Shown here piece by piece: positions 1-64,000 of a DNA stretch of 64,000 bases (positions are counted from its first letter, which is position 1; each line of letters starts with the position of its first letter). Location: positions 2,232,001 to 2,296,000 of the forward strand of contig NZ_CP158281.1 in the NCBI RefSeq assembly GCF_040256645.1, read 5' to 3'. The notes beneath the pieces are model-generated. The model had not been told where the DNA came from. It saw only the letters and a program-made list of their open reading frames with translations, and made no database searches. Made by a program: the position numbers and the translations under genes. Origin of the DNA: Brevibacterium sp. CBA3109. Lineage in GTDB: Bacteria > Actinomycetota > Actinomycetes > Actinomycetales > Brevibacteriaceae.

Positions 1-849
1 CTCCTGGCTCAACTGCTCGTCGGACCCGACACCACTGTCGGTGTCGAAGACCCCGGCTATGTCGATGCCAAACACGCCTTCACCCGTGTCGGCGGCCAAC
101 TGATCCCTCTGCCCGTCGACGCCCAGGGAATGATCCCGCCCGAGGAACAGCTCGACATCGTCTACGTCACCCCCAGCCATCACAGCCCCACCAACGTCAC
201 GCTCGACCCGTCCCGCAGACTGCAGCTGCTGACACACATGCGCCAGACCAATTCCCTCATCATCGAAGACGACTACGACTCCGAGTTCCGGTACCAGGGC
301 AAACCCACCCCCGCGCTCAAAGCCCTCCCCCATTCCGACCATGTCATCTACCTGGGTTCCTTCAGCAAATTCCTCGCCCCCGGACTGCGGTTGGGCTACA
401 TCGTCGCCGAACCCGAGCTCATCGAGCGCATGCGCACCCATCGGCGCTATTCCATCCGCCACGTCCCGGGCCACACTCAGCGCGCCATGGCACTGCTCAT
501 CGACTCCGGACAGTTCCACCGCACGATCTCACGCCGACGAACCCAACTGCGAAAGAAATGGGAGACCCTGACCAGCGCGCTTGAGGAGCACTTGCCCTGG
601 ACCGTGCCGTTCCCGGCCGGTGGTGTCAGCGTGTGGATCCAGGCTCCACCGGAACTCGACTGCCGCGAACTGGCCGAAGAATGCCTGCGCCGAGGCGTCG
701 TCATCGAACCCGGAGACCCCTTCTTCCTCTCGCCGGAGACCAACCTCAATTTCTTCCGCCTCGGCTTCGCCGCCATCGCTTGTGAGGCCATCGAGCCCGG
801 AGTCCGCCTCCTCGGCGAGGCCATCGCCTCAGTCCTTCACCGTGCCTGA
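1..849 (+). CDS. MocR-family regulator, C-terminal aminotransferase-fold part (5' end outside window); TauR-like candidate
   Basis: The reading frame is open from the first base of the window to the stop at 847-849, so this is the C-terminal ~282 residues of a longer protein. It has the fold-type I PLP aminotransferase hallmarks of MocR/PdxR regulators: a VTPSHHSPTNVTL segment, the DDYDSEFRY motif and the PLP-lysine motif SFSKFLAPGLRLGY. MocR proteins carry an N-terminal GntR-type winged helix, which here would lie upstream of the window. The gene sits just before a taurine-type aminotransferase. Because TauR of Rhodobacter is a MocR regulator of taurine catabolism, a role in controlling this locus is a reasonable inference. 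A free-standing aminotransferase is less likely given the motif set, but the missing N-terminus prevents certainty. Confidence 0.8.
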   Translation, partial: LLAQLLVGPDTTVGVEDPGYVDAKHAFTRVGGQLIPLPVDAQGMIPPEEQLDIVYVTPSHHSPTNVTLDPSRRLQLLTHMRQTNSLIIEDDYDSEFRYQGKPTPALKALPHSDHVIYLGSFSKFLAPGLRLGYIVAEPELIERMRTHRRYSIRHVPGHTQRAMALLIDSGQFHRTISRRRTQLRKKWETLTSALEEHLPWTVPFPAGGVSVWIQAPPELDCRELAEECLRRGVVIEPGDPFFLSPETNLNFFRLGFAAIACEAIEPGVRLLGEAIASVLHRA

Positions 850-1005
850 ACGCTCATACCCCTCTGGCACCAAATAACTCGCAACGGACTGGGACTTCAG
901 CGGGAACCAGATTGCCGCGAGAGTGATGACAAGCACACCAAAGACGGAGTGCCGGAGTCGGGACGACTCGACGTACCGACCCGAAAGACCGAATGGAGGG
1001 TTCGC

Positions 1006-2397
1006 GTGACGATCTCGGATTATGCAAATCGTGCCCAGCAGCATCTTTTCCCCCACTTCACCACTGGGAAGGTGTGGAATGACGAAGGTCTTCCGATCAT
1101 CGTCGAGGGCAACGGGAGTTACCTCATCGACGAACGAGGCGATCGGTACCTCGACGGTCTGGCAGGCCTGTTCTGCGTGAACATCGGCCACGGGCGACAG
1201 GACATCCCCAAGGCCGCCTACGAGCAGATGAGTAAACTGGCGTACTGGACGAACTGGGGCTCAGCCCATCCGGCGGCCGTGGATGCCGCCACTCTCATCG
1301 CCGGCCACGCCCCCGGCGATCTCGACACGGTGTTCTTCGTCAACTCCGGTTCGGAAGCGGTGGAATCGGCCGTCAAGTTCGCTCGCCAGTACCACCGCAC
1401 CCAGGGCCAGCCCGAACGCACGAAGATCATCGCCCGGGACATGGCCTACCACGGCACCACTCTCGGTGCTCTCGCCGTCACCGGCATCCCGGCGTACAAG
1501 GAGCCCTTCGGTGATCTCATGCCGGGAGTCTTCCACGTGCCCAACACGCTTGGCGAAGACGTCCCGGAAGGCGGCACCGCTGCCGATCTTCCCTCGATCC
1601 GGGCCATCAGAGAACTCATCGAACGCGAAGGCGGCGACACCTTCGCAGCACTGTTCGCCGAACCCGTCCAGAACTCCCGCGGTGCCCTCGTCCCACCGGC
1701 CGGCTACTGGCAGGAGCTGCGGAAGATCTGTGACGAGCACGGAATCCTCCTCGTCGCTGACGAAGTGATCACCGGCTTCGGACGGCTGGGCGAATGGTTC
1801 GGTTCGATCAAGTTCGACGTCGTCCCGGACCTCATCACCTTCGCCAAGGGATCGACCTCGGGCTACCTGCCCCTCGGCGGAGTTATCATCCGCAAACCGC
1901 TGGCGGAGGCACTGCTCGAAGCCCCCGGCGCCGGAGCGTTCACCCACGGCGCCACCTGGGGCGGCCATCCCGTCGCGACTGCGGTGGCCACAGCGAACCT
2001 CACCGCTCTGGCCGATGAGAACGTGCCAGGCAACGTCCGCAGCCTCGAGCCCTACTTCCAGAACGGACTCGACCGGATCACCGACTCCTACCGGTGCATC
2101 AAGGAGTACCGCGGCGCCGGGTTCTTCTACGCCATCGAGATGATGGCCGACCGAGAAACGGGGACAGAGCTGAGCCCGGAAGCGTCCCAGTCGGTGCTCA
2201 CCGAGGTGATCCCGAAGGCGATGAAGGAGGTCGGTCTCATCACCCGCCCGGACAACCGCGGGGCCACGATGCTAGTCCTCTCGCCACCGCTGGTCGCCGA
2301 CCAGGCCGTCCTCGACGATCTGCTCGACAAGGTCGATCACGTCATGGGTGCCGTCGACAAGCGAGTCGGCGCCTCGGCACTGTCGGCGGCAGTCTGA
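1006..2397 (+). CDS. tpa: class III aminotransferase, probable taurine:pyruvate aminotransferase
   Basis: This is a 463-residue class III (omega) PLP aminotransferase. Visible family motifs are NSGSEAVESA, the YHGTTLG segment, the LLVADEVITGFGR motif with the PLP-contacting Asp, and the Schiff-base lysine in ITFAKGSTSG. I chose the GTG start at 1006 because GGAGGG lies five bases upstream; an in-frame upstream start at 949 has no such site. In the Tpa pathway the enzyme moves the amino group of taurine to pyruvate, giving sulfoacetaldehyde and alanine. Substrate assignment rests on context: pta and a permease follow directly and xsc lies 6.5 kb away. Beta-alanine:pyruvate aminotransferase is the main alternative, because the two families look alike at this level. 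Confidence 0.8.
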   Translation: MTISDYANRAQQHLFPHFTTGKVWNDEGLPIIVEGNGSYLIDERGDRYLDGLAGLFCVNIGHGRQDIPKAAYEQMSKLAYWTNWGSAHPAAVDAATLIAGHAPGDLDTVFFVNSGSEAVESAVKFARQYHRTQGQPERTKIIARDMAYHGTTLGALAVTGIPAYKEPFGDLMPGVFHVPNTLGEDVPEGGTAADLPSIRAIRELIEREGGDTFAALFAEPVQNSRGALVPPAGYWQELRKICDEHGILLVADEVITGFGRLGEWFGSIKFDVVPDLITFAKGSTSGYLPLGGVIIRKPLAEALLEAPGAGAFTHGATWGGHPVATAVATANLTALADENVPGNVRSLEPYFQNGLDRITDSYRCIKEYRGAGFFYAIEMMADRETGTELSPEASQSVLTEVIPKAMKEVGLITRPDNRGATMLVLSPPLVADQAVLDDLLDKVDHVMGAVDKRVGASALSAAV

Positions 2398-2407
2398 GGA
2401 TCGCACC

Positions 2408-3523
2408 ATGTTGAAGACACCGGCAGCACACAGTCAGAAGGACATCGCCACGGCACTTCCCGAGCCCGCCGATGTCGAAATCGACCCGATGCTGCTCGAT
2501 CGGGTGCTCGAATCGTCCGGTCCCGGAGCGAGGCCCACAGTGGTTCTCGCGGAGTCCCACGATGAGCGCATCCTTCGTGCTGCCGGTGTCCTCGCCGAGG
2601 CGGGGCTGCGTCCCGTCCTCATCGGTGACCGGGATGAGGTCCTGGGTCGCGGCGAAAGGCTGGGCATCACGGGAGTCGACGGATGGAGCGTGGAAGATCC
2701 CGCCGCACTCGCAGCCGGAGCTCCCGGCGAACGCATTCGGCGCAAGGCGGAGACAAAGCATCGCCATCTCACCGAACAGTGGTTGGACGATACCGTCTTC
2801 CTGGCGGCTGCGGCCGTGGCAGAGGGACTCGCCGACGCCGCAGTCGCCGGCGCGGATCGCCCGACCGCTGATGTCATCCGGGCGGGTTTGGCGATCGTGG
2901 GGCTGGCTGCGGATTCGGCTGTGCTCAGCTCGTCGTTCCTCATGAAGCTGACCGACGGTCGGTATCTGGGCTTCGGCGACTGTGCTGTCGTTCCTGTGCC
3001 CGACGACGAACAGCTCGCCGCGATCGCCGTCGCCACCGCTGGGACCTTCGCCGCGATCACCGGAGCTTCGCCCTCCGTGGCGATGCTGTCCTTCTCCACA
3101 GCAGGATCTGCCCAGCACACAGACATCGACAGAGTCCGTCTGGCCACACAGCGGATCCGCAGCACCTGCCCGGAGCTCGATGTCGACGGCGAGCTGCAGT
3201 TCGATGCGGCGATCGTCGAATCGGTCGCGAAGACGAAGGCTCCGGACTCCGCAGTCGCCGGACACGCCAATGTGCTCGTCTTCCCGAACCTTGCCGCAGG
3301 CAACATCGGGTACAAGATCGCCGAACGCCTCGCCGGGGCCCACGCGTACGGGCCGTTGCTCCAAGGTCTGGCGGCTCCGATCAACGACCTCTCCCGCGGG
3401 GCGAGCGTATCCGACATCGTCAATGTCGGTCTCATCACGTGCCTGCAGGCACTCACCCCGGCCGCGGCGGTTCAGCAGCCGGTCCGAGAACCCACCACTG
3501 AACCCACGTTCACAGAGAAGTGA
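2408..3523 (+). CDS. pta: phosphate acetyltransferase
   Basis: This 371-residue protein matches the PTA_PTB phosphotransacetylase domain over almost its whole length, with PTVVLAESHDERILRA near the N-terminus and GHANVLVFPNLAAGNIGYK near the C-terminus. It is the short Pta form without the N-terminal regulatory domains. The ATG at 2408 follows the tpa stop by ten bases and has a TGAGGA-type ribosome site, so the two are probably co-transcribed. In taurine dissimilation Pta converts the acetyl phosphate released by Xsc into acetyl-CoA, which explains its position here. No acetate kinase is visible next to it, which favours this dissimilatory role over the usual ackA-pta overflow pathway. Confidence 0.9.
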   Translation: MLKTPAAHSQKDIATALPEPADVEIDPMLLDRVLESSGPGARPTVVLAESHDERILRAAGVLAEAGLRPVLIGDRDEVLGRGERLGITGVDGWSVEDPAALAAGAPGERIRRKAETKHRHLTEQWLDDTVFLAAAAVAEGLADAAVAGADRPTADVIRAGLAIVGLAADSAVLSSSFLMKLTDGRYLGFGDCAVVPVPDDEQLAAIAVATAGTFAAITGASPSVAMLSFSTAGSAQHTDIDRVRLATQRIRSTCPELDVDGELQFDAAIVESVAKTKAPDSAVAGHANVLVFPNLAAGNIGYKIAERLAGAHAYGPLLQGLAAPINDLSRGASVSDIVNVGLITCLQALTPAAAVQQPVREPTTEPTFTEK

Positions 3524-3538
3524 CGAAAGTTAGGTGCC

Positions 3539-5110
3539 ATGTCGAAATCAATAGAGAACCCAACACCGAATGCCGTGACCACACCATCCGGTCCTGGTGA
3601 CGGCGAGCAACCCGAAAGGATGGCGAAGACGCTCAAACCGCATTGGGTCTTCGCCATCGCCCTCGGCTCCGCCGTCGGCTGGGGTGCCTTCATCCTCCCG
3701 ACCGACTGGTTGGCGATGGGAGGCCCGCTGGGAACTCTGCTCGGGTTCACCATCGGTGCCGGGCTGATGCTCCTCATCGCCGTCAGCTACGGCTTCCTCA
3801 TCCGCACCTTCCCTGTCTCCGGAGGTGAACTGGCTTACGCCCTCATCGGCTACGGGCGCGTCCACGGGTTCTTCGCCGGGTGGTTCCTCACACTCGGCTA
3901 CGTCTGCATCGTCGCGCTCAATGCCTCAGCTCTGGCCCTGCTGTTCCGCAAAATCATGCCCTCTGTCATCGAACAGGGTTACCTCTACACTGTCGCCGGC
4001 TGGGATGTCTATCTGCCGGAGATCCTCATCTCCGTCACGGCGCTCGTCGTCTTCGCCGTCCTGAACATCAGGGGAACCGCACTGTCGGGCCGCATCCAGT
4101 TCTGGGCATGCGTGATCATGATGATCGCCGTCACGGCGATCATCATCTCAGTCGTGGCCAGCCCGACGACGCATTTCGGCAATATGTCGCCGGCACTGCC
4201 CGACGGTGTCAGCCCGGTCGCCGCGATCATCGCCATCGTCGCCATCGCTCCCTGGGCCTTCATCGGCTTCGACAATGTCCCGCAGGCGGCCGAGGAATTC
4301 GACTTCTCCCCTGCCAAAGCGCTGCGTCTCATCGTCCTGGCAATCATCACCGCGGCAGCTCTCTACATGGCAATGATCGTCTCGGTGTCGATGGCGGAGC
4401 CGTGGCAGGCCCTGGCGAATTCAGGATCCGCGTGGGGCACCGCCGACGCGGTCACCGGTGTCATCGGCGGATCGGGCCTCCTCCTGCTGGCCATTGCGAT
4501 CACCATGGGCGTGAGCACCGGTCTCAACGGCTTCTACGTCTCGGCCAGTCGTGTGCTGCTGGCCATGGGTCGGGCACAGATGATTCCGCCCATCTTCGCC
4601 CGTCTGCATTCCAAGCACAAGACTCCCTACGTCGGCATCATCGCCGTGATGATCGTCTGCCTCATCAGTCCTTGGTTCGGGCGTGCGGCGCTGACCTGGG
4701 TCGTCGACATGTCGTCGATCGGTGTGACCATCGCCTACCTCTACACCTGCCTGTGTGCCTTCAAGATCTTCCGCCCCACCCATGAGGCGCGTGACCCCGA
4801 GGCTCTGCCGGGCATGTACTCGACGACGAAGAAGGTCCTGTCCGGTGTGGGTGCGGTGATTGCGATCATCTTCATGCTCCTCCTGCTCATTCCGGGCTCT
4901 CCCGGTGCTCTGGGCAAGGAATCGCTCATCGCCCTGGCTGTGTGGATCATCATCGGTGTCGTCTTCTTCCTCTCGCGCATCCGCCACAACAGAAAGCTCA
5001 CCGACCATCAGGTCGATCGCCTTGTTCTCGGTGATATCCGTCCAACCGTCACTCGGTTCAGCGAGCGCGCCCAGATGCGTCGCGAAGGGACCTTGACAAC
5101 GGAGAACTGA
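3539..5110 (+). CDS. APC-superfamily amino acid permease
   Basis: This 523-residue integral membrane protein has about twelve hydrophobic segments and the APC-family first-helix signature IALGSAVGWGAF, which forms the unwound substrate site in LeuT-fold transporters. The cytoplasmic tail after residue ~480 is charged. It begins 15 bases after pta and ends the rightward operon. By position it probably imports the amino compound consumed by the aminotransferase, most simply taurine, although APC permeases for ethanolamine or ordinary amino acids look similar. No sulfite exporter of the TauE type is seen in the window. A strong bidirectional hairpin follows the stop codon. Confidence 0.85.
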   Translation: MSKSIENPTPNAVTTPSGPGDGEQPERMAKTLKPHWVFAIALGSAVGWGAFILPTDWLAMGGPLGTLLGFTIGAGLMLLIAVSYGFLIRTFPVSGGELAYALIGYGRVHGFFAGWFLTLGYVCIVALNASALALLFRKIMPSVIEQGYLYTVAGWDVYLPEILISVTALVVFAVLNIRGTALSGRIQFWACVIMMIAVTAIIISVVASPTTHFGNMSPALPDGVSPVAAIIAIVAIAPWAFIGFDNVPQAAEEFDFSPAKALRLIVLAIITAAALYMAMIVSVSMAEPWQALANSGSAWGTADAVTGVIGGSGLLLLAIAITMGVSTGLNGFYVSASRVLLAMGRAQMIPPIFARLHSKHKTPYVGIIAVMIVCLISPWFGRAALTWVVDMSSIGVTIAYLYTCLCAFKIFRPTHEARDPEALPGMYSTTKKVLSGVGAVIAIIFMLLLLIPGSPGALGKESLIALAVWIIIGVVFFLSRIRHNRKLTDHQVDRLVLGDIRPTVTRFSERAQMRREGTLTTEN

Positions 5111-5141
5111 GACGCCTGAGAAAAGTCACATCGCACGAAGA

Positions 5142-5174
5142 GATCGGCCCGCTGCTGAGCGCAGCGGGCCGATC
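5142..5174. terminator. hairpin between convergent permease and CobT-like genes
   Basis: A 13-bp perfect stem (GATCGGCCCGCTG pairing with CAGCGGGCCGATC) with a 7-base loop lies between the two convergent stop codons. There is no clear T-run on either side, so it may act as a bidirectional terminator of the GC-rich type common in actinobacteria. Confidence 0.65.
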
Positions 5175-5184
5175 GTGTGTGTGC

Positions 5185-6903
5185 TCAGCGGCTGAGGACC
5201 GTGCGGAGGGCGTCGACGAGTGCGCGTACCGAAGCCGCATTGCCCACGTCCGAGGCGTCGAGCTCGACGCCGACAGGATAGATGATGTTCGGATCCGCTC
5301 CGAGGCCCACGCCGACGACTCCGATGTCGCCGGTTCGTCGCAGGCGAGCCACCGTCGCCTCGAGATCACGGGCCAGGTAACTTTCGCCATTGGCCTCGGT
5401 GGTCGCGGAGTCGGCAGGCAAGCCGTCACTGATGACGACCACAGCGGATTTCGCCGCCCTTTGGCTGCGCAGCCGCTCGAGCGCCCAACGCAGAGCCTCG
5501 CCATCGATGCCTTCGCGAAACAGCGAGGACTTGAGCAGACCGCCGAGGTGGGTCCGCGCTCGACGCCACGATGAGTCTGCGGCCTTGAGGACGATGTGGT
5601 GGACCTCGTTGAGGCGCCCAGGTTCACCGGGAGACCCCGCCTTCTTCCAGTCGCGTCGGACCCTGCCACCACTCCACGAATTTGTGGTGAAACCGAGGAT
5701 CTCCGTGTTCACATCCAGTCGATCGAGTGCGGTGACGATGACGTCGAGGAGCGCACCGAGCCGGGACGCATGGGGTTTCATCGATCCCGAGAGGTCGAGC
5801 AGGAAGGTCACGGCGCAGTCCGTCTCGGCTCGCTGCGAGCGGCCGCGGAACACTCTGGGGTCTCCGGGAGTCGTCAGCAGCCGTGTCAGTCGGGAGGAGT
5901 CCAGAATGCCCTCATCGGCGTCGACGGCGTCGTGGGCATCGGTGACATCATCGACAACACTGTGCAGGCGGGTGACGACCGGAGCCAGCGGCACCGCGAG
6001 TCGAGCTGCTTCCTCAGCGATCGTGCGGCGGCCGCTGCGCAGGCTTTCGGCCCTGACCAGTTCGGTGATGTGGGAGGTCTTGTCGAAGCCGGGATCCCAG
6101 ATACGATATCCCTGGGCGATGTGGAGGCGTCCACTCGCCGAATCCGGGGCAGGGGCGAAGAGCTCTTCAGTGACGTCGAAGACCAGTGGCAGGTTCGCCA
6201 TCGCTCGACGTTCGCGCGTTCCGGTCCGCGAGCTTTCCCGATCTTCCAGGTCGGTGATCCGACCGGCGATCGTGCGTGCCAGGTCACGGGCCACCTCGGC
6301 GAAGGTGTGCTGGTCATGGCGTGTCGCCTTCAGCCGTGGCAGGTACGGGCCCAGATCGGGCGAGAGCTCGAATCGGGCCTCTTCGATGAGATCGGATTCG
6401 GCGGGTGTGATCGGCTCGCGGGTCAGTGCCGCTCGGGTGACCAGGATGACCGTGAACAGCAGCATTCCCAGATGGGTCTCATGGAGTCGGCTGCGAAGAT
6501 ATTCGCTGCGCCAGTCAGCATGGCGGAGCGACAGGTTGGCCCGGACTCCTGCCTGCGAGGCCAGGGATTCGCAACGAGTCTGTTCGAGGATCTCGACGAG
6601 GAGTCGTTCCTCTCCGGACTCGGGCAGCAGGCTTCGGTGAGCATCGAGGTCGCTGAATCGCCGGCGCATGGCCATGGCATCCGTGGCTCCCCGCAGCGAA
6701 CCGAGACTCGATGTTCGAGAATCCGGATAGAGATGTGGTGCGTTCATCGCCAGCGTCCCCCGGGAGTCCACTGGACGATGCGCCCACAGGTCGACTCCGG
6801 GATCGCCGCTCAGCGCCCTGAAGACCGAGGCCAGACGCCTCTCCAACGCGGCTTCCTCCCGGTGGGACCGGGCCTGGGACGACACCGATTCCAGCATGGT
6901 CAT
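5185..6903 (-). CDS. CobT-like VWA-domain protein
   Basis: This 572-residue protein resembles the CobT subunit of aerobic cobaltochelatase. The C-terminal ~210 residues are a von Willebrand factor A domain with an intact MIDAS motif DLSGS (D370, S372, S374) and later the conserved VVVISDG strand. The N-terminal ~250 residues are helical and charged. Its ATG overlaps the stop of the CobS-like gene (TGATG), so the pair is translationally coupled. CobS and CobT normally form the AAA+/VWA motor that works on the CobN chelatase in cobalamin synthesis. No CobN and no other cobalamin gene is present, so the target is unknown. By analogy with other MoxR-VWA pairs it could load metal into, or remodel, an enzyme encoded nearby. 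Confidence 0.8.
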   Translation of the reverse strand: MTMLESVSSQARSHREEAALERRLASVFRALSGDPGVDLWAHRPVDSRGTLAMNAPHLYPDSRTSSLGSLRGATDAMAMRRRFSDLDAHRSLLPESGEERLLVEILEQTRCESLASQAGVRANLSLRHADWRSEYLRSRLHETHLGMLLFTVILVTRAALTREPITPAESDLIEEARFELSPDLGPYLPRLKATRHDQHTFAEVARDLARTIAGRITDLEDRESSRTGTRERRAMANLPLVFDVTEELFAPAPDSASGRLHIAQGYRIWDPGFDKTSHITELVRAESLRSGRRTIAEEAARLAVPLAPVVTRLHSVVDDVTDAHDAVDADEGILDSSRLTRLLTTPGDPRVFRGRSQRAETDCAVTFLLDLSGSMKPHASRLGALLDVIVTALDRLDVNTEILGFTTNSWSGGRVRRDWKKAGSPGEPGRLNEVHHIVLKAADSSWRRARTHLGGLLKSSLFREGIDGEALRWALERLRSQRAAKSAVVVISDGLPADSATTEANGESYLARDLEATVARLRRTGDIGVVGVGLGADPNIIYPVGVELDASDVGNAASVRALVDALRTVLSR

Positions 6904-7853
6904 CAGCTCGCCGCTGCTGTGTGACTGACACGCAGATCATCGCCGAAGCAACGCTGGTAGTACTCCGCGACGAGTGGATGCTCGGAGGGATCACAGCGGT
7001 TGAGGAAGGAGAATCTGAAGGCGAGTTCGACGTCACCGAAGATCACAGCATTCTGAGCCCAGGAGATGACCGTGCGCGGTGACATGAGCGCGGAGACGTC
7101 GCCGGCGGCGAATCCGCTCCTCGTCAGCGCCGCCACCTCGATCATCGTCCGCACCCCGTCGGCGCCGACGGTCTCCGCGGCTTCGGGCACCTGCCCGGTG
7201 ACGACGAAGAACTCCTCGTCAGGGGCCAGGTAGTCGAGTGAGGCGATGATGTTCCAGCGGTCGAGCTGGGCTTGGTTGAGCCGGTTGACGCCGTGGTAGA
7301 GACCGTTGATGTTGCCCAAGCCGACGGTGTTCGCCGTGGCGAAGAGGCGGAAGTTCGGATGCGGACGGATCACCCGGTTCTGCTCCGTGAGGGTGAACAG
7401 CCCATCGCGTTCGAGCAGGCGCTGGATGATGAACATGACCTCCGGTCGGCCCGCATCGTATTCGTCGAAGACGAGAGCCATCGGGCGGGTCAGCGCATAG
7501 GGGATGACTCCCTCTTCGAAAGCTGTGCGAGGCTGACCGTCTTCGATGACGACCTGGTCCTTGCCCACGAGATCGGCGCGTGAGATCTGCCCGTCGAGGT
7601 TGACACGCATGAGCGGCCAGTTCAGACGCGCCGCGATCTGCTCGATATGTGTCGACTTCCCCGTCCCGTGCAGCCCCTGGACGAGCACTCGGGAACCATG
7701 GGCGAACCCTGCGAGGACCGCTCGAGTCACCTGCGGGTCGAACCGGTAGTTCTCATCGATGGTCGGGACCAGGTCACTGTCGCCTTCGAGAACTGGCACG
7801 GGCATGTCTGCATCAATGCCGAACATGTCTCGAATTCGTGAATCGTCGGCCAT
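6903..7853 (-). CDS. CobS-like MoxR-family AAA+ ATPase
   Basis: This 316-residue protein matches CobS closely. It has Walker A GLHGTGKS (residues 60-67), Walker B ALVFDEYD (D130, E131), a sensor-1-like FRLFATANTVG segment and an arginine-rich C-terminal lid. A start at the ATG at 7853 is supported by AAAGGA eight bases upstream. It is followed without a gap by the CobT-like VWA gene and lies 45 bases after the IclR-type regulator, so all three probably form one leftward unit. ATP hydrolysis by the hexameric ring would drive remodelling of a partner enzyme. The expected partner CobN is not in the window. Confidence 0.85.
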   Translation of the reverse strand: MADDSRIRDMFGIDADMPVPVLEGDSDLVPTIDENYRFDPQVTRAVLAGFAHGSRVLVQGLHGTGKSTHIEQIAARLNWPLMRVNLDGQISRADLVGKDQVVIEDGQPRTAFEEGVIPYALTRPMALVFDEYDAGRPEVMFIIQRLLERDGLFTLTEQNRVIRPHPNFRLFATANTVGLGNINGLYHGVNRLNQAQLDRWNIIASLDYLAPDEEFFVVTGQVPEAAETVGADGVRTMIEVAALTRSGFAAGDVSALMSPRTVISWAQNAVIFGDVELAFRFSFLNRCDPSEHPLVAEYYQRCFGDDLRVSHTAAAS

Positions 7854-7898
7854 ATGCGCGGTCCTTTCGCTGTCTGTGTGTCTGCGTATGCCTGGGGT

Positions 7899-8723
7899 TC
7901 AGGCCGAGGTAGCGGTCGCATCGTCGCGATCGATCTCGTTGAGAACAGCCATGCGCTCCGCTGCGGCACGGACCACCGGCAGGAGTTCGACGAGGTCCTC
8001 GATCGACTTGCGGATGACGGGGGCTTGGATCGCCAAGGCCTGATTCGAGCGGCCGATGTCGGTGGGGATGAGGACCGCCAAGCAGACGAGCCCATCCAGG
8101 TACTCCTGTCGGTCCAGGGCATAGCCGAGCTGACGGGCAGAACCGAGTTCTGCCTCCAGCACATCCGGGTCCGTGATGGTGTTCGGCGTGAACGCTCGCA
8201 GCTGTGAACTGGTGAGAAGCCGCCGGCGAGGGGTGTCTCCGTACTGCGAAGTGATCATCTTCCCACTCGCCGAGGCGTGGGTGGGTACGCGGCTGCCGGC
8301 TTCGAGATGCACGCGCAGTGGGTGCGAGGTCTCCACGCGATCGAGGTAGATGACGTCATTGCCGGAGACAGCCGTGAGATTGCAGCTCTCCCCGACCTCC
8401 TCGGCAAGCTGCGTCAGGATCATCCGCCGTGCTCCCTGCCGCGAGTCATTGAGCAGCACGTCCTCGGCTATCCGCCTCAGTCGGGCACCCGTGCCGTAGT
8501 GGCGTCCATCGCTGTGCCGAGTGAGCAGACCTGCCCCCTCGAGCTGCTGGAGCATCCGATGCAGGGTGGGTTTGGGCAGGCCTGTCTGCACGACAAGTGA
8601 CTGCAGCGTGAAGATCTGATCTCGAGTGGAGATGAATTCGAGGAGCGACACCAGTCTCAGTGCGGGGGTCTCCCCAGCAAGCGAGAGACCCTCGTCGGTT
8701 GCCGGTTCTGCTGCATCATGCAT
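7899..8723 (-). CDS. IclR-family transcriptional regulator
   Basis: This 274-residue protein has the IclR layout: an N-terminal winged helix (about residues 22-85, with LPKPTLHRMLQQLEGAGLL as the recognition region) and a C-terminal effector domain carrying the HASASGK motif. The ATG at 8723 has GGGAGG six bases upstream. It is transcribed divergently from xsc across a 242-base gap and upstream of the cobS/cobT-like pair. It therefore probably controls xsc, its own operon, or both, in response to a pathway intermediate. The effector cannot be read from the sequence. Confidence 0.9.
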   Translation of the reverse strand: MHDAAEPATDEGLSLAGETPALRLVSLLEFISTRDQIFTLQSLVVQTGLPKPTLHRMLQQLEGAGLLTRHSDGRHYGTGARLRRIAEDVLLNDSRQGARRMILTQLAEEVGESCNLTAVSGNDVIYLDRVETSHPLRVHLEAGSRVPTHASASGKMITSQYGDTPRRRLLTSSQLRAFTPNTITDPDVLEAELGSARQLGYALDRQEYLDGLVCLAVLIPTDIGRSNQALAIQAPVIRKSIEDLVELLPVVRAAAERMAVLNEIDRDDATATSA

Positions 8724-8851
8724 GCTCGTCCTCCCATCCCCTCGGGCATCGTCATCGAGCCCTCAGGACATCGTCATCGAGTTCGGGCATCGCCGCCCGA
8801 CTTCCATTGTTCCAAATTATCGTACCAAATGAAATCTTTTCCGGAACTTCG

Positions 8852-8880
8852 TTGACACAGCGACTCCCGGTCACTAACGT
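8852..8880 (+). promoter_or_regulatory. candidate sigma-70-type promoter of xsc
   Basis: A consensus -35 box TTGACA (8852-8857) is separated by exactly 17 bases from TAACGT (8875-8880), upstream of the xsc start at 8966. The region just upstream (about 8808-8832) is unusually AT-rich and carries two CCAAAT copies that could belong to a regulator site. No transcript data support this, so the call rests on the hexamers and spacing alone. Confidence 0.55.
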
Positions 8881-8965
8881 CAATCATGTTCCGCTTTTCG
8901 AAGTGATATGAACACAAATCCGAGACCACAAAGCAGTGGTCCTACGACGAACAGGAGACGTTGCA

Positions 8966-10786
8966 ATGACGGAACTGGCCGATCGAACCGAAACAGCGGC
9001 ACTCAGCGATGCCGCGAAACCACAGAAGATCACATCGTCGGAAGCATTTGTCGAAACGATGGCTGCCAATGGCGTCACCGACATCTTCGGCATCATGGGG
9101 TCGGCGTTCATGGATGCAATGGACATCTTCGCCCCCGCCGGCATCGACTTCATCCCCGTGGTCCACGAGCAGGGTGCTGCGCACATGGCCGATGGCTACG
9201 CCCGCGCTTCGGGCCGGCATGGCGTGGTCACCGGGCAGAACGGGCCGGGCATCTCGAACTGCGTGACGGCCATCGCGGCCGCCTTCTGGGCGCACTCACC
9301 GGTCGTCATCGTCACCCCGGAGGCGGGGACGAATTCGATCGGCCTGGGCGGATTCCAGGAGGCCAATCAGCTGCCGATGTTCCAGGAGTTCACGAAGTAC
9401 CAGGGGCATGTCAGCAACGCGACCCGCATGTCGGAATTTACCGCCCGCTGCTTCGACCGCGCGAAGTCGGAGATGGGTCCGACCCAGCTGAATATTCCCC
9501 GCGACTACTTCTACGGGGAATGCTCTTCTGAGATTCCCCAGCCGCAGAAGATCGATCGCGGTGCAGGCGGGGCCGAAAGCCTGGAGGAAGCGGCCGAGCT
9601 GCTCGCCTCGGCGAAGAATCCCGTCATCGTCTCCGGCGGCGGCGTCGTGATGGCGAACGGAGTGGATGAGTGCATCACCCTGGCCGAGCGCCTGGGATCT
9701 CCGGTGGTCAACAGCTATCAGCACAACGACTCGTTCCCTGCCAGCCATCCGCTGTGGGCAGGGCCACTGGGATACCAGGGGTCGAAGGCCGGGATGACCC
9801 TGATCAACCAGGCCGATGTGGTCCTGGCACTCGGCACCCGCCTCGGACCGTTCGGCACACTGCCCCAGTACGAATTCGACTACTGGCCCACGAATGCCAA
9901 GATCATCCAGGTCGACGCCGATCAGAAGATGCTCGGTCTGGTCAAGAAGATCGATGTCGGCATCTGCGGCGATGCCAAGGCCGTCGCCGAGGAGCTCCTG
10001 GCCCGGCTCAATGATCGCGATGTCGCCGGTGATGCCACGAAGGCCCAGCGTGCGGAGCTCATCCGTGCCGAGAAGGAGGCCTGGGAGGCCGAGCTCGACT
10101 CGTGGACCCATGAGCGCGATGAGTTCTCCCTCGACACCATCGACGAGGCGGAGAAGGAAGAGGGCAATTGGCTCCATCCGCGTCAAGTTCTCCGTGAACT
10201 CGAGAAGGCGATGCCCGCCGATGTCATGGTCTCGACCGATATCGGCAACATCAACTCGGTCGCACACAGCTATCTCAGGTTCGAACGCCCCCGCAGCTTC
10301 TTCGCCCCGATGAGCTTCGGCAACTGCGGCTACGCCCTGCCGACGATGATCGGAGCCAAGCGCGCCGCACCTGAGCGTCCCGCCATCGCCTACGCCGGCG
10401 ACGGTGCTTGGGCCATGAGCATGGTGGAGATCCTCACCGCAGTCCGCCACGACATCCCGGTCACCGCCGTTGTCTTCCGCAACCGGCAGTGGGGAGCGGA
10501 GAAGAAGAACCAGGTGGAGTTCTATGGCCGTCGCTTCATCGCCGGTGAGCTGGACAACGGTGAGAGCTTCGCCGCGATGGCGGAATCGATGGGCGCCGAC
10601 GGAATCGTCGTCGACCAGCTCGACGAGGTCGGTCCAGCCCTGCAGAAGGCTGTGGAGGCACAGATGAACGAGGGCAAGACCACCGTCATCGAAGTCATGT
10701 GCACCAAGGAGCTCGGGGATCCCTTCCGTCGCGACGCTCTGCGCAAACCGGTACGCACGCTCGACAAGTACAAGGACTACGTGTGA
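8966..10786 (+). CDS. xsc: sulfoacetaldehyde acetyltransferase
   Basis: This 606-residue thiamine-diphosphate enzyme matches Xsc. It has the catalytic Glu in VVHEQGAAHMADGYA (E68), a GGFQEANQ segment typical of Xsc, and the ThDP-binding GDGAWAMSMVE motif towards the C-terminus. Xsc cleaves sulfoacetaldehyde with phosphate to give sulfite and acetyl phosphate. The ATG at 8966 is chosen because CAGGAGACG lies just upstream; a longer frame from 8936 lacks a site. It sits apart from tpa-pta, separated by the leftward iclR-cobS-cobT block. Acetolactate-synthase-type relatives are the alternative, but the Xsc-like segments and the tpa/pta context make Xsc the better call. Confidence 0.9.
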   Translation: MTELADRTETAALSDAAKPQKITSSEAFVETMAANGVTDIFGIMGSAFMDAMDIFAPAGIDFIPVVHEQGAAHMADGYARASGRHGVVTGQNGPGISNCVTAIAAAFWAHSPVVIVTPEAGTNSIGLGGFQEANQLPMFQEFTKYQGHVSNATRMSEFTARCFDRAKSEMGPTQLNIPRDYFYGECSSEIPQPQKIDRGAGGAESLEEAAELLASAKNPVIVSGGGVVMANGVDECITLAERLGSPVVNSYQHNDSFPASHPLWAGPLGYQGSKAGMTLINQADVVLALGTRLGPFGTLPQYEFDYWPTNAKIIQVDADQKMLGLVKKIDVGICGDAKAVAEELLARLNDRDVAGDATKAQRAELIRAEKEAWEAELDSWTHERDEFSLDTIDEAEKEEGNWLHPRQVLRELEKAMPADVMVSTDIGNINSVAHSYLRFERPRSFFAPMSFGNCGYALPTMIGAKRAAPERPAIAYAGDGAWAMSMVEILTAVRHDIPVTAVVFRNRQWGAEKKNQVEFYGRRFIAGELDNGESFAAMAESMGADGIVVDQLDEVGPALQKAVEAQMNEGKTTVIEVMCTKELGDPFRRDALRKPVRTLDKYKDYV

Positions 10787-10824
10787 TCGTCGGTATAAGC
10801 TGACCGCTGCTCCGTGATGGTGTT

Positions 10825-10857
10825 GGGGCGCCGATGCCCAGTCAGGCTCGGCGCCCC
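10825..10857 (+). terminator. hairpin downstream of xsc
   Basis: A 10-bp perfect stem GGGGCGCCGA / TCGGCGCCCC with a 13-base loop lies 38 bases after the xsc stop. It has no T-run. It would separate xsc from the amidohydrolase-cobW unit, although read-through is possible. Confidence 0.5.
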
Positions 10858-10939
10858 GACGCCGTTTCACACCCCGTACCCCGATCAGCGGCTGGTCGAC
10901 GACGCTGCCGACATTGCCGCAGAAAGCTGGACCTCAACG

Positions 10940-12589
10940 ATGAACTCGCCCGAAAACATCATCTATCCGGCCAAGACAGTGAGGACTCTCGACCCAGCAC
11001 GCCCCACCGCCGAGGCGATCATGGTGAGAGGCTCCCGGATCCGCGCCGTCGGCTCGCTCTCCGAGCTCCAGGCCTACGGGCCCTCACACATCGATGACCG
11101 TTATGCCGACTCCGTGATCTTCCCCGGAATGGTCGAAGCCCACGCTCACGCCAACAGCGGCGGGATGTGGGAGAACACCTACATCGGCTTCCACCCGAGG
11201 AAGGACCCCGCCGGTAAGGTCTGGCCCGGATGCACCAGCATCGACGAGGTGCTCGAACGTCTGCGCGAGGCCGATGCCAAGCTTGAGGCCGGCGAGGTCC
11301 TCAGCGCATGGGGGCTGGATCCGATCTTCTTCCCCGGAGACCGGCTCGACAAACGGCACCTCGACAGTGTCTCGACGACCCGCCCGATCTTCGTCAGCCA
11401 CCAGAGCGGACATCTGGCCACGGTGAATTCGGCGATGCTCACCCACGAGGGAATCGACCGAAACTGCCCTGTCGAGGGAGTGGTCAAGGGCGGTGACGGA
11501 GAGCCCAACGGCGAACTTCAGGAACCACCGGCCATGGCCCTGATCACGAGCGCCTCGTCGCTCCTGGGTTCTCCTTTCAACGCCACCGCCCTGCGCAACT
11601 TCGCCGCAGACGCCTGCAACCACGGGGTGACCACCTCGGCGGACCTCGGCAATCCCTACATCATGACCGATGTGCTCGAAGAGCACCGCTCGGTCATCGA
11701 TGACGAGGCCTTTCCCCTGCGATTGTCGCTGTTCCACCTCGGCGGCGGGATGGGCGCCGGCGGCGAGCCGACGACCACGGCGCAGAAACTGTCGGAGCTG
11801 GCCACGACCGGCAGCGACAAGATGCACCTCGGCGGGGTCAAGCTCTTCCTCGACGGGTCCATCCAAGGCTTCACCGCCCGGCTCCAGTCCCCCGGCTATC
11901 TGCCCGATGACGACAACGGCGTCTGGCTCTCTTCACCCGAGGAGTTCTATACGGCCTTCCGCGCCTACCATTCGGCGGGTGCGACGATCCACGTCCACTG
12001 CAACGGCGACGAGGCCACCGAACTCTATCTCGACACCGTGGAACAGGTGCTGCAGGAGGTTCCGCTCTGGGATCACCGGCATACGGTCACCCACAGTCAG
12101 CTGACCACCCCGGCTCAGTATCGGCGGATGAAGGCGCTGGGCATGTGCGCGAACATCTTTTCCAACCACATCTGGTACTGGGGCGACCAGCATCGCGATC
12201 TTATCCTCGGACCGGATCGGGCCGAGCGGATGGACGCCGCCGCCACAGCACTGCGCATCGGTGTGCCGATCTCACTGCACTGCGACACGCCCGTCACGCC
12301 TCTCGATGCGCTGGCCACGGCATCGTATGCGGCCGAGCGTGCCACCCCCAGCGGAAAGATCCTCGGTCGGCACGAGCGGATCGGCGTGCCCGAGGCTCTC
12401 GACGCGGTCACCCTCGGGGCCGCCTATATGCTCAAGCTCGATCACCTCGTCGGCTCTCTCGAAGCGGGGAAATTCGCGGATTTCGCAATCCTCGACCGGG
12501 ACCCCTATGAATGCAAGCCCGCCGAGCTGCGCGACATCACCGTGCACGGATCCGTCGTAGCCGGCAGACACTTCCCTGCAGCAGGCTGA
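10940..12589 (+). CDS. YtcJ-type metal-dependent amidohydrolase
   Basis: This ~549-residue protein belongs to the amidohydrolase superfamily. The metal-binding HAHANSGG motif follows the strand VIFPGMVEA, as in YtcJ-like enzymes, and further metal ligands are likely in HVHCNGDEA and SLHCDTP. The C-terminal LEAGKFADFAILDRDP closes the small beta-sandwich domain typical of the family. The substrate is unknown; an amide or N-acyl compound is likely. I prefer the ATG at 10940 to an in-frame start at 10814, which would run through the xsc terminator hairpin. Only three bases separate its stop from the next start, so it is coupled to the CobW-type gene, which suggests that the chaperone supplies its metal. 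Confidence 0.8.
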   Translation: MNSPENIIYPAKTVRTLDPARPTAEAIMVRGSRIRAVGSLSELQAYGPSHIDDRYADSVIFPGMVEAHAHANSGGMWENTYIGFHPRKDPAGKVWPGCTSIDEVLERLREADAKLEAGEVLSAWGLDPIFFPGDRLDKRHLDSVSTTRPIFVSHQSGHLATVNSAMLTHEGIDRNCPVEGVVKGGDGEPNGELQEPPAMALITSASSLLGSPFNATALRNFAADACNHGVTTSADLGNPYIMTDVLEEHRSVIDDEAFPLRLSLFHLGGGMGAGGEPTTTAQKLSELATTGSDKMHLGGVKLFLDGSIQGFTARLQSPGYLPDDDNGVWLSSPEEFYTAFRAYHSAGATIHVHCNGDEATELYLDTVEQVLQEVPLWDHRHTVTHSQLTTPAQYRRMKALGMCANIFSNHIWYWGDQHRDLILGPDRAERMDAAATALRIGVPISLHCDTPVTPLDALATASYAAERATPSGKILGRHERIGVPEALDAVTLGAAYMLKLDHLVGSLEAGKFADFAILDRDPYECKPAELRDITVHGSVVAGRHFPAAG

Positions 12590-12592
12590 GCG

Positions 12593-13612
12593 ATGATCGA
12601 GCTGACAGTGATCGGAGGCTACCTCGGGGCAGGCAAGACCACTGTGCTCAATGAGATTCTCGACCGTCAGGACGGCGAGCGCGTGGCTGTCATCGTCAAT
12701 GACTTCGGTACCGTCAACATCGATGCCGAGATCATCGGCACCGGCGACGGCCGGACATGGGAGATCGCCAACGGATGCATCTGCTGCGACCTCTCGGACG
12801 GGATGGCCGCTGCGATCGAGAGCATCCGAAACACCGAGCCACCGGTCAGCGCCGTCTATATCGAAGTCAGCGGGGTCGGCCAACCCGAGGTCGTCGCCCG
12901 CTGGGGCTCTCATCCCGGGTTCGCACGTGGCGGATCCATCGTCTGCGCCGATGTCACATCCCTCCGCCGAGACGTCAACCGGAAATGGGTGGGCGAGACA
13001 GTCAGGTCCCAACTGCGCGGTGCCGACCGACTGCTGCTGACGAAGACCGACCTGGTCGGGTCGGAGCAGATCGACGAGGTCGTGCAGTGGCTGGACTCAC
13101 AGCCCGACATCGACGCCGAGATCGTGAACCGTGACCAGGTCCTGGGTGGCGCGCGGACGCTGCGTACCTGCGAGCCAGGGGCGAACGCGGCTCCCCCGTC
13201 GGGGCGCTCGCCCACGGATCTCGCCAACAGCGCACCCACGTCTCATCCCCGTGCCGGTCACGAGATCCGCGACCACAGCTCCTGGTCGATCACGACCACC
13301 TCGGCGGTCGACTCGGCGCAATTACGCAGGCTCGTCCTCGACCTGCCCGAGACCTTCGTCCGCGTTAAGGGGATCCTGTCCGATAAGCGAAACCCCGGTC
13401 AGCAGATGCTCGTCCAATTCGACGGTGCGAGGTTTGAAACGGAGGCCTTCGCGTCGACGGACGGGGATGACGAGGACGATCCCCTCCGAGGCGAGGGCAG
13501 TCCGGACTGCGGCGTGGGTCGGTTGGTCCTCATCGCGACCGGTGACCATACCGGCACACCGGAAGCTGTGACCACGCTGGCCCATGCACTCGACGGCAAG
13601 GTCGACGACTAG
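12593..13612 (+). CDS. CobW-family GTPase / metallochaperone
   Basis: This 339-residue protein has the CobW N-terminal GTPase with Walker A GYLGAGKT (residues 9-16), the metal-binding CXCC motif in GCICC (61-65), a conserved EVSGVGQP switch and the base-recognition TKTD. A C-terminal CobW_C domain follows residue ~230. CobW/ZNG1 proteins couple GTP hydrolysis to delivery of zinc or cobalt to client enzymes. Tight coupling to a metal-dependent amidohydrolase points to that enzyme as client. The CobS/CobT-like genes 5 kb away make a wider metal-handling role possible. No Zur box was recognised in front of the unit. Confidence 0.85.
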   Translation: MIELTVIGGYLGAGKTTVLNEILDRQDGERVAVIVNDFGTVNIDAEIIGTGDGRTWEIANGCICCDLSDGMAAAIESIRNTEPPVSAVYIEVSGVGQPEVVARWGSHPGFARGGSIVCADVTSLRRDVNRKWVGETVRSQLRGADRLLLTKTDLVGSEQIDEVVQWLDSQPDIDAEIVNRDQVLGGARTLRTCEPGANAAPPSGRSPTDLANSAPTSHPRAGHEIRDHSSWSITTTSAVDSAQLRRLVLDLPETFVRVKGILSDKRNPGQQMLVQFDGARFETEAFASTDGDDEDDPLRGEGSPDCGVGRLVLIATGDHTGTPEAVTTLAHALDGKVDD

Positions 13613-13645
13613 GCCGAATCTGCCTGGACGATTGGAAAGGGAACA

Positions 13646-14461
13646 ATGAGGTTCACCCACAGAACCATTCGGAATCACACACACGGCCGGCGCAGTCGCA
13701 GATCGGGACCTGCCCGTCTGCGCTCGTCGGCAGCAGCGATGACACGCTCATCTACGTAACCGGCTCCATCCCACGCGTGCTCAACCCTGCAGTGCAGTCG
13801 AGACTGGCGAGCGCCACGACCGGCACACAGCTCCCGAAACGCAGATGCGCACGATACGAGGCAATGACATCTCGATGATCGTCTCGGACCCGTGCGCCAG
13901 TCTCGACCCTCGCAAGACCGTGGGCAAGATCGTCGGCGATATGAGGAAGTATCCGCATCAGTTCTCCGGCGGTCAGCGTCAGCGCATCTGCATCGCTCGG
14001 GCCTCACTCTCAATCCCAGCCTCATCGTCGCCGATGAACCGGTATCGGCCTTGGACGTCTCCGTCCGTGCGACGGTGCTCAATCTGATGCTCGAGCTGCA
14101 GCAGGAGTTCGAGCTGTCCTATCTCTTCGTCAGCCGCGACCTGGCCGTCGTCGAGAGGATCGCGCACCGGGTCGCGGTGATGTACCTGGGGCAGATCGTG
14201 GAAATGGGACTGCGGCGCCAGGTCTTCGAGAACCCGCAGCACTCGTGCACGCGGCGACTCATGGACGCGGCGTCTCATGGACGCGGCGTCTCGTACACGC
14301 GACTCCGATTGCGGACGCCGGATCAGAGACGCGAACGTGCCCTCTTCCCGGCGGGTGAGAGCCCCAGTCCGGTCTGGCCCGAGGACGAGGGACCGGAACG
14401 GGTGACACTGCGCGACCTCGGGGGTGGGCATCTGGTCGCGGTTGAGCAGCAAACTACTTGA
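13646..14461 (+). pseudogene. fossil of a peptide-type ABC transporter: solute-binding 5' end joined to ATPase 3' part
   Basis: Decayed pieces of two genes are joined here. An ATG at 13646 with a good GGAAAGGG site opens an Arg-rich leader that stops early. In another frame (about 13712-13800) follows a cysteine and then DDTLIYVTGSIPRVLNPAVQ, which resembles the mature start of an extracellular solute-binding lipoprotein. From ~13848 the sequence becomes an OppF/DppF-like ATPase: a Q-loop-like DPCASLDPR, the signature SGGQRQRI, then a frameshift near 14010 and LIVADEPVSALDVS (Walker B). Walker A, the permeases and the rest of the binding protein are missing. A 16-bp tandem duplication lies at 14259-14290. 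The transporter probably once served the amidohydrolase. Confidence 0.75.
14259..14290. repeat. 16-bp tandem duplication inside the ABC transporter fossil
   Basis: The unit TCATGGACGCGGCGTC occurs twice without a gap (14259-14274 and 14275-14290). It lies in the degenerate C-terminal part of the ATPase remnant and looks like slipped-strand duplication in unselected DNA. Confidence 0.85.
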
Positions 14462-14533
14462 TGCCGAGAAATGTCGCGCATCGTGGCCGAGCTTGATGAA
14501 CCTGACCACCGAGGCCACCAGGACCTGCCAGTC

Positions 14534-15466
14534 TTATGAGGTTCCGTCGACCCCGAGGAACTCACGCATCGCCGGCAACTCACGGCGTGATTGGGACAAC
14601 CCCATACGGTGCGCCGCGGCGAGGCGGGAGAGGTCGCGGGTACCGTTGTCGACCGGCATACGCTCCGGGGCGAAGACATGGGCCTTGCCTTCCGCTTCGA
14701 GTGCGAAGATGCGTTCGCGTGTTTCGTTGTACCGTTTCCACCTAGTCAGCAGCGCCTCGCCCAACGCCGGGTACCGCCGGAACATGCTGCGGTAGACCGC
14801 GGGGAAACGCTGCGGTACCTTCCGGTACGAGCGCTCCTGGGTGAGCACGATGACGAACTTCTCAAAACCTTCGCGCTGGGCCTGGCTCAGCGCGATTCCA
14901 CCGCCCTCACCCATCGCCCCGTCGACGTACACATGCCCGCCCAAGTGAACCGGGGGCATGAGTCCAGGCATCGTCGAGGACGCACGGACACGGATCATCA
15001 GGTCTTCGATGTGTGGCGTGTCTTTTCGTGACCACACGACATCATCACCGGTGACCGCATCGAATGCAATGATCCGCATGTCACCGGTACTCGATTGGAA
15101 CGACTCCCAATCAAACGGCAAGGCTTGGTCGGGGCCACCAGCCTGTTGATAGATGTACTCCGCGTTGAACATGCCCTGTCCGCGAGCGAAGTAACGCAGA
15201 CCGCCGAACTGTTCGTCGGCGGCGAAGTCGACGAACGACCGGCGGGCCCGACGTGCGTCACCGGACAGATAGTTCACCGCGTTCGACGCCCCCGCGCTGA
15301 TGCCGGCGACCCAATCGAAGGCCAAGCCTGCGTTCAGCAGCGTGACCACCATTCCACTTGTCAGGGACGCCCGCATGCCGCCGCCTTCGAAGATGAGGGC
15401 CGTGTCGCTGATGCGCGTCGTGTCAGCCGGTCTTGTCACCTGGTCTGGGCTCGTCATGTCCGTCAT
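14534..15466 (-). CDS. patatin-like phospholipase
   Basis: This ~310-residue protein has the patatin catalytic set: the oxyanion-hole FEGGGMR (about residues 27-32), the nucleophile elbow GISAG with S58, and the catalytic Asp in YVDGAMG near residue 211. It most resembles bacterial patatin family proteins of the RssA/YjjU type. There is no clear signal peptide or membrane segment, so it is probably a cytoplasmic or membrane-associated lipid acyl hydrolase. Two ATG codons (15466 and 15457) are possible starts and neither has a strong ribosome site. It converges on the ABC fossil and is divergent from the SDR gene. Confidence 0.85.
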   Translation of the reverse strand: MTDMTSPDQVTRPADTTRISDTALIFEGGGMRASLTSGMVVTLLNAGLAFDWVAGISAGASNAVNYLSGDARRARRSFVDFAADEQFGGLRYFARGQGMFNAEYIYQQAGGPDQALPFDWESFQSSTGDMRIIAFDAVTGDDVVWSRKDTPHIEDLMIRVRASSTMPGLMPPVHLGGHVYVDGAMGEGGGIALSQAQREGFEKFVIVLTQERSYRKVPQRFPAVYRSMFRRYPALGEALLTRWKRYNETRERIFALEAEGKAHVFAPERMPVDNGTRDLSRLAAAHRMGLSQSRRELPAMREFLGVDGTS

Positions 15467-15634
15467 CCTAACGAAGGTGCCGACCGGAAACCGCAGAGGG
15501 CCTGCCTGTGCTCGCCTCCCCAGCTGAGTACTGACCCCGTCGCACCGGGGTGTTGACACCCTCGATTTAGGTGCTCTCGTGAAAGCGCCTGATAGACCGG
15601 TAGCGAGGAATGAAATCGAACAAGGAGGACAACC

Positions 15635-16378
15635 ATGAAACTGGAAAATGAGACTTTCATCGTCACCGGCGGCGCCTCAGGCATCGGCCTGGGCATCACT
15701 CGTCGTCTGATCTCGGAGGGCGGACGAGTGGTGGCCGTGGATATCGACGCGGCGGCGGGCGAGCGCCTCACCGAAGAGCTCGGCGACAAGGCGCACTTCG
15801 TCCACGGTGATGTCACCGATGCGCAGATCGCCACGACCTCAGTCGCCGAGGCACTCAACGTCTTCGGAGGCCTCAATGGTCTGGTCAACAATGCTCACGC
15901 TTCACGGCAGAAGCCGTTCTTGGAACTCGAGCAGTCGGACTGGGAGCTGTCCTTCTCAACAGGGTTCCAGGCGACATTGAATTTCATGCGAGCCGCTCAT
16001 GATGAACTGGCCAAGACCAAAGGCTCCGTGGTGAATTTCGGCTCCGGTGCCGCCATGAGTGGGCAGGTCGGTCAGGCTGCGTATGCGGCAGCCAAGGAAG
16101 CCATCCGCGGCATCAGTCGTGTCACCGCCAACGAATGGGCTCCCGAGGGCATCCGGGTCAATGTGGTCTCCCCACTGGCACTGACTCCCGGGGTCGAGGC
16201 CTGGAGCAAGTCTCAGCCGGCCCAGTATGAGGAAACTGTCGCCAAAACTCCGCTGGGCCGCTTCGGAGACCCCGAGACCGACGTCGCTCCTATCGTCGCC
16301 TTCCTCCTGTCCTCCGACGCGCAGTACATGACCGGGCAGACGCTCATGGCCGACGGAGGCACCCAGAAGCTCTACTGA
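15635..16378 (+). CDS. short-chain dehydrogenase/reductase
   Basis: This 247-residue classical SDR has the cofactor motif TGGASGIG (residues 11-18) with an Asp after beta-2 (VAVDID) that favours NAD(H), a catalytic Ser at 137, and YAAAK (Y150, K154). Its structural motif is VNNAH where most SDRs have NNAG. An AAGGAGGA ribosome site precedes the ATG. It stands alone between the patatin and UbiB-like genes, and its substrate cannot be deduced. Confidence 0.88.
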   Translation: MKLENETFIVTGGASGIGLGITRRLISEGGRVVAVDIDAAAGERLTEELGDKAHFVHGDVTDAQIATTSVAEALNVFGGLNGLVNNAHASRQKPFLELEQSDWELSFSTGFQATLNFMRAAHDELAKTKGSVVNFGSGAAMSGQVGQAAYAAAKEAIRGISRVTANEWAPEGIRVNVVSPLALTPGVEAWSKSQPAQYEETVAKTPLGRFGDPETDVAPIVAFLLSSDAQYMTGQTLMADGGTQKLY

Positions 16379-16478
16379 TCCAGGGGGCGAAGGCCACCGG
16401 CCGGACATGACAGCGAGAACGCACAGACAGTGAGCGTGAAGTCCTCTGATGATGTTCGGCCGGCGAGTGCTTGAGTCT

Positions 16479-18494
16479 CTAGCCCAACCCTTCCCACATC
16501 ATTCGTTGCCGCAACGCAGGTGCCAACACCAGAGCGGCGATGACGCTGCCGACAAGCAGCACCCATGCCCCGAAATACGTGAAGAGCTTGAGTTCGGGGG
16601 CAAGCTGCGGCCCGAAATTCGCGGCCATGAGAATGACCCCGCCCAGGATCAGAGCCGTGGACACGATCACCTGGATGAACTGCTCGACCGTGGACTTGAG
16701 CAGGTTCTTGATCGTTGAAATGTTCAACCCGCTTGTACCGACATCAAGAGTGCCGTCCTGCAGATGCCCGGCAATCCGGGAGAGTTGGCCGGGCAGCTCC
16801 GCGATCTGTGGAGCCACAGCGGCCGCGTAGAGTGCTGCCTCCTGTCGGTCGACACCCAGTCCCCCGACTTCGCGCAGAAGGCCGCGCCCATTCTGCGTCA
16901 CCAGGGCCAGCAGATTGAGCTCGGGGTTGAGCCTCGTGATCGAACCCTCCAGAGTGCTGATGGCACGGAAAGCCGTCGCCACCGACACCGGCATCGGGAA
17001 CCCGAAATCCACGACGAAGTCGATGAGCTCACCGAACAACGCCGCCGAGGTCGACCCTGGCATCCCATCCCCGTATTTGAGCAGGATCTGTCCGATCTCG
17101 CGCTGCAGCTCTCTCAGATTGACGTCGCTGGGAGTGCCGAGGAGATCGAGGATTGCGGCCGTCGCGGCCTGGGAGTTCTGCGAATCGAAGGCCATGAGCA
17201 GCAGTGCGATGGCCCGTCGGTCACGTTTGTCGATCCGGCCCACGGCGCCGAAGTCGACGAGACCAGCTCTGCCAGCGGGTGAGATGACAATGTTGCCCGG
17301 GTGCAGGTCGGCGTGGAAGATTCCTTTGCCCAACACTTGGCGAACGACCATGAGGAAGAGGTCCTGGGCGATCTCGTTCCTGGCCAACTCCGAAAGGCCG
17401 TCGACAACCTCGGTGGCGTGTGAGAGGGGAACACCCTCGATGAGATCCATGACGATGACGAACTCGCCGGAATACTCCTTGTATACCCGCGGAATGGTCA
17501 CCTTCGAGTCCGTCCCCGAGGTGGAACGGCCGGTCTCGTCGGCCTTGCGTAGAGCTTCGATATGGCCCAGTTCGCCGCGATAGTCGAGCTCACCTTGGAG
17601 GGAGTCGACGAAGCTTCGGGCCAACTTCCCAATACCGACCTTGCTTGCCCAGTCGGTGGAGCGTTCGAGTCGTTCGGCCAAGGTCAGGACGATATCGCAG
17701 TCGGCCCGCACCTGTTTGCGGATCTTCGGTCGTTGCACCTTCACGGCGACGACCCGGCCGTCCCAGGTCACGGCGCGATGGACCTGCGCAACCGAAGCAG
17801 CGGCGAAGGGAACTTCGTCGAACTCTGCAAACACCTCGGCGACGGGCCTGCCCCACTGGGTCTCAAGCTGCTCCTTCACCTCGGCGAACGGCACGGGTGG
17901 AACACCGGCCTGCAGGGTCGAGAACTCTTCGACGAATTCGTGGGGAATCATGTCACCGCGGGTGGCGATGAACTGTCCGAGCTTGATGAAGGTGACACCG
18001 GCCGCCGCGAGCGCATCTCGAGTTGTCGATGCGATCTCTCGCAGGGAGACCCGCAGCGTGGGGATCCGCGGTTTGAGGTAGCGGGAGAGACCGAACTGGA
18101 TGAGGATCTTCTGGATCTGTGCCAGGCGACTGAACCGGCGGTACCAGGTGGGAATCTTCGGCGCTGAGCGCAGCAATGACGTCAACGACCCGGTGGGCAT
18201 GACGAGTTCGATGGCGAGCAGGACGAACATCTGGATGACGATGAACCATGCGAAGAGGAGGAGGAAGATCATGATCGCCGGGAAGCTCATGTCCAGCGTC
18301 GGATAGCTGCCTCCTTCAGCGACACCCAGCAGCCGGTAGGCCTGCAGGGTGATCGGCCAGATGGAGAGACCAATGGCCAGGGAGACGATGATGTTGCGGG
18401 CGGCCCCCGTGCCGGTGAACATCATGCGCCGCACGAGGAACCCGACGATGAGCGCGTTGATGAGGCCCAAACCGATGGAATAGAGGATCGTCAC
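16479..18494 (-). CDS. ABC1/UbiB-family atypical kinase, membrane-anchored
   Basis: This 671-residue protein has a hydrophobic N-terminus with several predicted membrane helices, then the UbiB/ADCK core: the Ala-rich loop AAASVAQVH, the lysine strand VVAVKVQRP, the catalytic HADLHPGN and the metal-binding LVDFGAVG. Two hydrophobic segments close the C-terminus. Family members bind ATP and support ubiquinone or menaquinone metabolism and lipid homeostasis. The length agrees with actinobacterial AarF proteins that have extra N-terminal helices. A GTG start at 18494 with AAGGG upstream is used. It is monocistronic. Confidence 0.88.
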   Translation of the reverse strand: MTILYSIGLGLINALIVGFLVRRMMFTGTGAARNIIVSLAIGLSIWPITLQAYRLLGVAEGGSYPTLDMSFPAIMIFLLLFAWFIVIQMFVLLAIELVMPTGSLTSLLRSAPKIPTWYRRFSRLAQIQKILIQFGLSRYLKPRIPTLRVSLREIASTTRDALAAAGVTFIKLGQFIATRGDMIPHEFVEEFSTLQAGVPPVPFAEVKEQLETQWGRPVAEVFAEFDEVPFAAASVAQVHRAVTWDGRVVAVKVQRPKIRKQVRADCDIVLTLAERLERSTDWASKVGIGKLARSFVDSLQGELDYRGELGHIEALRKADETGRSTSGTDSKVTIPRVYKEYSGEFVIVMDLIEGVPLSHATEVVDGLSELARNEIAQDLFLMVVRQVLGKGIFHADLHPGNIVISPAGRAGLVDFGAVGRIDKRDRRAIALLLMAFDSQNSQAATAAILDLLGTPSDVNLRELQREIGQILLKYGDGMPGSTSAALFGELIDFVVDFGFPMPVSVATAFRAISTLEGSITRLNPELNLLALVTQNGRGLLREVGGLGVDRQEAALYAAAVAPQIAELPGQLSRIAGHLQDGTLDVGTSGLNISTIKNLLKSTVEQFIQVIVSTALILGGVILMAANFGPQLAPELKLFTYFGAWVLLVGSVIAALVLAPALRQRMMWEGLG

Positions 18495-18676
18495 CCGTCA
18501 AGCCCTTCTGTCGTTCGATCAGATGTGCGCTCTGACTGTGGCCGGCGTGCCGACTCAGTTGTGCGCCGCCACCAGCCTAGTTGATCAGGCGAGCGTGAGA
18601 TTGAGAGTTTGCAGTGCATCGGGGAGCCAAGGAACTGGCCCGAGTCCTATTTCAAAGCCGGTCAGTCGGCGCTCCC

Positions 18677-19861
18677 TTATACCTCTAAGGACAGCACGGC
18701 ATCCCGTAGTCGACCATCCTCTCGCGAAAGGCCACCGATAACCTCGGCAAGTCTCACCTCGGTCTGCACCATTCGACTAGTGCCGCCCCGCTCTTCGTCT
18801 CGAAGCGAGACGAACACCCGAGAATAGTCAGGGTCGTGAATTGGGTCTGCCACTCGCTCGTTCTTTACGGCGGCGGTGGGCCCGAACTCAAGATAGATCG
18901 CTGGCTGTGCATCAGCACGTTGCAGTTCAACGCACCATTCCCACTGTCCGACGAGCTTGGTCACGACCTTCTCAATTCGCCCTTTATTGACCGCACCATT
19001 CACTTGCTCCACAAGGACGGACCGCGCGAAGCGCCGCAACCCATCTTTCACTGTGGCCAGCGTGGTGCGGCTGTCTTCGAATTGTCGCCGGGCATGCTCG
19101 GCCACTAGCTCTGCAAACTCTCGCGTTACCCGGTCCCGTGGCCGATACCCATACCGTGCAGACTCGCCGGTCTCGCATATGGCTTTGATGAAGGAAACTT
19201 GATCGTCGACGTCCACTGCCGCTGGGCCTTTCACGAAGTATTGAACCATCTGTCGGATGAAGAAGAGCTGGTCTGGATGTTGCCGACACCACGACCCATC
19301 GCGTTCAACGTGGGCCTGAAGGTCGGAAAGAACATCAGCATAGGTCACGATGCTGGCTTGTTCCCAGCCGTCTCGTTGCAGGTGGGCTTCGTGGCGATGG
19401 CAGAGCAGAACAACGGCTGTTGCCCTGCCGTCGGTGGCCCCGTGGGCGAGATACCGCTGGTAGTCATGGCCGTGTCCATCCGAGGTACCGTAATTCTCAA
19501 TGACGACCGCCGCATCAGACCTCGAGAGAACGATGTCGGCGATATCCATGCCAGTTTCGCCAGCGATGTCCTCACCCCCTAGAGTGTTGACTTCCTGGAT
19601 TACGCGGTAGCCACTGGGCGGCAACTGCGCGTCGTCCCGTAACTGGCCATTGACTCTCGCGAGGAAAGCGCGCTGGAATGCATCTCCGAGCTTATGAGTG
19701 GCATCGGTGGCCAACAGCCAGGCGAAAATATTCGAAAGCTGCTTTTCGTGGGTGCCATGGTGCATCACTCGAAAGATATTGAACTGCTCGCCCAAACTCC
19801 GAGAGAGTCCAGGTAGGAGCATCGTGACAAAATCGTTCATGTCCGTTGAGAGTCGGGCCAT
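18677..19861 (-). CDS. PD-(D/E)XK nuclease-like protein with altered active site
   Basis: This 394-residue protein is not a standard housekeeping gene. Its N-terminal third resembles the PD-(D/E)XK nuclease superfamily: an early Glu in HEKQLSNIFAWLL (E39), an acidic GMDIADIVL strand (D106/D109) and the following VVIENYG (E122), then HDYQRYLAH with a Gln on a helix. The catalytic Lys of the ExK motif is replaced by Tyr124. The C-terminal half, rich in charged residues, has no recognised domain. No partner gene sits beside it, and the DNA around it is compositionally less coding-like than the rest. It may be a defence or repair-related protein, or a catalytically altered member. Two nearby ATG starts (19861, 19840) are equally plausible. 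Confidence 0.6.
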   Translation of the reverse strand: MARLSTDMNDFVTMLLPGLSRSLGEQFNIFRVMHHGTHEKQLSNIFAWLLATDATHKLGDAFQRAFLARVNGQLRDDAQLPPSGYRVIQEVNTLGGEDIAGETGMDIADIVLSRSDAAVVIENYGTSDGHGHDYQRYLAHGATDGRATAVVLLCHRHEAHLQRDGWEQASIVTYADVLSDLQAHVERDGSWCRQHPDQLFFIRQMVQYFVKGPAAVDVDDQVSFIKAICETGESARYGYRPRDRVTREFAELVAEHARRQFEDSRTTLATVKDGLRRFARSVLVEQVNGAVNKGRIEKVVTKLVGQWEWCVELQRADAQPAIYLEFGPTAAVKNERVADPIHDPDYSRVFVSLRDEERGGTSRMVQTEVRLAEVIGGLSREDGRLRDAVLSLEV

Positions 19862-20706
19862 AGCCCAATGCTAAGCCACAGGTGATGCCAGTGTGGGCCG
19901 TTGACATCTGGACATTATCGACAAAGTCGCTAGGCAAGAGATTTCATTATCAAGGTAACACGCCTGCATGGAAGTCCAAAGATAAACAGCGGCGCTCGTA
20001 GGAATGGAGGCTGCCAACCTCTGTATCAGTCCCGGTCGGTGGCCCAACGGCTCGTGTGCCAGACCACGCAGAACAGAGTACCGAACCTCACAATAGCCAC
20101 CACACTGCCGGCACCAGTCATCAGGAGAGTTTGATCGGCGCTCCAGGACTGCGTTGGTCGCGGTGATGTGTTGGCCGATACAGAACAGATCGAGGGAGTC
20201 GAGTCGGCAGAATATCGTGAGGTCGGGGGTCGAGAATATAGGCCTGGCTACGTCCAGGTATTTCGTGAGGATTGGGTGAGAACCTCTATCATCGGAAGGC
20301 CTCGACCTCTGCTTGTGTAGCGGCTCGCCCTATTTCAGTCTCACCCACTTACACTCTCGTTGACGAAGAGCCGGACGTGACCATCACCGCACTGCAACCG
20401 CCACGCGAGTTCGTAGACGAAGTTGACGGACACGACCTCGTGTTCCTGCCAGCTATTCCGCCGCAAACCGCCGAGCTCGTTCGCAACGTCGAAACTTTTG
20501 ATCCTGCGGTGAGGCACCCAACTTGTTGCAGTCAGGAAATCGATGATGTCACTGAGGCAACCGATGCCCTCGGCGTTGGTGATGAGCACAAGGGAAAGGC
20601 ATTGAAGATAAGAGCGATACCGAGGACAGACAACGTCCTTGATTCTTGTGGGATCAGCCTCCCTCAGCGGCGGTTCATGCCATCAAGCCCCGCATCAGTT
20701 CCCTAC
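19862..20706. other. 845-base stretch without a convincing gene
   Basis: The stretch between the nuclease-like gene and dctP is relatively AT-rich, with frequent stops. The only frame of interest is 20341-20589 on the minus strand (82 residues), which has plausible amino-acid composition but no ribosome site and no recognised family. It may be the tail of a lost gene. A plus-strand frame from 20272 runs on into the antisense of dctP and is not credible. Confidence 0.6.
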
Positions 20707-21987
20707 TCACTTCGGACGGTGCTCGGCCATAACGTTGTCAAAGAGCTCATCGCCGAGGTCATCGTAGGAGACGTCCTTCGGGTACCACTCGTCGAGGTTG
20801 GCGAAGTCGCCCTTGTCGTCAAGGCCAAGTTCGGACACGCTCTTCTGCCAATCGTTCGCCGCAGTATTCAGCGTCGATGGGGCATCTGGTACTCCAGCCG
20901 TCTTCGCGGTCTTCTCCGACAGGGTCTTGGCATACTTCGCCATCTGCTTCTGTACGTCATCGTCGAAGGGTTCGACCGAACCGTCGTTGTCCTTCGCCTG
21001 CTCAACAGCCATCGCCTTGGCACCGATGACTACCTCCATCATGGTGCTGAAGGTTGTGGACATCGAATCGAAGACGACCTGCTGGTAGGCAAGAGGCAGT
21101 TCCGAGTACTTCTTCCCGGCAGTGATCGCACCGGCCGAACGCGCGATTCCCGCGTCGGAGGCCACACCGATGTTCGGGGCGACTTCGAACGTGCCGGCCT
21201 CGACGTTCGGGGCGAGCTGCCCGAGGTCGCAGTCGACGGTCCCACGCTGCAGCGCCTCATAGGTCTCAGGGAACGACAGTGAAACAGGGGTGGCTCCGAG
21301 GTCGGTGACCTGCTTGCCTGCAGCTGCCGAACCGACACGCAACTGCTTGCCCTTCCAGTCATCGAGTGACGTCATCGGCTTCGAGCACATTGTGGAATAC
21401 CCACCGGCGGCGAGCATTGGGATGAGCGGAACGAGGTCCTTGTCCTCGAACTCGGCAAGTACTTCCGGCGTCTCCCATGCCGCTTGAACACCGGCCGCAT
21501 TCGCCGCGAGGTCACTGGCCACCGGCGAGGACGGCAGCGTCGACATGGCGGTGCCGATCGCGTCGAAGGCCGGGTATTCGGCCGGGGTGTATGACGGCAG
21601 AGTGAAGGCGAGGTCGACGCGTCCGTCGGCCAGGGCATCATCGACGTCGGCGTAGCTGGCGATCGCCTGACCCCACACGATGTCGACGGTGATCTTCCCG
21701 CCCGAGCGTTCCTCGATCGCCTTCTTCACATCGAGCCCGTTCGGCGCGAGGATCGACTTCTCCGACATCGACGAGGGCTGGAACTTCAACGTCACCGGGT
21801 CAAGGTCGGCTAGTGCCTCATCGATCTCGCCCTGCGAAGCGTCATCAGCGAAGCCCTCGCCTGCCGCGGTGTCCGAGTCCGTACCGCTGCCGCCGACGGA
21901 TCCGGCACATCCGGCGAGCAACGCCAGCGACGCGAACATTGCTGCGGTCTTCGTGGGGCGGATTGCCGCCGAGAGGATGCGATTCAT
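20707..21987 (-). CDS. dctP: TRAP transporter solute-binding lipoprotein (DctP type)
   Basis: This 426-residue protein starts at the ATG at 21987, just after a strong AAAGGAG site; the frame open upstream to 22239 is not used. A lipoprotein signal peptide ends in the lipobox LLAGC. The mature part follows the DctP fold, with a KQLRVGSAAAGK segment that corresponds to the region of the carboxylate-binding Arg. It would capture a small organic acid or similar solute at the cell surface and pass it to the DctQ/DctM membrane pair encoded directly upstream. The substrate is not predictable from sequence alone. It is the last gene of the operon. Confidence 0.9.
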   Translation of the reverse strand: MNRILSAAIRPTKTAAMFASLALLAGCAGSVGGSGTDSDTAAGEGFADDASQGEIDEALADLDPVTLKFQPSSMSEKSILAPNGLDVKKAIEERSGGKITVDIVWGQAIASYADVDDALADGRVDLAFTLPSYTPAEYPAFDAIGTAMSTLPSSPVASDLAANAAGVQAAWETPEVLAEFEDKDLVPLIPMLAAGGYSTMCSKPMTSLDDWKGKQLRVGSAAAGKQVTDLGATPVSLSFPETYEALQRGTVDCDLGQLAPNVEAGTFEVAPNIGVASDAGIARSAGAITAGKKYSELPLAYQQVVFDSMSTTFSTMMEVVIGAKAMAVEQAKDNDGSVEPFDDDVQKQMAKYAKTLSEKTAKTAGVPDAPSTLNTAANDWQKSVSELGLDDKGDFANLDEWYPKDVSYDDLGDELFDNVMAEHRPK

Positions 21988-22127
21988 GGGACTCCTTTGA
22001 ACGGCGGCTGTGAGTTCCCTTCGATCATAGATCCGAATGAGCCCACCCTCACCATGACTCCCCTCACACTGTGCCGAAGCCACGCAACGGCGCGGTCGAT
22101 GACACGGTGGGACCACCTCGGCGAGGC

Positions 22128-23720
22128 TCAGCCCAACATTCCTCCGCTGGTGCGTTCGATGAAATCGGGGAGCCATTCGGTCATTCCCGGCACGGCGATC
22201 ATGAGGACGAGGAAGACCACTGCGACGGGGAGGAACCACAGGAGTGAGACGAAGATGTCACGCAGCGTGATGGAGTGCCCGAGGTTGACGTCGGAGTCCT
22301 TGACGATGCTGTGAACGATGTAGGGGATGATGCCGACCGGTGGGGTGACCATGCCGAACTCGCCGAGCAAGACGACGAAGACCCCGAACCACAGTGGGCT
22401 GACCCCCATCGTCTCGAGCGTCGGCAGGAGGATCGGGATGGTCAGCAGCATCATCGACATGGTGTCGAAGAACATGCCCATGATGACGTAGAGGACGATG
22501 AGCACGAGCAGGAAACCCACCGTCGACAGGCCCAGGCCGGTGATGAATCCGGTGAGGATGGGAGCGAGCCCGGTGATGGCCAGCAGGCTGGTGAGCATCG
22601 TCGCGCCGATCATGATGAAGAAGATCGCCGAGGTGGCCGAGACGGTGGCGAGCGCCGACTGGGCGACCTTCTGCCACGGCAGGTCACGCCGTTTCTCCCA
22701 CAGGCACAGCAGAACCGAGCACAGGGCCGCCGCGGCACCAGCCTCGGTGGGGGTGAAGATGCCGGAGAACATACCGCCGAAGAGCACGATGAGGATGATG
22801 AGGAAACCCCAGACGCCGGCGAGCGAGCTGAAGCGGTCGCGCCAGGTTGTCGTGGGGCGGGTAGTGGCTGGGCTTTGGCCGCGGCCGACGAGTGTCGGGG
22901 CGATGATGCCGAGGACAAGGATGAAGGCAGCGAAGCAGACGGCGAGCAGAATCCCGGGTAGGGCACCGGCCATGAGGGCGGGCCCCACGGGCACGGAGGC
23001 GATTCCGGCGTAGATGACCATGAGGATCGAGGGTGGGATGAGGTTGCCCGTCATGCCCGCGACCATGATGGTCCCGACGGCCATGCGTTTGTCGTAGCCG
23101 GCCTTGAGCATCTCGGGGATGCCGGCTCGGCCGAGGGCGTAGGTCATCCCGATGGTCGAACCGGTCACTGCGGAGAGTCCGGCTCCGGCGAAGGTCGTAC
23201 CGATGCCGACGCCGCCGGGCAGCCAGGAAAACCAGTGGTCGGCGACCCGGTAGACCTTGCCGGAGAGCCCTGATTGGGTGAGCAGCATGCCCATGAAGAT
23301 GAACATCGGCAGCACGCTCAGCGTCCAGTCCGAGACCGCACTGAAGGGGGCCGTCGAGAGGATGTTCATGGTCGCGGGGATGCCGCTGACTGCGTAGACG
23401 CCGATGAGCGAGGGCACGGACAAGGCGATGGCCACGGGCACCGACAGGAACAGAAGCACCAACATCAACGCGATGCACCAGGCGCCCCCGACGGCGGCCG
23501 AAGGGCTAGTGAACAGGCCTGCGAGGCAGATGGCGACGAGCCCGAACCCGATGGACAGTGCCAGGTAGCCGGGCCGCTTCCGGCGGGACCCGGAGGGGAA
23601 GAGGGTGGGCCCGATGCTGGTGGAGTCGGTGTTGGCGGTGGTCGGGCTGGTGGCGTCATTGGCAGCTGTAGTGACGTCCGGGGGCAGGGCCGCGGCGGAG
23701 TGGTCGGTATTGGCGTTCAC
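22128..23720 (-). CDS. dctM: TRAP transporter large membrane subunit
   Basis: This 530-residue protein has about twelve membrane helices and the DctM family segments, including GAGLSAVTGSTIGM and GNLIPPSILMVIYAG, which form the sodium- and substrate-binding hairpins. The first ~50 residues are a Thr/Ala-rich polar extension not usual for DctM. Its start overlaps the dctQ stop by four bases, and 140 bases separate it from dctP. Together the three form a secondary, sodium-driven high-affinity importer. Confidence 0.93.
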   Translation of the reverse strand: MNANTDHSAAALPPDVTTAANDATSPTTANTDSTSIGPTLFPSGSRRKRPGYLALSIGFGLVAICLAGLFTSPSAAVGGAWCIALMLVLLFLSVPVAIALSVPSLIGVYAVSGIPATMNILSTAPFSAVSDWTLSVLPMFIFMGMLLTQSGLSGKVYRVADHWFSWLPGGVGIGTTFAGAGLSAVTGSTIGMTYALGRAGIPEMLKAGYDKRMAVGTIMVAGMTGNLIPPSILMVIYAGIASVPVGPALMAGALPGILLAVCFAAFILVLGIIAPTLVGRGQSPATTRPTTTWRDRFSSLAGVWGFLIILIVLFGGMFSGIFTPTEAGAAAALCSVLLCLWEKRRDLPWQKVAQSALATVSATSAIFFIMIGATMLTSLLAITGLAPILTGFITGLGLSTVGFLLVLIVLYVIMGMFFDTMSMMLLTIPILLPTLETMGVSPLWFGVFVVLLGEFGMVTPPVGIIPYIVHSIVKDSDVNLGHSITLRDIFVSLLWFLPVAVVFLVLMIAVPGMTEWLPDFIERTSGGMLG

Positions 23721-24280
23721 AGGTTGTGTCCGTTTGCCGAGCTTCTGTCGGCTCTGTACTCGATGTCGTGTTCGGGCGGTTCACCGGTGGCCAGGTCGGT
23801 CTCGGTCTGCCCGGTGCGGGCGATGACGAGGGCGTCAAGCACGTAGAGCGCGGCCAGGAGGACGAAGACGATGGGGACGAGGAAGTAGACCGGCCAGGTG
23901 ATGACATCGGAGACGTCGGCGGTCGAGCCGATGGCCATGTTCTCCAGTGCCTTCATCAGCCCGAACCAGGCGAAGGCGATCGAGACGAGTGCGCCGAGGA
24001 TGCACGCAAAGACTCTGAACACTGAGGCTGTGGCCGGACGTGCCCGTTCGATGGCCAGGGTGACGGTGATGTGTTTCTTCTGGAGTTGGGCGGCCGGGAT
24101 GCCCAGGAGTGCCACGATCGGCAGGTACCAGTACTCAACGATCTCATTGGTGCCATAGATCGGGGCGTCGAAGAGTGAGCGCATGAGCGCGTGAGTGACG
24201 ATGTGGACCATCATGACGATGATCGCGGCCGCAGTCGTGATCGTCAGGCATTTGCCGAGGACCTCAGTGAATTTCAACAT
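23717..24280 (-). CDS. dctQ: TRAP transporter small membrane subunit
   Basis: This 187-residue protein has four membrane helices and the DctQ-type segment ALMRSLFDAPIYGTNEIVEY after the first helix. It is the first gene of the leftward TRAP operon and overlaps dctM by four bases. Its tail is polar and slightly longer than usual. The small subunit is needed for coupling between DctP and DctM. Confidence 0.9.
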   Translation of the reverse strand: MLKFTEVLGKCLTITTAAAIIVMMVHIVTHALMRSLFDAPIYGTNEIVEYWYLPIVALLGIPAAQLQKKHITVTLAIERARPATASVFRVFACILGALVSIAFAWFGLMKALENMAIGSTADVSDVITWPVYFLVPIVFVLLAALYVLDALVIARTGQTETDLATGEPPEHDIEYRADRSSANGHNL

Positions 24281-24395
24281 CAGAAGTCACCTTAGCCCTC
24301 GACATGAGCGGGTGCGCCATCTGGCCAAGGCGCTGCTGCCGGGCTACTTGCCTGGGATGGTCTCTGGTGCCGATGGAGACTGCTTGCCGATGGGT

Positions 24396-25745
24396 TCAGC
24401 GAGTGACCCCTCGGTCGTATGTCTCATCGGTCGTGATGTCGCTGCGCGATCGGTCTGCCAGGAGCTTCAACGCGATGAGCGTGATCACTGCCGAGACGAG
24501 AATATACACAGAGACTGCATAGCCGGTGCCGAACTGGTGGATGAGCCAAGTGGCGATGAGCGCCGCCGGACCGCCGGCGACGATCGACGAGAGCTGGTAG
24601 CCCAGGCCGGCCCCCGTGTACCGGAGGTTCGTCGGGAAGCTCTCGGCGATGATCGAGGCCTGCGGGCCGTACTGCATTGCGTGGGGAATGAGCCCCAGGC
24701 ACAGTGCGGCGAACGCCAGCCAGGTGATGCCGCTATCCAGGAGAGCGAAGTAGATGAAGCCCCAGACTCCCATGATGGCCGCACCCCAGGCGTAGATCTT
24801 CTTCCGCCCGATCGTGTCGGAGAGATGCCCGAACAGCGGGACCAGCACCAATTCGATCGCAGCGGCGATCAATGTGCCAATAAGGACGAAGTTGTAGCTG
24901 AAATTGTGGCCTGGCTCCGCCGAAGTCATATAGGACAGGACGAACGCTGTGACCACGTAGAACGGCATCTGCTCTGACATCCGCAGCAGTGCCGAGAGTG
25001 TGATCTCCTTCGGGAATCGCCTGAGCACCTGCAGCAGCGGAGCCGAGCTGGTTTCCTTGGACTTGATGACCTTGGTGAACTGCGGAGTTTCCATGATCTT
25101 CAGGCGAATGTAGAGACCGATACCCACCAGCACGAGGCTGAGCAGGAAAGGAATCCTGAATCCCCAGGACACGAAGGCTTCTGTGCCGAAGAGGCTGTTG
25201 AAGAGCGCCATCAGACCGGTGGAGAGGATGAGTCCGATTGCCACTCCCAGTTGGGGCCAGCTGGCCATCAGACCGCGACGCTTCTGGTCGCCCCATTCCA
25301 TGGAGAGCAGAACTGAACCGCTCCATTCGCCACCGACCGCGATGCCCTGAACGATCCGCAGCAGGATGAGGATGATCGGCGCTACATCTCACCAGGTCGC
25401 AGAGCCTGGCAGGACACCGATGAGGGCAGTGGAAATGCCCATCATCAGCAAGGTGACGATGAGCATGACCTTCCGACCGATGCGATCACCCCAGTGACCG
25501 AAGATCGCGGCCCCCACAGGCCTGGCCAAGAAGCCGACGAAGTAGGTAGCGAATGCGGCAAGTGTGCCGATGTACGGAGAGACGTCAGGGAAGAACAGAT
25601 GTGGGAAGACCAAGGCCGCGGCCGTGCCGTAGAGGAAGTAGTCGTACCATTCGATCGTCGTGCCGATGGTGCTGGCCAGTGCTGCTCGTCTGACCTGCTT
25701 CCTGTGATCCGCATCGGTCAGGGAGAAATCTTGTGCATGGGACAT
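24396..25745 (-). pseudogene. MFS transporter (metabolite:H+ symporter type) interrupted by an in-frame TGA
   Basis: Two frames in the same register form one MFS protein of ~449 codons. The first (25745 to 25389) has the ProP/ShiA-like start TTIEWYDYFLYG and the loop motif GHWGDRIGRK. The second continues with the sixth-helix region, GHLSDTIGRKK and the C-terminal helices. They are separated only by a TGA at 25391-25389, followed in frame by coding sequence that keeps the MFS pattern (RIVQGIAVGGEWSG). A G-to-T change of a Gly codon (GGA) would explain it. The product is expected to be inactive unless the stop is read through or is a sequencing error. The family usually imports dicarboxylates, aromatic acids or osmolytes. 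Confidence 0.85.
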
Positions 25746-26002
25746 GACAACACGCTTAGTCGCGGGAATTCTCTGGCCTTTTAAATGTACTGCGGCCGCA
25801 GTATCTTTGACCTCTCGTCCAGGATTCTCTCAGAGATTTCACCGTCAGATCTCTGAGCGGTCGTTCGATCGAGAATCCTCGCAACAGCTGAATGCTCACG
25901 CCAGAAAGCCTTCACCCGCAGCGGCGCGGTGAACCGGCAGCAGCGCCCCGCCTGCACCGCGCTGGTGCAGCTTCGCCGCGCCGCTGATTGTTTCTACCGT
26001 GC

Positions 26003-26884
26003 TCAGCCGAGGATGAGCCGCCGTGTGGGCTCGCCCAAGTCGGCTGCTGTCTCGGCGAGCAGAGACTCTTCACTGTCGGCCCCTGCGCGGACGTACCGGC
26101 CGGTGAACGCGTCCAGCGTTCCCGAGGCCAGCGCCACCGCGAGATCAGTCACCTGCTCTGGGCTCGTCCAATCGCCCTCGCCACGGAAATCGTGGACGGG
26201 CATCGACTTCGTCATCTCTGTCTCCACGACACCGGGTGCCATCTCGAAGATCCGCAGTCCTTTCTCATGTCCGAAGTGGACGACGGAGTCAGCGATGCGG
26301 AACACTGCGGCCTTCGACGCCGAGTACACCGCGTAGGCCGGTGTTCCCTGCGCACCTGAGCCGGAGTTGAGGTCGATGATGCGGCTGGGACGACCAGTCG
26401 CCTCGGCGTTGGTGATGAGCACCGGCGCGAAGACATTGACCATGAGCGCCACACCTGTGACGTTCGCAGCGACGACGTCCTTGATGCTCTGCGGGTCCGC
26501 CTCCCACAGCGGGCCCTCGGTCGACTCGATGCGACCAGCATTGTTGACGAGCACCTGCAACCGGCGGGAAGTTTCGCCTTCGAGCGTGAGAACTGCGTCG
26601 CGGAAGTCGCTCACCGATGCGGCATCGTCGACGGTGAGACCGAGGCCGGTCACCGCTCCCCCGGTGGCGTCGACGATCTCAGCTGCCGCCTTCTCCGCCC
26701 GCTCCGCCGAGGTGGCCGTGACGACCACGTGATAGCCGGCGTTCGCAAACGCCTCGGAAAGATGGCGGCCGATGCCCCGGGCTCCTCCGGTGATGATGGC
26801 GATCGTTTCGGCAGGCACTGCGGTCGCTTCGGCGGTGCCTGAGTCGGTGGGCAGGTTGGTGCCGTAGGGCAGTTTCTCAATCAT
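26003..26884 (-). CDS. short-chain dehydrogenase/reductase
   Basis: This 293-residue SDR carries a ~25-residue polar N-terminal extension, then TGGARGIG (residues 32-39), VNNAG, and the active-site motif YSASK. It differs from the other SDR of the window and is not obviously linked to a pathway. Its stop lies close to an unremarkable stretch before the broken MFS gene, and its start lies just after pheT, in the same direction. Substrate unknown. Confidence 0.87.
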   Translation of the reverse strand: MIEKLPYGTNLPTDSGTAEATAVPAETIAIITGGARGIGRHLSEAFANAGYHVVVTATSAERAEKAAAEIVDATGGAVTGLGLTVDDAASVSDFRDAVLTLEGETSRRLQVLVNNAGRIESTEGPLWEADPQSIKDVVAANVTGVALMVNVFAPVLITNAEATGRPSRIIDLNSGSGAQGTPAYAVYSASKAAVFRIADSVVHFGHEKGLRIFEMAPGVVETEMTKSMPVHDFRGEGDWTSPEQVTDLAVALASGTLDAFTGRYVRAGADSEESLLAETAADLGEPTRRLILG

Positions 26885-26893
26885 GTCGTCTCC

Positions 26894-29467
26894 TCAGCTT
26901 CTCACTTCGGCGCCGTGACGCTCAGCCGCCAGCTGCGTCGCAGCCTCACGCATCGCCGAGGCGTCATCTGCCTTGAGCGTGCGATCGGCGGCCCGGAAGG
27001 TCAGGCGGAAGGCCAGCGACTTCTTGCCCTCGGGCAGCTGATCACCGGTGTAGAGGTCAAAGGTCTCGAGTTGCTCGAGCTCCTCACCGGCGCCCTCGCG
27101 CAGAGTCGCGGCCAGGGTCTGCGTGGGCAGCTCCGCATCGACGATGAGAGCGACATCCTGACGGGAGACCGGGTAGGTAGAGAGTGCACCGTCCCAGGAC
27201 CGCAGATCGTCCTGAGCTAGCAGCGCGTCCAGGTCGATTTCGAAGGCTACGGTCCGGGCCGGCAGCCCCAGGTTCTCGCACACCTTCGGGTGGAGTTCAC
27301 CCGCATGCCCGAGAGCCTGCCCATCGGCGAGGACGAACTTCGCCGCCCGCCCCGGGTGCCAGGGTGCGATCTGGTCGGCTTCGACGCTGACCTCGATGCC
27401 GTTGGTGCGTGCAATGCGACGGACGGTGTCGATGACGTCCGTGGCGTCGGCCTTGCGCCCCTTGCCCCAGACGCCGGGAAGTTCGACGTTGCCGGCGATG
27501 ATGCCCGCGTAGTGGTAGGGCTGAGCGGGAACGGAGGCGTAGATCTTCTCCAGCTCCGCATCGCTCGGGTGGTATCCGGGCAGGTGCCGTGGTCCCGGTC
27601 CGGCGGGCAGTCCCGCCGAGGTGGAGACGAGTCCACCTTCGAAGAGCGCGACGTCCTTGGCTCCGCGGCCAAAGTTGCGCACCACCAGTTCGACCAGGGT
27701 CGAGAGCAGGGTGGTCCGCATCAGCGGCAGATCCTCTGACATCGGGTTCGCGAGACGAATGTGCTGACGACGAATGTCGTCGGCGTCGAGTCGCATCTCA
27801 TCGTCACGCTTCGAGTTCGTGAACGGGTAGGACAGCACCTCGGTGTACCCGTCAGCGGCGAGCAGGTTCGAGATCCGACGACGCGTCTTCTGCGCCTCGG
27901 TCAGACCATTGCCTGCCCGAGCGGCCGGCTGGATCGATGGGATCTTGTCGTAGCCGCTGGTGCGGGCCACTTCTTCGATGAGGTCCACGTCGGCCGTGAT
28001 GTCTGTGCGCCAGCTGGGGACGGTGACGCTCAAGCGTCCTTCATCCCCGGCAGCAACCGATGCGCCGATGGCAGTCAGCTGCTCGGTGACCTCGGCTGCC
28101 GAATAGTCGATGCCCACGAGGTTGCCCACACGAGCGACATCGAGGTCGATGACCGTGGGTTCCGGTGCCTGGCCCACCTGCGTGGTCGCCGGGCTGAGCG
28201 TGCCGCCGGCGAGTTCGACGAGCAGGTCGGCGCAGCGACGGGCGGCGACGGGACCGAGTCTCGGGTCAACCCCGCGTTCGAAGTGGCGCGAGGCCTCGGA
28301 GGAGAGCTTGTGCCGCCTGGCGGTCCGAGCGATCGAGATCGGGTCGAAGTGTGCGGCCTCGATGACGATGTCGGTGGTCTCGGAGTTGACCTCGACGTCG
28401 GCACCACCCATGACACCGGCCAGACCGATGATCTTTCCGCCCTGGCCACCACGGTCGGTGATGAGGAGGTCTTCGGGATCGAGTTTCCGTTCCACATCGT
28501 CGAGGGTCGTGAACTTCTCCCCCGCCTGCGCGCGGCGCACGACGATCTCCTCGCCCAGCAGCGCCGTGTCATAGGCGTGGAGGGGCTGGCCGAGTTCGAG
28601 CATGACGTAGTTCGTGACATCGACGGTGAGGCTGATGGGGCGCATGCCTGCGGCAATGAGGCGACGCTGCATCCAGAACGGGGTCTGTGCACTCGTGTCC
28701 AGGCCGGTGACCTGCACGGCGGTGAACTGGTCGCAGCCGATATTGCCGTCGATGGGGTTGGAGTCCTCGATGACGACAGGGAAGCCGCCGTCGGTGGGGG
28801 CGTTCACCTCGGCGACGGCAGGGCTTCCGATATCGGTGAAGGACTGGCCCTTCATCTGCGCGTACTCGCGGGCGATGCCGCGCATCGACAGCTGGTAACC
28901 GCGGTCGGGGGTGACGTTGACGTCGAGAGTGACCTGGTCGAGTCCGAGGAGGGCAATCGCGTCGTCGCCGGGTTCACCGCTCAGACCGAGGTTCTTCAGG
29001 ACGATGATGCCGTCGTGGTCCTCGCCCAGGCCGAGTTCCTTGGCCGAGCAGATCATGCCGTCGGACTTGTGTCCGTAGGTCTTGCGGGCAGCGATCTGGA
29101 AATCACCGGGCAGGACGGCTCCGGGCAGGCAGGCGACGACGAGGTCACCGACGACGAAGTTGTGGGCACCGCAGATGATGCCGCGGCTGGGTCGTTCCTC
29201 GCCGGGCTGCGGGTCCTTCGGATCATCGAGATCTTCATTGTGCTCAGGTCCGACGTCGACGCGGCACCAGTTGACGGTCTTGCCGTTCGAGTGCTCTTCC
29301 TTAACGAGTTCAAGGACGCGACCGACGACGAGGGGGCCGGTGATCTCGGGGCCGAAGAAGTCCTCTTCCTCGAGTCCGATCGAGGCGAATTCCGCGGCCA
29401 GGGCATGGGGATCCGTATCGGCCGGGAGATCGACGTAGTCGGCCAGCCAGTTCAGTGGGACGCGCAT
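26894..29467 (-). CDS. pheT: phenylalanyl-tRNA synthetase beta subunit
   Basis: This 857-residue protein has the full bacterial PheT architecture: an N-terminal tRNA-binding OB domain (about residues 40-160), the B3/B4 editing domain (about 220-400), B5, the catalytic-like core, and a C-terminal ferredoxin-like anticodon-binding domain ending near RTLKADDASAM. It starts one base after the pheS stop. Together with PheS it charges tRNA-Phe and edits misacylated Tyr. Nothing unusual is seen. Confidence 0.97.
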   Translation of the reverse strand: MRVPLNWLADYVDLPADTDPHALAAEFASIGLEEEDFFGPEITGPLVVGRVLELVKEEHSNGKTVNWCRVDVGPEHNEDLDDPKDPQPGEERPSRGIICGAHNFVVGDLVVACLPGAVLPGDFQIAARKTYGHKSDGMICSAKELGLGEDHDGIIVLKNLGLSGEPGDDAIALLGLDQVTLDVNVTPDRGYQLSMRGIAREYAQMKGQSFTDIGSPAVAEVNAPTDGGFPVVIEDSNPIDGNIGCDQFTAVQVTGLDTSAQTPFWMQRRLIAAGMRPISLTVDVTNYVMLELGQPLHAYDTALLGEEIVVRRAQAGEKFTTLDDVERKLDPEDLLITDRGGQGGKIIGLAGVMGGADVEVNSETTDIVIEAAHFDPISIARTARRHKLSSEASRHFERGVDPRLGPVAARRCADLLVELAGGTLSPATTQVGQAPEPTVIDLDVARVGNLVGIDYSAAEVTEQLTAIGASVAAGDEGRLSVTVPSWRTDITADVDLIEEVARTSGYDKIPSIQPAARAGNGLTEAQKTRRRISNLLAADGYTEVLSYPFTNSKRDDEMRLDADDIRRQHIRLANPMSEDLPLMRTTLLSTLVELVVRNFGRGAKDVALFEGGLVSTSAGLPAGPGPRHLPGYHPSDAELEKIYASVPAQPYHYAGIIAGNVELPGVWGKGRKADATDVIDTVRRIARTNGIEVSVEADQIAPWHPGRAAKFVLADGQALGHAGELHPKVCENLGLPARTVAFEIDLDALLAQDDLRSWDGALSTYPVSRQDVALIVDAELPTQTLAATLREGAGEELEQLETFDLYTGDQLPEGKKSLAFRLTFRAADRTLKADDASAMREAATQLAAERHGAEVRS

Positions 29468-29468
29468 A

Positions 29469-30521
<1,053 letters not shown>

Positions 30522-30679
30522 TCATATGCCTGCGTAGGTACCGTTCTTCTACCGCGCATAAGTCTATCGCCTGTGATTCGGTGCCAGGCCACCCGTCCGG
30601 ATGATGTGCATTGGGGACTTCGCCCAGGTCTGTGACCTGGCTCATCGAGACCTGTTGTCAGACGATGTAGTGTCGAAGG

Positions 30680-32335
30680 ATGACGACTCAGCGAGCTTCC
30701 GATGTCATGGTCAAGGCCCTGGAGAACGAGGGAGTCGAACGCATCTTCGGCATCCCCGGTGAGGAGAATATCGACTTCATCGATTCTCTGCGCCAGTCCA
30801 CCATCGAATTCGTCCTCACCCGCCACGAACAGGCCGCCGCCTTCATGGCCGCGACCTACGGGCGGCTGACGGGCAAACCGGGGGTGTGTCTGACCACCCT
30901 GGGCCCGGGTGCACTCAACTTGGCGACCGGTGCCGCCTACGCTCACCTCGGCGGGATGCCGGTGATCATGATCACCGGACAGAAGGGGATCCGCACGGCT
31001 GAGCAGGCACGCTTCCAGATCGTCAATACCGTGGCGACGATGAAGCCGCTGACGAAGGACAGCCGTCAGATCACCTCGCCGAGGATGATCCCCACCATGA
31101 TCAGGGAGGCCTTCCGCGTCGCCCAGTCCGAACGGCCGGGTCCTGTGCACCTGGAACTCCCGGAGGACATCGCCGCGATGCCACTGGAGCAGAGTGAACT
31201 CGTGCAGCCGCACACCAATGGACGCGCCACGGCCAGCGACGATGCCATCGATGCCGCCGCCCAGGTGATCCGGACCGCGAAGCGACCGCTGCTCATGCTC
31301 GGCGCCGATGCCTCACGTTCGGACGCCAGCGAGGCTCTGTCGAGATTCGTCTCCCGGGTGCGCATCCCCTACTTCACCACGCAGATGGGCAAAGGAACCG
31401 TGTCCGGCTCGTCCGATCTGTACATGGGCACCGCAGCTCTGACCAGCCGTGACTACGTCCATGACGCGATCGAGAAGGCCGACGTCATCGTCACGATCGG
31501 CCACGATACGACCGAGAAGCCACCGTTCACGATGGATGAGAACGGACCGACCGTCGTCCACGTCGGCTACCGGGCGGCCGTCGTCGAGCAGGTCTACTTC
31601 CCGCAGGTCGAAACCATCGGTGACCTCGGCCCGAGCCTGGACCGACTCGCTGTGGAGCTCGTCGGCCATGTGCCCAATGCCGGAGCACTCCTGCCCATGC
31701 GGGCGGGGATCTTGGAGAAGATCGAAGAGAAGTCCGACGCCGACCGGTTCATTCCGCAGCGCATCGTGTCTGAGGTGCGCAAGGTCATGCCCGTTGACGG
31801 GGTCGTCGCCCTCGACAACGGCATGTACAAGATCTGGTTCGCCCGAAACTACCGGACCACGAGGGCCAATACACTCCTCCTCGACAATGCACTTGCCACC
31901 ATGGGGGCCGGCCTCCCCTCGGCCATGGCAGCGAAGCTGACCTACCCGGAACGCCGGGTCATGGCAGTCGTCGGAGACGGCGGGTTCATGATGAACAGCC
32001 AGGAGATGGAGACCGCGGTGCGACTGGGCCTCGACCTCGTCGTACTCGTCCTCGAAGACAGCTCCTACGGCATGATCCGGTGGAAGCAGGCTGTCGACGG
32101 CATGCCCGACTATGGGCTGACCTTCGGCAACCCCGAATTCGTCGCCTACGCCGAGTCCTACGGGGCCACCGGGCACCGGCTGGGGAATGTCGACGACATG
32201 CATGACGTCCTCGAGTCCGCCTTTGCCGCCGGCGGAGTCCACCTCGTGGTCGTACCCGTGGACTATTCGGAGAACGAGCGAGTGCTCATCGACGAACTGG
32301 GTCAGCGGGAGGCTGCGGCGCTGGACGCGCAGTAG
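30680..32335 (+). CDS. acetolactate-synthase-type ThDP enzyme (large-subunit-like)
   Basis: This 551-residue ThDP-dependent protein has the family features: FGIPGEENI, the catalytic Glu in LTRHEQAAAFMAA, the LTTLGPGALN loop and the C-terminal ThDP motif VGDGGFMMNSQEME. It resembles catabolic AlsS-like acetolactate synthases, which work without a regulatory subunit. No ilvN/ilvH or alsD gene follows. It is divergent from pheS and stands alone. Related benzaldehyde-lyase- or oxalyl-type enzymes are alternatives, so the substrate is inferred only loosely. Confidence 0.8.
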   Translation: MTTQRASDVMVKALENEGVERIFGIPGEENIDFIDSLRQSTIEFVLTRHEQAAAFMAATYGRLTGKPGVCLTTLGPGALNLATGAAYAHLGGMPVIMITGQKGIRTAEQARFQIVNTVATMKPLTKDSRQITSPRMIPTMIREAFRVAQSERPGPVHLELPEDIAAMPLEQSELVQPHTNGRATASDDAIDAAAQVIRTAKRPLLMLGADASRSDASEALSRFVSRVRIPYFTTQMGKGTVSGSSDLYMGTAALTSRDYVHDAIEKADVIVTIGHDTTEKPPFTMDENGPTVVHVGYRAAVVEQVYFPQVETIGDLGPSLDRLAVELVGHVPNAGALLPMRAGILEKIEEKSDADRFIPQRIVSEVRKVMPVDGVVALDNGMYKIWFARNYRTTRANTLLLDNALATMGAGLPSAMAAKLTYPERRVMAVVGDGGFMMNSQEMETAVRLGLDLVVLVLEDSSYGMIRWKQAVDGMPDYGLTFGNPEFVAYAESYGATGHRLGNVDDMHDVLESAFAAGGVHLVVVPVDYSENERVLIDELGQREAAALDAQ

Positions 32336-32377
32336 GGCTGGGCGAACGGCCCGGGTGGGCGAACGGTCAGATTGGCC

Positions 32378-32728
32378 TCACGGGCCGACTGATCTCGCTG
32401 CACCATTTGCCGCTCTGACGGCAAGTACAGCGCAGACGAGGATGAGGACCCACCCGAGCAGGGCCAGTATGTGCCCGGCCGTCGTGGCATTCGAGAGTTC
32501 AACGCACAGCAATGCCACGGCGTGGCCGATACTGATGACGGCGATGCCAACGAGGTAGGGCACGCCTGCTCGTTGGCCTGCCTCCCATGCTGCAGCGGAG
32601 GCCAGCGTGTGCCGCGTGCGTATGCCGATCGCAGAGTTCCTGCCGATCGCCTTTTTGCGCACAGCGACGATCAGTACGACGCTGACCGCTGCCACGATCA
32701 GGTAACCCGCCATGGGCGCGTAGAACAT
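32378..32728 (-). CDS. SdpI-family small membrane protein
   Basis: This 116-residue protein has three hydrophobic segments and the SdpI/YhfL family signature NSAIGIRTRHTLASAAAWEA between helices 1 and 2. SdpI of Bacillus gives immunity to the SDP toxin and also works as a signal protein, but most family members are of unknown function. No SDP-like toxin gene is present. It is followed by the pentapeptide-repeat gene on the same strand, upstream in transcription. Confidence 0.8.
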   Translation of the reverse strand: MFYAPMAGYLIVAAVSVVLIVAVRKKAIGRNSAIGIRTRHTLASAAAWEAGQRAGVPYLVGIAVISIGHAVALLCVELSNATTAGHILALLGWVLILVCAVLAVRAANGAARSVGP

Positions 32729-32786
32729 CAGCGCTGCTCCTCTCGTTCCTGACTCGCCTGACCAGCTGCACCAACCTCGGCGGCGG

Positions 32787-33446
32787 TCATTCGACCGTGA
32801 TGCCGAGTTCGCTGGCGAAGAGTTCGGCGAAGAGCATCATCTGCATCTCATCGATGGTGGCACCCCGCAGCGAGTGGACACCCGAGATCTTATGCGGCTG
32901 CAGACCCCGCAGATCCACATTGCCCAAAGTCGCGCTCTCGCACTGCAGCACTCCGACGCTCGAACCGGGAAATGACACCCTGTTGACTTTGGCCCGGTCG
33001 AGGTCGATCTCGTCGATGACGCAGTCGCGGAATTGAACGTCGGTGAGTTTGGCTCCGCGCAGGTTGAGGTAGGAGATCCGACAGTTGCTGAGAACGACCT
33101 TCTCCCACACGCTGTCATGAACCACCCCTGCACCGATCCGAGTGCCCGAGATCTCGGTGTGGACGAGACTCCCCCGCGGCATAGTCCAGGTGTCGGCCCG
33201 GCAGTCCTCGATTCTGCTGCCGGAGAACCGTGCACCGGTGAGGTTCACGGGAGACTCGGCGTCACCGAAGTTCACCCGGGACAAAGATGAGTCCAGGTAG
33301 GTGGCTTGGGTGGAATCCACCTCGGCGAGGTCAAGATCTTTCAGTTCCATGCCCTCGAGGAACTCCTCCGGACCAATGTCGCCGAGGTAGCCGGGCGTCA
33401 AGTTCGTCAGCGTGATCTTCGGTGCGCGTGGAGCTTCAGTCGTCAT
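32787..33446 (-). CDS. pentapeptide-repeat protein
   Basis: This ~219-residue protein shows repeated A(D/N)LxX-type five-residue units over most of its length (for example LKDLDLAEVD, NLRGAKLTDVQF, DEIDLDRAK, NVDLRGL), which form a right-handed quadrilateral beta helix. The ATG at 33446 is preceded by GGAG; a longer frame to 33521 would overlap the next gene. Some relatives (Qnr, MfpA) mimic DNA and protect gyrase, but the majority have unknown roles. The repeats here are irregular. Confidence 0.85.
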   Translation of the reverse strand: MTTEAPRAPKITLTNLTPGYLGDIGPEEFLEGMELKDLDLAEVDSTQATYLDSSLSRVNFGDAESPVNLTGARFSGSRIEDCRADTWTMPRGSLVHTEISGTRIGAGVVHDSVWEKVVLSNCRISYLNLRGAKLTDVQFRDCVIDEIDLDRAKVNRVSFPGSSVGVLQCESATLGNVDLRGLQPHKISGVHSLRGATIDEMQMMLFAELFASELGITVE

Positions 33447-33501
33447 GGTCTCCACCGTATCGGCTGGGTAGGACACGTCCCTATTGTCGTCACTGCGTCG
33501 A

Positions 33502-33759
33502 CTATTCGACGACGAAGTCACTCAGCCCAGCCGCCTTAAGAATGAACGGGGCGATTGACATCAGCACCAGGATCGATGCAACGATCCAGAGCCACATCAT
33601 TTTTCGCCGCTCGCGCCTGAGACTGGTCGACAGAGCGAACAGCGGACTCAACAACGGCAGGCCGTAGAACACCGGAGTGAGAACGAACGCAAGTGCAAGA
33701 AAGCCAACGAATTTCCACTCAGTCTTCGAGAAGAATCCTTCGTGTTGCTGTGTGGTCAT
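33502..33759 (-). CDS. small membrane protein, unknown function
   Basis: This 85-residue protein has two hydrophobic helices (about residues 15-37 and 53-73) separated by a basic loop SLRRERRKM. No family was recognised. Codon use fits the genome and a GGAG lies upstream of the ATG. It lies on the same strand as, and upstream of, the pentapeptide gene. Confidence 0.6.
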   Translation of the reverse strand: MTTQQHEGFFSKTEWKFVGFLALAFVLTPVFYGLPLLSPLFALSTSLRRERRKMMWLWIVASILVLMSIAPFILKAAGLSDFVVE

Positions 33760-33848
33760 AAACTCTGCTTCTCCCCGTTGTCACTAGGTGGAATAACCGC
33801 AGGCAGTTAGACGACGCAACTGCTGCAGCGACTTCCACCTGAGAGAGC

Positions 33849-34118
33849 TTAAGCCGGCGACGCCCCAGCAGGCAACGGCTGTACGAAGTCGAAACGCCTC
33901 TTTGCACGGAAGTAACGAATAAGGTCCCCGAAAATCATAGCTGGCATCGTCGCAGTGACGAGCAGGCGCGGGACCGAGGGCGAAGAGCTGGTACCGAAGT
34001 TGATGGCCCAGAACAGTGCGGCGATCGCGATGCATACCAGGACAGAGTTCAGCACATCCCGCGCGCACCTCGTGTGCAGTTCCGACAGCGACTGCGGCCG
34101 AATTTTCGTGCCAGGCAT
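33849..34118 (-). CDS. small membrane protein, unknown function
   Basis: This 89-residue protein has two hydrophobic segments (about residues 22-40 and 50-66), a polar N-terminus and a short C-terminal tail. A GGAG site lies nine bases before the ATG. No family was recognised. With the preceding small membrane gene it may form a lineage-specific pair. Confidence 0.5.
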   Translation of the reverse strand: MPGTKIRPQSLSELHTRCARDVLNSVLVCIAIAALFWAINFGTSSSPSVPRLLVTATMPAMIFGDLIRYFRAKRRFDFVQPLPAGASPA

Positions 34119-34274
34119 TGCTTCGCTCCGTCCTGCGCCTCACGCATTAATAGACAGGTACCTTGCTTTCAACGCTAGCAGACGTCGCTCTGATCTGGAA
34201 CACTTGCTCGGTTCAAGCCGGACGCAGTCGAATCACGTTCGGCAGCAGAATTCGTTGAACGCTAGGCGCGCGAC

Positions 34275-35165
34275 TCACATCCGCTGGTTGCGAGCACTCT
34301 CGTAGATGCACACGCTGGCAGCAGTCGCCAGATTGAGGCTCTCGGCCTTGCCGTAGATCGGAACAGCCGCCGAGGAGTCACAGAGTTCGAGGTCTTCTGT
34401 CTTCATCCCCCAGGCTTCGTTGCCGAAGACCCAGGCGGTGCGAGCAGTCAGATCGAGCCCGCTGTCCCAAGGATGGTGGATGTCGTGAGACTCGTCGTTG
34501 GCGTCGGCGGCGAGCACCTGCAGGCCGCGGGCACGAGCCAGTTCGGTCACCTCGGCGAGTCCGACCCCGGTGACCACGGGAACATGGAACAGGGAACCAG
34601 CAGTGGAGCGGACGGTCTTGTCGTTGTAGATGTCGACGCTTGACGAGGTGAGGACCACTGCGTCAGCCCCTGCGGCATCGGCAAGACGGATGATCGTGCC
34701 GGCGTTGCCGGGGTCACGGACCTGGGAGAGAACGACGATGAGCTGTGCTTCCTTGTCGATGACCGAAGGCAGGTCGACGTCGATGCGCTCACAGACGGCG
34801 ACGACGCCCTGTGAGTTCACGGTTGCGGACAGCTCGGTGAGCACCTCGTCGGTGATGATGTTCCACCGGATGTCGCAGTCTTTGACGGTCTCGACGAACT
34901 CCGGATGCGCCTCGGCGGCCTCTTCCGTGATGAAGAGTTCGGTGACCGCACCGCGCGGATCAGCATTCGACCCCACCCAGTCCGGAACGCCGGGCGCCTG
35001 GCCGGGAAGGCCCAGCTCCGCGTGCCGCTCCAGAGCCTCACGTACGGCCTGGGGTCCCTCGACGAGGAACTGGCCCATCGTCTTGCGGCTGTGGCGCTTG
35101 AGCAGCTTGACCGCGTTCTTGACCCGTTTCGAATTCGGTGAGGAGATGGCGTCTGGGAGTTTCAT
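34275..35165 (-). CDS. SpoU/TrmH-family RNA 2'-O-methyltransferase
   Basis: This 296-residue protein has an N-terminal RNA-binding (L30e-like) substrate domain and the C-terminal SPOUT knot with all three motifs: LSQVRDPGNAGTIIRLADA, WVFGNEAWGM and LNLATAASVCIYE. The family methylates ribose 2'-OH in rRNA or tRNA using S-adenosylmethionine. Its place downstream of the infC-rpmI-rplT operon is standard in actinobacteria. A strong terminator separates it from rplT. Confidence 0.9.
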   Translation of the reverse strand: MKLPDAISSPNSKRVKNAVKLLKRHSRKTMGQFLVEGPQAVREALERHAELGLPGQAPGVPDWVGSNADPRGAVTELFITEEAAEAHPEFVETVKDCDIRWNIITDEVLTELSATVNSQGVVAVCERIDVDLPSVIDKEAQLIVVLSQVRDPGNAGTIIRLADAAGADAVVLTSSSVDIYNDKTVRSTAGSLFHVPVVTGVGLAEVTELARARGLQVLAADANDESHDIHHPWDSGLDLTARTAWVFGNEAWGMKTEDLELCDSSAAVPIYGKAESLNLATAASVCIYESARNQRM

Positions 35166-35233
35166 GGAATTCGCTGACCCGCATTCTTGCTGGAGGGACT
35201 ACTGGCTATCGGAGGAAAGGTTCTGGGACAAAA

Positions 35234-35270
35234 TCAACGGCCCCGAACCAAGTAAGTTCGGGGCCGTTGA
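35234..35270 (-). terminator. Rho-independent terminator of the infC-rpmI-rplT operon
   Basis: A 15-bp perfect stem (TCAACGGCCCCGAAC with its complement) and a 7-base loop are followed on the minus strand by TTTTG. It lies 20 bases after the rplT stop, in the correct orientation. Confidence 0.9.
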
Positions 35271-35289
35271 GAGGATGAGGACCGGCAGC

Positions 35290-35679
35290 TCAGGCTGCGG
35301 CGGTCTTCGCTGCGTTGACATCAGCCGGAAGAGCTTCCTTGGCGACCTTGATCAGGTGCGCGAAGGTGGCTGAATCGTTGACGGCGAGCTCAGCGAGCAT
35401 ACGGCGGTCGACCACGACGTCAGCGGCCTTGAGGCCCTGGATGAAGCGGTTGTACGTCATGCCGTTGGCGCGAGCACCGGCGTTGATGCGCTGGATCCAC
35501 AGGCGACGGAAGTCACCCTTGCGGGCGCGACGGTCACGGTAGCTGTAAACCAGCGAGTGAATGACCTGCTCTTTGGCCTTGCGGTACAGGCGCGAACGCT
35601 GTCCCCGGTAGCCGCTTGCCCGGTCAAGGATGACCCGGCGCTTCTTGTGAGCGTTGACCGCTCTCTTAACACGTGCCAC
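35290..35679 (-). CDS. rplT: 50S ribosomal protein L20
   Basis: This 129-residue protein is L20, with the basic N-terminal helix [14 protein letters not shown] that binds 23S rRNA and the globular C-terminal part [18 protein letters not shown]. It starts at a GTG preceded by AGGAG. It is a few residues longer than most L20 proteins because of an Ala/Lys-rich tail. Confidence 0.98.
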
Positions 35680-35780
35680 GTGTTACTCCTTCAAAATTAG
35701 TTCTACCGGCAGTGCCGGAGTCAGGTTCAAGCTATGGGAACCACATCAGTGGCTGCCCGGGATGGAGACCCGAGTGGGTC

Positions 35781-35987
35781 TCACCTGCCCTTGAGCTTGC
35801 CCAGAAGCTTGCGGGCTTTGGCGCGATCTCCGCCGGTGAGGACCTGGTCCTCCGCAACGCGACGCTTACGGGCCGAGGACTTGCCCTCGAACTTGTGCTG
35901 GTTGTTCACGCCTTCACGCATGATCTTGCCAGTACCCGTCACACGCATGCGCTTCTTGGCGCTGCTGTTCGTCTTCTGCTTCGGCAT
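35781..35987 (-). CDS. rpmI: 50S ribosomal protein L35
   Basis: This 68-residue protein has the L35 signature MPKQKTNSSAKKRMRVTGTG and a basic C-terminus. It lies between infC and rplT in the usual operon order, with GGAG upstream of the ATG. Confidence 0.97.
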   Translation of the reverse strand: MPKQKTNSSAKKRMRVTGTGKIMREGVNNQHKFEGKSSARKRRVAEDQVLTGGDRAKARKLLGKLKGR

Positions 35988-36085
35988 CGAGCCGTTCTCC
36001 TTTGCATTTCGTTGCTGGTGGCGACCACCGGCAACTACTTCACACGCTGAAACCGTTCAGGCTCCAGCGAATCGGTACTTACTTC

Positions 36086-36712
36086 TCACGCGTCGGGCGC
36101 TGCGTGCTTCTCTGCAGCGACACGATCACGTCGGGACTTCACCTCGGGGACGTTGCCCTTGGCATCTGATGATGCCTTGCGGGCCTCGGCCTTGGCGTCG
36201 GATTTTGACTTATGTGGGGCAATGACCATCACCATGTTGCGTCCGTCGACCCGTGGCGAGGATTCGACGGTGCCGAGGTCCGACACATCTTCGGCCAGGC
36301 GGTTGAGCAGTTTGATGCCCATTTCAGGGCGGGACTGTTCACGTCCGCGGAACATGATCATGACCTTGACCTTGTCGCCACCGGCCAGGAAGCGGGTCAC
36401 ATGCCCCTTCTTCGTCTCGTAGTCGTGTTCATCGATCTTGAGACGGAAGCGGATCTCTTTCAGCGCAGTGTTCGCCTGGTTCTTACGGGCTTCTCTGGCC
36501 TTCTGAGCAGATTCGTATTTGAATTTCCCGTAGTCCATGAGTTTGGCGACGGGAGGCTTCGCCTGCGGTGCAACCTCGACCAAGTCGAGATCTGCCTCGC
36601 GAGCGAGGTCGAGTGCCTTGCGAATGGCAACGATACCGACCTGTTCACCGTTGGGTCCGACCAACCGGACCTCGGGAACCCGAATCCGGTCATTGATGCG
36701 CGTCTCGCTGAT
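36086..36712 (-). CDS. infC: translation initiation factor IF-3, apparent ATC start
   Basis: This protein has the IF3 N-domain ([20 protein letters not shown]), the linker helix [18 protein letters not shown] and the C-domain with [13 protein letters not shown]. The conserved family start falls at an ATC codon (36712-36710), with AAGGAG seven bases upstream. The only in-frame ATG/GTG/TTG codons are further upstream, have no ribosome site and would add residues not seen in the family. This mirrors the AUU start of E. coli infC, through which IF3 represses its own synthesis. A ~30-residue charged C-terminal tail follows the domain. Confidence 0.93.
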
Positions 36713-36751
36713 GTGTTCACTCCTTTTTCGCTCAAATGATGTCGTGGCAAT

Positions 36752-36788
36752 AGAAAAGGCTCCCATTGACCACATGCCAAGGGAGCCT
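36752..36788 (-). promoter_or_regulatory. hairpin in the infC leader, possible attenuator
   Basis: AGGCTCCC and GGGAGCCT (36757-36764 and 36781-36788) form a perfect 8-bp stem with a 16-base loop. On the minus strand it is followed by TTTTCT, 40 bases before the infC start. It could be a terminator-like attenuator or a leader structure. The downstream T-run is short. Confidence 0.5.
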
Positions 36789-37041
36789 GCACACACACAT
36801 CAGAGCAACGGTTGAGATCACCGCGGCACATCAAGTGAATACACCTCGACCTGAAACCTTCGACCTCGAGCTTGCGCCCGGGCTGTCGATCATCAGATCA
36901 TTGGACCCGATCGTTTCACACGATCAAGGTGGGAGTCAGACCCCGCTTCGCACCACAATTCAGTGTACTACGCTTCATGACTCTTCGCACATCGAGGCCG
37001 AACATGCAATCGTCGGGCGAATCATATGTCAAGCTGGTTCC

Positions 37042-37413
37042 ATGAGTTCTGAAAAATCTGTACCCGCCGAGGCGGTTGCCGATGTCACTCGTGATATCGC
37101 CGAAGTACCAGCCATCGAGGTCATCACATCCGCAGCTGTGCACCTGATGTCTGCCGCCGCCGTCAAATGCGGCCTGGCTGAAGACTCCCCCGATGTTCCG
37201 GCAGCAGAGCTGCAGGACCTCGACGAAGCGCGCAAGCTCATCACCGCCCTGGCCGGCCTGGTCACCGGAGCCGCCACCGTCATCGGCGACCACCATGCTC
37301 GTCCTCTGCGCGACGGCCTGCGCAGCCTCCAGTTGGCGTTCCGGGAAGCCTCGGCCATTCAGGATGAGCCCGGACAGGGCCCCGGCGAGAAATACACCGG
37401 TCCCGTACGCTGA
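37042..37413 (+). CDS. DUF1844-family protein
   Basis: This 123-residue protein has the DUF1844 pattern: EVITSAAVHLMSAAAVKCGL, then DLDEARKLITALAGLVTGAA and DGLRSLQLAFREAS. The family is small, helical, probably cytosolic and of unknown function, and it is commonly found next to infC in actinobacteria, as here (divergent). The ATG at 37042 starts the conserved region; the longer open frame from 36766 is not supported. Confidence 0.88.
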   Translation: MSSEKSVPAEAVADVTRDIAEVPAIEVITSAAVHLMSAAAVKCGLAEDSPDVPAAELQDLDEARKLITALAGLVTGAATVIGDHHARPLRDGLRSLQLAFREASAIQDEPGQGPGEKYTGPVR

Positions 37414-37543
37414 CAGACGCCTTTATGAGTGCCGGCGATTTCGTCGCGCACCATGCATCATGAATCTCCACATCCGCTGCGGCTCTCGACCAATGGTCGG
37501 GGGCCGCTTCTGCTGTGTCAGTGCCGAATGAGATCATCGTCCC

Positions 37544-40500
37544 ATGTCTCCCGCTGAACTGCCGTACGTGAGTGCCAAGGAGTTGCAGGACTACTTCGGC
37601 ACCACGTTCTACGAGCGCGGGCGCAGCTACGCCAACAAGGGGATGGTCGGGCAGGCCAGCTGGGACCCGCAGGCCATGACACTGCGGGCAGATGTCTCGG
37701 GGACTGCGGCACACGATTACATCAGCACTGTTCGGCTTCAACGCCACAGCCCCACAGCCAAATCATTCACTGTGCTCTCTTCGCGGTGCACCTGCCCCGT
37801 GGGCGGAGACTGCAAACACGTGGTGGCGGCACTGATGGCGGTCTCGATCCGACAGGTGGCCCCATTCGGTTCAACCGCGCTGCACGACCCTGACCAACGC
37901 CTCTCCCCCGACGACGCCGGCTGGCGGACCGCCCGCAGCGGCACTGCGCGCAAGAGCCCCCGAAGCTGGGTTCCCGGTGGCAGCAACGCGTCGTCACACG
38001 AATCCAGAGAGCCCGATTGGAAGTCGATTCTGTCCGGATTCTCCTCCGACCGAGTCGACGGTTCGGTGTGGGCCTCGGGTCCTGGTGGCACACTGGCCGG
38101 CAGCACACCGACTCGCCTTGCCCTCGGCTTCGAGATCTGCCAGCTGCGACGCACGGGATTCGGGAACTTCGAAACCCATCCGATCAGGCGGCCGAAGTTC
38201 ACCGGTCGCTCCGATCTCGTCGTCACTCTGAGGCCACTGATGGAAGGTGCGCGCGGCAATTGGATCAAAAGAGACGTGTCGTGGTCCAACATCGCCAACA
38301 CCTCGAACACTCGTGCATATGCTCACGGGCAGGCGGCTTGGTTCGCACAGCTGTACGGCCTGTCGGCCATCGGTTCGAAGCACCTGATCACCAATGATGA
38401 CTCAGTAGTCCTCGACTGGTTCACTTCGCCCTTGCTCTGGCATCTCTTCGACCAGGCAAGGTCACTGGGCATCGGACTCGTCGGCACCAGCCGCGAGCTC
38501 TCACTTCACCACGGTGAGGAAGGGTCGACGGAATGCGATGTGGTGGCGATATCAGGTGGGCTCGAGGCCCGCTCCAGGGTCACCATTGATGACGAGTCGT
38601 TCGACCAGGGCTTCTGCGGCTCGATCGATGATCATGGCTTCTACGGAATCTCGACTACCGGCGGCTTTTCCCTCGTCCTGGCTCCTGCCGAGACAAGGAC
38701 AGATCGCGATGTGGTTCAGATGCTGCGTCGCTGGGAACCGGTGACGATCACCGATGACCAGACCCATGACTTCTTCACGGACTTCTATCCCAAGCTCGCC
38801 TACGCCACCACCGTCGTCTCCTCCGACGATTCGGTGACCCTGCCTGTGCTCGCACCACCCGACCTCGCACTCACCATCACCTACGGGGACCAAGGTGCGC
38901 ACCTGACGTGGGAGTGGCATTACCATCACCCGGTGCAGACGTTTCCGGTCCGCCGTGGCGCACTGGTCGATCGCAACCGGAGCGTCGAGCACGAAGACCG
39001 CGTGCTCGTGAAGCTGAGTTCCACCGTTGCCGCAACCCCACTGCCGCTGACGCTGCCAAGCGAGGTTCGCTGTGCGGACACCGTGGACCTCGACGTTCTG
39101 CAAACGGCAGTCTTCGTCGACAAGCTGCTGCCGAATCTGAGCGACATCGATCATCTCGATGTGCTTGAGATCGGTGATCGTCCGGGCTATCGAGAAGTCA
39201 CCGATGCTCCGCTGGTCTCGATGTCGACAGAGGAAGCTGAGGACAGCGATTGGTTCGACATCCGCTTCCACGTCACGATCGACGGACAGCAGGTACGCTT
39301 CGCAGACCTGTTCGTCACCTTGGCGCAGGGAGCTGCGATGATGGTCCTGCCCGACGGCACCTATTTCTCACTCGACGGCCCCTTCTTCGACAAGTTTCGT
39401 CGAATGCTCGCCGATTCAGATGTCATCGCGGACTGGCAACCGGAGTCGCCCCGCCTCTCGCGCTATCACATGGATCTGTGGGCTGAGTTCGACGAAGTCG
39501 TCGACGAATCCGCAGCCGCGGCCTCGTGGAGACGCTCGGTTGAAACACTGAGCCACCTCGGCGAGATTCCGGCTCTCGACGTGCCGACGGGTATCGAAGC
39601 CACACTGCGGCCCTATCAGCTGGAGGGATTCAGTTGGCTGGTGGCACTGTGGTCCAGCGGGCTCGGCGGAATCCTGGCCGACGACATGGGCCTGGGCAAG
39701 ACGCTGCAAGCGCTGAGCCTGTTCACTCACGTCAAGAACACGGATAACAACGCCGCCCCCATCCTCGTCGTCGCGCCCACCTCGGTGATGTCGACCTGGC
39801 GAGCGGAGGCGGAGAAGTTCGCACCAGGTCTGCGAGTCGCCACGATCTCGGCCACAGAGAAGAAACGGAAGACCACCCTGGCCGAAGAGATCGAGGATGC
39901 TGACCTCGTCATCACCTCATACGCGATTCTGCGCCTCGACGCACGGGCCTTCAGATCGGTCGTGTGGGACACCTTCGTCCTCGACGAGGCACAGTTCGTG
40001 AAGAACAGGACCGCGAAGGTCCACGCTGCGGCGAAGACGATACAGGCCCGGTTCCGTCTGGCCATCACCGGCACACCGATGGAGAACTCGCTGACCGACC
40101 TGTGGTCGCTGTGCTCGATCACCTCACCAGGACTGCTGCCGGACATCGAGAAGTTCCGTCGTGAGATCGTCTCCCCCATCGAATCGGGTGAGAGCCCGGA
40201 GGGGATGGCTCTGCTGCGACGGCGGATCCGACCGTTCATGAAACGACGGAACAAAGAACTTGTCGCAGCCGACCTGCCACCGAAGCAGGAACAGGTCCTG
40301 CGCGTCGAACTCAGCACCAAACACAGGGACCTGTATAGTACGGTCCTGCAGAAGGAGAGGAAGAAGCTCCTCGGTCTCATCAACGACATGGATCGGAACC
40401 GCTTTGCGATCTTCCGGTCGCTGACACTCCTGCGGATGTTGGCCATCGACCCGTATCTCATCGATGAGAAATATGAAGCGATCGGGTCGAGCAAACTCAG

Positions 40501-40993
40501 CGCACTCTTCTCCCACCTCGACGACATCGTTGCCGAGGGCCACCGCACCATCATCTTCAGCCAGTTCACCTCGTTCCTCACCCGAGTCGGTGAGCAACTG
40601 GACCATCGCGGTATCAACTACTGCTATCTCGACGGTTCCACTCGGAATCGCGGCGCAGTCATCGACGACTTCAGGACTGGGGACGCACCGGTCTTCCTGA
40701 TCAGCCTCAAGGCCGGTGGATTCGGCCTGACACTGACGGAGGCCGACTATGTCTTCCTCCTCGACCCCTGGTGGAATCCTGCGGTCGAAGCCCAGGCAGT
40801 CGATCGTGCACACCGAATCGGGCAGACGAAGAACGTCATGGTCTATCGGATGGTGTCTGAGAAGACGATCGAGGAGAAGGTGCTAGCACTGCAGGAAAGG
40901 AAGGCACAGCTCTTCGACTCCCTGGTCAATGAGGGTGAGGGCTTCTCATCAGCGATCACGGGTGAGGACATCCGCGGGCTTCTCGACGGGTGA
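37544..40993 (+). CDS. SNF2-family helicase with N-terminal SWIM zinc finger
   Basis: This 1149-residue protein begins with a SWIM-type zinc site (C82, C84, C90, H92 in CTCPVGGDCKH). A long middle region of beta-rich character follows, then the SNF2 ATPase core: Walker A ADDMGLGKTLQ near residue 710, the DEAQ box, TGTPMENSLTDLWS, and the helicase C lobe with FLISLKAGGFGLTLTEADYV and DRAHRIGQ. Such proteins translocate on double-stranded DNA and occur widely in actinobacteria; their role is not settled. It is monocistronic and shares no operon with the his genes that follow in the opposite direction. Confidence 0.92.
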   Translation: MSPAELPYVSAKELQDYFGTTFYERGRSYANKGMVGQASWDPQAMTLRADVSGTAAHDYISTVRLQRHSPTAKSFTVLSSRCTCPVGGDCKHVVAALMAVSIRQVAPFGSTALHDPDQRLSPDDAGWRTARSGTARKSPRSWVPGGSNASSHESREPDWKSILSGFSSDRVDGSVWASGPGGTLAGSTPTRLALGFEICQLRRTGFGNFETHPIRRPKFTGRSDLVVTLRPLMEGARGNWIKRDVSWSNIANTSNTRAYAHGQAAWFAQLYGLSAIGSKHLITNDDSVVLDWFTSPLLWHLFDQARSLGIGLVGTSRELSLHHGEEGSTECDVVAISGGLEARSRVTIDDESFDQGFCGSIDDHGFYGISTTGGFSLVLAPAETRTDRDVVQMLRRWEPVTITDDQTHDFFTDFYPKLAYATTVVSSDDSVTLPVLAPPDLALTITYGDQGAHLTWEWHYHHPVQTFPVRRGALVDRNRSVEHEDRVLVKLSSTVAATPLPLTLPSEVRCADTVDLDVLQTAVFVDKLLPNLSDIDHLDVLEIGDRPGYREVTDAPLVSMSTEEAEDSDWFDIRFHVTIDGQQVRFADLFVTLAQGAAMMVLPDGTYFSLDGPFFDKFRRMLADSDVIADWQPESPRLSRYHMDLWAEFDEVVDESAAAASWRRSVETLSHLGEIPALDVPTGIEATLRPYQLEGFSWLVALWSSGLGGILADDMGLGKTLQALSLFTHVKNTDNNAAPILVVAPTSVMSTWRAEAEKFAPGLRVATISATEKKRKTTLAEEIEDADLVITSYAILRLDARAFRSVVWDTFVLDEAQFVKNRTAKVHAAAKTIQARFRLAITGTPMENSLTDLWSLCSITSPGLLPDIEKFRREIVSPIESGESPEGMALLRRRIRPFMKRRNKELVAADLPPKQEQVLRVELSTKHRDLYSTVLQKERKKLLGLINDMDRNRFAIFRSLTLLRMLAIDPYLIDEKYEAIGSSKLSALFSHLDDIVAEGHRTIIFSQFTSFLTRVGEQLDHRGINYCYLDGSTRNRGAVIDDFRTGDAPVFLISLKAGGFGLTLTEADYVFLLDPWWNPAVEAQAVDRAHRIGQTKNVMVYRMVSEKTIEEKVLALQERKAQLFDSLVNEGEGFSSAITGEDIRGLLDG

Positions 40994-41220
40994 ACAGCTT
41001 GGTGTCATAACTTCGTGCGCTCGCTCAAGGCCCGAGCGCCGACACACGTCTTGGCTGCGTGACTTGGGGAGCCTGAGAGTTGGTCTGGTGCGCGCAAGAC
41101 TGCGCGGCCGCGCCAGCATCGTCACACCGAGGGTCGGAGCCGGAGGGCAATCGTGCCGGCTGGCAGGAGGGCGTCATCGCCATGCTGGGGTGAGCTCGGA
41201 GATGCTCGCCTCAATGCGGT

Positions 41221-41272
41221 CTAGCTCCGTGGCCGGTGCATCTAGCTCCGTGGCCGGTGCATCTAGCTCAGC
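41221..41272. repeat. 21-bp direct repeat at the end of sseB-like gene
   Basis: CTAGCTCCGTGGCCGGTGCAT occurs twice in tandem (41221-41241 and 41242-41262), followed by a partial third copy CTAGCTCAGC, whose first three bases are the complement of the sseB-like stop codon. Each full copy begins with the same stop codon on the minus strand. Confidence 0.85.
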
Positions 41273-42030
41273 GGTTGCAGGCGGATGGCCAGCGAATCGA
41301 TCTTCGCAACCAGCTCCTCATCCGCGGCGACCGTTTCCTGGAAGCGCTGCAGCTCGGCCGCGGGGACCTCTGATTCCACGCCGAGGGTGATGCCCAATTC
41401 CGGGCCCCCGACGTTGACCTGTCGGCTTCCCGGACTCAGCGACAGGCGACTCAGCCAGGAGAAGGATTCGGCGATGCTGGCAAGACGTCGTCCCACCTCG
41501 GCGTCGGCCCAGGACGGAGTCCAGTCCTGCCCGTGGACGAACGCGAACATTGCGGGACGACGCAGCAGGAACGACGTCTCAGCTCCAGGGTCGAGGACGA
41601 CGAGCTGCGAATCGGCCTCAATCGCGCCGAGGACGAGCCGCTCCGATTCGATCGGCACGGGCCGAGCGTCCGGATGCCATGCCGTCAAGGGTGGGATCGA
41701 GCAGAAGCCGGGGGTGCACTCCCTGCCGTCATCGGCCTGCAGTCGGACCATGGCCATCTCCGAGGAGTTGTCGACCATCAGCCCGTGCTCTCCGACCTCC
41801 TGGTCAAGTGCCATCGGGATGATCGGTGCATACAGTCGCGCTTGCGACAGAGCGGAGAGGACGTTGCTGTGCAGCGTCGGGTCCAAGGGTTCCCGGCCTA
41901 CCTGGTGCAGTGCCTCGAGAAGGCCCGCATCAGCAAGCCCAGAATCGCCCGAGAACGGGTTCGGCCGCAGTTCACGGCCGGACCACGATTGTCCGGCGGA
42001 ATCGGATCGATCGGTCGATTCCGAGGTCAC
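41263..42030 (-). CDS. SseB-family protein
   Basis: This ~255-residue protein has the SseB N-terminal domain pattern (LYAPIIPMAL, then AMFAFVHGQDWTPSWADAEV). A second, divergent part follows to the C-terminus. I use the GTG at 42030, four bases after the priA stop, with GGAGG upstream; the longer frame to 42135 would overlap priA. An sseB-like gene directly after priA is a common actinobacterial arrangement. Function unknown; it is probably cytosolic. Confidence 0.8.
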   Translation of the reverse strand: MTSESTDRSDSAGQSWSGRELRPNPFSGDSGLADAGLLEALHQVGREPLDPTLHSNVLSALSQARLYAPIIPMALDQEVGEHGLMVDNSSEMAMVRLQADDGRECTPGFCSIPPLTAWHPDARPVPIESERLVLGAIEADSQLVVLDPGAETSFLLRRPAMFAFVHGQDWTPSWADAEVGRRLASIAESFSWLSRLSLSPGSRQVNVGGPELGITLGVESEVPAAELQRFQETVAADEELVAKIDSLAIRLQPLS

Positions 42031-42034
42031 TTGT

Positions 42035-42772
42035 TCAGCCTCCAGCGACTTCGAGAGCTTCTTCCAAGGTGAACTTTCCGGCGTAGAGCGCCTTGCCCAC
42101 GATCGCCGAGTCCACACCGAATGGCACCAACTCACGCAGGTTCCTCAGGTCGTCGAGGCTGGAGACTCCACCCGATGCCACGATCGGCTTCTCAGTCTTC
42201 TCCGCCATCGACTTCAGCAGCTCCACATTGGGCCCCTGCAGCGTGCCGTCCTTACGGACGTCGGTGACGACGTAGCGGGCACAGCCTGCCTTCTCCAGGA
42301 TGGAGAGAACCTCGTAGAGATCTCCCCCGTCCTGAGTCCAGCCACGGGCGGCGAGCGTTGTTCCCCGGACGTCGAGACCAATGGCAACCTGATCGCCGAA
42401 ACGCGAGATCATGTCGGCGGTCCATTCCGGGTTCTCCAACGCGGCAGTCCCGATGTTCACCCGCTCTGCTCCAGTGTCGAGTGCCCGTTCGAGGCTCTCG
42501 GTGTCGCGGATGCCTCCGGAGAGTTCGACCTTGATACCGACGGCCTTGACGACCTGGTTGAGCAGATCAGAGTTCGATCCGCGACCGAATGCCGCGTCGA
42601 GGTCGACGAGGTGGATCCACTCCGCCCCTCGGCTTTCGAAGTCGTGGGCCGCGTCGATGGGAGAACCATAGTCCGTTTCGGTCCCGGCTTCACCCTGGAC
42701 GAGGCGGACGGCTTTGCCATCGGCGACGTCAACAGCCGGCAGGAGGACGAGTTTGTTGGGGGTTTGAGTCAT
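42035..42772 (-). CDS. priA: bifunctional phosphoribosyl isomerase PriA (HisA/TrpF)
   Basis: This 245-residue (beta/alpha)8 protein has the two catalytic Asp positions in [15 protein letters not shown] and [12 protein letters not shown] and the two phosphate-binding Gly motifs (LSGGIRD and ASGGVSS). In actinobacteria the hisA position is usually taken by PriA, which isomerises both ProFAR in histidine synthesis and PRA in tryptophan synthesis; the active-site Arg in VELSGGIRD fits. The ATG at 42772 has AAAGG upstream. Whether this copy keeps TrpF activity cannot be proven from sequence. Confidence 0.92.
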
Positions 42773-42863
42773 TGTGACCTTTCTCAAGAGGCTCTGGAGA
42801 CTGAGCTGGAGGAATCGAAACGTGTGGAACCGGAACGTATGGAACTGCTGCGCATCGACAATG

Positions 42864-43493
42864 TTAGTGGCGTTCCTCGCCGGCCTGCGGGAAGGAGGCG
42901 AGCCAGTTGCGCAGCAGCCTCGCACCCGCATCGGCTGACTTCTCGGGGTGGAACTGGGCTGCCCAGGTGGTGCCATCCTCAACGGCCGCGACGAAGCTGC
43001 CACCATGGGTGGCCGTGGTCACGAGGGTGTTCTCTGGAGCTTCGGTTGCCGCATAGGAATGGACGAAGTAGAAACGCTCTTCGGCCACACCGTCGAACAT
43101 CTGTGAGGTCCTCGGTGGGCTGACCTGTGACCAACCCATGTGCGGCACGACAGGAGCATCGAGTGCCGTGACCGCTCCGGGCCAGAGTCCAATTCCCTGC
43201 GTCTTCTCCCCGTGCTCTTCCCCGCGGGCGAAGAACACCTGCAGCCCGACGCAGATGCCGAGCAGAGGTCGCTGGTCTTCGTGCCAGGAACGGATGAGGT
43301 CGTCCCCGCCGACTCGCTTCAGTCCGGTCATCACGGCCGAATAGGCACCGACGCCAGGGACGAGCAGGCCGTCTGCGGCATCAATGACGGCACGGTCGGC
43401 GGTGAGCACGACCTCTGCGCCGGCGGCGGCAACCGCTCGAACGGCCGAACGGACGTTGCCCGCCCCATAGTCAAGGACAGCGACCGTGCTCAT
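42864..43493 (-). CDS. hisH: imidazole glycerol phosphate synthase glutaminase subunit
   Basis: This 209-residue class I glutamine amidotransferase has the nucleophile in [10 protein letters not shown], the oxyanion-strand LLVPGVGAY, and the His-Glu pair in AQFHPEKS. It releases ammonia for HisF. The ATG at 43493 overlaps the upstream membrane-protein gene by four bases and has GGGAG before it. hisF is not in the window. Confidence 0.95.
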
Positions 43494-44092
43494 TGCTTTG
43501 CTCCCTTGGTCAGGACCCTGTAGATCCTCCACAGGGAGAAGCCGAGGACGATCACGCCGAAGACAGCGACCAGCCAGGCCATGGTGTTTCCGCTCAGACC
43601 GATGGTGATGCCGAAGGCAGTGACGAGCCCAGCGAGGACCGCTACGACGATCCACAGCAGCGCTGTCCGAGCCACAGCGGCCCGCCCCGGAGACATGGTG
43701 GCGGCGCTGGCCTGGAGTTTCGTCATGGAGGAGGTGGGAATGCTGCCCTCAACAGCGTCGGCTGACACTATTTCGAGCAGGAGCTGCTCGAGGACATCCG
43801 GAAGGTTCTTCAGCGCCAGACCGGCCGGCACATCCGATTCGCGGGCTCCGTGCCGGAAGTGACCGGCGTCGATCTGTTCCTCACTGCGGGCCAACAGCAG
43901 GACTTCGTGCTTACCGGAGAGCTTCGAGATCGCTGCGGCGGCCTCGTTGCCTGTCTGGACATCTGTGTCGGCCAAGACGATTCCGGTGAAGTCTCCGATG
44001 GGGACGATGGTGCCCTTGATGTTCGACAGCACGCAGGCAGCCGCCAGCTGCTCGGCGACACCGAAGGGAGTCACGATGACGGTGGTGCTCAC
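43490..44092 (-). CDS. membrane-anchored protein of unknown function inside the his operon
   Basis: This 200-residue protein has a soluble N-terminal ~130 residues and two C-terminal hydrophobic helices (about 141-165 and 169-188). It overlaps hisB by four bases upstream and hisH by four bases downstream, so it is translated as part of the his operon. No catalytic motif or known family was recognised. Its strict coupling suggests it is not a random insert, but it has no known place in the histidine pathway. Confidence 0.75.
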
Positions 44093-44685
44093 AGGACTCC
44101 TTTGGTGCTGGGTACCGAATGATTGCGCTCATCCGGTTCGACTGCCTCGCGCAGTGCGCGGGCGAAGGCTTTGAATTCGGCTTCTGCAATGTGGTGCGGG
44201 TCTCGGCCGCGCAGGAGGTCGAGGTGCACGGTGAGACCGGCATGGAAAGCAATCGACTCAAGGGCGTGCGAGGTCATCGATCCCGTGAAATGACCACCGA
44301 TGAGGTGGTACTGCTGACCTTCGGGCTCTCCCTCGTGCACGAAGTAGGGGCGACCGGCCACATCGACGACGCAGCGGGCCAGCGCCTCGTCCAGTGGGAC
44401 AGCGGCCAGCCCGTAGCGGCGAATGCCGGTCTTGTCTCCCAGCGCCTGACTCAGCGCTTGGCCCAGCACGATGGAGGTGTCCTCAACCGTGTGATGGACG
44501 TCGATGTGCGTATCGCCTTCGGCCTTGATCTCCATGTCGATCAGGGAGTGCTTCGACAGAGCCGTGAGCATGTGGTCGAAGAAGGGAACACTGGTCGAGA
44601 TGTCGGAAGAACCGGTTCCGTCGAGGTCGATGGATACGGTGACCGCAGATTCTGAGGTCGTACGGGAGCGTTGTGCCTGCCTCAT
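44089..44685 (-). CDS. hisB: imidazoleglycerol-phosphate dehydratase
   Basis: This 198-residue protein is a monofunctional HisB dehydratase, with the duplicated metal-binding motifs [17 protein letters not shown] and ESIAFHAG. It performs the sixth step of histidine synthesis. The E. coli-type phosphatase domain is absent, as is usual in actinobacteria. It overlaps the next gene by four bases. Confidence 0.95.
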
Positions 44686-44714
44686 GAATGGCCTTTCGTA
44701 GGAATGGTGGGATC

Positions 44715-45848
44715 TCAGTTCGATGCCAGCAGAATGCTGGGGTCCTCTGCCAGAATCTCGTCGACTGCACCGAGGAACGCGGTGGTCTCCTCCTCGGTGC
44801 CCGCGTTGACCCGAGCATGGTGGGTGATGCCGATATCACGGATCAGTATTCCGCGATCCAGCAGCTTCTGCCACAGTTCCGGTGGGGAGGCGATGTTGCC
44901 GAACAGGACGAAGTTCGAATCGCTGGGATAGATGGTGAATCCAACGTTTCTTAAGTGCTCCGAAATTCGGTCGCGAGAGTCGCTGAGCCGGTCCACGTTC
45001 TCCAGAAGGACGTCAGCGTGTTCCAGAGCGGTGCAGGCAAGTACCTGGGTGATTTCCGACAGGTGGTAAGGCAAACGCACCAGGCGCAGGACATCGATGA
45101 GTTCCGGTGCCGCGATCGCGTAGCCCAGGCGCAGTCCTGCGCAGGCGAACGCCTTGCTCATCGTCCGCGACACGACCAGACGGGGACGACCGGCCAGAAG
45201 CGTCATCGCCGAGGCCTGTGCGGGCCTGGAGAATTCGGCATAGGCCTCGTCGACGATGACGATGCCCGAGCAATTGTCATACGCGGCTTCGATGACGTCG
45301 AGACCGATCGATGTGCCTGTCGGGTTGTTCGGTGTGCACAGGAAGACGATGTCGGGATCGGTTTTGGCTACCTCGGCGCCCACGGTTTCCGCATCAAGGG
45401 TGAAGTCATCCTTGCGCGCCGATGACTGCCAGGTGGCACCGGTACCGGTGGTGATCAGGGGGTGCATGGAGTAGCTGGGAGTGAATCCGAGGACCGTGCG
45501 ACCCGGCCCGCCGAATGCCTGGACGATATGGGAGAGGACCTCGTTCGATCCGTTTGCCGCCCAGATCATGTCAGAGCTGAGTCCAACGGTCTGACCGGCT
45601 CGGTCATTGACTCCGTGCAGATAGGTGACCAGATGTTCACGCAGTTCCTCGAACTCACGATCGGGGTAGCGATTGAGTCCGGCGAAGTGCCCGTCAACAG
45701 CCGATCGCATGCTTTCGACGACCACATCCGGAATCGGATAGGCGTTCTCGTTGACGTTCAGCTGCACCGGCACGTCCAGATGCGGAGCCCCATAGGGCTT
45801 GAGGCCGACTAGGTCAGAACGCACTGGCAAAGACTCGTTATTTCCCAC
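44715..45848 (-). CDS. hisC: histidinol-phosphate aminotransferase
   Basis: This 377-residue class I/II PLP aminotransferase has the NVNENAYP substrate loop, [10 protein letters not shown], and the Schiff-base lysine in [18 protein letters not shown]. It converts imidazole acetol phosphate to histidinol phosphate. It is the first gene of the leftward his operon seen here; hisD is not present upstream, where the LysM/lexA pair lies instead. Confidence 0.94.
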
Positions 45849-45857
45849 CGCATCAGT

Positions 45858-46190
45858 CTAGCGTTGGGGCACATCCAAGGTCTGACCCGGGTGCACCACA
45901 GGCGAGGACAGATGGTTGATGTCGGCGATGTCAGACACGACATCGCGAGTGTCACGGTCGAGCCCGAGGTCCACAGCAACGGCCCACAGTGACTCTCCTT
46001 CACCGACGACGACTGCTTCGGCGTCGATCCCGATGTCCTCGGCCTCTGCTCCGGCTGCGGCCGAGAACGACTGCGTGGCGACGAAGAATGCTCCGCCGAC
46101 GATGACGAAAGCGCACACCATGGTCCGAAGCAGACGCATCGCCTGGCGTCCACGAGTGGTGAAACGCAGTTCCTGGTTCTGTGCAGACAT
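45858..46190 (-). CDS. small membrane protein with LysM domain, candidate SOS division inhibitor
   Basis: This 110-residue protein has a single membrane helix (about residues 21-40) and a C-terminal LysM domain (about 61-108, with GESLWAVAVDLGL and HPGQTLDVP). It is divergent from lexA and has a perfect LexA-type palindrome 42 bases before its start. This arrangement and architecture match Bacillus YneA and mycobacterial Rv2719c, which are SOS-induced and restrain cell division. That role is inferred from position and domain layout rather than from close sequence match. Confidence 0.75.
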   Translation of the reverse strand: MSAQNQELRFTTRGRQAMRLLRTMVCAFVIVGGAFFVATQSFSAAAGAEAEDIGIDAEAVVVGEGESLWAVAVDLGLDRDTRDVVSDIADINHLSSPVVHPGQTLDVPQR

Positions 46191-46231
46191 CGATTAACCT
46201 CTTTCCTTCGTACGATTCCACCCGTAATAGG

Positions 46232-46247
46232 TAGAACGTCTGTTCTA
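46232..46247. promoter_or_regulatory. LexA box (perfect palindrome)
   Basis: TAGAACGTCTGTTCTA is a perfect 6-4-6 palindrome matching the GAAC-N4-GTTC core of actinobacterial LexA sites. It lies in the divergent region between the LysM gene and lexA, nearer the LysM gene. Confidence 0.8.
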
Positions 46248-46260
46248 TTCAACATGCCAA

Positions 46261-46276
46261 TCGAACATATGTCCAG
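46261..46276. promoter_or_regulatory. imperfect LexA-type site
   Basis: TCGAACATATGTCCAG has a perfect left half (TCGAAC) and three of six matches in the right half. It is closer to lexA than the perfect box and may belong to autoregulation. Confidence 0.4.
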
Positions 46277-46282
46277 TCCAAC

Positions 46283-46298
46283 TCGAACATTTATGCGA
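46283..46298. promoter_or_regulatory. imperfect LexA-type site
   Basis: TCGAACATTTATGCGA has a perfect left half and four of six matches in the right half, 126 bases before the lexA start. With the two sites upstream it makes a row of three TCGAAC-like elements. Confidence 0.4.
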
Positions 46299-46424
46299 CA
46301 ATGAGGGGGAACCAGCGTTGTTGATTGGTCTGATAGAACCATCTCAGGCGGCACTGACACGAGAATTCTCGACGTGAGGATCAAGCGGTGAGGCCGGCGG
46401 GAATAGAACGAAGGGGAACGAGCA

Positions 46425-47180
46425 ATGGTTCAGAACAAACGAGGGAGGGGCCGTCCCCGCAATGAGGACGTCGCCAGCGAGATCGCGGCCGCCCGCAGCG
46501 ATGACGTGGATGTCTCGATTCCGGAAGGCTCCACCGGTGAGGGCGATTTTCGTCTGACCCCGCGACAGCGGCTGGTCCTTGAGACCATTGAACGCGCGGT
46601 CGTCACCAACGGCTACCCGCCGAGCATGCGCGAGATCGGCAAAGCTGCCGGGCTCGCCTCACTCTCCAGCGTGGCCCACCAACTCTCGCAGCTCGAACGC
46701 CTCGGCTATGTCCGCCGAGACCCGAAGCGTCCGCGGGCCATCGAGGTGGTCAACCCCTTCGAAGAAGAAGAGGCGGAGCGCGCCAAATACGAGGAGCTGG
46801 CCAACAACACCGTCCAGGTGCCGGTGGTTGGTCGCATCGCCGCAGGCGGGCCCATTCTGGCCGAGCAGGAAGTCGACGACGTCTTCTCTCTGCCGACCCA
46901 GGTCGTCGGCTCGGGTGACATGTTCCTGCTCAAGGTCGTCGGCGACTCGATGATCGAAGCTGCCATCTGTCACGACGACTGGGTGGTCGTGCGCAAGCAG
47001 CACACCGCAGACAACGGTCAGATCGTCGCTGCGCTGCTCGATGGGGAAGCCACAGTGAAGACCCTCAAGCGCAAGGCCGGGCACCAGTGGCTGCTCCCCC
47101 ACAACAAGGACTACGAACCGATCGACGGCAGCTATGCCCAGATCATGGGTCTCGTCGTGTCGGTCATTCGCCGCCTCTGA
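46425..47180 (+). CDS. lexA: SOS repressor LexA
   Basis: This 251-residue protein has the winged-helix domain ([15 protein letters not shown]), the Ala-Gly self-cleavage site in GRIAAGGPI, the catalytic Ser in GDSMIEAAI and the catalytic Lys in ATVKTLKR. The first ~45 residues are a polar extension, common in actinobacterial LexA. It represses the SOS genes; recA in this window carries a matching box. Confidence 0.96.
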
Positions 47181-47220
47181 CAAGTCCCCCAGGGCCTCCC
47201 GTCGCTCAGTTTCCAACGGA

Positions 47221-47254
47221 CTGTGCCCCCGACCGTTCTCGGTCGGGGGCACAG
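47221..47254. terminator. bidirectional hairpin between lexA and dinG
   Basis: CTGTGCCCCCGACC and its complement form a 14-bp stem with a 6-base loop between the two convergent stop codons. The flanking T-runs are weak. Confidence 0.75.
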
Positions 47255-47271
47255 TGCGTTTCAGGCTCCGA

Positions 47272-49239
47272 TCAGCTCTCGGTCGTCGCCAGGCGTCCAA
47301 GGCTGCTCTTCACGAGTGCCGCATCCGTCGTCGGCCACATTGTAGGCATCGAATTCACCAGGTAGCCGCCGTATCGAGCCGAGCGCAGGCGTGAGTCGAG
47401 GACCGCCACGACTCCCCTGTCGGAGGTCGACCGGATGAGGCGGCCCGCGCCCTGGGCCAGGCGCAGTGCGGCATGAGTGGCGCTGACGGCCATGAACCCG
47501 TTGACTCCCCGATCGTCGGCATCTCTTGACCTCGCCTGCATCAGGGGGTCATCGGGTCGTGGGAACGGAAGTCTGTCGATGATGACGAGACGATTGGTCC
47601 TACCCGGTACGTCCACTCCCTGCCACAGTGACATGGTGCCGAACAGGCAGGCACGGTCATCTGCGGTGAATTGAGAGACGAGAGACGGCAGTCCGTCATC
47701 GCCTTGGAGCAGGATCGGGACGTCCAGTTTCGCTCTCAGATGTTCCGCTGCGGCGTTCGCGGCCGCACGTGAGGAGAACAGTCCCAGCGCTCCACCCTTT
47801 GACGCGGTGACCAGTGCTTCAAGCTCATCCAATGCCTGTTCGCTCAGGCCGCTGCGCCCCGGGCGCGGGAGATGGGCGGCGACATAGAGGATGCTCTGTT
47901 TGCCGTAGTCGAAGGGTGATCCGACGTCGAGGCTGTCCCATTTGGGCGCGTCGGGGCCGAACAGCCCCAACGAGGCTGCGACCGCGTCGAAGTTGCCGCC
48001 CAGTGACAGAGTCGCCGAGGTGGCCACCACCGTCGAATCTTCGAAGATTCCTGACCGCATGGTGCCGGCAACGCTCAGCGGCGCGACGACGAGGTTGGTG
48101 GTCTCGCGCTCGCGGAAGGTGCTTCGAGACAGCCACACGACGTCGTTCTTACCCGGTGAGCAGAAGCGCTCGGCCAGGTCGAAGATCTCCTGACAGCGGG
48201 CCTTAGCCATCTGTCGACCGGCGTCAGACTCTTCGGTCTTGCCGCCGATATCGTTGATGATCTGTCGCGTGGAGTCGCGAATCTGGGCCAGCGCGAGGGA
48301 CAGCGCCTCGCTCATATTCATGATCAGGCCCTCGCTGACACCGCTTTGGGCCCTCTCCAGTGCTGCAGTGGCAGAATCGAGCAGCGCGACAACACCGTCC
48401 TGAACGATGGTGTGTTTGCGCACGGAGCTCGTGGCTGCCGAGAGCATACTGGTGTTGATCTGACCGGACAGGGCGTTCGTGACCCGATCCTTGAGTTCGT
48501 GGGCCTCATCGATGATGATGACATCGTGTTCGGGCAGCACGGTGTTCTCACCGAATGCATCGATGGCCAGCAGGGCGTGGTTGGTCACGACGATGTCGGC
48601 CTCGGCTGCGTTATTGCGGGCCAGCTCTGCGAAGCACTCCGTGTACAGGGGGCAGTTCGAACCGAGGCAGTCAAAGGCGTTGACAGAGACCTCCGACCAG
48701 GCCCTGTCACTGACTCCGGGCAGCAGATCGTCTCGATCGCCGGTGTCCGTAGTCTTCTCCCACGTCCGGATCCGCTGGATCTCCTCACCCAGGCCGGACC
48801 GGTCGTTCGGCTTTCGACCGGCCTCTGCATCGGCGCCGAGGTCGAAGAGCATGCCTTCGCCCTCATCGGGATAGCCGCCGGAGAGTTTGTGTTTGCAGAC
48901 ATAGTTGCGCCGGCCCTTGAGCAGGGCGGCCCGCGGCAGCGGGTCGAGGGTCTTCTTCACCGCTTTGAACAGTCGCGGCAGATCCCTGTGGATGATCTGA
49001 GTCTGCAGGGCCAAGGTCGCCGTCGACACGATGACGCGCTTGCCCGTCCGGCTGGAGTAATCGGCGGCAGGAACCAGGTACGCCAAAGACTTTCCTGTGC
49101 CGGTGCCGGCCTGAACCAACAGATGGATGCCCTTGTCCACCGATGAGGCGACTGCCTCGGCCATCTCCGTCTGACCCTTCCTGGTCGAGCCGCCGATGGC
49201 CCCTACGGCGGACTCGAGCAGATCTTCGACGCTGCTCAC
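47272..49239 (-). CDS. dinG: DinG-type ATP-dependent DNA helicase
   Basis: This 655-residue XPD/DinG-family helicase has Walker A AGTGTGKSLAYLVPA, the four-Cys region that would hold an iron-sulfur cluster (Cys residues around the CKHKLSGG, CLGSNCPLYTEC stretch), the DEAH box IIDEAHEL, and the C-terminal motifs LFSSRAAANA and QGAGRLIRS. The GTG start overlaps the hflX stop. It unwinds DNA during repair. Its position after hflX and opposite lexA is standard for the group. Confidence 0.92.
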   Translation of the reverse strand: MSSVEDLLESAVGAIGGSTRKGQTEMAEAVASSVDKGIHLLVQAGTGTGKSLAYLVPAADYSSRTGKRVIVSTATLALQTQIIHRDLPRLFKAVKKTLDPLPRAALLKGRRNYVCKHKLSGGYPDEGEGMLFDLGADAEAGRKPNDRSGLGEEIQRIRTWEKTTDTGDRDDLLPGVSDRAWSEVSVNAFDCLGSNCPLYTECFAELARNNAAEADIVVTNHALLAIDAFGENTVLPEHDVIIIDEAHELKDRVTNALSGQINTSMLSAATSSVRKHTIVQDGVVALLDSATAALERAQSGVSEGLIMNMSEALSLALAQIRDSTRQIINDIGGKTEESDAGRQMAKARCQEIFDLAERFCSPGKNDVVWLSRSTFRERETTNLVVAPLSVAGTMRSGIFEDSTVVATSATLSLGGNFDAVAASLGLFGPDAPKWDSLDVGSPFDYGKQSILYVAAHLPRPGRSGLSEQALDELEALVTASKGGALGLFSSRAAANAAAEHLRAKLDVPILLQGDDGLPSLVSQFTADDRACLFGTMSLWQGVDVPGRTNRLVIIDRLPFPRPDDPLMQARSRDADDRGVNGFMAVSATHAALRLAQGAGRLIRSTSDRGVVAVLDSRLRSARYGGYLVNSMPTMWPTTDAALVKSSLGRLATTES

Positions 49240-50711
49240 TCTCCGATGACCAAGTCCGGACGTCGGAAGTCTGCGAGTTCCGCGGCCAGGTCTGCTGAAA
49301 CCTTCGCCTGCATAGCGGTTCCCTCACCACCGTGCTCTTCATGCTCGACCATGCCCAGGGCATAGATCTTCGACACGAGGTCGCCGCGTTCATAGGGAAT
49401 GAGCACTGTGACGTCGATGTTCGGCGAAGGCAGCATCGACTCGATCGTCTCGAAGAGCTCTCCGACGCCTTCCTTGGTCACAGCAGAGACGAAACGTGCC
49501 TCCGGGTACTCCGCGTGGAGTCCGGTGATCACCGCATCATCAGCGATGTCGGCCTTGTTGAAGACGAGGAGTTCGGGAATGTCTCCTGTCTCGACGTCTT
49601 TGAGCACCTCGCGCACGGCATGGATCTGACCATGCGGATCCGGGTGCGAGGCATCGACGATGTGCAGAAGCAGATCCGAGTCCGAGGCTTCTTCCAATGT
49701 CGAGCGGAACGCTTCGACCAATTGGTGGGGAAGGTTCCGGACGAATCCGACGGTGTCCGTGTAGGTGAAGGTGATGCCGTCGGCGGTCCGGGACTGTCTG
49801 ACAGTCGGATCCAAGGTCGCGAACAGCGCATTCTGCACCATCACCTCGGCGTCGGTGAGCTGGTTGAGCAGTGATGACTTGCCGGCGTTGGTATAGCCGA
49901 CGATCGCCACCGAGGGGATGTGATTGCGGGCGCGGTTCTTGCGCTTCGTGTCCCTCGACGGTGCCATCGCGGTGATCTGACGGCGCAGCTTCGACATTCT
50001 GGCCCTGATTCGACGTCGATCGAGTTCGATCTTCGTCTCACCGGGACCGCGGGAACCGATTCCGGCACCGCCGGCGACTCGGCCACCGGCCTGGCGGGAC
50101 AGTGACTCGCCCCAACCGCGCAGACGCGGCAGAAGGTATTCGAGCTGGGCCAGTTCGACCTGGGCCTTGCCCTCGCGGGACTTCGCATGCTGAGCGAAGA
50201 TGTCGAGGATGAGAGCCACTCGGTCGACGACCTTGACCTTGATGACGTCTTCGAGTCCGCGACGTTGGCTGGGTGCGAGTTCGGAGTCGATGATCACGGT
50301 GTCAGCACCCACGGAGGCGACGATCTCGGCCAGTTCGGCGGCTTTGCCCTTGCCGAGGTACGTGCCGGGGTCCGGGGTCTCACGTCGTTGGATGATCGCG
50401 TCGAGGACCTCCGAGCCGGCGGTCTCTGCCAGAGCAGCGAGCTCCCGGATCGAGTTCTCAGCATCGGCCTGCGTCGTGTTCCACAGTCCTGCGAGGACGA
50501 CCTTCTCCAGGCGAACCTGGCGGTATTCGACTTCGGTGATGTCTTCGAGTTCGGTGGACAGGCCAGCGACTCGTTTGAGGGCCGCTCTTTCAGCCAGATC
50601 GAACTGCGAGGCGTCGTCGGCGTGTGATTCGTTGGTGTCCAGAGCTTGGGCACCTCGTGCGAGAACGCGATCGAGCATCGCGTCCCGACGCTCTTTTTCA
50701 GTGGACGTCAT
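49236..50711 (-). CDS. hflX: ribosome-splitting GTPase HflX
   Basis: This 491-residue protein has the HflX N-terminal domain (TYLGKGKAAELAE), the GGRVAGGAGIGSRGPGETK linker, and the GTPase domain with GYTNAGKSS, DTVGF and NKAD. It begins at an ATG with AAAGGA five bases upstream and overlaps dinG by four bases. HflX rescues stalled or heat-damaged ribosomes and is linked to antibiotic tolerance in mycobacteria. Confidence 0.95.
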   Translation of the reverse strand: MTSTEKERRDAMLDRVLARGAQALDTNESHADDASQFDLAERAALKRVAGLSTELEDITEVEYRQVRLEKVVLAGLWNTTQADAENSIRELAALAETAGSEVLDAIIQRRETPDPGTYLGKGKAAELAEIVASVGADTVIIDSELAPSQRRGLEDVIKVKVVDRVALILDIFAQHAKSREGKAQVELAQLEYLLPRLRGWGESLSRQAGGRVAGGAGIGSRGPGETKIELDRRRIRARMSKLRRQITAMAPSRDTKRKNRARNHIPSVAIVGYTNAGKSSLLNQLTDAEVMVQNALFATLDPTVRQSRTADGITFTYTDTVGFVRNLPHQLVEAFRSTLEEASDSDLLLHIVDASHPDPHGQIHAVREVLKDVETGDIPELLVFNKADIADDAVITGLHAEYPEARFVSAVTKEGVGELFETIESMLPSPNIDVTVLIPYERGDLVSKIYALGMVEHEEHGGEGTAMQAKVSADLAAELADFRRPDLVIGE

Positions 50712-50817
50712 TCATTCCTTTGTTCGTTTCTACCCTCGGCGCCACCGTGGTGTCGCGCGGAGAGTCTCCCCTCAGTTGAGAGAGGTGTCCTTCAATTCTC
50801 CCACAGCCGTCTAGACT

Positions 50818-51438
50818 GTGACGGTGTCAGAGCACTATTTCACGCAATCGCCCAGCAGCGAGGCCAAAACACGCGAACTCACTCTCGATCTCGCGGGCCG
50901 TGAAGTCACGGTCGAGACCGTCTCGGGGACCTTCTCCCCCACCCGTTTGGATCTGGGAACCGCGGTCCTGCTGCGGCATCTGCCGGCGCCGGAGCCTGGC
51001 GACATTCTTGATCTGGGGTGCGGCTGGGGCCCTATCTCCTTAGACGCAGCCCTCAGCGCCAAGGACGCCGAGGTGGATATCCGGGTGTGGGCGCTCGACG
51101 TCAACTCCCGGTCCCTTGATGCGACTCGGAAGAATGCGCAACGCCACGGGCTGACTTCGATTCGTCCCGTCACCGCTGACGAGATTCCGTCCGACATGCA
51201 GTTCACTGCGATCCGTTCGAATCCGCCGATCCGGGTGGGCAAGGACGCCCTGCATGACCTGCTGACCACCTGGTTGCCACGGCTGGCTCCTGGTGGGCGC
51301 GCCGATCTCGTGGTCTCGAAGAACCTCGGTGCGGATTCGCTCCAAAAATGGCTCATCGAAACTCTGGGTGAGGGATTCAACGTGGTGCGAACCGGATCGT
51401 CGAAGGGTTACCGGGTCCTCACCGTCGACCGCGACTGA
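50818..51438 (+). CDS. RsmC/RlmG-like class I methyltransferase
   Basis: This 206-residue protein has the SAM-binding ILDLGCGWGPISL motif and the NPPIR catalytic motif, typical of rRNA guanine-N2 methyltransferases of the RsmC family (small-form single domain). A GTG at 50818 or 50824 is the start. No ribosome site is seen, and a TAGACT just upstream hints at a leaderless or nearly leaderless mRNA. It is divergent from hflX, a conserved actinobacterial neighbour. Confidence 0.85.
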   Translation: MTVSEHYFTQSPSSEAKTRELTLDLAGREVTVETVSGTFSPTRLDLGTAVLLRHLPAPEPGDILDLGCGWGPISLDAALSAKDAEVDIRVWALDVNSRSLDATRKNAQRHGLTSIRPVTADEIPSDMQFTAIRSNPPIRVGKDALHDLLTTWLPRLAPGGRADLVVSKNLGADSLQKWLIETLGEGFNVVRTGSSKGYRVLTVDRD

Positions 51439-51490
51439 CGGTCTCGTCGACCGGCTTGGACCAGTGACTCGTCGACAAACGGTGAGGTGC

Positions 51491-51631
51491 TCAGGGATGA
51501 ACGCCGAGCCATTCTTCGGTTCCGAATTCCACGATTTGAGCCAGTTCCTTGAACCCGAGCTTCTGCGAGGCGTTCGCAGACTCAGGATCGGTCGCCCTAG
51601 GAGCGGCCTCCTCGAGTTCGACCTCAATCCC
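51491..51631 (-). pseudogene. C-terminal remnant of a GNAT acetyltransferase
   Basis: The 46 codons end in ANASQKLGFKELAQIVEFG, which looks like the last two strands of a GNAT fold (the sub-motif after the acetyl-CoA site). The preceding residues in the same frame are not protein-like, and the symporter stop lies just before it. It is therefore a fragment without the acetyl-CoA binding site. Confidence 0.55.
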
Positions 51632-51698
51632 GTGACCCAGACACGTCTTCTCGCTTCGTGTCTCCGACTCCACTGCGCTCTGATTCGAGCTGTGCCGG

Positions 51699-53252
51699 CT
51701 ACTGCTGTGCTGGCCTGCCCGAACCGCCGGCATCCTCCTCGGTGCCGCCGTCTGCCCGCACTGGATCTTGGCGCACATTCTTGCCGCGATTCTCCCAGAA
51801 CGCGGTCGTGGTGACCTCGTCCGTATCGTCCCATGCTTCGACCTCTGTATTGATGTGTTTGAAACTGGGCAGATCGTCACGGCGGAAGATGGGCTCCTGT
51901 CCAGCACGGCGCTGATTCATATAGTTCTTCAACAGACTGAACACGAGCGGAGAGAGCATCAGCAAGGCGAACAGGTTGATCAGCGCCATGATCGCCATGA
52001 AGATGTTTGCGGCAGTCCAGACGATGTCCAGGGCGGCTATCGCGCCGACGAACACGGCGACCATCACGATCACCTGATAGATACGCAGTGCCATCCTGCT
52101 GCGGGTCAGATGCTCGATATTGGCCTCGCCGTAGTAGTAATTGCCCAGAATCGAGGAAAATGCGAAGAGGAAGATCGCGAAGGTGAGGAAGTGGATCGCC
52201 CACTGGCCGAGTTGTCCGCTCAACGCGGTCTGCGTCAGCTGGACCCCTTCGGCCGAGCTGCCGTATTCGGGGTTGGAGAGCAGGATGATGAAAGCAGTGA
52301 TCGAGCAGACAAGGATCGTGTCGAAGTACACGCCCAGGGATTGCACGAAGCCCTGTTTGGCAGGGTGCGAGGCGGATGCCGTCGCGGCGGCGTTCGGGAC
52401 AGAGCCGATGCCTGCCTCGTTGGAGAACAACCCGCGCTGGACGCCCACCAGCATGATCGAACCGATCGATCCGCCGGCGATCGAATGCATGCTGAAGGCA
52501 TCGGAGAAGATGGTGCCGATCATTCCGGGGACAGCACCGATGTTCAGCGCTACGACGATGATCCCCACGATCAGGTACAGTCCGGCCATGATCGGCACAA
52601 GGTACGCGGAAACACTTGAGATTCGCTTGGCACCACCGACGAAGATCGCGTAGGCGCCGACGGCGATGACCAGTCCGGCGATCGCGGAGAACATGAAGTT
52701 GTTGGAGCCATCGATGTCGAACGATGCTCCGACCGCATCGACGATGGAGTTGGACTGCACCGTGTTGAATACGATGCCGTAGGTGATGGCAACGATCACA
52801 GCGAAGATCAACCCGAGCCATTTCATCTTCAGCCCGTGCGTGATGTAGTAGGCCGGGCCTCCTCGGAAGTTGGGGCCGTCCTTGACCTTGTAGAGCTGAC
52901 CGAGTGCGGACTCGGCGAACGCCGTGGCCCCGCCGACGATGGCGGTCAACCACATCCAGAACATCGCGCCGGGACCGCCCAAGGAGATGGCAAGTGCCAC
53001 ACCGGCGATATTCGCCGTGCCTACGCGCGAGGCTGCGGATATAGAGAAAGCTCGGAACGGTGAAATGTTCTTCTTGCCTTCGGCATCCCGGCCGCCGGGC
53101 TGCGTGAGCGTGCGGAACATTTCGGGAAGCAGCCTTATCTGGACTGCACCCGTGCGAATCGTGAAGTACAATCCGGTGGGAATCAAAACTGCGACGAGAA
53201 CGTATGTGAAGACAGTGTCGACGCTGTCAAAGACGTTCTGGAACATCTCCAT
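51699..53252 (-). CDS. alanine/glycine:cation symporter (AgcS/AlsT family)
   Basis: This 517-residue protein has about eleven membrane helices and AgcS signatures: SISAASRVGTANIAGVA near the N-terminus, GGPAYYI and FSNEAGIGSVPNAAAT in the middle. The family takes up small neutral amino acids with sodium or protons. The last ~60 residues are a polar cytoplasmic tail. It starts at an ATG after AAGGAGG. It is part of an accessory insert between dapF and hflX. Confidence 0.9.
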   Translation of the reverse strand: MEMFQNVFDSVDTVFTYVLVAVLIPTGLYFTIRTGAVQIRLLPEMFRTLTQPGGRDAEGKKNISPFRAFSISAASRVGTANIAGVALAISLGGPGAMFWMWLTAIVGGATAFAESALGQLYKVKDGPNFRGGPAYYITHGLKMKWLGLIFAVIVAITYGIVFNTVQSNSIVDAVGASFDIDGSNNFMFSAIAGLVIAVGAYAIFVGGAKRISSVSAYLVPIMAGLYLIVGIIVVALNIGAVPGMIGTIFSDAFSMHSIAGGSIGSIMLVGVQRGLFSNEAGIGSVPNAAATASASHPAKQGFVQSLGVYFDTILVCSITAFIILLSNPEYGSSAEGVQLTQTALSGQLGQWAIHFLTFAIFLFAFSSILGNYYYGEANIEHLTRSRMALRIYQVIVMVAVFVGAIAALDIVWTAANIFMAIMALINLFALLMLSPLVFSLLKNYMNQRRAGQEPIFRRDDLPSFKHINTEVEAWDDTDEVTTTAFWENRGKNVRQDPVRADGGTEEDAGGSGRPAQQ

Positions 53253-53812
53253 AGAGCTGAGCCTCCTTCAACACGCGCACCGCGTGAGGTTAGGGCGAGC
53301 GAATGCAACGCCCCTTCAAATCATATTTCTCCAGTCTGCCATCGAAAGCCACGCTTGGAAGCAACCATTTCCACCCGGACGCTGTTTAGGTTTGGCTGCC
53401 TTGTGCCGGCAGACCGCGATCACGCTTCGCCGCCCAGGCATAGAACCTGGAGTCGACTCAACTTCCAGCAATTCCATCGTTGTTTCGGGCTGGGTTGGAG
53501 GGATCCAAGGTGCTGATCGCTGGGCGCGCAACTCGCGCATGCTGGCGCCGAGTCGGGTCTGATGGGGGCAATGCGGCATCCTTGCTGGGTTGAAAGGGCA
53601 CAGAAAAAATGGTTCGACTCCCAAATGTCTCGTCTCACATGGACACAAGATATTTGGAAGCACCGAATTGGTGTCGTGTGAGAGGCGCCTGAGCGCGAAC
53701 ATTCGACGAGCGGGCCAACCGCGACACCGTCAGCTTTGTCTGCCAATGGGAGTCCGTGACCCCATATGGGCGTCCAGTCACCAGCTGGCTTGCAGGCAGT
53801 CGTCCGGGTCAT
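53253..53812. other. intergenic stretch without a recognisable gene
   Basis: No open frame here has coding-like composition or a ribosome site. A GGTTCGACTCCC string near 53611 recalls a tRNA T-arm, but the flanking bases do not pair, so I do not call a tRNA. The stretch may contain eroded sequence. Confidence 0.6.
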
Positions 53813-54572
53813 TCAAATCGTCTGGAGCCAGGTTATCTCGTATCGGAAGAATTCTTGATCCGGCCAACGATCGATACCGAAGTTCCAGCCGAGTCGCCCT
53901 GAGCTGGGTATGTTCAACCCACCGAATGTGCGATAACCGGTGATCTCTCCACCGAATGGATGCCAGCCGAACGTTCCGGTGTTTCCTGGATCACCCCATC
54001 GGTCAAAGACCAGGGACTGGATGTGGCCATCCGGATGCAGGTTGTAGCTGACGTCTACGGGCGTGTCTCCGAGCACGTGCTGCACCGAAATGCGCGATTC
54101 ATCGGTAGCGGACCACGTCACTTACGAATCGAGGCAGCAATGCTGTCGGAACCCAGACGGCCTCTGCTCCGCCACGACCAGCAGCGCTACGAGACACATC
54201 TTGGCCAGCAGCGGACGCGACGGTGAACAACCCGAAGAGCTTCCAGTCCATGCCACCGATACCGTCAAGGTACTGATCGGATCCGACAACAACTCCGGCA
54301 ACACGAGCTGCCCAGATGAAACCCCTGTGTGGGTTGAGTATCTGCGTGGCTTGAAACGGCAGCCATCTACACAGCTTGATGCTGCCGCGCATCTTCAGCT
54401 TTATGGTCCTCGTCAGCGGAGCACCAACACGTATTGCACATCGGAGATGCCGTTGTACAGGTTCCGGTAGCCCGGCAATCTCCTGGCTGGTGAAGGTCGC
54501 GTGAGACGAGACTTCCTTAAGTCGCTGCTCCCATTCGGGCCGACTTTTAGGTTCACACTGATCGAAGCTCAC
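53813..54572 (-). pseudogene. frameshifted DUF6920/DUF6544-like gene
   Basis: Two minus-strand frames make one protein of about 250 residues. The first (54572 to 54099) has LPEPVQRHLR, FIWAARVAG and WVPTALLPRF. The second (54121 to 53813) continues with TWSATDES, SLVFDRWGDPGN and FGWHPFGGEITGYRTFGG. They overlap and are out of register near 54115, so a single-base indel is likely. The family is a beta-rich conserved protein of unknown function. It may be a sequencing error, since both halves are otherwise well preserved. Confidence 0.7.
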
Positions 54573-54784
54573 AACGATTCACTCGCGGTTGCGGAACTCC
54601 GGCTCAATGGCCCGTCCTACTGTCTCGCAATTGAAGTGTTTTACAACCTATGCGTTTTGCGACGGGAACGCTATGACACACTCCACTGACGACTTGGATC
54701 CAGTTTCGATGATATCAAACCCTGCATCCGTCCGGTTCCGAACCTATCCTTCCTGACCCGCTGCCGTTGCGGGATAGAGCACGC

Positions 54785-55222
54785 CTACTTCTTCTTGTCC
54801 TTGTGGTCTGGGATGACGACGAAGGGACATTTGGAATGGGCCACACAGTGCTGGCTGACCGAGCCCAAGAGCATTCCGGCGAAGGCACCGTGACCGCGGG
54901 TGCCCAGCACCAGCAGCTGCGCGGACTTCGAAAGATCGACCAGCGTCTCTGCCGGAATGCCGCGAAGCACCTTCTCGATCACTCCGGAATCCTCACCTAC
55001 GGCTTCACGCACCGTTGCGGCCAACATCTCACTGGTCCGCTTCGCGACCTTTTGTTCCGGTTCGAGATAGGCGATCATGCTTGAATATGCCACTGGAATC
55101 TGCCATACGGCGGTCGCTTCCACGACGGAGTCATACTTTTGTGCGAATTCAACAGCCCACCGCAGGGCTTCCTTTGAGTTCTCAGATCCATCGACACCGA
55201 CCACGACTGTTTGTGTTGCCAT
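54785..55222 (-). CDS. universal stress protein (UspA family)
   Basis: This ~145-residue protein has the UspA fold with VVVGVDGSENSKEALRWA at the start and the ATP-binding G-2x-G-9x-GS pattern in GTRGHGAFAGMLLGSVS. A Lys-rich tail follows. I use the ATG at 55222 over an upstream start at 55270, because it is the conserved start of the domain. Single-domain Usps bind ATP and respond to stress or starvation. Confidence 0.88.
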   Translation of the reverse strand: MATQTVVVGVDGSENSKEALRWAVEFAQKYDSVVEATAVWQIPVAYSSMIAYLEPEQKVAKRTSEMLAATVREAVGEDSGVIEKVLRGIPAETLVDLSKSAQLLVLGTRGHGAFAGMLLGSVSQHCVAHSKCPFVVIPDHKDKKK

Positions 55223-55731
55223 GCCTCGTTCACCACCTCCGGTGCACCAAGGGCACCATCGAAGACTCAACCCATCCCGAGCTGCTCTGCGAAGTACCTG
55301 CCACCAGCATGCAACCTGATGGAGACACCCTCAAAGGTGCGAGACGAGGTGGGTCAGGGTCTCCGGCACAAGAACCGGATCACCCCATCCCCTGGCTCTT
55401 ACCATAGCAGATGGCTACCGCGTCACCAGTGATTTGTCAAATCATTCCAGCCGAAAGAGTGGCAAAAGGTCAGCCACGACAGCGCTGAGGACTGGTACAG
55501 AGTTCAATGGCATCCAAACCGGTTGAAAACTGCCAGAGCAGACGGTGCAAGGTCTGCACCACTCCCACAGGTGCGGGATTCTGATCACCATGTCCTGCAA
55601 CCTCGCCGGCGAATCGGCGCACCTGTCGTCAGCTGTGAGACACGTTAGCTGTGAGACACGCTAGCTGTGAGACACGTTCGAGCACCTGTAACGCTCATAC
55701 ACCGGGCGACTTACGGCTCAGGCGCCGCTAC
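55223..55731. other. 509-base gap between usp and dapF
   Basis: No credible gene was found. The only distinct element is a triple 16-bp repeat near 55631. The usp promoter should lie at the left side of the gap. Confidence 0.6.
55631..55678. repeat. 16-bp tandem repeat, three copies
   Basis: AGCTGTGAGACACGTT is present at 55631-55646, 55647-55662 (with one T-to-C change near the end) and 55663-55678. It is downstream of dapF and upstream of usp, in non-coding DNA. Confidence 0.9.
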
Positions 55732-56727
55732 TCAGCTGATCGTTCCGCTGGCCACCAGCACGGCCGGTCCCGACAGCGTGACACGACCTCGCGTTCCGTC
55801 TTCGTTCGGGGTGATGCCGATGCGCAGCTGACCACCGGGAACGTCCACGCGCCATTGCAGGGGCGAGGCTGGGCCGGCCCAGTGGTGGGCGGCAATGGCT
55901 GCGGCGCAGGCTCCTGTCCCGCATGAGCGGGTCTCGCCGACGCCGCGTTCGAACACGCGCATGCGCAGTGCGCCCTCTCCCCCGGCCACATCGCTGCGCA
56001 TTGGTTCCATGACGATGTATTCGACATTCGAACCCTGTGGCGGTACCGGGTCGAGGACTGGCGCGTCCCGCAGTTCGGCGCTCTCAAGTTCAGCCGACTC
56101 TGCGAGTGCGACCACAGTGTGAGGGTTTCCAGTCTCGACGCGCACGCCCGGGCGGGGCACCTCGATGCCAGATGTCGAAACGAGAACGTCGTCGCTGTCA
56201 TCGAGAGACCATTCGCCCATGTCGATCGTGTACCAGGAATCAGCTGCGGAGCCGGGAGGCGTCGGTCCTGCCGAGGCGGCCGCTGTCGCGTCACCGGTCT
56301 GCATGCCCAGTGCCGGGTTGAGGACAGTGCGCACGGTCTTGATTCCGTCACGTGTGCCGATGAGGATCTCTCGCGCATCAGCCGCGACGCGACCGGTCGT
56401 CGCAAGCACATGGGCGAAGACCCGAACTCCGTTGCCGCACATCTCAGAAAGACTGCCGTCGTGGTTGTAGTAGTCCATGAACCATTCGGCACCAGCCTCG
56501 GCCTGGCCGAGCGCCCCGGGAATCCCGCTGCTGGCCGAGCGTACGATGCGGATGACACCGTCGCAGCCCAGACCGGACCTGCGATCGGCCAAGAGTGCGA
56601 TCGTTTCGGGATGCATCGCCAAGGCGCTGTCGTCGTCGGCCAAGAGGACGAAATCGTTCTGTGTGCCGTGACCCTTGGTGAAGGCGGTGCCTGCGATATC
56701 GGCGAATGGTGAATGGGAGGAGCTCAT
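55732..56727 (-). CDS. dapF: diaminopimelate epimerase
   Basis: This 331-residue protein has the two catalytic Cys sites of DapF: MCGNGVRVFAH and the SCGTGACAAA segment, one in each lobe. It interconverts LL- and meso-diaminopimelate for lysine and peptidoglycan. It is longer than the usual ~280 residues because of loops in the first half (around a DATAAASAGPTPPG stretch). It is the last gene of the recA-miaB-miaA-dapF cluster. Confidence 0.95.
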   Translation of the reverse strand: MSSSHSPFADIAGTAFTKGHGTQNDFVLLADDDSALAMHPETIALLADRRSGLGCDGVIRIVRSASSGIPGALGQAEAGAEWFMDYYNHDGSLSEMCGNGVRVFAHVLATTGRVAADAREILIGTRDGIKTVRTVLNPALGMQTGDATAAASAGPTPPGSAADSWYTIDMGEWSLDDSDDVLVSTSGIEVPRPGVRVETGNPHTVVALAESAELESAELRDAPVLDPVPPQGSNVEYIVMEPMRSDVAGGEGALRMRVFERGVGETRSCGTGACAAAIAAHHWAGPASPLQWRVDVPGGQLRIGITPNEDGTRGRVTLSGPAVLVASGTIS

Positions 56728-56815
56728 GAACTCATCCTATCCGCGTGGGATCCCCTAGCGGCACAGTCGGCATTCAGTTCTCGCAGTGTGGGCTTCAGCT
56801 TGCCCGCAATGGGTG

Positions 56816-57748
56816 TCAGCTCTCGAGGAGCCTGCCGTCTGTGATGGCCTCGAGCGCGCGAGCCGTGTTGGCCTCATGGTCTCCGGCGGTTGAGTCGATC
56901 CAGACGATTCGCGGGTCCCGGCGGAACCACGTGTCCTGTCTGCGCGCGAACTGGCGAGTCCTGATGGTCGTCTGCTCCTGAGCGGCTTCGCGGTCGAGCT
57001 CGTCGGCCAGATACTGTTGGATCTGCGCATATCCGATTGCTCGGGATGCGGTTCGGCCCTCGGCAAGCCCCCGCTCGAGCAGGCAACGGACCTCATCAAC
57101 CCATCCCTGCTCCCACATGAGACCCACGCGAGCCGCGATCCGTTTGTGCAGAGCCTCTCGTTCGACTGCCAGACCGAGGTGGATGGTCGGTTCGATCGCC
57201 TGATAGTCAGGCAGCTGAGCGCTGAAGGGCCGGCCTGTCAGTTCGATGACCTCGAGGGCACGCACGATGCGCCGTGAATCATTAGGCGTGATCTTCGCAG
57301 CTGCAGCCGGGTCAAGATCCTGCAGGTGCCGGTGTCGGCCCCAGCGGTCGGCATCGACTTCGGACTCGAGCCGTGCCCGCACCTGGGGGTCGGTGCCGGG
57401 GAATTCCATCCGATCGGTCGCGGCTCGCACGTACAGCCCTGATCCACCGACGAGGATGGGTCGCTTCCCTCTGCTGCGGATATCGGCAATGGCCTCACGT
57501 GCCTGCTGTTGGAAGGTCTGTACGTTCGCGTCCTCCCGAACATCGAGTATGTCGATGAGGTGATGCTGGACCCCACGCCGCTGGCTGACCGGCAGTTTCG
57601 CGGTCCCGATGTCCATGCCTCGGTAGAACTGCATGGAATCGGTGTTGATGATCTCCCCGCCGAGGTGTTCGGCAAGGTTCAGGGCAAGATCCGATTTGCC
57701 GGTGGCTGTGGCCCCGGCAATGGTGACTACAGGTGCGTCTGCGCTCAC
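56816..57748 (-). CDS. miaA: tRNA dimethylallyltransferase
   Basis: This 310-residue protein has the P-loop AGATATGKSDLAL, the NTDSMQFYRGMDIGTAK segment that binds the tRNA base and DMAPP, and the GGSGLYVRA motif. It adds the isopentenyl group to A37 of tRNAs reading UNN codons; MiaB upstream then thiolates the product. Confidence 0.96.
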   Translation of the reverse strand: MSADAPVVTIAGATATGKSDLALNLAEHLGGEIINTDSMQFYRGMDIGTAKLPVSQRRGVQHHLIDILDVREDANVQTFQQQAREAIADIRSRGKRPILVGGSGLYVRAATDRMEFPGTDPQVRARLESEVDADRWGRHRHLQDLDPAAAAKITPNDSRRIVRALEVIELTGRPFSAQLPDYQAIEPTIHLGLAVEREALHKRIAARVGLMWEQGWVDEVRCLLERGLAEGRTASRAIGYAQIQQYLADELDREAAQEQTTIRTRQFARRQDTWFRRDPRIVWIDSTAGDHEANTARALEAITDGRLLES

Positions 57749-57760
57749 AGCACACTCATC

Positions 57761-58414
57761 TCAGTACGTCCCGGCTCCGCACAGCGAACGCACCTCGTGA
57801 ACCGTCTCATCGAAGGTGGTGGTGAACGAGTAGTCGTTGATCCCCTGGGCCATCATGTGTGTGACCGCAGCGTCGAGGAGTTCGAGGTCGGCGTGAGTAT
57901 CATCGCTGACGGCGATCGTCGCGGCCACTGTCGGGGCATCGCCGGCGGTGATTGCCTGGACGAGCTGCTCATCAACCTCTGCAGCACCTGGTACGGGGGC
58001 CAATGGTGCGTCTTCGGAGGCAGCGGCAGACAGGTCGACGGGGATCAGCAGATGCTCACTGCTGCCCAGCGGTCCGACCTGGACGCCGGTGGCATGTGCA
58101 TGCAGGAGCGCCACGCCGGTGGCCGGATGGGCAGATTCGCAGGCTGCACGCCCGAGCACGTCAAGCGCGGCCACCGCCTCAACCCAGTCCTGGCCCTCAA
58201 GCAGTTGACCTGAACTGGTATCGATGCCGCGATCGATACCCAAGCCGCCGAGGCCAGCCAAAGGAGACAGCTCACGCACCGGTAGGGCCCAGTTCGCGCG
58301 TGCTGCCAGTTGGGATTCGATCGAAGCTCTCAACTCCGAAATCCTCGCACTCTCGGCCAGATCCACGTCGGCTACCAGGATCGGTGCTGCCGGGATGATC
58401 GCAAATGAGGGCAT
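57761..58414 (-). CDS. conserved protein between miaB and miaA, class III extradiol-dioxygenase-like
   Basis: This 217-residue protein lies in the same position as mycobacterial Rv2728c. It has an Ala-rich sequence with FAIIPAAPILV at the start and GVALLHAHATG in the middle, consistent with a LigB-type (class III extradiol dioxygenase subunit B-like) fold, but the metal-binding His set is not clearly complete. Its ATG at 58414 overlaps the miaB stop. Role unknown; the conserved position suggests a link to tRNA modification or nearby metabolism. Confidence 0.7.
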   Translation of the reverse strand: MPSFAIIPAAPILVADVDLAESARISELRASIESQLAARANWALPVRELSPLAGLGGLGIDRGIDTSSGQLLEGQDWVEAVAALDVLGRAACESAHPATGVALLHAHATGVQVGPLGSSEHLLIPVDLSAAASEDAPLAPVPGAAEVDEQLVQAITAGDAPTVAATIAVSDDTHADLELLDAAVTHMMAQGINDYSFTTTFDETVHEVRSLCGAGTY

Positions 58415-58415
58415 C

Positions 58416-59912
58416 TCAGCTGCGGGCGCGGATGGTCGGCATGCCCAGATTCGTGGAAGCGCCGCTCGACTGACCCTGTGTTGGTGCCCCGCAGCTCTCG
58501 GCCTGAGCACGATCATAGGCATCGCCTGCTGATGAGGGACGAACTGCGTAGCCCGAATCGGCCAGGAGGAAGTAGGGCTTAGCCTCGGTCACGGTCGCAG
58601 TGACGAAGTCACCCGGACGCGGCATGTCCGCTCTTTCGGGGATGCCGACGTGGACGAGTCTGTTGTCCGCGGCACGGCCGCTGAGTCGTGGGGAGTCATC
58701 GTGCGGTCTGGTCGTGACGAGCACTTCGACCTCTCGCCCGATCTGTGCAGTGTTCTCCTCCCAGGAGATTTCATCCTGGAGGGCAGTCAACCGCTCGAAG
58801 CGTTCCTGCACGATGTGCTTGGGTACCTGATCGTCCATCGTGGCGGCGGGAGTGCCGGGTCGTATCGAGTATTGGAAGGTGAAGGCCTGCGAGAAACGCG
58901 CGCGTCGGACGATGTCCATGGTTCCCAGGAAGTCCTCTTCGGTCTCCCCGGGGAAACCGACGATGATGTCGGTGGTGATCGCTGCGTGCGGGATCTTCTC
59001 GCGTACGGAGTCGAGGATGCGCATGAATCTGCTGGTGCGGTAGGAGCGGCGCATCGATTTGAGAATCGAGTCGGACCCGGACTGCAGGGGCATGTGAAGC
59101 TGAGGCATCACAGTCGGTGTCTCTGCCATAGCATCGATCACATCGTCGGAGAATGAGGCAGGATGTGGACTGGTGAAACGGACACGCTCGATGCCCTCCA
59201 CCTTGCCCACGGCCCGCAGCAGTTTCGCGAATGCGCCCTTGTCTCTGAATTCTGCGCCATAGGAGTTCACGTTCTGGCCCAGAAGCGTGACTTCGACGAC
59301 TCCGTCGGCGACGAGTGCCTCGACTTCTGCCAAGATGTCGCCGGGCCTGCGGTCCTTCTCCTTGCCGCGCAGGCTGGGCACGATGCAGAACGTGCAGGAG
59401 TTGTTGCATCCGACCGAGATCGACACCCACCCGGAATGCTGCGACTCGCGTCGGCTGGGCAGGGTCGACGGGAAGACGTCGAGACTCTCAAGAATCTCGA
59501 CCTGGGCTTCCTGGTTGTGTCGGGCTCGCTCGAGCAGCGCTGGCAGCGATCCCATGTTGTGGGTGCCGAAGACCACGTCGACCCATGGGGCCTTCTTGAC
59601 GATCGTGTCTCGATCCTTCTGTGCCATGCAGCCGCCGACTGCGATCTGGAAACCGGGGTTGCGTTCCTTGACGTGGGCCAGTTGACCGAGGTTTCCGTAG
59701 AGGCGATTGTCCGCATTCTCCCGCACCGCGCAGGTGTTGAAGACAATGACGTCGGCTTGGTCATCGGTGTTTGCAGGAACATAGCCCGCATCGTCGAGAA
59801 GTCCGGAGAGTCGTTCGGAATCGTGGACATTCATCTGACAGCCGTAGGTCTTCACCTCGTAGCTGCGCGGTGATTTCTCGGTGGCGGCAGGTGCATCAAT
59901 CAGTTCAGTCAT
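58416..59912 (-). CDS. miaB: tRNA-2-methylthio-N6-dimethylallyladenosine synthase
   Basis: This 498-residue radical-SAM methylthiotransferase has the N-terminal UPF0004 domain with its three Cys positions ([31 protein letters not shown]), the radical-SAM CXXXCXXC in [11 protein letters not shown], and a C-terminal TRAM domain. The ATG at 59912 fits the family start. The C-terminal ~45 residues are an extension rich in small polar residues. Confidence 0.96.
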
Positions 59913-59951
59913 GGCGCAACTATTGTAGCCGTTGTCTGTCATCGGCGATGC

Positions 59952-60701
59952 TCAGTCCTCGACGAGGACTTCGCGTGTCACCTTGAGACAGACCGAGGAC
60001 GCGAATCCGCGTCGGGCGAGCATCCCCAGGATTCGACGTTCGCGGACTTCGTAGTCGAGTCCGCGCGTCGATGCGGCCTTCTTCTCGGCAACCTGACGGG
60101 CGAGGTCATCTTCCCCGTCCACGCCTTCGACGGCGCCGGAGACGATCTCGGCGGCCAACCCCTTCTTGCTCAGTTCTCGTTTGAGAGCGGTTCGAGACAG
60201 TTTTCTTCGCTCCCTGTGAGCGCGCACGTAGCGGTGAGCGAATTCCTCGTCATCAAGAAGCCGGGACTTCTGCAGTTTGGCAATGAGTTCGTCGACTGCT
60301 TCGGGCAGAAAGTCGCGCTTGAGCAGTTTGTCCCGCAGTTCGCCGCTGGCATGATCGCGCATGGCCAGCATGTTCATGGCCGTCTTCTTCGCCTTCGCAT
60401 AGGAAGCATCGAAGTCTTCCGGCCCATCACCTTCGTCGTCGAACGACAGCGCGTCAGCGAACGAGGGAACATCCGTCGATGATGCGAGATCCGGGGCCAC
60501 CGAAGATTCCGGAACCAAGGTGGCTTCGCCGAAGTACTCGGACTGCCCCTCGGCATGACGTTGGTCGATCTCGGTGATGGCCTCGCGCAGTTTGGCCAGC
60601 TTCGTGGTCGGCGCAGATGATCTCGCCGAGTCGCCCCCGCGGGGCCTCGGCTCGGCGAGATCGCTGTCGCGATCGATCGGGTCAGGAGACTTCGACGTCA
60701 T
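59952..60701 (-). CDS. recX: recombination regulator RecX
   Basis: This 249-residue protein has the three-helix repeats of RecX in its C-terminal ~150 residues ([39 protein letters not shown]). The first ~90 residues are an acidic extension without a known domain. It overlaps the end of recA by 20 bases. RecX dampens RecA filaments. Confidence 0.93.
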
Positions 60702-61800
60702 CCGATTTCGCGCTCTCTGCTGCAGTGCCTTCAGCCTGGTCGGCCCCCGCCTCGGCCTCAGGTTCGGGCCCGTCGACCTTGATCAGCCCCATCTTGTGTT
60801 TGATCTTGAGTTCGATCTCCTCAGCAAGTCCCGGATTGTCGCGCAGGAAGTTGCGAACATTCTCTTTGCCCTGACCGAGCTGATCACCGTCGTAGGTGAA
60901 CCAGGACCCGGATTTGCGGACGATTCCGTTCTCCACACCCATATCGATGAGGCTGCCTTCACGGGAGATCCCTTGACCGTAGATGATGTCGAATTCGGCC
61001 TGTTTGAATGGTGGAGCGATTTTGTTCTTGACGATCTTGGCGCGGGTTCTGTTGCCCACCGCGTCCTGGCCCTCTTTCAGAGTCTCGATGCGTCGCACAT
61101 CGATGCGCACGGAGGCGTAGAACTTCAGAGCCTTACCACCGGAGGTGGTCTCTGGTGAGCCGAAGAAGACACCGACCTTCTCACGCAGCTGGTTGATGAA
61201 GATTGCGGTGGTCTTCGACTGGGACAGTGCACCCGCGATCTTGCGCAGTGCCTGCGACATCAGTCGTGCCTGGAGACCGACGTGGCTGTCACCCATCTCG
61301 CCTTCGATCTCGGCCTTCGGCACGAGTGCCGCAACGGAGTCGATGACGATGACGTCGAGTGCTCCGGAGCGGATGAGCATGTCGGCGATCTCAAGCGCCT
61401 GCTCACCGGTGTCCGGCTGAGACACGAGCAGCTGGTCGGTGTCGACGCCGAGCTTCTTCGCGTATTCCGGGTCAAGGGCGTGCTCAGCATCGATGAATGC
61501 CGCGATTCCGCCCGTCTTCTGTGCATTGGCGACAGCGTGCAGTGCCACTGTGGTCTTACCCGAGGATTCCGGGCCGTAGATCTCGACGACACGACCGCGC
61601 GGGAGGCCGCCGATGCCCAAAGCGATGTCGAGTGCGATGGAACCGGTGGGAATGCAGGCGATCGGTTCACGGACCCCTTCACCCAGACGCATGATCGCGC
61701 CCTTGCCGTAGTTGCGGTCGATCTGGCCCAGCGCGGCGTCAAGCGCCTTCGACTTATCTCCGCCGGTTGGGATCTGCAGGTTCTTCGGTGTACGAGCCAT
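60682..61800 (-). CDS. recA: recombinase RecA
   Basis: This 372-residue protein has Walker [10 protein letters not shown], Walker [13 protein letters not shown], the L2-loop-flanking [11 protein letters not shown] and an acidic C-terminal tail. An AGGAGA site precedes the ATG. It performs strand exchange and triggers LexA cleavage. A LexA box lies ~145 bases upstream. Confidence 0.98.
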
Positions 61801-62171
61801 GGTCTCTCCTAAAAATTTCGTTTCCCGTTGAGACCAAGGCTAGAAGGTGGCACTGACATAACAACAGAGGAACGAATTCCCCCGTGGATAATCAGCCACT
61901 CATGGTCACAGGTCCCGTGATTCGTTACCAGCATAACCGACATGGGAACAAGTGTTCTATATGTCGGAGCGTGTCGCACTATTTTGTATCCGAGGCCTCT
62001 CCCCCGCATGGAAGACGATCCCTGTGCGTTCGAGTGATTGCCTCGTGCAAGCGATCCGCCATCAGCAATGGCTCCAGTGCCGCAGCTGCGATCTCGCAAC
62101 GACAGGGGCCAGGCAGTGAGTCAGCACGAGGCAGGATGTCTGAGACGACAGACAATCCGGGAAGGACTGCC
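61801..62171. other. recA upstream region
   Basis: This 371-base gap between DUF3046 and recA holds the LexA box at 61944-61959 and presumably the recA promoters. No gene is seen. Confidence 0.6.
61944..61959. promoter_or_regulatory. LexA box upstream of recA
   Basis: GGGAACAAGTGTTCTA contains the perfect core GAAC-AAGT-GTTC of the actinobacterial SOS box, in the recA leader. Confidence 0.8.
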
Positions 62172-62399
62172 CTAGAAGGGACGTGAGCGCGGTTTTTCTT
62201 TACCCAACCGGTGTGATTCGGGCACGCCCGAGGCATCACAGACTGCAATCCAGATGTCGCGGGGTTCGATGCCTGCGCGGAAGGCCTCTTCGGCGGTTCG
62301 GGAGCCCAGGCTGCTGAGCGCAAGGTCGGTGTGCAGCGATGCAGCACGAGCCTCCCCGAATTCCTCATTCATCAGGACCCAGTAGAGGGTGTGACGCAT
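62172..62399 (-). CDS. DUF3046-family protein
   Basis: This 75-residue protein has the DUF3046 pattern: [39 protein letters not shown]. It lies between clgR and recA, its usual place, and its ATG overlaps the clgR stop (TAATG). Function unknown. Confidence 0.88.
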   Translation of the reverse strand: MRHTLYWVLMNEEFGEARAASLHTDLALSSLGSRTAEEAFRAGIEPRDIWIAVCDASGVPESHRLGKEKPRSRPF

Positions 62400-62728
62400 T
62401 ACGGTTTGGCTGCCAGTCGTGGCACCGGGTATCCGCCGGGGCGACCGAGGATCGTATCGGAGAGTTCCTGTGGAATGGTGTCGGGGATTTCGACGCCCTC
62501 TTCGAGTGCGAAACGACCGGAGACCGATGACAGCAGAGCCGACAACGGCAGGTCGAGAGCTTCACAGATCGCGGAGAGGAGCTCCGAGGAGGCTTCCTTC
62601 TGTCCGCGTTCGATCTCGCTGAGGTACCCCAGCGATACGCTGGCTCCTGTGGAGACATCGCGCAGGGTCCGCCCCTGGCGCCGACGAACGGAACGCAGTG
62701 CGTCACCGATTTCAACTCTCAGTAACAT
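62399..62728 (-). CDS. clgR: ClgR-type transcriptional regulator (XRE family)
   Basis: This 109-residue protein has a helix-turn-helix in its N-terminal ~65 residues ([21 protein letters not shown]), as in ClgR, which activates clp protease genes in actinobacteria. A GGAGGG site precedes the ATG. Its position next to pgsA-cinA fits ClgR (Rv2745c). Confidence 0.85.
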
Positions 62729-62930
62729 TGTGCGTCCCTCCCCTTGTCTCCGCGAGCAGTCTTGATGATGTACTCGACTTTACAGCCCGGTCGCTGCCAA
62801 GCGCCAACCTGGGTGCGTGACCTGATAGTTTTGCCAGTCCATTCGAAGGTACTGGTGCATATTCGTCCAAGTGCCATTACCTGTTCAACTGCGCCGAGGC
62901 TGAACTTATTCCACGACTGAGCGATCATGA

Positions 62931-63449
62931 TCAGTCGTGGGCGTCCGCCACCGGCCCGAACGCCAATTGCGTGACGAAGTCATCGAGATCTGCCACCATG
63001 GCCGCAACTGTCAGGCTGCGAACCGTGTCTCGGCCCCCGGCGAAATGATGCTCGCTGACCTGTGCCTTTCCGGCGAAGGCGATGGCAGTGTAGACGAGCC
63101 CGACCGGCTTGCCATCCTGCGGTTCGGGCCCGGCTACACCAGTGCAGGCGACACCGATGTCGGCGACACACTCTCTGGCCGCGCCGGCTGCCATCTGCGC
63201 GGCGACAACCTCATCAATGGGGCCTGTGTCTTCGAGTTGATCGGCGTCGACCCCGGCCAGACTCGCCTTGAGGTCGGTGGCATACGTGATGAGTCCGCCG
63301 CGCACCACAGCGGAGGCGCCCGGGACGTCGACGAGCGTGGCCACGAAACGGCCGCCGGTCAACGATTCCGCCGCAGCGACCGAGAGTCCCACCTGGGTAC
63401 AAGTGGCGATGAGGTGCTGACTTCGGGAGAACAGCTCGGTGTCGTTCAC
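62931..63449 (-). CDS. CinA C-terminal-domain protein (nicotinamide-nucleotide amidase type)
   Basis: This ~172-residue protein is the CinA C-terminal domain alone, with VAAAESLTGG, YATDLKASLAGV, GVACTGVAGPE and GKPVGLVYTAIA. It is expected to deamidate NMN. The N-terminal MoCF-like domain of full CinA is absent, as in many actinobacteria. I use the GTG at 63449 after the pgsA stop; an ATG at 63482 is possible. Confidence 0.88.
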   Translation of the reverse strand: MNDTELFSRSQHLIATCTQVGLSVAAAESLTGGRFVATLVDVPGASAVVRGGLITYATDLKASLAGVDADQLEDTGPIDEVVAAQMAAGAARECVADIGVACTGVAGPEPQDGKPVGLVYTAIAFAGKAQVSEHHFAGGRDTVRSLTVAAMVADLDDFVTQLAFGPVADAHD

Positions 63450-63453
63450 AGGC

Positions 63454-64000
63454 TCACTTCGGGTTCGTACCGGCGGGATCATCGCCTGCAGCCGCGTTGC
63501 CCCCACGCGAGTCTTTGGCGAGTTTCGCGGCTTGGAGACAGTAGTCGATTCCAGTCACGACGGTCACGACGATCGCCGCGACCATGACCAGCCAGGCCAG
63601 GATCACCAAGGCGAATGTCACGCTCTCGGGAACGATATGCGCCACGGGGCGCAGCAGGAGGAAGAGTCCGATGGCGACGGTCTGGAGCACCGTTTTGATC
63701 TTGCCGCCTCTGGACGCGGGCATGACGGCGATGCGGATCATGAAGAAGCGCAGCACGGTGATGCCCAGTTCCCGGATGAGGATGATGATGGGAACCCACC
63801 AGGGAATCTCCGCGATCGCGGCCAGGCCGATAAGTGCCGCCGCCATGAGAGATTTGTCGGCGATCGGGTCGGCGATCTTCCCGAAGTTCGTGATGAGGTT
63901 GTATTTGCGTGCCAGATCTCCGTCGATCTTGTCCGTGGCCATCGCCAGCAGGAAGACGACCAGCGCCCACCATCGCATGCTCATGTCCTGGCCTCCGTCG
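63454..64000 (-). CDS. pgsA: CDP-diacylglycerol-glycerol-3-phosphate 3-phosphatidyltransferase (5' end outside window)
   Basis: This membrane protein is cut by the right edge; the frame stays open to the last base. The CDP-alcohol phosphotransferase motif (DG-x2-AR-x8-G-x3-D-x3-D) is intact in DKIDGDLARKY and GKIADPIADK. Several helices follow. It makes phosphatidylglycerol phosphate. Confidence 0.93.
   Translation of the reverse strand, partial: DGGQDMSMRWWALVVFLLAMATDKIDGDLARKYNLITNFGKIADPIADKSLMAAALIGLAAIAEIPWWVPIIILIRELGITVLRFFMIRIAVMPASRGGKIKTVLQTVAIGLFLLLRPVAHIVPESVTFALVILAWLVMVAAIVVTVVTGIDYCLQAAKLAKDSRGGNAAAGDDPAGTNPK

Follow-up and report, generated by a model that had tools for sequence, protein, structure and literature searches.

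Cornish et al. (2012; cited in PMC3998124) are said to report that division inhibition is widespread in the SOS regulons of Gram-positive bacteria. According to published accounts, the gene for ChiZ (Rv2719c) adjoins lexA, has several LexA boxes, and encodes a protein with one transmembrane helix and a C-terminal LysM domain (PMC7355643, PMC8151990). The N-terminal region of ChiZ, which is given as 64 disordered cytoplasmic residues, is together with the helix reported to be enough for filamentation, and FtsQ and FtsI were its partners in two-hybrid tests (PMC7355643). YneA from Bacillus subtilis is an SOS-induced small transmembrane LysM protein encoded close to lexA (PMC3989709, PMC13396833); it is described as binding FtsW via its transmembrane helix and as requiring the binding of its LysM domain to peptidoglycan, with K5, E6, F10, V11, and F14 as key residues (PMC13396833). 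By description, we set two further proteins beside the one studied here: DivS from Corynebacterium glutamicum, an SOS-inducible division suppressor near lexA that is stated to have no significant homology to YneA (PMC3989709), and SosA from Staphylococcus aureus, an SOS-induced small division inhibitor (PMC6851548).

We analyzed a LysM gene in a Brevibacterium genome of 3.67 Mb, to which B. antiquum and B. aurantiacum were the nearest named relatives in our search. The locus lies in a 64-kb window at contig positions 2232001–2296000, by which we mean the whole stretch of DNA analyzed. The original prediction described a LysM gene and lexA as a divergent pair with three LexA-like sites between them, and both open reading frames and all boxes were recovered (Table 1). 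The lexA product scores 220.6 bits against TIGR00498 (cut-off 111), and hisC lies 3' of the LysM gene. A DinG/YoaA-like helicase gene (47272–49239, minus strand) is convergent with lexA; it scores 488.9 bits against the NCBIfam YoaA model, below the cut-off of 680. The lexA leader between 46303 and 46360 is conserved in 38 close genomes (e.g. GGCACTGACACGAG) despite containing no recognized box or Rfam family (an Rfam search of 44700–47400 returned no match), and its later part (46360–46404) is freely variable. An extra GAAC half-site near 46331, also within the leader, shows no conservation in the alignment.

Table 1. Features of the lexA-LysM locus and of the recA upstream region (positions in the window)
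Feature	Positions	Strand	Details
LysM membrane protein gene	45858–46190	−	110 aa; Pfam, dN/dS, AlphaFold2
LexA box 1, TAGAACGTCTGTTCTA	46232–46247		perfect palindrome; starts at last base of LysM −10 and covers expected start
Predicted LysM −10, TTGAAT	46247–46252	−	scoring; identical in 38/38 close genomes
LexA-like box 2, TCGAACATATGTCCAG	46261–46276		one good half, the other being the predicted LysM −35
Predicted LysM −35, TGGACA, inside box 2	46270–46275	−	scoring; identical in 38/38 close genomes
LexA-like box 3, TCGAACATTTATGCGA	46283–46298		one good half, the other reaching into the probable lexA extended −10
Probable lexA extended −10, TGCGACAAT	46294–46302	+	prediction; no clear −35
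lexA	46425–47180	+	251 aa; retains the A140-G141 cleavage site and the catalytic residues Ser (in GDSM) and Lys (in VKTL)
recA (SOS sensor)	60799–61800	−	start codon at 61800; 3' end from HMM match
PafBC-type element of recA, TGTCAG-N10-TAGCCT	61837–61858	−	motif match
LexA-like box upstream of recA, TAGAACACTTGTTCCC	61944–61959	−	consensus scan; with mismatches

The LysM protein starts with a short basic N terminus and one transmembrane helix (approximately residues 20–42), where hydropathy peaks at 2.16 from residue 20; an acidic linker leads from there to the LysM domain (residues 58–108), which ends the protein. The domain belongs to PF01476 (E = 1.3e-7; 31.9 bits, above the Pfam gathering threshold of 20.9). 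Because dN/dS is 0.11–0.22 in nine pairwise comparisons with relatives, we consider the gene real and constrained. A single transmembrane helix is found in 60/60 proteins of the family and in 102/102 proteins from other families, and the charge distribution suggests an N-in topology. AlphaFold2 predicts a helix (residues 4–44) followed by a β-α-α-β LysM fold (mean pLDDT 69.9, pTM 0.42), for which Foldseek returned LysM domains (best E = 6.9e-3), with wall enzymes and lectins among the neighbors. Invariant columns fall mostly in the LysM part (V62, L68, W69, N92, G102, Q103, and P108). Directly before the helix, a juxtamembrane [LIV][TNS]xRGR motif is present in 75/102 other-family proteins and 33/60 Brevibacteriaceae proteins (loci L047–L225); this motif may be a divisome contact.

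LysM being a general peptidoglycan-binding domain, these structural neighbors would also suit an SOS-regulated wall-binding anchor, which protects or remodels peptidoglycan during damage and does not inhibit division. We regard such an anchor as unlikely: the 110 residues contain no catalytic domain in a Pfam search, and arrangement and architecture match ChiZ and YneA, for each of which a block of division has been reported. A peptidoglycan hydrolase was rejected on the same absence of a catalytic domain, and the ChiZ hydrolase assay is itself described as probably a false positive (PMC7355643).

Among NCBIfam models YneA is the best match for the LysM protein, and nothing else in the genome matches this model. 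With 39.1 bits the protein stays below the cut-off of 60 for the YneA equivalog (NF010723), and in 8/8 relatives tested YneA is again the best match and again below the cut-off (28–45.6 bits). The architecture and position of YneA and Rv2719c, which had been ascribed to this gene, are thus borne out for the single-helix LysM layout and, across the class, for the linkage to lexA, but not for membership in the YneA family. A profile of the Brevibacteriaceae proteins aligned in hhalign with one of lexA-adjacent proteins from another family (f8) over both helix and LysM domain (probability 99, E = 8.8e-18). We take the f8 proteins to be probably mycobacterial ChiZ-like proteins, going by sequence resemblance and by nrdR synteny; searching PDB sequences with one of the f8 proteins returned no hit. 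Since the profile matches these lexA-adjacent proteins of ChiZ-like architecture, the gene is best read as encoding an SOS-induced division inhibitor. We put the probability that it encodes a ChiZ/Rv2719c-type actinobacterial SOS division brake at roughly 0.74, and by analogy the protein would very probably pause cell division during DNA repair. The proposal of a candidate SOS division inhibitor is in this way supported, as a candidate, by architecture, class-wide lexA neighborhood, and conserved operators.

With ChiZ, the Brevibacterium protein shares one helix and a C-terminal LysM domain, and its gene is likewise divergent from lexA with LexA boxes in between. It differs in having only ∼19 residues before the helix, compared with the 64-residue N terminus given for ChiZ (PMC7355643). 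The helix of YneA in turn lies nearer to its own N terminus than that of the Brevibacterium protein.

The LysM gene is present in 60/60 Brevibacteriaceae genomes. By tblastn it is divergent from and adjoins lexA in 59 of them, and in the sixtieth a HMMER match has the same place and orientation. A profile built from 30 family members was run on 148 genomes of the class and matched in 117 of these, leaving 31/148 without a match; the order-level search gave a match in 108/119 genomes. The best class match is divergent from and adjoins lexA in 114/117 genomes, where the match ends lie a median of 427.5 bases apart. Of the three exceptions, two have lexA and the LysM gene split between contigs, and one is a weak match of 31 residues. 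The gene downstream of the LysM gene, as judged by peptide pattern, is nrdR in 32/49 class loci and hisC in 4/49, whereas in Brevibacteriaceae, as in the present genome, it is hisC (58/60; nrdR 0/60). lexA is present and a LysM match absent in 28 class genomes, including 12/12 genomes of a large-genome family (f21) that we guess to be Streptomycetaceae. Granted that guess, the absence fits a published account in which Streptomyces is described as having no clear homologs of known SOS division regulators (PMC9380542). Judged by its distribution, the divergent lexA-LysM pair is an old actinobacterial arrangement, and the lexA-linked gene is probably ancestral in most of the actinobacteria sampled.

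A scan of the window for the LexA consensus with up to three mismatches returned 22 matches where 4.9 would be expected; box 1 alone is free of mismatches. Of the 38 close Brevibacterium genomes, 37 share an identical box 1. Box 2 occurs in two variants and box 3 in four, and each of these two boxes retains one good half in 38/38. Boxes are retained even where the flanking sequence can no longer be aligned: counting sites with at most one mismatch 5' of lexA, we found 29 in 22 more distant family members (shuffle mean 0.03) and 95 in 47 other-family loci (shuffle mean 0.2). Such a box lies within 400 bases 5' of lexA in 60/60 family loci and 42/47 class loci. A chance cluster of LexA boxes is ruled out by this conservation and by the shuffles. 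With up to two mismatches, a box is present in 60/60 family loci and in 96/100 loci from 32 other families, which together make up our 160-locus set (the set omits L110, L122, L201, L202, and L203, in which the retrieved sequence does not include lexA, and repeats L163–L168 and L184). LexA control is not universal, as 4/100 other-family loci have no box within two mismatches. In family f5, which belongs to the same order, 3/7 loci (L174, L216, and L217) have the lexA-LysM pair and no box within two mismatches, which suggests that LexA control has been lost or changed there. Elsewhere in the Brevibacterium genome, the perfect motif occurs 8 bases before a radical SAM gene of the Rv2578c family and 2 bases before the listed start of imuA', and three further perfect sites are all inside open reading frames. 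The type of operator and its conservation in relatives place the LysM gene, by sequence, in the LexA/SOS regulon.

The perfect box is indeed the one nearest to the LysM gene, with boxes 2 and 3 farther out. That these two stand nearer to lexA, as originally proposed, is correct relative to box 1 and incorrect in plain distance: box 2 is 70 bases from the LysM start codon and 148 from that of lexA, and box 3 is 92 and 126 bases away, respectively. Their positions take on a different meaning once promoters are considered. A simple σ70 scan of 46150–46430 found no promoter, so our promoter calls rest on laxer scoring and on conservation. The top-scoring promoter on the LysM strand combines TGGACA and TTGAAT with a 17-nt spacer and agrees with 9/12 hexamer bases. 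We prefer it over the alternative TTGAAT-17-TATTAC (46252/46229; 8/12 hexamer bases) because its sequence and spacing hold in 52/60 family loci.

The original prediction had assigned the two weak boxes to lexA and read them as a sign of graded repression. Boxes 2 and 3 each keep one good half in the close genomes and both lie between box 1 and lexA, as graded lexA operators would, but neither TGTCCA (read on the LysM strand, the −35) nor ATTCAA varies among the 38 genomes, and TGGAC[AT]-N17-TTNAAT, a pattern composed after alignment, is present in 52/60 family loci and 0/100 others. We therefore find it rather improbable that boxes 2 and 3 serve as graded lexA operators and not as parts of the LysM promoter. 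That assignment is superseded by one in which box 2 sits on the predicted LysM −35 and box 3 on the probable lexA extended −10. The half-perfect state of the two boxes appears best explained by this overlap, with promoter elements taking up one operator half each, and among the three boxes only box 3 would clearly belong to lexA.

The same promoter-operator overlap sets the genus apart. TGGAC followed by a LexA half-site is found in 55/60 family loci and 1/100 others, and a lexA operator merged with an extended −10 form in 55/57 Brevibacterium loci and 0/103 others. The reverse holds for a lexA operator placed on a −35, recognized as one that ends in GTTTGA and is followed by TAnnnT 18–20 bases on (0/57 Brevibacterium loci, 3/3 sister-genus loci, 64/100 loci from 32 other families; shuffles 0–0.3), and for tandem boxes 15–17 bases apart (4/60 family loci, 60/100 other loci, where they usually lie at the LysM end). 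All these promoter and operator patterns were composed after viewing the alignments, the genome counts cover related, non-independent genomes, and the shuffles used for the lexA layout, as for the PafBC motif, are single-base. We give even odds to a scenario in which Brevibacterium rewired both promoters and kept the operators, the LysM −35 having arisen from a half of box 2 and the extended −10 of lexA from a half of box 3. LexA and RNA polymerase would then compete for the same bases at both promoters, and the brake would be under LexA only. The usual layout that was replaced in this scenario would have had a lexA operator on the −35 and often boxes in tandem; for the LysM gene, some lineages would have added a PafBC element.

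For Mycobacterium tuberculosis, a published account places a PafBC motif together with three SOS boxes on the rv2719c side and leaves lexA with a sole SOS box (PMC8151990, where the text prints gene numbers as Rv2019c etc. and the supplement legend names rv2719c). The Brevibacterium LysM promoter differs in this respect: searching with the RecA-independent promoter consensus given in PMC5656591, we found no PafBC-type element in the lexA-LysM intergenic region. On the LysM strand, a relaxed form of the motif occurs in 20/39 loci outside the order (shuffle mean 1.75), in 9/61 loci in the rest of the order (shuffle mean 3.2), and in 1/60 Brevibacteriaceae loci, below the shuffle mean of 3.7; the corresponding counts for the strict form are 5/39 (all f8), 0/61, and 0/60. 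A loss of the element special to Brevibacteriaceae was dropped as an idea, the element being uncommon elsewhere in the order too. Control that is mainly independent of LexA, by PafBC-type promoters as in the mycobacterial relative and with only a minor role for the LexA boxes, would draw on the loci outside the order and on the presence in this genome of a pafBC-like WYL pair beside tatC and of a PafBC-type element before recA. The near absence of the motif from the family's LysM strands and the LexA half-site that occupies its slot make this very improbable, and the brake looks LexA-only here. The WYL-domain genes are in tandem and adjoin tatC (contig positions 1795041–1796184; L161 and L162); NCBIfam gives neither a name, and they are probably pafB and pafC. 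Upstream of recA, a LexA-like box and a PafBC-type element occur together, as has been described for mycobacterial recA. The window holds one more strict PafBC-type match, at 54267–54288 (minus strand).

In the mechanism that we infer, LexA of undamaged cells would sit on box 1, over the LysM −10 and start, and on box 2, over the −35, keeping the LysM gene off, and binding to box 3 on the lexA −10 would provide lexA autoregulation. Upon DNA damage, RecA filaments would induce LexA self-cleavage and thereby free the LysM promoter. The small LysM protein would then enter the membrane with its LysM domain outside, engage the septal wall-synthesis complex, probably via the helix, and nascent glycan via LysM, and delay division until LexA returns. 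We lean toward a YneA-like over a ChiZ-like mode of action, as the LysM domain carries most of the invariant columns and the N terminus is short. The LysM step may nevertheless not be essential here, given that the N-terminal region and helix are reported to suffice in ChiZ (PMC7355643).

A division brake of the lexA-linked LysM kind is already known, and the proposed rewired promoters are the new part; going by titles and abstract openings in the open-licence literature, we found no report on the LysM gene in Brevibacterium, and we found no description of the genus-specific promoter layout. Taken together, our analysis would carry the ChiZ-type SOS brake beyond the mycobacteria, in which it has been studied, to a lexA-linked gene that most of the sampled actinobacteria have and that is probably ancestral; a cheese-type bacterium would be a convenient organism for testing it. 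The genus Brevibacterium and its sister genera offer a natural comparison, in which operators appear to stay in place while promoters move around them.
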